Source of the DNA: Calothrix sp. CSU_2_0
Lineage (GTDB): Bacteria; Cyanobacteriota; Cyanobacteriia; Cyanobacteriales; Nostocaceae
Assembly (NCBI GenBank): GCA_012034595.1
Contig: JAAUPE010000085.1
Location: forward strand, 1 to 32,109
Direction of reading: 5' to 3'
Length of the DNA: 32,109 nt
In this document: in pieces, positions 1-32,109 of the stretch
Position numbering within the stretch: the stretch's first letter is position 1
Layout: each line of letters opens with the position of its first letter
Notes under the pieces: generated by a model
The model's input: only the letters and a program-made list of their open reading frames with translations
Told to the model about the DNA's origin: nothing
Database searches by the model: none
Program-made: the position numbers and the translations under genes

Positions 1-80
1 CCAATCCATCCCATTCCCAATTCCCCAATTCCCCAATCCCCATTCCCCAATCCCCAATCCCCAATCCCCCATTCCCAAAA
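1..80. repeat. STRR-type heptamer tandem repeat (CCCCAAT)
   Basis: About ten degenerate copies of a 7-bp unit, a circular permutation of CCCCAAT, with occasional ATT variants, run up to the start of the flavodiiron gene. Short tandemly repeated heptamers of this kind (STRR1, CCCCA(A/G)T) are known from heterocystous cyanobacteria. The repeat occupies the position where the ribosome-binding site of the next gene would be, and no Shine-Dalgarno sequence is visible. Confidence 0.85.
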
Positions 81-84
81 AATT

Positions 85-1785
85 ATGAATAAACCCCGTG
101 ACGTACAAATTCACCCGATCGCAACTGATACCCGCGTATTTCGTTCTCGCAGTTGGGCACGTTTGCGATTTGAAATCGAATATGCACTTGCTAAGGGAAC
201 TACAGCGAATTGTTATTTGATTGAAGGTGAAAAAACTGCTTTAATTGACCCTCCTGGAGAGACTTTTACCGAGATTTTTCTCACAGCTTTACAGCAACGA
301 GTTGATATAAAAACAATTGATTATGTAATTCTCGGTCACGTTAACCCCAACCGTGCCGCAACATTAAAAGCACTACAAGAAATTGCCCCCCAAATTACTT
401 TTGTTTGTTCCAATCCTGGGGCAATAAATTTGCGTGGTGCGCTAGAAAATCCCGATTTACCAATATTAGTTAAACGGGGTGAAGAAACCCTCGATTTGGG
501 TAAAGGACACCACCTCGAATTTGTCCCCACACCTAACCCCCGTTATCCCGATGAACTTTGCACCTACGACCCACAAACAGAAATTTTATACACAGATAAA
601 TTATTTGGGGCACATATTTGTGGCGACCAAGTATTTGATGAAGGCTGGCAGTCATTTTTAGAAGATAGAAGATACTATTTCGAGTGTGTTATGGCTCCCC
701 ATGCACGGCAAGTCGAGACTTCCTTAGAAAAACTCTCCGATTTGAAAGTGCGGATGTACGCACCAAATCATGGTCCTCTGGTGCGCTACGGTTTGATTGA
801 TTTAACCAAAGCTTATCGAGAATGGTTGCAACAACAAACCTCCCAGGAAAATACTGTGGCATTAATTTATGCTTCAGCCTACGGGAATACCGCAACCGTT
901 GCTCAAGCGATCGCCCATGGCATTACGAAAGCAGGAGTGCGGGTAGAATCAATCAACTGCGAATTTGCAGAACCGAACGAAATCCAAGAAGCAATCGAAA
1001 AATGTGCTGGCTTTATTATGGGTTCCCCGACTTTAGGAGGACACGCACCAACACCAATTCAAACTGCTTTGGGGATTGTTCTTTCTAATGCTGCCAAAAC
1101 CAAACTTGCAGGTGTTTTTGGTTCCTTTGGTTGGAGTGGAGAAGCGATCGATTTATTGGAAAGTAAACTCAAGGATGGGGGTTATCGCTTCGGTTTCGAT
1201 CCTATTCGCGTCAAATTCAAACCTGATGATAAAGTCTTGCAAGAATGTGAAGAAGCGGGAACAGATTTTGCCCAAGCAATAAAACGAGTCAACAGAGTCC
1301 GTACAGCCAGCGTTCCAGCTAGCAGCTTAGAGCAAGCTGTAGGTAGAATTTTAGGGTCATTATCGGTAGTTACCGCCAAGCAAGGTGATGTATCGAGCGC
1401 TATGTTGGCATCGTGGATATCACAGGCAAGTTTTAGCCCTCCTGGTTTAACGATTTCGGTGGCAAAGGATAGGGCATTGGAAGCGTTGATGCATTCGGGA
1501 AATTCATTTGCTGTAAATATTTTGGCGGAAGGAAAGGAATTACGGAAGCACTTTATGAAATCCTACAGTCCAGGTCAGGATAGGTTTGCAGGGATTGAGA
1601 CTCAAGATGCAGCGAATGGTGCACCTGTACTTTCTGGTGCTTTAGCTTACTTGGAATGTACAGTAAAAGACCGGATGGAGGTAGGGGATCATTGGTTAGT
1701 ATATGCGACTGTTGATGATGGGAAAGTTTTGAATCAAGATAGTGTGACTGCGGTGCATTATCGCAAATCGGGAAGCCATTATTAG
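85..1785 (+). CDS. Flavodiiron protein, Flv1/Flv2 class
   Basis: A 566-residue diflavin flavodiiron protein. Cyanobacterial Flv proteins reduce O2 to water with NAD(P)H or photosystem I electrons, as hetero-oligomers of an Flv1/Flv2-class and an Flv3/Flv4-class subunit. Domains in order: metallo-beta-lactamase-like, about residues 30-250; flavodoxin-like, about 257-400 (SAYGNTA at 264-270); and the cyanobacteria-specific C-terminal flavin-reductase domain, about 415-566. The canonical diiron ligand run H-x-E-x-D-H is replaced by H85-V-N-P-N-R90, and the later Asp position by K172 (YTDKLFG), while H229 is kept. This is the pattern of Flv1/Flv2, not Flv3/Flv4. The N-terminal stretch (FRSRSWARLRFEIEYALAKG) also fits that class. 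Flv1 versus Flv2 cannot be settled here. A partner flv3 or flv4 may lie upstream, outside the window. The ATG at 85 has no clear ribosome-binding site. Confidence 0.93.
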   Translation: MNKPRDVQIHPIATDTRVFRSRSWARLRFEIEYALAKGTTANCYLIEGEKTALIDPPGETFTEIFLTALQQRVDIKTIDYVILGHVNPNRAATLKALQEIAPQITFVCSNPGAINLRGALENPDLPILVKRGEETLDLGKGHHLEFVPTPNPRYPDELCTYDPQTEILYTDKLFGAHICGDQVFDEGWQSFLEDRRYYFECVMAPHARQVETSLEKLSDLKVRMYAPNHGPLVRYGLIDLTKAYREWLQQQTSQENTVALIYASAYGNTATVAQAIAHGITKAGVRVESINCEFAEPNEIQEAIEKCAGFIMGSPTLGGHAPTPIQTALGIVLSNAAKTKLAGVFGSFGWSGEAIDLLESKLKDGGYRFGFDPIRVKFKPDDKVLQECEEAGTDFAQAIKRVNRVRTASVPASSLEQAVGRILGSLSVVTAKQGDVSSAMLASWISQASFSPPGLTISVAKDRALEALMHSGNSFAVNILAEGKELRKHFMKSYSPGQDRFAGIETQDAANGAPVLSGALAYLECTVKDRMEVGDHWLVYATVDDGKVLNQDSVTAVHYRKSGSHY

Positions 1786-2101
1786 ATTTTGGATTTTGGA
1801 TACATTCGCTGTCGCTCAGTACAAGCTTTGGATTTTGGATTTTGGATTTTAGGAAAAGCTGAATATTTCAATGAATTTGTAGAGATGCGATATTTCGTAT
1901 CTCTATATTTTTCTGAATTATAGTAGTTAATTTTAGTTTATACCAATTCAAAAGTGATGCCAAGTTCCACGATAGCCTAATAATAACTAGGAAGCATACT
2001 CTTATTATTAGAGTTTTTTATACAAGATAAATTATTTACTGAAATTAAAATAAATAACTTAGCTTTATTTTTTAAAATTTACCAAGAGTAATAAATAAAA
2101 T
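1786..2101. other. Intergenic region with TTTTGGA repeats and a small hairpin
   Basis: 316 bases without a supportable gene. Directly after the flavodiiron stop are repeated TTTTGGA units (about 1786-1800 and 1831-1850). An inverted repeat lies at 1881-1890/1895-1904 (AGAGATGCGA, TATT loop, TCGTATCTCT; one G-T pair). It resembles the short dispersed palindromes of cyanobacteria, or could terminate transcription weakly. The rest is AT-rich. Confidence 0.6.
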
Positions 2102-2338
2102 ATGACTCCAGTCATCTTTCTTCTCGCACTAGTTATAATTTTAGGGGCTGTACTGATATTATTTCCCATCTTCATCGAGTATCTTTATCGATCGCACCAA
2201 TTCTCAGAATCACCACAATCTTTATCTAATTTGGATATTAAAGGTAACATTGCTAGTGGTTATAGATATGTTTGCTGGTTAACAGGTTCAGCAATGATTG
2301 CAGCAGCGATTGTCTTGCTATTTCGGATTGGATGGTGA
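2102..2338 (+). CDS. Small two-helix membrane protein, unknown function
   Basis: A 78-residue protein that I cannot assign to a family. Two hydrophobic segments are clear: residues about 2-28 (VIFLLALVIILGAVLILFPI) and about 55-76 (YVCWLTGSAMIAAAIVLLFR). A polar loop of about 25 residues, rich in Ser and Asn, joins them. This predicts a hairpin inner-membrane protein. It stands alone: the flavodiiron gene ends 316 bases upstream and the efflux adaptor starts 202 bases downstream, so a shared operon is not evident. No strong Shine-Dalgarno precedes the ATG. The reading frame and the amphipathic composition support a real gene, but function is open. Confidence 0.6.
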   Translation: MTPVIFLLALVIILGAVLILFPIFIEYLYRSHQFSESPQSLSNLDIKGNIASGYRYVCWLTGSAMIAAAIVLLFRIGW

Positions 2339-2540
2339 AAACGCTCCAAAATATATCTTGGAAACACCAATTTTTGGTAAAAACATGACTTTTTTCCTAT
2401 TATACTTATGATTCAATATACCAAAAGGGGTATTAATATAGAAGTGTAAAATGACATGATATAAATGGCTTTTTACTTCCAAAAACGATGAAGTTAGAAG
2501 TGCCGATCGCATTCTCATATCCCCATATTATTTTGAATTA

Positions 2541-3857
2541 ATGTATCGATTATCACTAATTATTGTTTTTGGTATGGGATTATTGATGGCTAGTTGTGTT
2601 TCTTTGCCTAAAGAAGCTGCTGAAGCTCAATCGCAACGTCGTGCTGGTAAAGAAAAAAGTGCTGCGATTACACCTGTTGATGTCGCGATCGCACGTATTC
2701 AACCATTGACACAACAGCCAGAATACACGGGTACAACCATACCATTTCGGATTGTCTCGCTGCGATCGCAAGTCCAAGGACAGTTGTTAGCGTTAAGTAC
2801 CGATGTTGGGGATGTTGTCAGACAAGGGCAAACAATCGGACAGGTTGACGAAGCATTGCTTGTGACTGCGTTGAACCAAGAGGAAGCGGAACTTGCGGCT
2901 TTACAATCGGAAGTTGCCAGGGCAAATACCCAAGTAAGTAATGCTCGTGCGGAAGTGGAAAGATTGCGGTTGGAGCTTGTGCAGTCGGAAAACGATGCCA
3001 AAAGACAGGAAAGTTTGTTTAAACAAGGTGCGATCGCGCAACAAATTGCCGAGCAATCCCGCACGGAAGCGCGAACTGCTGCCCAATCGCTGCGGGCAGC
3101 TCAAGAGCAAGTACGTAATCAACAACAAGCGGTTGCCACTGCCCAAGGTAGGGTAGTTGCCCAGCAAGCTTTAGTGAATGAATCAAAAAAACGCCGCAAT
3201 TACGCTAAGTTAATTTCACCAATTGGTGGTGTAATTACTGAAAAAGTTGCCGAGCCAGGTAATTTTTTACAGCCTGGGGGCGAAGTTTTAAAAATTGGCG
3301 ATTTTAGCCGTGTCAAAGTTGTGGTACAAGTGTCCGAACTCGAACTGAGCAACATTAAAGTCGGACAATCAGCGCAAGTACGTTTAGATGCATTTAACAA
3401 TCAAACTTTTACAGGTAGAGTTGCCAGAATATCCCCAGCAGCAGATGCAACAGCGCGTTTAGTGCCTGTAGAAGTGGAAATTCCCAATGTGAGTAGCAAA
3501 ATTGGTAGTGGACTATTAGCACGGGTAAATTTTGCCAGCGAGAATGCTTCTAGGGTTGCCATATCTCAAAGTGCAATCGATGTGGGACAGGTTAAGAATC
3601 GACAAAAGGGACAAACTAATTCGCGATCGCTTTCTCAATCGGCAAATAAACCCCGTCAAGCGCAAATATTTGTCCTCAATCAAGGAGATAAACCAACGGT
3701 AGCACTGAGGGAAGTGACTTTAGGAGCAAGTGCAGATGGCAAGGTGGAAGTTTTATCGGGATTGCAACCTGGAGAAAGATTTGTGACTCGAAGCGGTAAA
3801 CCGTTAAAACCAGGGGAAACTGTTCGACTTTCGATTCTCTCAGAAAATCCTCAATAG
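2541..3857 (+). CDS. RND efflux periplasmic adaptor (HlyD/AcrA-like membrane fusion protein)
   Basis: A 438-residue adaptor linking an RND pump to an outer-membrane channel across the periplasm. A lipoprotein-type signal (MYRLSLIIVFGMGLLMAS, Cys19) suggests lipid anchoring in the inner membrane. Residues about 72-105 and 220-252 form the split biotinyl-lipoyl domain (VQGQLLALSTDVGDVVRQGQ; SPIGGVITEKVAEPGNFLQ). Between them is a long alpha-hairpin (about 106-218), rich in Ala, Gln and Glu with heptad character. A beta-barrel domain (about 256-335) and a membrane-proximal domain (about 375-435, ending in LQPGERFVTRSGKPLKPGE) follow. The pump gene starts 111 bases downstream on the same strand, so the two probably form one transcript, with a palindromic repeat element in the gap. 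No TolC-type gene is in the window. The ATG at 2541 is chosen because it opens the signal peptide. Confidence 0.92.
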   Translation: MYRLSLIIVFGMGLLMASCVSLPKEAAEAQSQRRAGKEKSAAITPVDVAIARIQPLTQQPEYTGTTIPFRIVSLRSQVQGQLLALSTDVGDVVRQGQTIGQVDEALLVTALNQEEAELAALQSEVARANTQVSNARAEVERLRLELVQSENDAKRQESLFKQGAIAQQIAEQSRTEARTAAQSLRAAQEQVRNQQQAVATAQGRVVAQQALVNESKKRRNYAKLISPIGGVITEKVAEPGNFLQPGGEVLKIGDFSRVKVVVQVSELELSNIKVGQSAQVRLDAFNNQTFTGRVARISPAADATARLVPVEVEIPNVSSKIGSGLLARVNFASENASRVAISQSAIDVGQVKNRQKGQTNSRSLSQSANKPRQAQIFVLNQGDKPTVALREVTLGASADGKVEVLSGLQPGERFVTRSGKPLKPGETVRLSILSENPQ

Positions 3858-3897
3858 AAAACTATAAGGGAAAAAATTATACTTGAAACTTTTGTAA

Positions 3898-3951
3898 AGA
3901 CGTTCCGGTGGAACGTCTCCTTAATAAACCTAGACGTTCCACCGGAAGTCT
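3898..3951. repeat. Two facing copies of a short palindromic element (AGACGTTCC/GGAACGTCT)
   Basis: Copy 1 (3898-3918) is a 21-base palindrome with arms AGACGTTCC and GGAACGTCT around a 3-base centre. Copy 2 (3932-3951) has the opposite orientation and lacks one base in its right arm (GGAAGTCT). The copies lie between adaptor and pump and can fold separately or together. The same 21-base element occurs intact at 24806-24826. Confidence 0.85.
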
Positions 3952-3968
3952 CTACTAAATATCAAAAT

Positions 3969-6900
3969 ATGCAGCAACTCGAAAACAAACCCAACAGTAA
4001 CGGTTTCAGTATTAGCGCGATCGCAATTCGTCAACATATTGGTACGCTGATGTTGACTTTGGCTGTAATTGTCATGGGACTGTTTTTTATACAGCAATTG
4101 CCTGTAGATTTACTACCATCAATCACTTATCCTCGAATTGGTGTGCGGGTTAATGCCCCAGGAATATCGCCAGAGGTAGGTGTTGATGAAATTACCAGAC
4201 CACTCGAAGAAGCTTTTTCGGCAACCGAGGGTGTGGTTCAGGTATATTCTCAAACCCGTGAGGGTCAAGTCAATATAGACTTGTTTTTCCAACCGGGGGG
4301 AAATATCGACCAAGCTTTAAATGATGCCACTGCTGCTTTTAATCGTTCCCGTGGTGCCTTACCAGATACAATCGAAGAACCTCGGTTATTTAAAGTTGAC
4401 CCTTCACAATTACCAGCTTACGAATTAGCGCTGACATCCGAACAGCTTCAAGGTGTAGAACTGCGGGTTTTTGCTGAAGAGGAATTAGGACGAGAACTGA
4501 GTGTAGTTCCTGGAGTTGCTGCGGTTGATGTGTCGGGAGGGGTTCAAGAAGAAGTCAGAATTAATATCGATTTAGATCGATTGCAAGCGCAGGGAATCGG
4601 ATTAACCGACATCCTCGACGAATTGCGCGATCGCAACCAAGATATTTCTGGTGGGAGAATTTTGGGTGAAAATTCCGAACCTTTGACACGTACTGTCGGA
4701 CGTTTTCAAAATGCGGAGGAAATTAAAAATTTATCTTTTGAAGTCTCTTCATCTTCCCAGTCTTCCCCAACTTCCACAAACACTTCTAATTCCCCAGTTT
4801 CCACTCCTTCCCGTAGAGTCTATCTCCGGGATTTTGCAGAAGTGATTGACGGTACTGAAAACCAACGGGTATTTGTGACGCTCAACCAAAAACCTGCGGT
4901 AAAACTGAGTATCCGCAAGCAACCCGATGCAAATACCATTGATGTTGTTGATGGTGTGAAAAAGCGAATTGAACAACTGCGTCAAACTGGTTTAATTAAT
5001 GAAGGCATGGTAATTACACCGACTTTGGATGAATCAAAGTTTATTAGAAATTCCATTGCTAACGTCACAAGTTCGGGATTAATTGGCACTGGATTAGCTG
5101 CGATCGCAGTATTAATATTTTTGGGTTCGTTGCGGCAAACTTTAATAATTGTCCTTGCCATACCTTTAGCGACAATGGCTGCAATTATCTTCATGGGGTT
5201 ATTTGGTTTATCGCTGAATGTATTTAGCTTGGGTGGTTTGGCTTTGGGTGTGGGTATCGTTGTTGACAACTCGATTGTGATGTTGGAAAATATTGCCGAA
5301 GGTGCGGGAATGACTCCTGGCAAAGACAGTAAAGCAAATTTGAGTAATCACCAATTACTTCAAAAAGCACAAGCAAGCAGCCAAGAAGTCGAATCTGCCT
5401 TAATTGCCTCAACCAGCACTAACTTAGTGGCTGTACTACCATTTTTGCTCGTTGGTGGATTTATTTCCCTATTATTCAACGAATTAATTTTAACTATTAG
5501 TTTTGCTGTCGCTGCTTCAATTTTAATTGCAGTCACAGTTGTACCGATGATGGCATCGCGAATGCTGGCTTGGCGATTTTCCAGTCGCATTGGTCGCACA
5601 TGGCTATTAAGAACATTTAATCAACGATTTGACGCTGCCACAAGGGGATATGGTAATTTCCTCTTCAAAGTGCTGCAGTTTCGATTATTAATAATTGCCT
5701 TAATCATTATTAGCTTAGGTGGTGCAAGCTTGTGGATGGCTCCGCAAATCCCCCAAGAAATCTTACCCCGAATTAACACCGGACAAGCAAATGCGATCGC
5801 TCAGTTTCCTCCCGGTACACCAGTGGAAGATAACCGCAAAGTCATGGATGCAGTGGACAAGCTGCTGTTAGCGCAACCCGAAACAGAGTACGTCTTTTCC
5901 ACATCGGGAGGAGCTTTGTTTGGTAATAATACCACAGCAAACCCGTTACGGAGTTCCAGCAATGTCACCCTTAAACCCGGTACAGATGTCCAAGCTTACA
6001 CTGAAAGAGTCACCCGTGAATTTGATACCCTGAATTTAGCGGGAACGCGGTTGCGTATTTCTCCCGGACAAGTACGTGGTTTGATTCTGAGCAATTCCCC
6101 CACCAGGGGAGCAGATGTAGATGTAATTTTGCAAGGAACTAATGCCGAAGCTCTCCAAAAAGCAGGAAGAGAGTTACTAACAGCACTCGAATCAGGTGTC
6201 ACCTCAGCCAGATTTCGTCCCGACGCAGATGCTAGACAGCCCGAAATTCAAATTCGTCCCGACTGGGAAAGGGTTGCCAATGTGGGATTAACTGCCCAAG
6301 AAATTGGGAATACCATCCAAACGGCAATTGAAGGAAGTACCCCAACTCAACTACAACGGGGTAATCGTTTAGTCGATGTGCGGGTTCAGTTGGATGAAAA
6401 ATCAGTACAAAGCGCTTCGCAGTTGCAAAGAATACCGTTATTTACGAGTAATAATCGCCAAATTCGCTTGAGTGATGTCGCAAATATTGTCGAAGGACAA
6501 GCACCAGGGGAAATTCAACGCATCAACCAACGGCAAGTATTTATTATTGCTGGGAATTTAAATGAAGGTGCGAGTTTGAGTCAAGCAATTAACCAGGTTA
6601 ATAGTGTTGTCAATTCTTTAAATTTACCCGCAGGCATATCAATTTTACCAAGTGCGGCTGTTGAGTCAAATCAGCAACTCCAAAGCTCATTATGGTTATT
6701 GGGAGGATTAGCGGCATTCCTCGTCTTCGTAGTCATGGCAGTACAATACAACTCCCTCGTTGACCCATTGGTAATTATGTTTACAATTCCCTTAGCATTA
6801 GCTGGGGGTATTTTTGGACTTTATATTACCAAAACAGCGATTGGAGCAACAGTAATCGTCGGTGCGGTTTTATTAGTTGGTATTGTAGTGAACAACGCCA

Positions 6901-7235
6901 TCATTATGATCGAACTAGCGAATCAACTTCGCGATCGCAAAAAAATTGACCGTCGCAGCGCAATTTTAGAAGCAGCTCCCCAAAGGTTACGTCCAGTTCT
7001 GATGACGACTATTACAACCGTTTTGGGGATGTTTCCTCTAGCTTTAGGTATTGGTGAAGGTTCAGAATTTTTGCAACCTTTAGGTATAGTTGTATTTTCT
7101 GGGTTATCGCTCGCGACTTTATTAACGCTGTTCATTATTCCTTGTTTTTACACGACTCTGCACGATTTTCTTGACTTTGGTTGGACAAAATCAATGTTAT
7201 ATCGACTTGGCAAATTGAGGAAACTTTTGGGTTAG
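3969..7235 (+). CDS. RND-family efflux pump permease (AcrB/HAE-1-like)
   Basis: A 1088-residue proton-driven RND exporter, near the family length of about 1040 with extra loops. The layout is typical: one N-terminal transmembrane helix (about 21-43), a large periplasmic half with the pore/porter motif (LPDTIEEPRLFKVDPSQLPAY), a helix bundle (TM2-6), a second helix start (about 575), a second periplasmic half, and TM8-12. The TM4 proton-relay motif reads GIVVDNSIVMLEN, with D433 followed by Asn where AcrB has Asp-Asp. In TM10 the AcrB Lys position is Asn (VNN, residues 974-976). A Ser/Thr-rich insert (about 259-283) breaks the first periplasmic half, and the TM4-TM5 loop is lengthened (about 445-475). 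Substrate cannot be predicted; multidrug, lipid or siderophore export are possible. The outer-membrane partner must be encoded elsewhere. Confidence 0.95.
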   Translation: MQQLENKPNSNGFSISAIAIRQHIGTLMLTLAVIVMGLFFIQQLPVDLLPSITYPRIGVRVNAPGISPEVGVDEITRPLEEAFSATEGVVQVYSQTREGQVNIDLFFQPGGNIDQALNDATAAFNRSRGALPDTIEEPRLFKVDPSQLPAYELALTSEQLQGVELRVFAEEELGRELSVVPGVAAVDVSGGVQEEVRINIDLDRLQAQGIGLTDILDELRDRNQDISGGRILGENSEPLTRTVGRFQNAEEIKNLSFEVSSSSQSSPTSTNTSNSPVSTPSRRVYLRDFAEVIDGTENQRVFVTLNQKPAVKLSIRKQPDANTIDVVDGVKKRIEQLRQTGLINEGMVITPTLDESKFIRNSIANVTSSGLIGTGLAAIAVLIFLGSLRQTLIIVLAIPLATMAAIIFMGLFGLSLNVFSLGGLALGVGIVVDNSIVMLENIAEGAGMTPGKDSKANLSNHQLLQKAQASSQEVESALIASTSTNLVAVLPFLLVGGFISLLFNELILTISFAVAASILIAVTVVPMMASRMLAWRFSSRIGRTWLLRTFNQRFDAATRGYGNFLFKVLQFRLLIIALIIISLGGASLWMAPQIPQEILPRINTGQANAIAQFPPGTPVEDNRKVMDAVDKLLLAQPETEYVFSTSGGALFGNNTTANPLRSSSNVTLKPGTDVQAYTERVTREFDTLNLAGTRLRISPGQVRGLILSNSPTRGADVDVILQGTNAEALQKAGRELLTALESGVTSARFRPDADARQPEIQIRPDWERVANVGLTAQEIGNTIQTAIEGSTPTQLQRGNRLVDVRVQLDEKSVQSASQLQRIPLFTSNNRQIRLSDVANIVEGQAPGEIQRINQRQVFIIAGNLNEGASLSQAINQVNSVVNSLNLPAGISILPSAAVESNQQLQSSLWLLGGLAAFLVFVVMAVQYNSLVDPLVIMFTIPLALAGGIFGLYITKTAIGATVIVGAVLLVGIVVNNAIIMIELANQLRDRKKIDRRSAILEAAPQRLRPVLMTTITTVLGMFPLALGIGEGSEFLQPLGIVVFSGLSLATLLTLFIIPCFYTTLHDFLDFGWTKSMLYRLGKLRKLLG

Positions 7236-7270
7236 AGAACAGCTACAAATGGCACTTCTTATTTAGATGC

Positions 7271-7368
7271 AAATAAATGAGGGGAAATAATCAGGGGAAA
7301 TAATCAGGGGAAATAAATGAGGGGAAATAAATGAGGGGAAATAAATGAGGGCAAACAGCCGTTTGCCC
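7271..7368. repeat. Tandem AAATAAATGAGGGG repeat ending in a GGGCAAAC palindrome
   Basis: Six head-to-tail units of 13-14 bases (AAATAAATGAGGGG, with two AAATAATCAGGGG variants) span 7271-7352. The last unit runs into a perfect inverted repeat at 7349-7368 (GGGCAAAC, AGCC loop, GTTTGCCC), followed by CTACGAA, a form common in dispersed cyanobacterial palindromes. Confidence 0.85.
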
Positions 7369-7407
7369 CTACGAAGAAATATTATGAATTATAAAAACTT
7401 GCAATTC

Positions 7408-7426
7408 AGTCCTTTAAAAAAGGACT
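7408..7426. terminator. Candidate hairpin between convergent genes
   Basis: Inverted repeat AGTCCTT/AAGGACT with an A-rich loop lies between the RND pump (+) and the glycosyltransferase (-). On the + strand it is followed by TTTCG only, so it is at best a weak intrinsic terminator. Confidence 0.4.
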
Positions 7427-7475
7427 TTCGCCATTAGAGAGAGATTTATAATCGAATCGCACTAATCTACTGCGA

Positions 7476-8441
7476 CTAACTAATTAACACAAACTTACGC
7501 AAATTATTATTGTTATTGCGCGATCGCCTTACCAAAACCGCCGTAATTAACAAACGCCAAGCCTGAAGAGATAAAATTGATACATTTACAATTTTTAGAA
7601 TACTACTAATATTTTTAGTTCTAATCGCCACCAAAGTCCAGTGAAGCTGTAAATAATTTCGCATATCCTGCAAAGTCGGAATATTCGCATGGTGCTTCGC
7701 ATCCACCAAAGCGTAGATTTTTTCCTTCATTAAAATATTTGTATCCAAACGCTCAAATAAAGAAAACTTATAATTGCAAGCACCAGTCCAAATCGTGCGG
7801 TAAGCTAAACACTCATTCAGAAAAATTCCATCCCCAAACTGAGCAATCCGAATCCAAGAATCAATATCATCGCAGTTCGTATCTAACTTTGAGTCCCAAC
7901 CCCCAGTTTGTAAAAAAACATCACGACGACAAGCAACTTGTACTGGAGTCCCAAAAGGGAGAAACTCCATCAACATTCCATAATGAATATCAGCTTGCGG
8001 GACATAAAAAGCCAAACCAGGACCAAACTTAGCAGTGCGACTCAATTCTTCCTCATTTTCATTGACCTGCGCTGCCACACAAGAGGCAATAACAGCTTGT
8101 GGACGGAGAGCGATCGCTTTTGCCATCTCCTCCAAACAATTTGGTGCTAAATAATCATCATCATCCAAAAACTTAATCCAATCACCACTACTTTTGTCCA
8201 CACCAGCATTCACAGTTGCCGCATGTCCCTGATTTGCCGAATTACGACAATAAACTAGTCGAGAATCGCCACGCATTAACAATTCTTGCTGTAAACCTTC
8301 CACATAGCTTTGCGTGTCATCCAACGAACAATCATCCGCAACCACCACCTCACAAGACATGGTTTGCTCCAAGGCAGAATTAATCGCCCTTTGCAACAAA
8401 TTTAGGCGATTAAAAGTCGTAATGACAACACTAAATTTCAT
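7476..8441 (-). CDS. Family-2 glycosyltransferase
   Basis: A 321-residue GT-A fold glycosyltransferase that transfers a sugar from a nucleotide-sugar to an acceptor, probably at the cytoplasmic face of the membrane. The N-terminus is typical of the family (MKFSVVITTFNRLNLLQRAI). It is followed by the nucleotide-binding Asp pair (VVADDCSLDDT, about 33-43), the NQGHAATVNAGV segment, and the metal-binding D-x-D region LDDDDYL (D93-D96). The C-terminal third has moderately hydrophobic segments (about 275-300) that may associate with the membrane. The frame can also start at a GTG 9 bases upstream (8450). The ATG at 8441 is preferred because it places the first beta-strand at the usual position. 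No polysaccharide genes adjoin it, so the acceptor is unknown. It is divergent from rplS. Confidence 0.9.
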   Translation of the reverse strand: MKFSVVITTFNRLNLLQRAINSALEQTMSCEVVVADDCSLDDTQSYVEGLQQELLMRGDSRLVYCRNSANQGHAATVNAGVDKSSGDWIKFLDDDDYLAPNCLEEMAKAIALRPQAVIASCVAAQVNENEEELSRTAKFGPGLAFYVPQADIHYGMLMEFLPFGTPVQVACRRDVFLQTGGWDSKLDTNCDDIDSWIRIAQFGDGIFLNECLAYRTIWTGACNYKFSLFERLDTNILMKEKIYALVDAKHHANIPTLQDMRNYLQLHWTLVAIRTKNISSILKIVNVSILSLQAWRLLITAVLVRRSRNNNNNLRKFVLIS

Positions 8442-8586
8442 ACACCTCACACCTGTATTACTTGTCTCATGTTATACAATTCAATTTCAAACCGGCTTCA
8501 CCGGAAACTCATCAAGATAAAATAACTGGACTAAAAAGTATTAGTCGATTTATCATTAGTGATCGTGAGTTTTTCACCACACAACC

Positions 8587-8949
8587 ATGAACGCCCAAGA
8601 AATCATCCGTTCAATCGAAGCGGAACAAATCAAGTCTAACTTACCTGATATCTACGTCGGCGATACCGTTAAAGTCGGCGTAAAAATCAAAGAAGGCGAA
8701 AAATTCCGCATTCAACCCTACGAGGGTGTAGTCATTTCCAAAAAGAATGGCGGCATCAACGAGACAATTACCGTTCGTCGAGTATTCCAAGGCATCGGAG
8801 TCGAGAGGGTATTCCTTCTCCATTCACCTCGCATCGACAGCATCAAAATCATCCGTCGCGGTAAAGTTCGCCGTGCCAAACTTTATTATCTACGCGATCG
8901 CATCGGTAAAGCAACCCGGATTAAACAACGGTTTGACCGTCCCTTGTAG
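8587..8949 (+). CDS. rplS: 50S ribosomal protein L19
   Basis: A 120-residue L19 protein, the normal cyanobacterial length. L19 sits at the interface of the 50S and 30S subunits and contributes to an intersubunit bridge. Recognisable family segments are [20 protein letters not shown], the EGVVI strand, [20 protein letters not shown], the Lys/Arg-rich [18 protein letters not shown] and the C-terminal tail. The gene opens the conserved cyanobacterial cluster rplS, tRNA-Trp, secE, nusG, rplK, rplA, rplJ, rplL. A 158-base gap with no other gene separates it from the tRNA. HIP1 octamers occur inside the coding sequence, as elsewhere in the window. Confidence 0.97.
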
Positions 8950-9107
8950 ACTTTCTACATATGGGAGATGATTTATTGCGACAGAGCGTAGCCAGACTCA
9001 AAAGTTCCCCCGACAAAAAAATTGTTAACAAAAATGCCACATTGCGCTATCATAGACAAAGTTCAGCGCAATAACTGAATCCGAGAACTAAATTCGAGGC
9101 AAATCGA

Positions 9108-9180
9108 GCGCTCTTAGTTCAGTTGGTAGAACGCAGGTCTCCAAAACCTGATGTCGGGGGTTCAAGTCCTCCAGGGCGCG
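9108..9180 (+). tRNA. trnW: tRNA-Trp (CCA anticodon)
   Basis: A complete 73-base cloverleaf. The acceptor stem GCGCTCT pairs with AGGGCGC (one G-T pair), with discriminator G at 9180. The anticodon stem is CAGGT/ACCTG around loop CTCCAAA, with anticodon CCA at 9141-9143. The T-stem GGGGG/CCTCC encloses TTCAAGT. The 3' CCA is not encoded. Its position between rplS and secE is the usual one in cyanobacteria. Confidence 0.97.
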
Positions 9181-9213
9181 CTTTGTTACGACAATCTCTG
9201 TTACAATAAACTA

Positions 9214-9342
9214 ACCCGAAACATCTATATAAACTGCCCAGGCAGCAAATATGCGATATTTCGGGTAAAATTTTTATGTAGAATTTTAGGTAGAACTTTC
9301 ATACTTGCAGCTTTTGCTCAGATTCTAGTGAAAGCTGCAAGT
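9214..9342 (+). promoter_or_regulatory. Structured leader with two inverted repeats upstream of secE
   Basis: Between tRNA-Trp and secE (258 bases) lie two inverted repeats. The first is ACCCGAAA (9214-9221) with TTTCGGGT (9259-9266). The second is a perfect 12-base pair of arms, ACTTGCAGCTTT (9303-9314) and AAAGCTGCAAGT (9331-9342). Neither is followed by a long T-run, so they look like leader or processing structures more than simple terminators. The function is inferred only from position. Confidence 0.5.
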
Positions 9343-9440
9343 GTTAATTTAAATGGCAAATTAAATGTCAAAGTCCTACAATGGCAAAGTCAAAACATAA
9401 AAAAAGTATTGTTATCTAGTTAAACGGGGGATGGACAACC

Positions 9441-9662
9441 GTGGGCAAGAAGAACGAAGCAGAAATGCCAGAAAGCTCAGGTGGGTTTAGTATCGGTAAC
9501 TTTATCGATGGAACTAAAGAAGAATTTGAGAAAGTAGTTTGGCCCAGTCGGCAGCAATTGTTCAGCGAATCCGCCGCCGTACTGTTAATGGTCACACTTT
9601 CGGCATCATTAATATTTTTAGTAGATAAATTCTTTACATGGGCAGCAAAACAGGTATTCTGA
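9441..9662 (+). CDS. secE: Preprotein translocase subunit SecE
   Basis: A 73-residue single-helix SecE. It stabilises SecY in the SecYEG channel of plasma and thylakoid membranes. The amphipathic segment DGTKEEFEKVVWPSRQQL (about 24-41) carries the conserved KVVWPS motif, and one transmembrane helix follows (about 46-64, SAAVLLMVTLSASLIFLVD). The start is a GTG at 9441 (MGKKNEAEMPES). An ATG at 9465 would remove only part of the polar N-terminus, so the GTG is preferred but not proven. The stop codon overlaps the preferred nusG start (TGATG), which implies translational coupling, consistent with the secE-nusG order in most bacteria. Confidence 0.95.
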   Translation: MGKKNEAEMPESSGGFSIGNFIDGTKEEFEKVVWPSRQQLFSESAAVLLMVTLSASLIFLVDKFFTWAAKQVF

Positions 9663-10297
9663 TGACTTCTGCAACAGATGAAGAATATAATCCAACGTTA
9701 CATTCAGAGGAAGTAGAGCGATCGGCAAACTTAAAAGAAGCTCGCTGGTATGCCGTACAAGTCGCCTCAGGCTGTGAAAAGCGTGTTAAAACTACCTTGG
9801 AGCAGCGAATTCAAACCTTTGATGTAGCTGATAAGATACTTGAAGTAGAAATACCTCAAACAAAAGCGCTCAAAATTCGCAAAGATGGCAGTCGTCACGA
9901 AACCGACGAAAAAGTTTTTCCCGGTTACGTGTTAGTCAGAATGCTAATGGATGATGACGTGTGGCAAGTAGTGCGAAACACAGCGCATGTAATCAACTTC
10001 GTCGGAGCCGAACAAAAACGCGGTGCTGGCAGAGGTAGAGGTCACGTGAAACCATTACCTCTAAGCAATTCTGAAGTCGAGCGCATCTTCAAACAGGCTA
10101 CCGAGCATGAAGCAGTAGTCAAAATAGACATGACAACTGGTGATAAGATTATTGTACTTTCTGGTCCATTTAAGGACTTTGAGGGAGAGGTGATTGAAGT
10201 TAGCCCCGAACGGAGTAAACTAAAAGCCTTACTTTCAATTTTCGGACGGGATACACCAGTCGAATTGGAATTCAATCAGGTAGAGAAACAGAGCTAA
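9662..10297 (+). CDS. nusG: Transcription termination/antitermination factor NusG
   Basis: A 211-residue NusG. It binds the RNA polymerase clamp, affects pausing and termination, and couples transcription to translation. The N-terminal NGN domain starts at RWYAVQVASGCEKRV. The C-terminal KOW domain is clear (GDKIIVLSGPFKDFEGEV, then VELEFNQVEKQS). A frame-compatible ATG 24 bases upstream (9638) lies inside secE. The ATG at 9662 is preferred because it overlaps the secE stop and leaves the acidic N-terminal tail (MTSATDEEYN) intact. rplK follows after 6 bases, so secE, nusG and rplK are one transcript. Confidence 0.95.
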   Translation: MTSATDEEYNPTLHSEEVERSANLKEARWYAVQVASGCEKRVKTTLEQRIQTFDVADKILEVEIPQTKALKIRKDGSRHETDEKVFPGYVLVRMLMDDDVWQVVRNTAHVINFVGAEQKRGAGRGRGHVKPLPLSNSEVERIFKQATEHEAVVKIDMTTGDKIIVLSGPFKDFEGEVIEVSPERSKLKALLSIFGRDTPVELEFNQVEKQS

Positions 10298-10303
10298 AAC
10301 ACA

Positions 10304-10729
10304 ATGGCGAAGAAAGTAGTAGCGGTCATTAAGTTGGCTTTAAATGCAGGAAAAGCCAACCCAGCACCGCCAGTTGGTCCCGCACTGGGTCAACACGGTG
10401 TTAACATCATGATGTTCTGCAAGGAATATAATGCCAAAACAGCAGACCAAGCTGGAATGGTGATTCCTGTAGAGATTTCGGTATTTGAAGACCGGAGTTT
10501 TACGTTTATTCTCAAAACTCCCCCAGCTTCGATTCTGATCAAAAAAGCGGCAAAAATTGAAACTGGTTCCAACGAACCCAACAAGAAAAAAGTTGGTTCA
10601 ATCACTAAAAGTCAGTTACAAGAGATTGCCCAGACCAAATTACCCGATTTAAATGCCAATGATATTGACGCAGCAATGAAGATTATCGAAGGTACTGCCA
10701 GGAATATGGGTGTTGCGGTTGTAGATTAG
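10304..10729 (+). CDS. rplK: 50S ribosomal protein L11
   Basis: A 141-residue L11, the normal length. With 23S rRNA helices 43/44 it forms the GTPase-associated centre and is needed for RelA activation. The N-terminal domain (about 1-70) contains the Pro-rich helix and loop [20 protein letters not shown]. The C-terminal rRNA-binding domain (about 75-141) contains [22 protein letters not shown] and ends [15 protein letters not shown]. Six bases separate it from nusG. A 192-base repeat-filled spacer separates it from rplA, which is unusual because rplK and rplA are normally nearly contiguous. Confidence 0.97.
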
Positions 10730-10734
10730 TTATT

Positions 10735-10872
10735 GGGAATGGGGGATTGGGGATTGGGGATTGGGAATTGGGCATTAAGTAATATCACAGAACCAAAATC
10801 TAAAATCCAAGAATCCAAAATCCAAGAATCCAAAATCCAAGAATCCAAAATCCAAAATCCAAGAATCCAAAA
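10735..10872. repeat. ATTGGGG heptamers and AATCCAAAATCCAAG repeats in the rplK-rplA spacer
   Basis: Bases 10735-10773 carry five or six ATTGGGG/ATTGGGA-type heptamers, the complement of the CCCCAAT repeat at the window start. Bases 10796-10872 carry at least five copies of a related AATCCAAAATCCAAG motif. The spacer is inside a ribosomal-protein transcription unit. Confidence 0.85.
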
Positions 10873-10921
10873 TTTTATCGGGGGAGAGGCAAAGCTTCGT
10901 AATTGACCCCAGGAGAGAGAA

Positions 10922-11629
10922 ATGACAAGGAAAACATCGCGTCGAATGCAGGCTTTGCTTGCGAAAGTAGAAGATAAAGATTACGCTCCTTTAGATGCCC
11001 TAGCACTTCTGAAAGAAACAGCAACAGCAAAATTTTCTGAAGCTGCGGAAGCACATATTCGTCTAGGGATTGACCCAAAATATAGCGATCAACAATTGCG
11101 GACAACGGTAGCATTGCCAAAAGGTACGGGAAACATCGTGCGTGTAGCAGTGATCGCACGAGGAGAGAAAGTTACCGAAGCTTCTAGTAATGGTGCTGAT
11201 ATCGTTGGTTCAGAAGAACTAATTGACGAGATTGCCAAAGGTCGTATGGACTTTGATAAGCTGATTGCGACCCCTGACGTAATGCCCCAAGTTGCAAAAC
11301 TTGGTAAAATGCTTGGTCCCCGTGGTTTGATGCCTTCCCCCAAAGGTGGTACAGTGACCTTTGACGTAGCAAGTGCGATCGCAGAATTCAAAGCAGGTAA
11401 ATTAGAATTCCGCGCCGACAAAACAGGTATCGTCCATGTTATGTTTGGTAAGGCAGAATTTTCTCCTGACGATTTACTGGTAAACTTGAAGGCTTTACAA
11501 GAAACCATCGAGCGCAACCGTCCTTCAGGAGCAAAAGGTCGCTACTGGCGAAGTATATACATTTCTGCCACAATGGGACCAGCAATTCGACTTGATATTA
11601 ATGCCCTTCGCGACTTAAAAATTGCTTAA
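10922..11629 (+). CDS. rplA: 50S ribosomal protein L1
   Basis: A 235-residue L1 (family about 230-240). It forms the mobile L1 stalk that guides deacylated tRNA out of the E site. In many bacteria it also represses the rplKA message. The family signature is present ([17 protein letters not shown], about 122-138), as is the N-terminal helix and strand region ([21 protein letters not shown]). The C-terminus NALRDLKIA is typical. A good ribosome-binding site (AGGAGAGAG) ends 2 bases before the ATG at 10922. It lies downstream of the rplK-rplA repeat spacer. The rplJ leader begins about 150 bases after its stop. Confidence 0.97.
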
Positions 11630-11774
11630 GCAAATCAAGTTTTAGATTTTAAATCTTGGATTTTAGATTTGGATTCAGATTGAATATTTGAATTATTCGA
11701 TTGGACAATATCAGAACTAAGCAATCCAAAATAAAAATCCCTAACCCAAAATCGCTAATCAAAAATTAAATAAT

Positions 11775-11950
11775 TAGCCAGAGACAGCAGGTGTTATAAA
11801 CTTAATATCCTGCCGAGGTTTACACCAAACTAATCGCTTCTTGAGTACTTCAAGTAAAGTGTGGGAAGAAATTTGTGCGGAGTAATTACGATTAAAAATC
11901 AACCTCGAACTAAAACCCTGGCTTTCGTAGCTGGGGTTTAGTTTTTTGGT
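11775..11950 (+). promoter_or_regulatory. L10 leader RNA with transcription attenuator
   Basis: This lies in the 437-base gap before rplJ. A stem GCAGG (11787-11791)/CCTGC (11809-11813) is followed by CGAGG, resembling the kink-turn of the ribosomal L10 leader, where the L10-(L12)4 complex binds. A long-range stem pairs CGAGGTT (11814-11820) with AACCTCG (11901-11907). Immediately downstream is a terminator hairpin (11913-11939; arms AAACCCTGGCT and AGCTGGGGTTT with two G-T pairs) followed by AGTTTTTTGG. This arrangement fits autogenous attenuation of rplJL. The flanking bases (11640-11760 and 12000-12050) are AT-rich with AAATCTAAAATCC-type repeats and hold no gene. Confidence 0.75.
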
Positions 11951-12050
11951 TTAGTTTTTTGGTTTACTTTTTGTGATGTGTTTTGGAAATAGTTTTAGTT
12001 TATGAAAAATCTAAAACTAAAACTTAAAATCTAAAATCCAAAATCTCTTA

Positions 12051-12059
12051 AGGAGGTGA
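12051..12059 (+). promoter_or_regulatory. Very strong Shine-Dalgarno of rplJ
   Basis: AGGAGGTGA lies 7 bases before the rplJ ATG at 12067. It is a near-perfect match to the 16S 3' end and is the strongest ribosome-binding site in the window. Confidence 0.8.
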
Positions 12060-12066
12060 GATAAAT

Positions 12067-12614
12067 ATGGGCAGAACACTTACAAATAAAAAGGAAATTG
12101 TTAACGAACTCAAAGGCACTTTGAGCGAGTCAACTTTGGCACTAGTAATTGATTACCAAGGGTTAAGTGTTGCTGAAATTAGTGACTTACGGCGTAAATT
12201 ACGCCCTAGTGGCACTGTTTGTAAAGTCACAAAAAATACCTTTATGGGTATTGCCATTCAAGACCAAGAAAAATGGCAACCCTTAGAGGAACTGCTCAAA
12301 GGTTCCAATGCTTTCTTGTTGGTAAAAGAAGACTTTTCATCAGCAATTAAGGCATATCAAGAGTTCCAAAAAGCCACCAAAGACAAAACCAAGCTTCGTG
12401 GTGGTGTAATGGATGGCAAGCTGCTTAAAGAAGCAGATGTCAAAGTTTGGGAGACTTGCCATCCAAGGAAGAACTCATGGCACAAATCGCTGGTGCTATC
12501 AATGGTGTCGCAACCAAGATTGCTGTGGGTATCAACGAAGTACCCAGTTCGCTGGGACGTGCTTTACAAGCTGTCGCTGACAAAGATAAAGATAAAGACA
12601 GTGCTGCTGAGTAA
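12067..12614 (+). pseudogene. rplJ: 50S ribosomal protein L10, frame broken by a 1-nt deletion
   Basis: L10 anchors the L7/L12 dimers to the 50S stalk. Residues 1-126 read as normal L10 (MGRTLTNKKEIVNELKGTLS to KEADVK). After codon 126 the uncorrected frame changes to an unrelated tail and ends at 12621. In the -1 frame the sequence from about 12449 continues perfectly as L10: [20 protein letters not shown], then [20 protein letters not shown] and an acidic end, stopping at 12614. One base is missing near 12445; homologues would read AAAGCTTTGGG where this has AAAGTTTGGG. Restoring it gives 182 residues, the family length. The lost C-terminal helix is the L7/L12-binding spine, so a real truncation should be very harmful. 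Sequence or assembly error is the likeliest cause. No -1 slippery heptamer is present. Confidence 0.9.
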
Positions 12615-12617
12615 GAA

Positions 12618-12720
12618 ATAGTTAGGAGTTAAAAGTTAAGAGTTAGGAGTTAAGAGTTAAGAGTTAGGAGTTAAGAGACAACAACTAACAACTAACAACT
12701 AACAACTAATAACTAAATAA
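12618..12720. repeat. GTTAAGA/CAACTAA heptamer repeats in the rplJ-rplL spacer
   Basis: Tandem AGTTAGG/AGTTAAG units (12620-12675) are followed by tandem CAACTAA units (12680-12712) in the 155-base gap before rplL. The two blocks are partly complementary (AGTTAG with CTAACT) and could form an imperfect stem inside the rplJL message. Confidence 0.8.
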
Positions 12721-12769
12721 GTAACAACTAACAATTTACAACAATCAACAATTTACAGGAGTTAAAAGA

Positions 12770-13162
12770 ATGTCTGCTGCAACCGATACAATTTTAGAAC
12801 AACTTAAAGGCTTAACCTTACTCGAAGCATCGGAACTCGTTAAGCAAATTGAAGAAGCTTTCGGCGTTAGCGCTGCTGCACCTGCTGGTGGCATGATGAT
12901 GATGGCTGCACCTGGAGCGGGTGCAGCTGCTGAAGCTGTGGAAGAACAAACCGAATTTGATGCAATTCTTGATTCCGTACCTGCTGACAAGAAGATTGCG
13001 ATCCTCAAGATTGTCCGTGAATTGACTGGTTTAGGTTTGAAAGAAGCAAAAGACTTGGTAGAAGCTGCACCTAAAGCAGTGTTTGAAGCTGTCACCAAAG
13101 ATAAAGCTGAAGATGCTAAGAAACGTATCGAAGAAGCTGGTGGTAAAGTTACCGTTAAGTAA
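12770..13162 (+). CDS. rplL: 50S ribosomal protein L7/L12
   Basis: A 130-residue L7/L12 stalk protein, which recruits and activates translational GTPases. The N-terminal dimerisation domain (about 1-35, [20 protein letters not shown]) is followed by a flexible Ala/Gly/Met hinge (about 36-58). The C-terminal factor-binding domain (about 60-130) contains [20 protein letters not shown] and ends [15 protein letters not shown] precedes the ATG by 9 bases. It is the last gene of the cluster; an intrinsic terminator begins 50 bases after its stop. Confidence 0.97.
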
Positions 13163-13211
13163 TTTCTTCTTCATGTTGATTACTCCCAGCTTAAAACCCT
13201 GAGATTTACTG

Positions 13212-13241
13212 AAAAACCTGCTGATGCAGGTTTTTTTTTTT
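13212..13241 (+). terminator. Intrinsic terminator of the rplJL unit
   Basis: A perfect 8-base-pair stem AAACCTGC/GCAGGTTT with loop TGAT (13214-13233) runs straight into a tract of ten or more T residues. Confidence 0.92.
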
Positions 13242-13675
13242 ACGGGAATTTTACTTTATAGGTGCTAATTACCTTCTTAATTTGCGACGTAAGGAAAGTC
13301 ACGGAGAATTTACTGTGCTGAATACAATGTTGTTGCTCACATTCCGCACATTTGCGAATATTGGTATTGAGTCTCAAGACTCAGTACATACGTTTCAAAA
13401 TGGTACTGGGGGCTATAATATATGGACTTACCCTACTAATGCCTCTGGTTTCCAAATTTTTGGAGGAACAGCAGTAGAACGTTGGTGCTTTAGTTTACTA
13501 CCAACGTTATTTTTTTACTGATATTTGGACAATACCCAGAGAATCGATTGTAAAACCTAACCGCGACAAATCTGGGTACGAGCCAGATATCATTGTTTGA
13601 ATTATGGCTAATACTGCGATCGTCCTAATGACTTAGCCTCAATATCTTCGGAAAGTCAAAAATAGGACTGCTATA
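13242..13675. other. Intergenic region, possible short transcript with its own terminator
   Basis: 434 bases between the rplL terminator and the end of the kinase gene. A weak open frame (13282-13521, TTG start) is present, but its last 15 codons are formed by the terminator hairpin described separately, which argues against it. A 15-base stretch TTGCGACGTAAGGAA (13283-13297) recurs, inverted, at about 31929-31943. I see no other gene. Confidence 0.5.
13478..13517 (+). terminator. Second intrinsic terminator downstream of rplL
   Basis: Arms AACGTTGGT (13478-13486) and ACCAACGTT (13500-13508) pair perfectly over 9 bases and are followed by ATTTTTTTA. It could end an independent short RNA, or back up the rplL terminator. 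Confidence 0.65.
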
Positions 13676-15424
13676 TTAACCCTGAAGTCTTTGGGCATCG
13701 CTGATTAACCATTGGTTACTGGCAGCATCCCACACTAAAATAAAACGCACAGAAGCAGGTGAATTTTTGCCATTTTTCAGCAAGTAATTTAATTGTGCGT
13801 TTACTACTGCTGTATTCGTGTTTTCTTCAACTAATTTAACTTGATTAATTTCGACTTGTTGTACTCTTCCTCCCCACCAATCTGTATAGGAAGCATATCC
13901 TTGTGGATGTAATTTTTTATTAGTTTGAAAAGCAGGAGATAACTTGCTCCAAGCACCTCGCAAATTACCGTTATTGATTGTTGTGTAGTAATCTTCCACA
14001 AATTCTTCTACTGATGGTTTATCTGCTTGTGATGGAGTGGTTGGGGAAGGGATTTGTGTTGGTATGGGAATATCTGGAGTCTGAGTTGGTATGGGAATAT
14101 CTGGAGTCTGAGTTGCTTCTGGGGAAGGTGAGAAAGCTGGTGTTTCAATTACTGGAGGTGGTACAGCTTCTTGCGGTTCGGTGGTAATGCGAGGACGACG
14201 TGTCGGTTGTGTTTGACGAATTTGTATTGGTGGTTCGGATTCTTCTTGTGTTTCTATTGGTGTGGGGGAACTTGATATTGTATTTTGCGAAGTTACTTCT
14301 TTGTCTGCCAATTGTTGAGGTGGACGGTTGAATGCAGAAGCGATAATTACTGCACTACCGATTAAACCAGCACCAATCAATAAGCCAAATAGAATGCTTC
14401 GTGCATTACTTGAGTTGGATATTTGGGGTGAATTTGCGATGCCCTTGGCAACCATCTTCGATGGTATCGCGACGGGTGTTGTTTTAGCTGGGTTATGAGA
14501 TTGTTGATAATTTGCGGGACTGATGGGAACGGTATTTTGTTGTGTCGGGTTTGGTGGATAATTGTATGTAGCAACGGTAGGTATAGATGCAGCAGAACCT
14601 GTTTGTAATGCTGCTAACATTTCCCTGGCACTAGAAAAACGTTGTTGAGGTGCAAATTGTATAGTTTTTTCTAGCAACATTGCAAAACTCGGTGTTACAT
14701 TGGCTACATGTTGTCGCCACAAAATAGCACCTGTTGCCGGGTCATTGGGTATTTCTTGTGGGAATTTTCCTGTCAGTAAATAGATTGCTGTCATTCCCAA
14801 ACTATAGATATCGCTAGCAAACATAGGTCTTCCTACCGACTGTTCGCTGGGCATAAATCCTGGTGTCCCAATTACAATTGACCTTGTGGAATTACCGGAT
14901 GGTGTAAAGACTGTACTGATAGTTTCTTTGACTGCACCAAAGTCAATTAGTACTGGTTTGTTGTCTGTGTCGCGAATGATAATGTTATCGGGTTTGATAT
15001 CTCGGTGAACGATGCCTTTACGATGAACGTAATCGAGTACGGGTAAAATATTAGTTAGTATGTCGATGACGGCATTTTCGCTCATTGCACCTTGGGTCTG
15101 AATTTTGGTGTTGAGAGTTTGCCCTTGAATATATTCTTGAATTAAATAGAATTGTCCGTTTTCTGACTGGGCATTTTCGGAAAAATAAGCATATAAGCGG
15201 GGAATTTGGTTGTTTCCATCACCTAATTCCTCTAAAATTGCTGCTTCTCTTTGAAATCTCTCTTGAACAAGTTGGTAAACTTGCGGGTTGTTGTTGATAG
15301 GTTTTAGCTGTTTAATAACGCAGCGTCTTCGAGATGGCATTTGGGTGTCTTCTGCGAGGAAAGTATCTCCAAATCCACCGCTTCCTAATGTTTGTATTAT
15401 GCGATAGCGGTTATTGAGCAGCAT
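13676..15424 (-). CDS. Membrane-anchored Ser/Thr protein kinase with C-terminal NTF2-like domain
   Basis: A Hanks-type kinase of 582 residues, if started at MLLNNRYRIIQTLGSGGFG. An in-frame ATG at 15466 would add 14 residues, and no ribosome-binding site decides between them. The ATP loop is GSGGFG (14-19), the catalytic Lys is K38 (CVIKQLKP), the catalytic loop is HRDIKPDN (140-147) and the metal site is D161-F-G. The kinase lobe ends near 275. One transmembrane helix (about 343-364, ILFGLLIGAGLIGSAVIIA) leads to an extracytoplasmic Pro/Thr-rich linker (about 367-468), and then to a domain (about 470-580, VEEFVEDYYTTINNGNLRGA) that resembles NTF2/SnoaL-like sensors found on cyanobacterial kinases. 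The linker contains a perfect 27-base duplication. Targets are unknown. It is divergent from the DUF4278 gene. Confidence 0.93.
   Translation of the reverse strand: MLLNNRYRIIQTLGSGGFGDTFLAEDTQMPSRRRCVIKQLKPINNNPQVYQLVQERFQREAAILEELGDGNNQIPRLYAYFSENAQSENGQFYLIQEYIQGQTLNTKIQTQGAMSENAVIDILTNILPVLDYVHRKGIVHRDIKPDNIIIRDTDNKPVLIDFGAVKETISTVFTPSGNSTRSIVIGTPGFMPSEQSVGRPMFASDIYSLGMTAIYLLTGKFPQEIPNDPATGAILWRQHVANVTPSFAMLLEKTIQFAPQQRFSSAREMLAALQTGSAASIPTVATYNYPPNPTQQNTVPISPANYQQSHNPAKTTPVAIPSKMVAKGIANSPQISNSSNARSILFGLLIGAGLIGSAVIIASAFNRPPQQLADKEVTSQNTISSSPTPIETQEESEPPIQIRQTQPTRRPRITTEPQEAVPPPVIETPAFSPSPEATQTPDIPIPTQTPDIPIPTQIPSPTTPSQADKPSVEEFVEDYYTTINNGNLRGAWSKLSPAFQTNKKLHPQGYASYTDWWGGRVQQVEINQVKLVEENTNTAVVNAQLNYLLKNGKNSPASVRFILVWDAASNQWLISDAQRLQG
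14059..14112 (-). repeat. 27-bp tandem duplication in the kinase linker
   Basis: Two identical 27-base copies (14059-14085 and 14086-14112) encode the repeated linker sequence TQTPDIPIP. The length is a multiple of three, so the frame is kept. Confidence 0.9.
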
Positions 15425-15757
15425 TTTATGAATTAGCCAGTCAGAACAAGGGTGTTTCCCATACATTTTACTTTGTCAGCAACGTTTTGGTTTGAATGGG
15501 TTTTTTTGACTCTTGTGATTAATGTTACAAAATATAATATTTCCAAGTGCATAACTGGATACGCTTTGTGTACAGGCAATACAGGAATATTGTGATATGT
15601 GGGGATTGAGGGATGTTACATATTTAGAGATGTTTGTGGGCAAATTTAACTGTATTGGTGCATAAGCGACTCAAGTCGGACTCTATCAAATAAATAGCGA
15701 TCGCAACAGCGAAAGAGTTTTTCTACAGTTATCTACAGTTATTTTAGGAGTTGAGCT

Positions 15758-15955
15758 ATGCAATTTTGTTACCGAGGTATTAACTACCAATCTAGTAATG
15801 TTGAGTTTTATACAAGTAAAAGTGAAAGTACAGCGATGTATAGAGGAGTATTGTATAAAATCAATGAGAAAGTTAGTAGATTTGGGAAAAAGATTAAACC
15901 CTCTTCTACTAATTTGAAATATCGCGGGATTAGTTATATTCGCAATGTGGAATAG
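15758..15955 (+). CDS. DUF4278 small protein
   Basis: A 65-residue protein with two copies of the YRG-x-x-Y motif typical of the cyanobacterial DUF4278 family: YRGINYQ near the N-terminus (residues 5-11) and YRGISYI near the C-terminus (about 55-61), plus a central YRGVLYK (about 28-34). The function of the family is not known to me. A good ribosome-binding site (AGGAG) lies 8 bases before the ATG. The directly repeated CTACAGTTAT CTACAGTTAT just upstream may be part of the promoter or leader. The gene stands alone between a divergent kinase gene and a convergent flavoprotein gene. Confidence 0.8.
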   Translation: MQFCYRGINYQSSNVEFYTSKSESTAMYRGVLYKINEKVSRFGKKIKPSSTNLKYRGISYIRNVE

Positions 15956-15959
15956 TTGT

Positions 15960-16682
15960 TTATTCTATGTTTGAGTTAGTTGTGCGATGCATCAAGGATG
16001 CCGCTTCGCGATCGCAATTATTTAAATAAGCAGGTAGTGCAATCTTTTGTGGTAATTTAGTATCGGGAATGGCATTACCTGTAGTTAATTGTAGTGGTAA
16101 AATACCCGCCCAAACAGGCAAATTATAATCGGCTTCGTCATCAATTGGCATTCCTGTACGTATTTTTGCTGATGCTTCAATTAAAGGTAATGCGAGTACC
16201 ATTGTACCTTGTAATTCTTGCGGGTTTGGTTGACGTACATCGTCCCATCTTCCGGGTAAAATATGTTCGGTAAATGCTTTAAGTGCAGCGAGTTTTTCAT
16301 TGCGATCGCGAACTATTTCAGCTTGACCAAATATCACAACTGAACGATAATTCATGGAATGATGAAAAGCCGATCGCGCAAGTACTAAACCATCAATTAA
16401 TGTCACAGTGACGCAGACTTCAACGCTTCCAATTAATGAGCGTAACATTCTGCTTGCTGGGGAACCGTGAATGTAGAGTTTATCGTTAATTCTTCCATAT
16501 GCAGTCGGAATTACAAATGGTTGATTATCGACAATAAACCCGACATGACACACCAAACCTTCATCTAAAATCTGGTAAATTGTTGTGCGATCGTAATTTC
16601 CTCTTTGAGGAATTCTTTTGATTTGACTACGTTGAGTCGAGGTAAATTTTTCTTGGTTGTGTTCGCTTTCAAAGTTATTCAT
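15960..16682 (-). CDS. PNPOx-like FMN-binding split-barrel protein (pyridoxamine 5'-phosphate oxidase family)
   Basis: A 240-residue protein with the split beta-barrel typical of pyridoxamine-phosphate-oxidase-related flavoproteins (Pyridox_ox_2/NimA-like). Family features are the opening NYDRTTIYQILDEGLVCHVG (about 29-48), FVIPTAYGRINDKLYIHGS (about 56-74) and the dimer/FMN strand MNYRSVVIFGQAEIV (about 110-124). Such proteins bind FMN or heme and reduce or bind varied substrates; genuine vitamin B6 oxidase activity cannot be claimed. It is the third gene of a compact minus-strand set: GNAT (17657), 12-base gap, GNAT (17180), 15-base gap, this gene. The set diverges from a MocR regulator, a family that senses pyridoxal phosphate, which makes a link to amine or B6 chemistry plausible. 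Confidence 0.85.
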   Translation of the reverse strand: MNNFESEHNQEKFTSTQRSQIKRIPQRGNYDRTTIYQILDEGLVCHVGFIVDNQPFVIPTAYGRINDKLYIHGSPASRMLRSLIGSVEVCVTVTLIDGLVLARSAFHHSMNYRSVVIFGQAEIVRDRNEKLAALKAFTEHILPGRWDDVRQPNPQELQGTMVLALPLIEASAKIRTGMPIDDEADYNLPVWAGILPLQLTTGNAIPDTKLPQKIALPAYLNNCDREAASLMHRTTNSNIE

Positions 16683-16697
16683 AATTACCTTTGAAGT

Positions 16698-17180
16698 TTA
16701 TTTTGATTCAATTAAGTCTAAATGCATTACATTACTTTCAAGAAAACCAAGGTTTTGATAAACAGGTTTTCCTAATGGTGAAGCATTTAAAATAACTCGC
16801 GTACAGCCGATAGTTTTTAAGTATTCAACTGCTGTATTTGTGAGTTTTTTGGCAATACCTTGTCTACGATATTGTGGTTCTACATAAACACCCCAAATAT
16901 AACCAAAATGACGATAATTTGATTTAATTACAGTTGGATATAAACCTACATAAATTTGACAGCTTATTGAAGCTACAATTGCACCACTTATTTCTGCTAA
17001 AAAGCTTTTATAAAATAGATTTTGACGGGCATTATCAATAAATTGAAGAATGATTTCCTGCCAATTATCTTCTATTGCATCTTCAGGAATTCCAATATCA
17101 ATCCACATTTTATAAAAATGTTCAGCGATTAGGATATCTTTATCAGATTTCGCTTCTTGAATAATAATTGGTTGTTGCAT
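16698..17180 (-). CDS. GNAT-family N-acetyltransferase
   Basis: A 160-residue GNAT protein that would transfer an acetyl group from acetyl-CoA to an amine. The acetyl-CoA pyrophosphate-binding motif A is clear: VYVEPQYRRQGIAKKL (about 98-113, the R/Q-x-x-G-x-A form), preceded by a beta-strand (GAIVASISCQIYV). The C-terminal segment is typical (VILNASPLGKPVYQNLGFLE, about 129-148). The substrate is unknown. It is the second gene of the minus-strand group, 12 bases after another GNAT gene and 15 bases before the PNPOx-like gene. The purine-rich AAAGAGAG before its ATG can serve as ribosome-binding site. Confidence 0.88.
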   Translation of the reverse strand: MQQPIIIQEAKSDKDILIAEHFYKMWIDIGIPEDAIEDNWQEIILQFIDNARQNLFYKSFLAEISGAIVASISCQIYVGLYPTVIKSNYRHFGYIWGVYVEPQYRRQGIAKKLTNTAVEYLKTIGCTRVILNASPLGKPVYQNLGFLESNVMHLDLIESK

Positions 17181-17192
17181 CTCTCTTTGTAC

Positions 17193-17657
17193 CTAATTGG
17201 AGAAATCATCTTCAAACATTAAAGAATTTGATAGATTCATACCGACTCTTTGGTAAACTTCCTGTGCTTTCGTATTACCTTTATAGACATACAAACGTAA
17301 CCCAGCAACTTGAGCTAATTGTGCTTGTTGTTTGAGATGCATATAAAGAGAACGAAAAACTCCTTGTTGACGATAACTTGGTTCCACATAGACATCTTGT
17401 AACCACCAAAACCAAGCATTTCTCCAATCACTCCACTCAAAAGTTATCAATGCGATCGCAATTATTTTTGCTTCAATTTCCACAACCGTATAAAATCCAA
17501 GTTTAGAGTCGTTAAGTACAGCTTGAATACCTGAAGTAATTGTTTCCGATTTGATTTTTTCTCTTCTTATCTCCATCGCTAGCGATTGATTGAATTTAAC
17601 TATAGTTAATAAATCTTCTAATTTTGCTTTGCGAATCATACAACTTGTCTGGTTCAT
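17193..17657 (-). CDS. GNAT-family N-acetyltransferase
   Basis: A 154-residue GNAT protein. Motif A is DVYVEPSYRQQGVFRSL (about 88-104), and the C-terminal GNAT strand and helix are LRLYVYKGNTKAQEVYQRVG (about 120-139). It is not closely similar to the neighbouring GNAT, so a recent tandem duplication is unlikely. It is the first gene of the three-gene minus-strand group and faces the MocR regulator across a 187-base divergent region carrying operator-like boxes. Start at the ATG at 17657; Met7 is a possible alternative. The acceptor is unknown; free amines, amino acids or antibiotics are all possible. Confidence 0.88.
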   Translation of the reverse strand: MNQTSCMIRKAKLEDLLTIVKFNQSLAMEIRREKIKSETITSGIQAVLNDSKLGFYTVVEIEAKIIAIALITFEWSDWRNAWFWWLQDVYVEPSYRQQGVFRSLYMHLKQQAQLAQVAGLRLYVYKGNTKAQEVYQRVGMNLSNSLMFEDDFSN

Positions 17658-17773
17658 AAAATTTTTAAATTATTATTTATTTCTATCTGAATTAATAGAG
17701 ATAATTGTATGAAAACATAAGTTTTTGAAACCAAACACTTTCGTTTTCAACAACATATTTAAAGATTAATTTC

Positions 17774-17826
17774 CAAAGTGGTCTTTTACAAGAGCCACTT
17801 TGCTAATTTATTACCAGTCCACTTTG
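17774..17826. promoter_or_regulatory. Three AAAGTGG operator-like boxes in the MocR divergent promoter
   Basis: CAAAGTGGTCT (17774-17784) faces an inverted copy CCACTTTG (17795-17802), and a third copy, CCACTTTG (17819-17826), repeats the second in direct orientation 24 bases further on. Read in the other orientation, the third box is CAAAGTGGACT. The pattern is close to the motif AAAGTGGWCTA that I recall as the operator of the MocR regulator PdxR in Corynebacterium. Two of the boxes lie within 57 bases of the regulator start. Confidence 0.65.
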
Positions 17827-17850
17827 AATCTGAAAGATTGAGTTTTGACA

Positions 17851-19311
17851 ATGGATTTAGTGATTACCGTCGATAAGCATTCCCCCTTACCCTTGCATCA
17901 ACAAATTTACGAAGAACTGCGTCAAGCTATCCTCTGGGGGAAGTTATCACCAGGAAAACGAATTCCTTCAACCAGGGAAATAGCAAAATTCTTGGGAATT
18001 TCTCGGAGTACGGTGACACAGAGTTACGAACAACTTCTAAGTGAGGGGTATTTAGAAACTATTATTGGTTCGGGAACTTATGTTTGTACTCAACTTCCAG
18101 ATGATTTATTGGAATCTCAACCTGTTAAAACGACAGCAACAATAACTCGTCCAGAAGTTAAATTATCCCGGTATGGAGAAACATTATTGCAGACAGAATC
18201 AGTTCCCCGAATAAACGAGAAAAAAATAGAGATTAACTTTCATTATGGTCGTCCTAACTTTAGTAATTTTCCGATTAAATCTTGGAAAAAATTACTTTCT
18301 AAACATTGTAATTCAGGTTTAAATTGGTTAGATTACTCCATAGAACCTTTAGGATATAAACCTTTACGGGAAGCTATTGTCAGTTATATTTCTCGTGTCC
18401 GTGCTGTTAATTGTCAACCCGAACAAATATTAATTACAAACGGAACACAGCAGGCACTAGATTTAATTATGCGTCTTTTAATTGAACCTGGTGATATTAT
18501 TGCTTTAGAAGAACCAGGTTATCTTACCGCTAGGCTAATTTTTCAAACCCACGGTGCAAAACTATTACCAATCGCTGTTGATAGTTCTGGTTTAGTAGTA
18601 AGTAAACTAGCTGATAGTGAAAATATCCGACTTGTTTATGTTACACCTTCCCATCAATTCCCTACAGGTGCAATTCTCTCTTTACCAAGACGTTTAGAGT
18701 TACTAAACTGGTCTATACAAACAGGTGCAATAATTATTGAAGATGATTATGACAGCGAATATCGGTATGGAGATAGACCAATTCCGGCTTTACAAGGGTT
18801 AGATAACAGCAATTCAGTACTGTATATTGGTACTTTTTCTAAAGTCTTATTTCCATCATTGCGAATTGGTTATTTAGTACTTCCCCAAAATTTAGTACCT
18901 ATTTTCGCTCGTGCAAAATGGTTAAGCGACAGACATCTACCAATTTTAGAACAGCAAGTATTAGCAGAGTTTATTACAGAAGGACATTTGGAACGACATA
19001 TTAGAAAAATGCGATCGCACTATGATTATTGTCGTCAAGTTCTCGTCAAAGCTTTAAAATATCACTTTGGAGATAGTATAGAAATTTTAGGTGAAAAAGC
19101 TGGTTTACATATTATGGTCAAGTTACAAACAAATATCAGCGATGATGAAATTATTCAACGTGCAGCTAAGGTAGGAGTGGGAATAATATCAGCTTCTATT
19201 CAATACATCAACCCAAATTATTCTGGTGAATTTATTTTTGGTTATGGAGAACTTGACGAACAGCAATTAGTTGAAGGAATTTATAGATTAGCACAGGTAA
19301 TTAATTCTTAA
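17851..19311 (+). CDS. MocR/PdxR-family transcriptional regulator (GntR wHTH fused to aminotransferase fold)
   Basis: A 486-residue fusion. An N-terminal GntR winged helix-turn-helix (about 13-80: PLHQQIYEELRQAI, RIPSTREIAKFLGISRSTV) is joined by a linker to a fold-type I aminotransferase-like domain (about 127-485). PLP-binding residues are visible: the Schiff-base lysine K331 in GTFSKVLFPSLRIGY, the Asp in IEDDYDSEYRYG (about 297-308), and TPSHQFPTG (265-273). MocR proteins use this domain to sense PLP or an amine adduct, and often control a divergent gene. Here the divergent genes are two GNATs and a PNPOx-like flavoprotein. The frame can start at a TTG at 17845; the ATG at 17851 is preferred. 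The APH-like gene starts 16 bases after its stop, so it is probably cotranscribed. Confidence 0.93.
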   Translation: MDLVITVDKHSPLPLHQQIYEELRQAILWGKLSPGKRIPSTREIAKFLGISRSTVTQSYEQLLSEGYLETIIGSGTYVCTQLPDDLLESQPVKTTATITRPEVKLSRYGETLLQTESVPRINEKKIEINFHYGRPNFSNFPIKSWKKLLSKHCNSGLNWLDYSIEPLGYKPLREAIVSYISRVRAVNCQPEQILITNGTQQALDLIMRLLIEPGDIIALEEPGYLTARLIFQTHGAKLLPIAVDSSGLVVSKLADSENIRLVYVTPSHQFPTGAILSLPRRLELLNWSIQTGAIIIEDDYDSEYRYGDRPIPALQGLDNSNSVLYIGTFSKVLFPSLRIGYLVLPQNLVPIFARAKWLSDRHLPILEQQVLAEFITEGHLERHIRKMRSHYDYCRQVLVKALKYHFGDSIEILGEKAGLHIMVKLQTNISDDEIIQRAAKVGVGIISASIQYINPNYSGEFIFGYGELDEQQLVEGIYRLAQVINS

Positions 19312-19327
19312 ATTTATTAACTTAAAT

Positions 19328-20014
19328 GTGACTGATATGCATAACCAAGAAATTATCTTAAATGCAGGTAAAACCAACTTAGGGAAAATCATTCGTAAAG
19401 GTAATACGATTCGTCGTCCAATTAATGGAAATAGCAATTTTGTCCAAAAATTATTATGCTATTTAGAAACTGTGAATTTTGATGCATCACCACGTTTTCT
19501 AGGAATTGATGAACAAGGAAGAGAAATTATTTCTTATCTCGAAGGTGATGTTCCGTCAAATTTAATTTACTACTCAGACGAAGAATTAATACTAGCAGCG
19601 AAGCTGATTCGTAGATTTCACGACATCACAGCAGGTTGTGAATTAGCAGGTACGCAAGAAATTGTTTGTCATCATGATTTGTCTCCATGTAACTTTGTTT
19701 TTATTAAAAATGCTCCTATTGCAATCATTGACTTTGAGATGGCAGCACCAGGAAAGCGCATTTTTGATTTAGCATATGCAGCTTGGTTGTGGTTGGATAT
19801 TGGTAATATTGATATTACTGCGAACGAGCAAAAACGTCGATTATTATTGTTTGCACAAGCTTATGGAATTTCTGATATTTATTTACTCATTCAAGTGATG
19901 TTACAGCGACAAACTATATTGATGCAGGAAGCGATTAAACGGGATAAACAATGTATGCGAAAGTGGGTACAATCTAGTTTAGATTGGACATATATAAATT
20001 TAGATAAAAATTGA
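19328..20014 (+). CDS. Phosphotransferase, APH/choline-kinase-like fold
   Basis: A 228-residue protein-kinase-like small-molecule kinase. The catalytic loop reads HHDLSPCNFVF (115-125; Asp117 is the likely base, Asn122 the metal ligand) and the metal motif reads IIDFEMAAPGKRIFDLAY (133-150; Asp135). These are the H-x-D-x-x-x-x-N and D-x-D/E motifs of the aminoglycoside phosphotransferase family. The N-lobe is short (about 15-75), with only a brief nucleotide-binding sheet, so the protein is shorter than typical APH enzymes (about 260). The substrate may be an amine, sugar or antibiotic and cannot be assigned. It starts 16 bases after the MocR gene. The GTG at 19328 and the ATG at 19337 are both possible starts, and no ribosome-binding site is clear. 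Confidence 0.82.
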   Translation: MTDMHNQEIILNAGKTNLGKIIRKGNTIRRPINGNSNFVQKLLCYLETVNFDASPRFLGIDEQGREIISYLEGDVPSNLIYYSDEELILAAKLIRRFHDITAGCELAGTQEIVCHHDLSPCNFVFIKNAPIAIIDFEMAAPGKRIFDLAYAAWLWLDIGNIDITANEQKRRLLLFAQAYGISDIYLLIQVMLQRQTILMQEAIKRDKQCMRKWVQSSLDWTYINLDKN

Positions 20015-20085
20015 TATTTTTACCTTTTAGAAAATAAAATTATGATAGGTTATAAATTCTCAATTGAGATTATTTTTTCTAACAA

Positions 20086-21678
20086 TTATCGTTGGTAAGG
20101 ATAATAATATTGGGGACTTACAACTGGTGATTGATAGACATTTGTAGGTGCAATATTTCCCATATTATTGGGTATAGGAGTCATGAATGTAGAGTTACCA
20201 GAAACTGGGTTCATTATCGGAGCTTGATAACTAGTTTGAGGAACTTGATTAGTATTTGTATTCGGTAATGTGGGACTAATCGCAGGATTTTGAATTGGAT
20301 TTGTGGAACTAGGGTTTATTGTGCCATTATTCGGCACTGTGTTACTTGGTATTACATTACTTGGTACTGAATTACCTTCGCTAAATTGCTGGTAAGCAGC
20401 ACGGGAAATCGAACTAATTAACTTTTCCGCACTTGCATCATTTCTTGGACGCTGCACCATCACAGCAGCAATGTAACGTTTTCCCGTCGTTAGGTCAACT
20501 AAACCTGCATCGGCTAAAACTGCACCAATTTCTCCAGTTTTATGGGCAATAGTTGCACCTTGTCCCAAACCCGACGGTAATAAATTATCCTTCACTGTGC
20601 GACGCATAATATCGAGAATACGATCGCGTGATTGCATACTCACCAAGTTACCTTTAGTCACAACTGCAATCAAATTCGCTAATTCCTTCGGAGTCGTGGT
20701 ATTTGTCCCTTCCACATCGGGTAAAATATTCCGAATCGTTGTTGTATTCAGTCCCCAACTGCGAAAACGCTGATTTAATGATTCCATTCCACCCAAGCGC
20801 TCAATCAGCATATTCGTTGCCGTATTGTCGCTAATTGTAATCATTTTATTGACCACTTCCAGGGCAGTATAGGTAGTTCCCGCAGGTTTATATTGAATAT
20901 CCCCCGAACCAGTTGCGATCGCGCTTTTTGTGGTGGTCATCGTTTCATCAAGACGAATTTTCCCAGCATCCACATCTTGGAAAAAAGCCACAAGAATCGG
21001 AATCTTAATTGTACTCGCAGCTGAGAACATTGCACCGCCATTCAAATCTACATAGTGACCACTATCTAAATCGGCAATAAATACACCTGGAGTTAAGGTT
21101 GGGTTAGCTGCTGCCAGACTTTGGATCGAACCACGGAGCGTCGGTATTTCTTGCGATATGACCAAACCAGCACTATTCCCAGGAGATTGGCTTGATTGCG
21201 TTAGGTTCGGGGTAACTGTCGGAGTCGCTGTTGGGTTTGCAGGATTTAGCTTCGTTGTTGGGTCTAAAACAGATAGTACCGTACCTACGATCGCACCTAA
21301 TCCCACCCCAACAATTAATAAACGTAAAGCATACAAAATATTGCGTGCCATTGGTTTAAGTCGCGTCTTTCGACTGGCAGCAGTTCTGCGAGGTAACGGT
21401 TGCTTGCGTACCTTCACCAATTTCCCCTTGTTGCTGTTGGGATACAGAGGAGGAATTTTCCCTTTCTGGTTCGATGGGGTTACAGACTTTCCTGAAGATG
21501 CGATCGCAGGTTTTCTTACGACAGGTTTTCTCACCACAGGTACATGAGCTAAAGCATTCGGATTTACTTTAGCTTGATTTTGATTTTGCACAGGTTTTTG
21601 TCCTGGACGCAAACCCTGACCACGGGTTACGGGTTTACGTCGTGACGAAGTTGCCAATTTGTAACTTGAATCTGACAC
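20086..21678 (-). CDS. Membrane-anchored serine hydrolase of the class A beta-lactamase/PBP fold
   Basis: A 530-residue protein. A basic cytoplasmic N-terminus (about 1-112, rich in Lys/Arg/Pro, with a VVRKP repeat) precedes one transmembrane helix (about 115-137) and an extracytoplasmic serine-hydrolase domain (about 178-432). An Asn/Pro/Thr-rich low-complexity tail follows (about 437-530). The active-site motifs are S222-T-I-K225 (SxxK), S283-D-N and K380-T-G. The omega-loop region is shortened (DVEGTNTTTPKEL), and the Glu of the class A ExxxN motif has no clear counterpart. Efficient beta-lactam hydrolysis is therefore doubtful; peptidoglycan processing or penicillin binding is an alternative. 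The start is a GTG at 21678 with AAGGAG 5 bases upstream. It is convergent with the APH-like gene (71-base gap). Confidence 0.88.
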   Translation of the reverse strand: MSDSSYKLATSSRRKPVTRGQGLRPGQKPVQNQNQAKVNPNALAHVPVVRKPVVRKPAIASSGKSVTPSNQKGKIPPLYPNSNKGKLVKVRKQPLPRRTAASRKTRLKPMARNILYALRLLIVGVGLGAIVGTVLSVLDPTTKLNPANPTATPTVTPNLTQSSQSPGNSAGLVISQEIPTLRGSIQSLAAANPTLTPGVFIADLDSGHYVDLNGGAMFSAASTIKIPILVAFFQDVDAGKIRLDETMTTTKSAIATGSGDIQYKPAGTTYTALEVVNKMITISDNTATNMLIERLGGMESLNQRFRSWGLNTTTIRNILPDVEGTNTTTPKELANLIAVVTKGNLVSMQSRDRILDIMRRTVKDNLLPSGLGQGATIAHKTGEIGAVLADAGLVDLTTGKRYIAAVMVQRPRNDASAEKLISSISRAAYQQFSEGNSVPSNVIPSNTVPNNGTINPSSTNPIQNPAISPTLPNTNTNQVPQTSYQAPIMNPVSGNSTFMTPIPNNMGNIAPTNVYQSPVVSPQYYYPYQR

Positions 21679-22056
21679 TATTACTCCTTGTTACCCACTC
21701 AACTGAACTTTTTACCGACTGCCGAGCCAAATATGTACGTTGAAAATAATTTAAAAATAATTTAAAAATAATTTACAAATAATTGGAAAATCATCTAAAA
21801 AATAATGTGATGTTAAAAATAAATATTTACACAGTAAATTCTCTAAATCCGGTTTTTTAGTAGGTATTTGCTGGCTAAACAGACTATTTTTACTAAAAAA
21901 CCAGTTTTTTGCCTAAGTGTTTCCCATCAATCGCGACATCCCGGAGGAGATGTCTGTCACCATCGCACTTGTAGCATTTTTTTGTTTAGTGTAAGCCATA
22001 TTATTTAATTTGGGAAAAGATATCGCTACATAATCATAAAAAAATCCCAAAAAAAT
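21679..22056. other. AT-rich intergenic region with a long inverted repeat
   Basis: 378 bases without a gene. Three AAAATAATTT units run in tandem (about 21745-21780). A perfect 12-base inverted repeat, GGTTTTTTAGTA (21851-21862) and TACTAAAAAACC (21891-21902), encloses 28 bases. The region contains the promoter of the serine hydrolase gene and the 3' end of the trmJ unit, both on the minus strand. Confidence 0.55.
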
Positions 22057-22818
22057 TTACAAGTTCTGCTCGTGATTTTTGTCACCCATTGCCCATTCTA
22101 TCTGACGCAACATTCCTCTCAACATAGATAATTCCTTAGTTCGTAATTCTGCCCTGTTATAAACTTGTCGCAGCTTTTCCATACGACTGGCAGCAGTATG
22201 GGGATACAAATAACCAACCTGGAGCAGTAGCGATTCTAACTGCTGATAGTAGGATTCGACAACATCTAAAGATGCTAATTCTGACTTAGAGGAGGAATTT
22301 TTAGTTGTAGCCAAGTCAGAGGAAAATGACAAATCGGCAATTTGCGCTAGTTCGTAGCAACAGATACCGACAGCAGCAGCCAGATTCAGCGATGGATACT
22401 CAGCACTAGAAGGTATACGAACAAACCTCTGAGCATAATTTAATTCTTGATTGCTTAATCCCCGATCTTCCCGACCAAAAATCAAAGCACTTGGTTGTCC
22501 CCCCGCTTCCAACAACCACGGAAAAGCCGCACGAGGAGATTCCAGAGGGGCATTCCAGTCATGATTAACACCTGTAGTTGCGATCGCACGTTTGCAACCC
22601 TGTAAAGCCTCTTGCAAGCTACCGACAACAACCGTAGATTCGAGAACATCTTTGGCATGAACTGCCATTAAATTCGCTTCCTCACCAAAATAGTCGCATC
22701 GGGGGTTGACTAAAATTAGTTGATGCTGTCCGAAATTTTTCATTACCCGTGCTACAGAACCCACATTTAAAGCACCAGCAGGTTCAACTAATACAATTCT
22801 GACTTCAGATACAGTCAT
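22057..22818 (-). CDS. trmJ: tRNA 2'-O-methyltransferase TrmJ-like (SpoU/TrmH family)
   Basis: A 253-residue SPOUT-class RNA methyltransferase. TrmJ methylates the ribose of tRNA position 32 using S-adenosylmethionine. The three family motifs are present: VEPAGALNVGSVARVMKNFG (about 11-30), the AdoMet-binding ALIFGREDRGLSNQEL (about 111-126, with GREDRGL) and SLNLAAAVGICCYEL (about 143-157). An additional C-terminal helical region (about 190-250) is typical of TrmJ as opposed to TrmL. It is the last gene of a minus-strand set with the phosphatase-like gene (28-base gap) and the cyclase. Length matches TrmJ proteins (about 245). The assignment between TrmJ and other SpoU enzymes rests on motif pattern only. 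Confidence 0.85.
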   Translation of the reverse strand: MTVSEVRIVLVEPAGALNVGSVARVMKNFGQHQLILVNPRCDYFGEEANLMAVHAKDVLESTVVVGSLQEALQGCKRAIATTGVNHDWNAPLESPRAAFPWLLEAGGQPSALIFGREDRGLSNQELNYAQRFVRIPSSAEYPSLNLAAAVGICCYELAQIADLSFSSDLATTKNSSSKSELASLDVVESYYQQLESLLLQVGYLYPHTAASRMEKLRQVYNRAELRTKELSMLRGMLRQIEWAMGDKNHEQNL

Positions 22819-22846
22819 TAATTCAATTATGTTTACTTAGGATATA

Positions 22847-23176
22847 TTAGTACGTTCCTAAAATTGGTAATACTTTATTTTTCAAAAGTTTAATTAAAGC
22901 ATCATCCATATAATCATATTCATCTGGTATATTCAAACAAACAACTCGCTTGTTTTTGAGAAAATGCTGAAATTTTTTAGATAATTTATTTCGATGTACT
23001 TTTTCCATGACAAAAATCATATCTGCCCATTGAATAAGTTCTGGAGAAACAGGTACTTCCGCATCATGATTTAAGCCAGCAGATTCAGCTTCCAAACCTG
23101 CATATTCAGAAAATATTGCTTCTGCGGTGGGACTTCGTAATTTATTTTGACTGCATATAAACAACAGCTTTTTCAT
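22847..23176 (-). CDS. Low-molecular-weight protein tyrosine phosphatase-like protein
   Basis: A 109-residue protein. The N-terminal P-loop LFICSQNKLRSPTAE carries the C(x)5R-S signature (Cys8, Arg14, Ser15) of low-molecular-weight phosphatases and arsenate-reductase relatives. WADMIFVMEKVHRNKL (about 50-65) is the family's central strand and helix. A D-P acid loop is not evident; the nearest candidate is IPDEYDYMDD (about 83-92). It is shorter than classical LMW-PTPs (about 150) and fits the short predicted-phosphatase family (COG4551-like). The substrate is unknown. It sits 17 bases after the adenylate cyclase and 28 bases before trmJ, probably in one transcript. Confidence 0.85.
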   Translation of the reverse strand: MKKLLFICSQNKLRSPTAEAIFSEYAGLEAESAGLNHDAEVPVSPELIQWADMIFVMEKVHRNKLSKKFQHFLKNKRVVCLNIPDEYDYMDDALIKLLKNKVLPILGTY

Positions 23177-23193
23177 CTTTTTTGGTGAGCTAG

Positions 23194-24588
23194 CTAACTA
23201 GAATTGCGTTTATTCTTAAGCCAATATGTTTGCATTTCTCCCTTTCCCTTGACAGAAATTGTCCCCCGCTCTTCCAACAAAAAACTTCCTTCTAATAATT
23301 CAAAAGTAGCAGCACTCACATGAACCCGACCAGGAACACCGTGGGATTCCATCCGACTAGCAATATTTACCGTATCACCCCAAAGGTCATAAATAAACTT
23401 CTTAATTCCAATCACACCAGCAACAACAGCACCACTATTAATCCCAATCCGAATTTGAAAACTTTCCCCAGTATCCAGATTAAATTGCGCGATCGCATCA
23501 AGCATATCCAGTGCCATACATGCAATTGCGATCGCATGATCTGAACGTGGTTGTGGCAAACCACCAACAACCATATAAGCATCACCAATCGTTTTGATTT
23601 TTTCTAGTTTATAAGTTTCGGCAAGTAAATCAAACCGGGAAAATATTTGGTTGAGCAAATCAACCAATTTCTGTGGAGGAATACGACCAGATAAATCTGT
23701 AAAACCAACAATATCAGCAAACATCACAGTCGCATCACTATACCCATCCGCAATTAAAGTACTACCAGCGAGATTAGTTCCAGTCGGTTGATTTTTCTTC
23801 AGCCGTTGTGCGATCGCTTGGGGCAAAATATTTAAGAGCAAATTTTCCGACTGCTCTTGAGCAACTTGGGTATCATGTAGCGCTAACCCCAATTTTGACA
23901 TTGCATCCTGAATTTTTTGTACAGCTGGACGAAACACCAAAAAACCCTCCAGCAACAGCACCAACAGCATTATTAAGAGCAAACCATACTCCAATTTTTT
24001 GAGTCGATTTACTCCTGCAATGGTTTCTTGGTTATACCAATCGGCAACTTCATCTAAACCCAGCATCAAAGTATTTTCTTCAACTAACAACTGAGCGATC
24101 GCTAATTTATCGCTGGGATTTACATTTCTTTCTCCAGGAAGAAGTAAATTTTCCCGTATCTTATCACCCATCATCTGCACAGCAATTTCACGAAACGCAG
24201 TTCCCGCAGGTTTCATTTCCTGTAACTTGCTTGTCCAGATAGTCTGTTGTGCTTGGGAGAAACCAGGGATATTTTGAGTCACACTACCCATTTTTTCACC
24301 CGTATCTTTCCAAGAAACAAGCAAATTTTTAAGTTCCTTTACCCGTTGCTGTCGATTATTGGGATCGGATTCCATCTGAATTCGCATCACAGCTTTTGTC
24401 ATTTGCTGACAAACCGTCTGTCGTTGTCTAATTAAACTAACAATTTCTAAATTTTTCTCTTGCTGTACCAACATCCCCTGCACTACCATTTGTCCCGCAA
24501 CTGATAAAAATGCGACAAGACTCAGCGATGCAATATAAAAAGCTGTCAAACGGCTTGTAGAGGTTTGTAAAGTAGGCTTTTTCTGCAT
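23194..24588 (-). CDS. Membrane-bound class III adenylate cyclase
   Basis: A 464-residue protein making cAMP from ATP. The N-terminal part has one helix (about 15-40), an extracytoplasmic helical sensor (about 42-200; no named domain assigned) and a second helix (about 201-219, YGLLLIMLLVLLLEGFLVF). A coiled segment (about 225-265) links it to the cyclase domain (about 280-455). Metal ligands are D292 (MFADIVGFT) and D336 (KTIGDAYM). The purine-selecting Lys is K332, and the Asp of LWGDTVNIASRMES is the second adenine determinant. N408 and R412 are the transition-state residues. The combination is complete and predicts ATP rather than GTP as substrate. It is the first gene of the set with the phosphatase-like protein and TrmJ. 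cAMP in these bacteria is tied to light, carbon and nitrogen signalling. Confidence 0.93.
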   Translation of the reverse strand: MQKKPTLQTSTSRLTAFYIASLSLVAFLSVAGQMVVQGMLVQQEKNLEIVSLIRQRQTVCQQMTKAVMRIQMESDPNNRQQRVKELKNLLVSWKDTGEKMGSVTQNIPGFSQAQQTIWTSKLQEMKPAGTAFREIAVQMMGDKIRENLLLPGERNVNPSDKLAIAQLLVEENTLMLGLDEVADWYNQETIAGVNRLKKLEYGLLLIMLLVLLLEGFLVFRPAVQKIQDAMSKLGLALHDTQVAQEQSENLLLNILPQAIAQRLKKNQPTGTNLAGSTLIADGYSDATVMFADIVGFTDLSGRIPPQKLVDLLNQIFSRFDLLAETYKLEKIKTIGDAYMVVGGLPQPRSDHAIAIACMALDMLDAIAQFNLDTGESFQIRIGINSGAVVAGVIGIKKFIYDLWGDTVNIASRMESHGVPGRVHVSAATFELLEGSFLLEERGTISVKGKGEMQTYWLKNKRNSS

Positions 24589-24805
24589 TTGTATTGTATT
24601 TTATACCTTGGCGAACTCCGCGTCTTGGCGGTTCCAAAAATTGAATAGTTTAACTTTAACGAAACCGCACTACTTTATAGTTCCCAACCAAATTATAAAA
24701 ATAACCATTTTTGACAAAAATAAAAACCAGCTTCATATTGAAACTGGTTGTTACGAAAATCCTAAATCCGAAATTCAAAATACGAAATTCAACATATATT
24801 AATAA

Positions 24806-24826
24806 AGACGTTCCACCGGAACGTCT
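24806..24826. repeat. Third copy of the AGACGTTCC/GGAACGTCT palindrome
   Basis: An intact 21-base copy (arms AGACGTTCC and GGAACGTCT, centre ACC) followed by CTACGAAG. It is identical to 3898-3918 read on the other strand. It lies in the 292-base gap upstream of the cyclase gene, which otherwise holds AAATCC/AAATTC-type short repeats and no gene. Confidence 0.85.
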
Positions 24827-24880
24827 CTACGAAGATGGAAAATCGGAAATACGAAAATCCAAAATCCAAAATCGAATAAA

Positions 24881-25950
24881 TTACTTCAATTCCGGATGTG
24901 CCTTATCTTCAGCACTCAACCTACCCATATTATTAATTGTGGCAATCATTTGATACAAACGTCCCAAATCCCGTTGATTAAAATTCAATATCAAACGCGG
25001 TAAATCAATCGTTTCGTCTTGTCCTTCCTGGGGTAAAGCCTGACTTTTTTGGATTTTCCCCTTGACTAAAATATCGCTAAACTCTGTATTGAGCTGGTCA
25101 ACTTCAGCATCAGATAAATTTGACTTGAGACGAATTACCAATTGGTTACTGACATAACGACTTGAATGGTAAACTTGATAAAAACTGGTAATAGCATTAC
25201 AAGCTACCTCCAGATTATCTGTAATCGTGTAAAGATTAGGGTCTTCCGGACTAACTAAACCAGTTTTCAGCAAATGTTCGTCAACATACTTACTCCAAGA
25301 CAGCCAATAGTCACCACCAGGATGGTCAATTAAAACCAAAGGTACAGGACCAAATTTCCCAGTTTGGCTGAGAGTCATACACTCAAACGCTTCATCCTGA
25401 GTCCCAAAACCCCCAGCAAACACCGCAACAGCATCACTTTCCTTGAGCAAAAACAGCTTGCGGGTAAAGAAATACTTAAAATGAATTAACTTGCGATCGC
25501 CTTCAATATACGGATTCGCTTGCTGTTCAATGGTAACTGAATATTCAAACCAAAAGAATTATCACGCCCAGCACCTTCATGCCCAGCCTGCATAATACCA
25601 CCACCGCCACCAGTCATCACCATAAACCCTAACTCAGCGACACGATGGGCAAATTCCAGTGCCATCTTATATTCTGGGGTTTCTGGAGCCAGACGTGCGG
25701 AACCAAAAATCGTCACTTTGCGAACATGACGGTAATCATAAAACATCTGGAAACCGCGTTCCATATCAGCCAAAGAAGACGACAAGATTTTCCAATCAAG
25801 ACGTTCAATTTCGGTATCAGCTAAACGCAAAATTGTCAATAGCGCCTGCTGGATGAATTGTCGATGCTTTGACTCTGGTAAGCGATCGATTAATTCAGCA
25901 ATATTAGTTTGGAGAGACTCTAATGTGTCAAACGACGTATCCAAGGTCAT
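24881..25950 (-). pseudogene. LOG-family (TIGR00730) Rossmann protein, frame broken by a 1-nt deletion
   Basis: The N-terminal half (25950 down to about 25530) and the C-terminal half (25450 to 24881) lie in different frames, but join into one LOG-family protein of about 356 residues. The family includes cytokinin-riboside-monophosphate phosphoribohydrolases and nucleotide-binding relatives. Motifs are present on both sides of the break: VTIFGSARL and VMTGGGGGIMQAGHEGAGRD in the first part, FAGGFGTQDEAFE (the GG-x-GT-x-x-E signature) in the second. On the minus strand the break is at TTACCATTGAACAG; adding one T gives LPFEQQANPYIEGDRKLIHF, as expected. The sequence between the halves still reads as protein in the shifted frame, so the event is recent or is a sequence error. 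The ATG at 25950 is preferred over the TTG at 25965. Confidence 0.85.
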
Positions 25951-26599
25951 GAGAAATGCCGCCAAAAGGCTTTATATTTTACTTACAAATTGATGTAGAT
26001 TTAAGACGTTGCTAAATATGAGATATGAAATACGCAAATCAAATATGTGAAATCCTCACTCTCTGCACCTTTGCGCCATTAGGTGAGACAAATTCATAGA
26101 TTTAATTCAGTCCATAAAGTAACCATTCAAACTTAACCTACTTCGATCGCCGTCGCAAGGGTTTGAGACACAGCAAAGTCACCCTGAGAATCGCCGAGAG
26201 TGAAGACAGAGGAAAAAGAAAAAACGCCTTCAGTCGTGAAACCAAAGACGTAATATCTAGTCAATTAATGCCTAAAGTAATAAGTTGCGTGGGAAGAGAA
26301 CCTGGTGGAAGACTAAATCTCCCAGCCTAGCTTGGAAAGTTTCCTCCGTTAGGCAAACTTCGGGCGATTTCGATACAGACAGAGAAAATAATAAATGAGC
26401 CAGGATAACTAGCACAAATCACTTGCACAACCGGAGTTCCTGGGGTTGAACTAAGTGTAGCCAGTAGGGCGATCGCATTGCCAAAAAGTCATAACCCAAA
26501 AAGTCATAACTTTAATAAATTTAGTCATGCTCACACCATCACAACTTTGTATCAAGTCCTCTCTGACTCGTAAATGCTTCTCTACAAAATTACTTAACT
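25951..26599. other. Unexplained intergenic region with a hairpin and a decayed-looking frame
   Basis: About 650 bases between the broken LOG gene and trxA. On the minus strand a frame of about 44 codons (roughly 26262-26131) ends in LGDSQGDFAVSQTLATAIEV and a stop, which reads like the C-terminus of a lost gene. Upstream frames contain stops. A hairpin lies at 26337-26361 (AAGTTTCCT/AGGCAAACTT, with bulges). A tandem AAAAAGTCATAACCC/AAAAAGTCATAAC sits at about 26483-26510. No intact gene or known RNA was recognised. Confidence 0.45.
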
Positions 26600-26923
26600 T
26601 TATAGATATTTTTCCAAAGTATTGGCTAATGTAGTTTTCGGAACGGCTCCGACAACCATATCAACTTTTTGCCCACCCTTAAAAATCATCAAAGTTGGAA
26701 TACTGCGGATACCATACTGGCTGGCAACATTCGGATTTTCATCGGTGTTAAGTTTGACTACCTTGAGTTGCCCTTCGTACTGAGCTGCAATTTCTTCTAC
26801 TACGGGGGCTACCATCCGGCAGGGACCGCACCAGGGTGCCCAAAAGTCAACTAGAACAGGGACTTCGCTGTCTAGAACTTCCTGCTTGAAAGTAGAATCG
26901 GTAACTTGTGCGGCTGCTGACAT
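26600..26923 (-). CDS. trxA: Thioredoxin
   Basis: A 107-residue thioredoxin, the normal length, with the active site [10 protein letters not shown] (redox Cys at 31 and 34) and the cis-Pro loop [12 protein letters not shown] (about 73-84). It reduces protein disulfides and is itself reduced by thioredoxin reductases; in cyanobacteria this links photosynthetic electron flow to enzyme control. The acidic buried Asp (VDFWAPW) is present. In many cyanobacteria trxA lies close to guaB with the small RNA gene yfr1 between them. Here the three are in the same order and orientation, but trxA is about 1.9 kb from yfr1 because of repeats and gene remnants. Confidence 0.96.
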
Positions 26924-27073
26924 GCCTTAAGACCTTGCCTAATATTGTTTTTGATTTTTGTGAAAATTCTACCACAGTGAAATGCACTGCTTCGGACTCG
27001 TGCATATACATTTACATCTACCTTTAGAATTTATTCACAATATTTCTGGAATTGGCTATTAATGAATTAGAAA

Positions 27074-27135
27074 TTCTCAAGGTAGACGAGGTTTCTCAAT
27101 CGTATCATTCGTAGGGGCTGGGTATCCCCGCCCCT
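27074..27135. repeat. Fragment of a MITE-like terminus plus a GGGGC palindrome
   Basis: Bases 27074-27094 match, inverted and over 21 bases exactly, the left end of the element at 31878-31997. Bases 27113-27135 form a hairpin (AGGGGCTGGG, TAT, CCCCGCCCCT; one mismatch), a common dispersed cyanobacterial palindrome. Together they supply the last residues of the gene remnant at this place. Confidence 0.75.
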
Positions 27136-27618
27136 TATATGTTGGGTTGGTATTGGTCTTTTTGTTTGTGTTCCCTGTTCTTCCATCCCTTGCACCGAAA
27201 CCGAGTAAGTCGAAGTAGAGGGTTGCGGCTGTTCCTGCTTGGATACCAGTTAAATCGACTTTAAATGTAAGTGGTTGGTTGAGGGTGAGTTGAGTACCGG
27301 GGGTAGTGAGGTCATATTTTCCTGCGGCTTCGCCTGTGGTGGCTCGGAAGGCTGTGTCAGCTAGGGTTTGGGTGAATTCGCCGTTTTCCCAGGGAGTTTG
27401 GTCGATGAACCAGCCCACGCCGTTGGCATCAGCGTCGATGAGGAGGGTGCCGCCGTTGGGACGACCATATTGGTCGAAAGAGTTGATTTGGGCTTCGGCT
27501 AGTTGTCCGATGGGGAGGTCGGTGATTTGGAGGTTGATGTTGAAGGTGGGGTCGAATAAGGTAGCCCAGGAATCAGTAGCATTATATTTGAGATTAGAAA
27601 CAAAATTGGAAGTTAAAT
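27077..27618 (-). pseudogene. C-terminal remnant of a large secreted or surface protein
   Basis: The open frame extends to 28012, but only the part up to about 27618 looks like protein-coding sequence: DATSWATLFDPTFNINL-like start, LPIGQLAEAQINSFDQYGRP, GGTLLIDADANGVGWFIDQT, and a C-terminal QPLTFKVDLTGIQAGTAATL segment. From memory, similar cyanobacterial extracellular proteins have a metalloprotease-like HExxH segment right after the TGEAAGKYD stretch. Here TGEAAGKYD jumps directly to LTTPGTQLTL, which suggests an internal deletion. The 3' end runs into a palindrome and a MITE fragment that encode KGRGYPAPT and the terminal residues. There is no start codon or signal peptide at the 5' side, where it abuts the plus-strand pentapeptide-like gene. 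The family assignment is tentative. Confidence 0.5.
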
Positions 27619-27619
27619 A

Positions 27620-27961
27620 ATGGTTTTGAAAATGACTCCAGAAGAATTGGTTGGTAGCTACCTCCAAGGGGAACGTGATTTTCGAGGAATCAAGTTGATC
27701 CAATCCCCGTTCGATGTCGAAGGAAACGAAATCGACTTGCGGGGAAGTGTCCTCAATCATATAAATGCTACTTGCGCTTACTTCGACAGAGCTATTAACA
27801 TTGGAGCGCTGGAATATGCTATTTTGGCTGATGCTAGCTTCCAAGATGCTCATATCCCCGACCAACTTATCTGTCGTGGCGGAAATTTGATTTGGAGAAC
27901 TATTATGCCCGATGGCACTATCAAACTTGGTCCCCAGTGCGGAGACGGGGAAGGTAGATAG
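27620..27961 (+). CDS. Pentapeptide-repeat-like protein, possibly degenerate
   Basis: A 113-residue frame. The opening (MTPEELVGSYLQGERDFRGIKLIQ) matches the usual start of cyanobacterial pentapeptide-repeat proteins, where GERDF precedes the first coil. Five-residue periodicity persists (IDLRGSVLNHINATCAYFDR, then LADASFQDAHIPDQLICRGG) but many positions are no longer the A(D/N)LxG consensus. The end (TIMPDGTIKLG) is again typical. It may be a divergent or decaying member. Met at 27632 is an alternative start. It begins 2 bases from the end of the minus-strand remnant, suggesting that two gene fragments were joined here. Its stop overlaps the first copy of a 150-base duplication. The function is unknown; such proteins form right-handed beta-helices. 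Confidence 0.6.
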   Translation: MVLKMTPEELVGSYLQGERDFRGIKLIQSPFDVEGNEIDLRGSVLNHINATCAYFDRAINIGALEYAILADASFQDAHIPDQLICRGGNLIWRTIMPDGTIKLGPQCGDGEGR

Positions 27962-28110
27962 TGCGATCGCAATCCCCCGTAGGTTGGGTGGAGGCTTTGC
28001 GTAACCCAACACATGATATTAATAAAACAGAAATTTTTTAAACAATCAAATAATTAAATTCAACCATAAAAATAGACGCTTCAAATATTAAATAAAATGT
28101 TGGGGTACGA
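27961..28110. repeat. Copy A of a 150-bp direct repeat (MITE-like)
   Basis: Starts GTGCGATCGCAATCCC and ends AAATGTTGGGGTACG. Copy B (28229-28378) has the same length and matches over most positions, including the start, AACCCAACACATGATAT and the last 30 bases. Each copy has complementary termini of the type GTTGGGTTACG/CGTAACCCAAC. Confidence 0.85.
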
Positions 28111-28228
28111 CGCAAATATATATCAATCAATTCACTTCATATATACCTCTTGCGCCTGCACCCAACCGACAAATATATTATTTATAATCAAGAAAATACA
28201 TGGTGAAATACCACAAAGTGTTTTCCAA

Positions 28229-28378
28229 GTGCGATCGCAATCCCTCGTAAGTTTGGTGGAACGAAGTGGAACCCAACACATGATATGAAGAAAACGGAAA
28301 TTATTTAAACAAAAAAAATAACTAACTCCAATACTTAAAAATTAACTCTTCAAATATTAAATAAAATGTTGGGTTACG
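28229..28378. repeat. Copy B of the 150-bp direct repeat
   Basis: Diverged second copy (by eye about three quarters identical to copy A), separated from it by 118 bases. A 63-codon open frame at 28097-28288 lies across the copies and is not credible. Confidence 0.85.
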
Positions 28379-28849
28379 GTGAGTCCAATTGGCGGTGTCG
28401 GTTTCCGTCCCCGCAGTCCCCTCAACGGGGGGGAACCCCCGCACGGGGCTGCTCTTCGCCAAACTGGCGAATCCGAAGGGTGAAAATTATAGATTTATAG
28501 TTCTGGGTTGCTGACAAAATATACTGAGATATCCCTTTAGTATTAAGTGCGATCGCATCAACAAGAAATGCATATTCTCGAATAAATCATACTTTTTTTA
28601 TTTGAATAGGTCGATAAAATCACGGTTTTTTTTCGCGATTCAAATGCTTTGCTGCGATATAAGCTAAACGCTACTCTCCGAGATGGCTTTGCCAATGTCT
28701 ACCTTTGGAAGTTACTCCATGCCTAGCCGCAAGGTAGCAATCTCAAATTCTTTATAAAAACACTTGTTGAAAACCCTTGAGGATGTGACTCGTAGCGACT
28801 CAGGTATTCATCCGCCGCATTGGAATTTCTCTATAAATCTTGACTAACC
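28379..28849. other. Repeat-rich non-coding region
   Basis: About 470 bases without a gene. Bases 28385-28490 hold a GC-rich block with CGGGGG/CCCCCG and TTGGCG/CGCCAA inverted repeats, unlike the AT-rich flanks, probably another dispersed element. The remainder (28500-28849) shows only a HIP1 octamer and short palindromic fragments. Confidence 0.55.
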
Positions 28850-28852
28850 CTA

Positions 28853-28925
28853 CAAAAGGAACCGCCCGAACAGTAGTCCGGGCGGAGTGTGGTGTGAGGA
28901 GTGAACGGAAACATGCGTCTCCGCT
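28853..28925 (-). ncRNA. yfr1: Yfr1 small regulatory RNA
   Basis: Read on the minus strand, a 7-base-pair stem-loop (CGGAGAC, GCAT, GTTTCCG) is followed by the unpaired core ACTCCTCACAC (28902-28892), invariant in cyanobacterial Yfr1. A terminator hairpin follows (CCGCCCG, 28885-28879, with CGGGCGG, 28868-28862) and then TTCCTTTT. A -10 box TACAAT (28937-28932) lies 6 bases before the inferred start near 28925. Its place next to the guaB-type gene agrees with what is known of this RNA. Yfr1 acts by pairing its core with target mRNAs, including outer-membrane porin messages in Prochlorococcus. Confidence 0.88.
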
Positions 28926-28931
28926 ATCTCT

Positions 28932-28959
28932 ATTGTAGGCGACATATGAAATTTTTCCA
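28932..28959 (-). promoter_or_regulatory. Promoter of yfr1
   Basis: -10 TACAAT at 28937-28932, with a weak -35 (TGGAAA) 16 bases further upstream on the minus strand. The -10 spacing to the 5' stem of Yfr1 is ideal. Confidence 0.6.
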
Positions 28960-29100
28960 GTGATTGTTTAAGAGCCTGGAAAAATTTATTTAAGAATTTG
29001 ATGATGAAATTGAGAAGATATGGAAAAAGGCAACGGGAAATGGGAAAAAGCAAAAAAATATGAGATTTGACTTCCTGTTGTCCCTTTCACCCTTCTTAAT

Positions 29101-30264
29101 TTATTTACCCATACCCAATTGTTGAGCTTTTTGGTAAACTTTGCCTTCAGTCAGCAATGAAGGTGCAATAACGACTTCGACTTGTTGCATTTCTTTAATA
29201 TTTTTAGCACCTAAAGTACCCATACTAGTCTTTAATGCTCCCAAAAGGTTATGAGTACCATCATCAAGTCCTGCGGGTCCTCTGAGAATTTGCTCTAAAG
29301 TACCTGTAGTTGCGACACGAATGCGAGTACCGCGTGGTAAAACTGGGCTAGGTGTTGCCATGCCCCAATGAAAACCCCGTCCAGGAGCTTCAGCAGCACG
29401 GGCAAAGGGTGAACCAATCATTACACCATCAGCACCACAGGCTATACATTTACAGATGTCACCACCCGTAATTAAACCGCCATCGGCAATAACTGGGATA
29501 TATTTGCCTGTTTCCCGGAAAAAGTCATCACGGGCAGCAGCACAGTCGGAAATAGCAGTTGCTTGGGGAACTCCCACACCCAACACTCCCCGCGAAGTAC
29601 AAGCAGCGCCAGGACCAATTCCCACCATAACGGCGGCTGCACCTGCTTTCATCAAATTTAAGCTGACATCATAGGTGACGCAGTTACCCAATGCGACAGG
29701 CATGGGCATTTCTTGGCAAAAAGTCGCTAGGTCTAAAGGTACTATCGATTCGGGTGACAAGTGTGCCGTAGAAACTACCGTTGCTTGGATAAAAAATAAA
29801 TCTGCACCAGCTGCTGCCACAACCGAACCAAATTTACTCGCTCCTGCTGGGGTTGCACTAACTGCGGCAATACCACCTTGTTGCTTGATTTCTGTAATTC
29901 TTTGCGTGATTAGTTCGGGTTTAATGGGTTCGGCATATAGTTGTTGCATCAACCCCACAAATTCATCTTTACCAACTGAGGCAATACGGTCTAAAATTGG
30001 CTCTGGATTTTCGTAGCGAGTTTGGATTCCTTCGAGGTTCAGCACGCCTAATGCACCCAACTTCGATAAACCTACTGCCATGCGGACATCGACTACGCCA
30101 TCCATCGCGCTGGCAATAATGGGAATTTCCCGCTCAATATTGCCAATGCTCCATTTTGTATCCGCTAAATTTGGATCGAGTGTCCGATTTCCGGGGGATA
30201 AAGCAATTTCATCAATCCCATATGCTCTGCGGGCAGTTTTCCCCCGTCCGATTTGAATGTCCAC
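29101..30264 (-). CDS. guaB3: IMP dehydrogenase family protein without CBS domains (GuaB3 type)
   Basis: A 387-residue (beta/alpha)8-barrel protein of the IMPDH/GMPR family. The family signatures are present: [20 protein letters not shown] near the N-terminus, the catalytic-loop [20 protein letters not shown] carrying the nucleophilic Cys, and [20 protein letters not shown] with [19 protein letters not shown] for phosphate binding. CBS domains are absent, which separates it from classical GuaB (about 490 residues) and fits cyanobacterial GuaB3. GuaB3 is reported as an IMP dehydrogenase feeding GMP synthesis. The open frame reaches 30327, but the GTG at 30264 ([16 protein letters not shown]) gives the usual length and N-terminus. 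The yfr1 gene follows downstream on the same strand. Confidence 0.9.
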
Positions 30265-30493
30265 GCTGCTAAGTTCCCAAATCTGTTTTAAGGCTAAGTT
30301 ATCAAATTTTAAGTTACTTAGTGGCATTTTTTCACGGCAATTAAAGCTACATCCCGCTCTTTCTAAGTGTGATATGTAGCTTGTTTCACTATAGGAGGTT
30401 GGTGTATCTACAGGATATTTATTTAATTAACCGCCAAGTAAGCCTTAGACACAATGGAGGGGGGATATGGGGTTTAGATGGGGTTTGGCTGAC

Positions 30494-31231
30494 TTAAGAC
30501 CTCAGGTAACTTGCCCCATTTATATCCACAATTGAACCCGCGAGAAACTCCGAGCCGGGAGCAGCTAAGAACAACACAGTTTGGGCGATTTCCTCTGGTT
30601 TTGCGACCCTATTCAAGGGGCTTTGCTGGCGAATTTCATCCCCCGCAGGACTTGACAAAAGTTCGCGAGTCATGTCTGTTTCGACGAAACCGGGGGCGAC
30701 TGCTGTAACAAAAATATTATACGGTGCTAAGTGCTGCGCTAAGGATTGGGTAAAAGAATTGAGAGCGGCTTTACTGGCTCCATAAGCTGTAGCGGTGGGT
30801 TCTCCGCGAAAGGCTCCGCGAGAAGTAATGTTGATAATGCGTCCGCTTTGCTGTTGCATCATGTATTTAGCAACACAATATGCTAAGTTCACTGCGCCGA
30901 GTAAATTAATATTTAAATTTCGCTGCCAAATTTCTTGCCAATCTTGGTAACTGGTTTGATTGAGGGGATGTTGTTGATAGATACCAGCATTATTGACCAA
31001 AATGTCAATGTGCCCAAATTCAGCAATGATTTTATCGACCATTTCCACGATCGCAACGGGATTTGCTAGGTCTGCACCGATGATAATATGTCCTGTACCT
31101 GCCAAAGTATCCCGGAATTTTTCGCTAATCTGACGCTGCTGGTGGTAATGAATGGCGACACGGGCATTGGCAGAGGCAAAAGCAAATGCGATCGCTTTAC
31201 CAATGCCTCGCGAAGCTCCCGTAACCAGCAC
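30494..31231 (-). CDS. Short-chain dehydrogenase/reductase, FabG-like
   Basis: A 245-residue SDR from the GTG at 31231. Cofactor motif TGASRGIG (4-11), NNAG (80-83), and the catalytic Ser137 (NITSRGAF), Tyr150 and Lys154 (AYGASK) are all present. APGFVETDMT (179-188) and a C-terminal GSIVDINGASY complete the FabG-like pattern. It probably uses NADP(H), but HYHQQRQ after beta-2 does not decide it. Reduction of 3-oxoacyl-ACP is possible; many SDRs with this look act on other ketones. Upstream of the GTG the frame continues as INFDFHGKTV, which is what the family normally has before LVTGASRG. The true start may thus be the ATT at 31258 (a rare start, or a mutated ATG). The gene is about 230 bases from GuaB3 on the same strand. 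Confidence 0.85.
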   Translation of the reverse strand: MLVTGASRGIGKAIAFAFASANARVAIHYHQQRQISEKFRDTLAGTGHIIIGADLANPVAIVEMVDKIIAEFGHIDILVNNAGIYQQHPLNQTSYQDWQEIWQRNLNINLLGAVNLAYCVAKYMMQQQSGRIINITSRGAFRGEPTATAYGASKAALNSFTQSLAQHLAPYNIFVTAVAPGFVETDMTRELLSSPAGDEIRQQSPLNRVAKPEEIAQTVLFLAAPGSEFLAGSIVDINGASYLRS

Positions 31232-31300
31232 CGTTTTTCCGTGAAAGTCAAAGTTAATCAGACTTATACCAACCTGTTTCTAAAGCTATTAATTTTCTCT

Positions 31301-31795
31301 TTAAAACCGCAAACCCACGCCACCTTGTAATGACAATGCTGTCCCACCTCCATTGCGGAAAGCATCGAAGGCAATAATTGCATTTCCAAAAATTACCGTG
31401 TTGCTATTGGGTACGTTGTAATCAACACCTGGTTGGAGGGCAAAGGCAATTTTGTTACCCACTGGTGAAGGTTCATCACCACCAGCTAATACCAATCCCG
31501 CACCAATATAAGCGTCTGTTTGCCAGTTGAGGGGTAAGTCGTAGGATACTGTGGGTACGACTGCCACGCTTCTACCGATTAAAGCTTGGGCACGGAAGGA
31601 AACTGGTGTTTCCAAAAGTTTGTAACGGACGGCTAATACACCCCCAATTTGAGTCCCATCAGAAAGACCAACGGATGGACCAATGCCGACGTAGCTACCG
31701 TAAGCAACCTGTGCTTGGGCTGGTTTGGCAAATTGGGTCAAACTTAAAATTGAAGTTGCGATCGCCAATGATGTTAAGTATTTCAAATGTTTCAT
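31301..31795 (-). CDS. Small outer-membrane beta-barrel protein
   Basis: A 164-residue protein. Residues 1-29 are a signal peptide (MKHLKYLTSLAIATSILSLT, cleavage after AQA). The mature part (about 135 residues) is built of alternating strands (VSFRAQALIGRSVAVVPTVS, TDAYIGAGLVLAG, KIAFALQPGVDY, TVIFGNAIIAFDAF) and ends in an aromatic residue (LQGGVGLRF), as in outer-membrane proteins recognised by BamA. Its function is unknown. The frame extends upstream to 31837, but the ATG at 31795 is preceded at 7 bases by GAGGAG, which decides the start. The 5' region GTGAGGAGT is exactly complementary to nine bases of the Yfr1 core. Confidence 0.8.
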   Translation of the reverse strand: MKHLKYLTSLAIATSILSLTQFAKPAQAQVAYGSYVGIGPSVGLSDGTQIGGVLAVRYKLLETPVSFRAQALIGRSVAVVPTVSYDLPLNWQTDAYIGAGLVLAGGDEPSPVGNKIAFALQPGVDYNVPNSNTVIFGNAIIAFDAFRNGGGTALSLQGGVGLRF

Positions 31796-31801
31796 GTCCC
31801 G

Positions 31802-31810
31802 ACTCCTCAC
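31802..31810 (-). promoter_or_regulatory. Shine-Dalgarno of the outer-membrane protein, candidate Yfr1 target
   Basis: On the minus strand GTGAGGAGT lies 6 bases before the ATG and is the full complement of ACTCCTCAC in the Yfr1 core (28902-28894). Pairing would hide the ribosome-binding site. The match extends neither way, so it is nine base pairs; some complementarity is expected because the core resembles an anti-Shine-Dalgarno sequence. Confidence 0.55.
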
Positions 31811-31822
31811 GTATTTTTTTAA

Positions 31823-31858
31823 ATGGGCAATGGGCAATGGGCAATGGGCAATGGGTAT
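31823..31858. repeat. ATGGGCA heptamer repeat
   Basis: Five tandem copies of a 7-base unit (ATGGGCA, with the last changed to ATGGGTA). This is another STRR-type heptamer. Confidence 0.9.
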
Positions 31859-31877
31859 AGAAAATAAAATTCGGAAT

Positions 31878-31997
31878 TAAACCTCGTCTACCTTGAGAAC
31901 TGTAGTTTCCAACAAAGACCTTGAGATTGCTTCCTTACGTCGCAATGACACATTTGAATAGTTAAAAAACTCCAGGTTTGATCGTGGACGAGGTTTA
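31878..31997. mobile_element. MITE-like element, 120 bp
   Basis: Terminal inverted repeats TAAACCTCGTCTAC (31878-31891) and GTGGACGAGGTTTA (31984-31997) match over 13 of 14 positions. The interior contains a GAGATTGC/GCAATGAC palindrome (about 31921-31950). No coding frame is present. The 21 bases at 31879-31899 recur inverted at 27074-27094, so the end exists elsewhere in the window. Confidence 0.65.
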
Positions 31998-32039
31998 GTT
32001 GTTGTATAAGTAACTTGTATTGCAAATTATCCAACATCT

Positions 32040-32086
32040 CAACCCATGCCCATCCCTATGCCCATCCCCATCCCATGCCCATCCTA
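32040..32086. repeat. ATGCCCATCC-type degenerate tandem repeat
   Basis: CCCATGCCCATCCCTATGCC and related overlapping units (the complement of the ATGGGCA heptamer) repeat several times before the right end of the window. Confidence 0.8.
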
Positions 32087-32109
32087 CATTCATACTACGG
32101 ACATCTGGA

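Follow-up and report, generated by a model that had tools for sequence, protein, structure and literature searches.

A complete yfr1 gene downstream of guaB3 in Calothrix sp. CSU_2_0, its promoter repeat, and a second group of small RNAs carrying the Yfr1 core

Introduction

Yfr1 belongs to a family of small regulatory RNAs that is already well described and present in nearly all cyanobacteria; it is an abundant RNA of 54–69 nt. Its gene was placed between guaB and trxA by Axmann 2005 (PMC1242208), and the survey of 31 genomes by Voss 2007 described yfr1 beside guaB in 25 and with trxA downstream in 27 (PMC2190773); the guaB–yfr1–trxA order has been in print since 2005–2007. The latter work gives the GC-rich 3′ hairpin of Yfr1 as 6–9 pairs, followed by a U tail (PMC2190773). 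In a 2016 set, from which the marine Prochlorococcus/Synechococcus lineage was omitted, yfr1 was reported in every genome (PMC4734099). Using reporters in E. coli, Nostoc Yfr1 was reported to lower 10 of 11 tested leaders and to raise one, acting via the core; further work in Nostoc sp. PCC 7120 dealt with mraY and murC, and Yfr2 from Nostoc was described as binding Yfr1 in vitro (PMC6974561). Lambrecht 2019 described Yfr10-like RNAs (Yfr10, Syr5, and two transcripts of Nostoc listed as bearing the Yfr1 motif, TSS 2515196r and 3750139f), which have the core in common with Yfr1 but differ from it in structure and synteny (PMC6778093).

Identity and structure of the RNA

The window, i.e., the whole 32,109-nt stretch of Calothrix sp. 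CSU_2_0 DNA analysed here, had been predicted from its letters to carry a complete Yfr1 on the minus strand, and the 5′ stem-loop, the core, the terminator hairpin and the TACAAT box were all found (Table 1). The covariance match that had been named as the check is present as well. The Yfr1 model RF01116 aligns end to end (model positions 1–59 of 59) with 61.8 bits and an E value of 4e-10, far above the curated gathering score of 38, and no further RF01116 match was reported in the genome (7.4 Mb). The only other window matches above the gathering score in the Rfam search are a tRNA (9108–9180) and a ribosomal L10 leader (11760–11951). All three genomes of the genus, this one included, have an RF01116 match, the two others also scoring 61.8, and in the order a match was obtained in 282 of 291 sampled genomes, 267 of them over the cut-off.

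Table 1. Features of the yfr1 locus and of related RNAs in the same genome (window positions unless a locus is named)
Feature	Coordinates	Strand	Basis
Yfr1 small RNA	28860..28924	−	full RF01116 match
5′ stem-loop (8 pairs, 4-nt loop)	28905..28924	−	fold
Unpaired core ACTCCTCACAC, the pairing region	28892..28902	−	sequence and fold
Terminator hairpin, 10 pairs, then TTCCTTTTGT	28862..28885	−	fold and terminator scan
−10 box TACAAT	28932..28937	−	sequence and consensus scan
Inverted repeat AAATTTTTCCAG-N15-CTGGAAAAATTT, right arm over the −35 position	28949..28987	−	sequence
guaB3 (GuaB3 family IMP dehydrogenase-related protein), upstream	29101..30327	−	TIGR01304, 549 bits, cut-off 342
trxA (thioredoxin), usual downstream neighbour	26600..26923	−	TIGR01068, 140 bits
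Cyano-1 RNAs	L095:1497-1574, L095:1652-1728, L100:1497-1572		exact complement of core; two in tandem
Second core-bearing sRNA, copies	L178:1512-1572 (~G000:C169:19330-19388), L178:1352-1412	+	

Folding of the minus strand reproduced both published hairpins; the 19 nt between them are unpaired and contain the exact core, and the fold is unusually stable (z-score −5.8; 0 of 200 shuffles equally stable). The 8 pairs of the 5′ stem-loop and the 19-nt unpaired stretch lie within the ranges for Yfr1, i.e., 6–10 pairs and 16–20 nt with ACUCCUCACAC, respectively. The 3′ hairpin, 8 of whose 10 pairs are GC, is one pair above the published 6–9 and was accepted as the Yfr1 hairpin. The terminator had been expected to consist of a GC-rich hairpin with a T-rich tail; the hairpin stands, while the tail after it is an interrupted T run, and the terminator consensus scan, with one site found vs. 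0.3 in shuffles, is weak alone. Given the base composition of the window, chance would produce 0.01 cores in it and 2.4 in the genome, both strands counted. The transcript is probably ~65–70 nt long, with putative ends at 28926/28924 and ~28856.

Conservation was followed through the best 80 of at least 566 guaB3 loci, 73 of which hold the exact core, always downstream of guaB3 and on the same strand. In the stretches fetched for the seven loci lacking the core (L019, L028, L044, L048, L056, L071 and L076), Yfr1 was not matched at E 0.01. Six of these seven genomes have Yfr1 elsewhere, in one case (L102) beside another guaB homologue and in four (L102, L103, L106 and L107) with trxA downstream of it; in the seventh case, L028, the sequence stops 71 nt past the guaB3 match, and no Yfr1 match was obtained from the genome.

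Covariation was scored on the Rfam layout, the RNAalifold consensus having put part of the 5′ stem against the 3′ end. Over 68 distinct sequences, 98.8% of cells in the two Yfr1 helices are paired, and 23 cells are changed on both sides, whereas shuffles give 3.6 and slid versions no more than 12. Twenty-one of these double changes fall in the terminator hairpin (99.6% of cells paired; four pairs with changes on both sides) and two in the 5′ stem (97.8%; one such pair). The paired changes support the Yfr1 structure, chiefly the terminator hairpin. The 68 sequences also show no variation in TTCCGTTC in front of the core or in CACA and TCCGC behind it; they were gathered by the exact core, so that the invariance of the core itself is there by construction. 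With the covariance match, the synteny and the covariation, the earlier statement that core and layout are those established for Yfr1 is well supported.

Genomic neighbourhood

The gene upstream, first described as guaB-type, is indeed a guaB homologue, more precisely GuaB3 (Table 1). It lies directly upstream of yfr1, and trxA follows ~2 kb downstream, the position between the two being usual for yfr1 and not obligatory. The locus resembles that of Nostoc sp. PCC 7120 in its two stem-loops, ACUCCUCACAC core, terminator, guaB/trxA flanks and orientation, but differs in that trxA is ~2 kb off, with repeats and a 311-codon frame between. The core-to-trxA distance of 1979 nt is the longest of 65 measured; among the 73 core-bearing loci (from the best 80 of at least 566), trxA was within the fetched stretch in 64, at 141–1858 nt from the core. 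This distance would suit a rearrangement that put ~2 kb before trxA and left yfr1 as a dead or silent remnant. However, the RNA, the terminator and the promoter elements are all intact, the match is the only one to RF01116 reported in the genome, and it scores the same as the matches in the other two genomes of the genus, which makes a remnant very improbable.

Within the spacer, two diverged repeat copies ~268 nt apart occupy 27960–28378, with TTGGGTT/AACCCAA near their ends. The 311-codon frame (27077–28012, −) matched neither Pfam nor NCBIfam at E 0.001, and tblastn at E 1e-10 gave no match to it among the best 80 of at least 566 guaB3 loci. Further along, a TIGR00730-type gene (24881–25965, −) is apparently split into the frames 25486–25965 and 24881–25450, which appears to reflect a frameshift, decay or a sequencing error.

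The RNA is also covered by a 67-codon frame (28850–29053, −), dismissed as spurious in the original prediction. The frame is open, as a real small protein gene with merely incidental RNA features would require, but it had no Pfam match at E 0.001 and runs across both the promoter and an RNA structure whose helices carry paired changes, so that a protein gene is scarcely credible here. By identity, structure and position, the locus is almost certainly the yfr1 gene of this filamentous cyanobacterium, and its RNA is a genuine, complete and ordinary Yfr1.

The promoter and its inverted repeat

The TACAAT box had been noted as standing at the right distance, and it does: it reads from 28937 to 28932, which leaves ~7 bases to the probable 5′ end at about 28925. 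A −35-like TGGAAA starts at 28959. The promoter consensus scan found one site vs. 0.6 in shuffles, a bare match no better than chance; in the promoter alignment, TANAAT is present in 66 of 66 rows.

An inverted repeat reaches over the −35 position with its right arm (Table 1), and its 9-base arms, set 10–20 bases apart, occur at one place only in the genome. Among 80 upstream regions (the window, the 73 guaB3 loci from the best 80 of at least 566, and L102–L107), 39 have a repeat scoring at least 8, vs. 50 of 1600 shuffles. In a second set of loci, for which the criterion was fixed after viewing the first set and which has some species in common with it, 17 of 28 same-family loci have the repeat at the chosen distance vs. 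none of 31 from other families; three of the 31 (L111, L160 and L161) carry a repeat with such a score placed at a different distance. The first set also holds repeats beyond the family, one scoring 11 at 48 nt in L050 (titled Leptolyngbya), and includes one of 12 at 52 nt in L040 (titled uncultured cyanobacterium). In the rows as printed, a right arm like CTGGAAAA is visible in all 28 same-family loci, the left arm being decayed in some.

Two roles were considered for the repeat. It may act as an RNA hairpin; its covariation score of 0.051 exceeds all 500 shuffles, yet a slide of −3 gives 0.062, and its 12 double-change cells are equalled by a slide of +2 and by 122 of 500 shuffles. These values come from 66 rows out of 77 distinct sequences (of 82) with the right arm. 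Eleven were omitted, i.e., the distant L046, L057 and L069, a stray opposite-strand match in L129, and seven same-family sequences (L142, L144, L146, L147, L148, L150 and L155) with repeat scores below 8, whose omission favours pairing. Alternatively, our guess is that the repeat could be an operator; the spacer length varies by ~3 bases, which disfavours a rigid dimer site.

A simple guaB3 terminator was set aside as an identity for the repeat. The right arm ends 45–52 nt upstream of the core wherever the score is at least 8, whereas in the second set the guaB3 match of same-family loci ends 120–407 nt from it. Moreover, Nostoc sp. KVJ20 (L103) keeps a repeat by yfr1 with no guaB match in the 1.5 kb upstream, where this one genome has a divergent frame that is protease-like by eye.

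Predicted targets and Yfr2

In the proposed mechanism, yfr1 would be transcribed from its own promoter into an RNA of ~65–70 nt, in which an unpaired stretch holding the core ACUCCUCACAC separates a 5′ hairpin from a Rho-independent terminator. The core would pair with mRNA leaders, those of murC and mraY among them, as a rule close to where translation starts, and this pairing would mostly lower translation of the targets, while Yfr2 RNAs, through a motif complementary to the core, would titrate Yfr1. That leader pairing and Yfr2 titration operate in this strain is likely by analogy with the published Nostoc and Prochlorococcus work.

The unpaired stretch of Yfr1 was scanned against the region from −60 to +21 in 46 frames with 150 codons or more, taken at the first start codon; this is a convenience set from the window and 13 loci of the same genome, for which murC and mraY were fetched on purpose, and the ranking uses duplex energy alone, without accessibility. 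In this set the predicted murC duplex ranks first of 46 (−27.9 kcal/mol, spanning −29 to −9 relative to the ATG) and the mraY duplex second of 46 at −21.5 if its GTG start is right, or −14.8, at a weaker site, from the first ATG; the median of the 46 regions is −7.35.

The exact complement of the core, GTGTGAGGAGT, occurs seven times in the genome vs. 2.4 expected and 0 for the backwards pattern. One of these sites is Yfr1 itself, one is the second sRNA described below, three are Cyano-1 RNAs and two are others (L099 and L101). Cyano-1 (RF01701) is a separate RNA family, which we take to be Yfr2, the partner of Yfr1, and the motif agrees: GTGTGAGGAGT, the exact complement, is present in each of the three copies in this genome that exceed the gathering score (Table 1). 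A fourth, weaker Cyano-1 match, below the cut-off, lies at G000:C89:37886-37953. In one relative, an exact complement of the core is found ~140 nt upstream of the yfr1 core (L129:1356-1366).

A second family of core-bearing small RNAs

The same genome has another core-bearing RNA at G000:C169:19319-19393 (+), which shows a promoter-like box, TAGTTAA, the core followed by CACACT, and a terminator, and which lacks a 5′ stem-loop; a second, diverged copy lies 160 nt upstream. A DNA search with this sRNA gave matches in 26 of 60 genomes, i.e., 26 of 36 in the family and none of 24 others, some of them partial (that in G001 is the terminator part alone). Nine genomes have two same-strand copies close together. 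In six of the eight loci read, this genome's included, a radical SAM protein gene (by eye) was matched.

When 243 genomes from the order were searched with a model built from 14 copies in these 8 loci, 58 gave a match at E ≤1e-3, many of the weak matches being the terminator alone. Within the family, 15 of 18 genomes match, 14 at ≤1.1e-9, counting G000 and G010, which had supplied model sequences. Since there are also strong matches outside it, down to 9.7e-14 in family f15, the second sRNA is not confined to the family. CTCCTCACA is present in 16 of 20 retrieved loci. Rfam, applied to five of its loci at E up to 1, returned nothing except one match far below its gathering score. These RNAs are perhaps the 'Yfr1-motif' RNAs of Nostoc in Lambrecht 2019. 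The synteny of Yfr10 is called not conserved there (PMC6778093), whereas the neighbourhood of the second sRNA family is partly conserved.

That the window RNA might itself be a Yfr10-like RNA, sharing the core alone, draws on the core being common to both groups, but can practically be dismissed: such RNAs are described as lacking the Yfr1 structure and synteny (PMC6778093), the window RNA matches Yfr1 in both and has no core outside that setting, and the separate core-bearing RNA of the same genome is the one without a 5′ stem-loop.

Conclusions

A joint reading, which we hold to be doubtful and offer tentatively, is that a dimeric regulator binds the yfr1 promoter repeat in the family and that the second core-bearing sRNA family feeds the same network from a different promoter. 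With the repeat centred near −43, yfr1, regarded as constitutive, would then be under transcriptional control of its own, and the second sRNAs, which have no 5′ stem-loop, are sometimes in tandem and often lie beside a radical SAM-type gene, would act on the same targets and Yfr2.

Annotating yfr1 adds a gene to this genome that is invisible to protein-based calling, and makes it possible to predict the published Yfr1 network of murC, mraY and Yfr2 for this strain. The promoter repeat and the second sRNA family are leads on how a supposedly constant regulator may be tuned.
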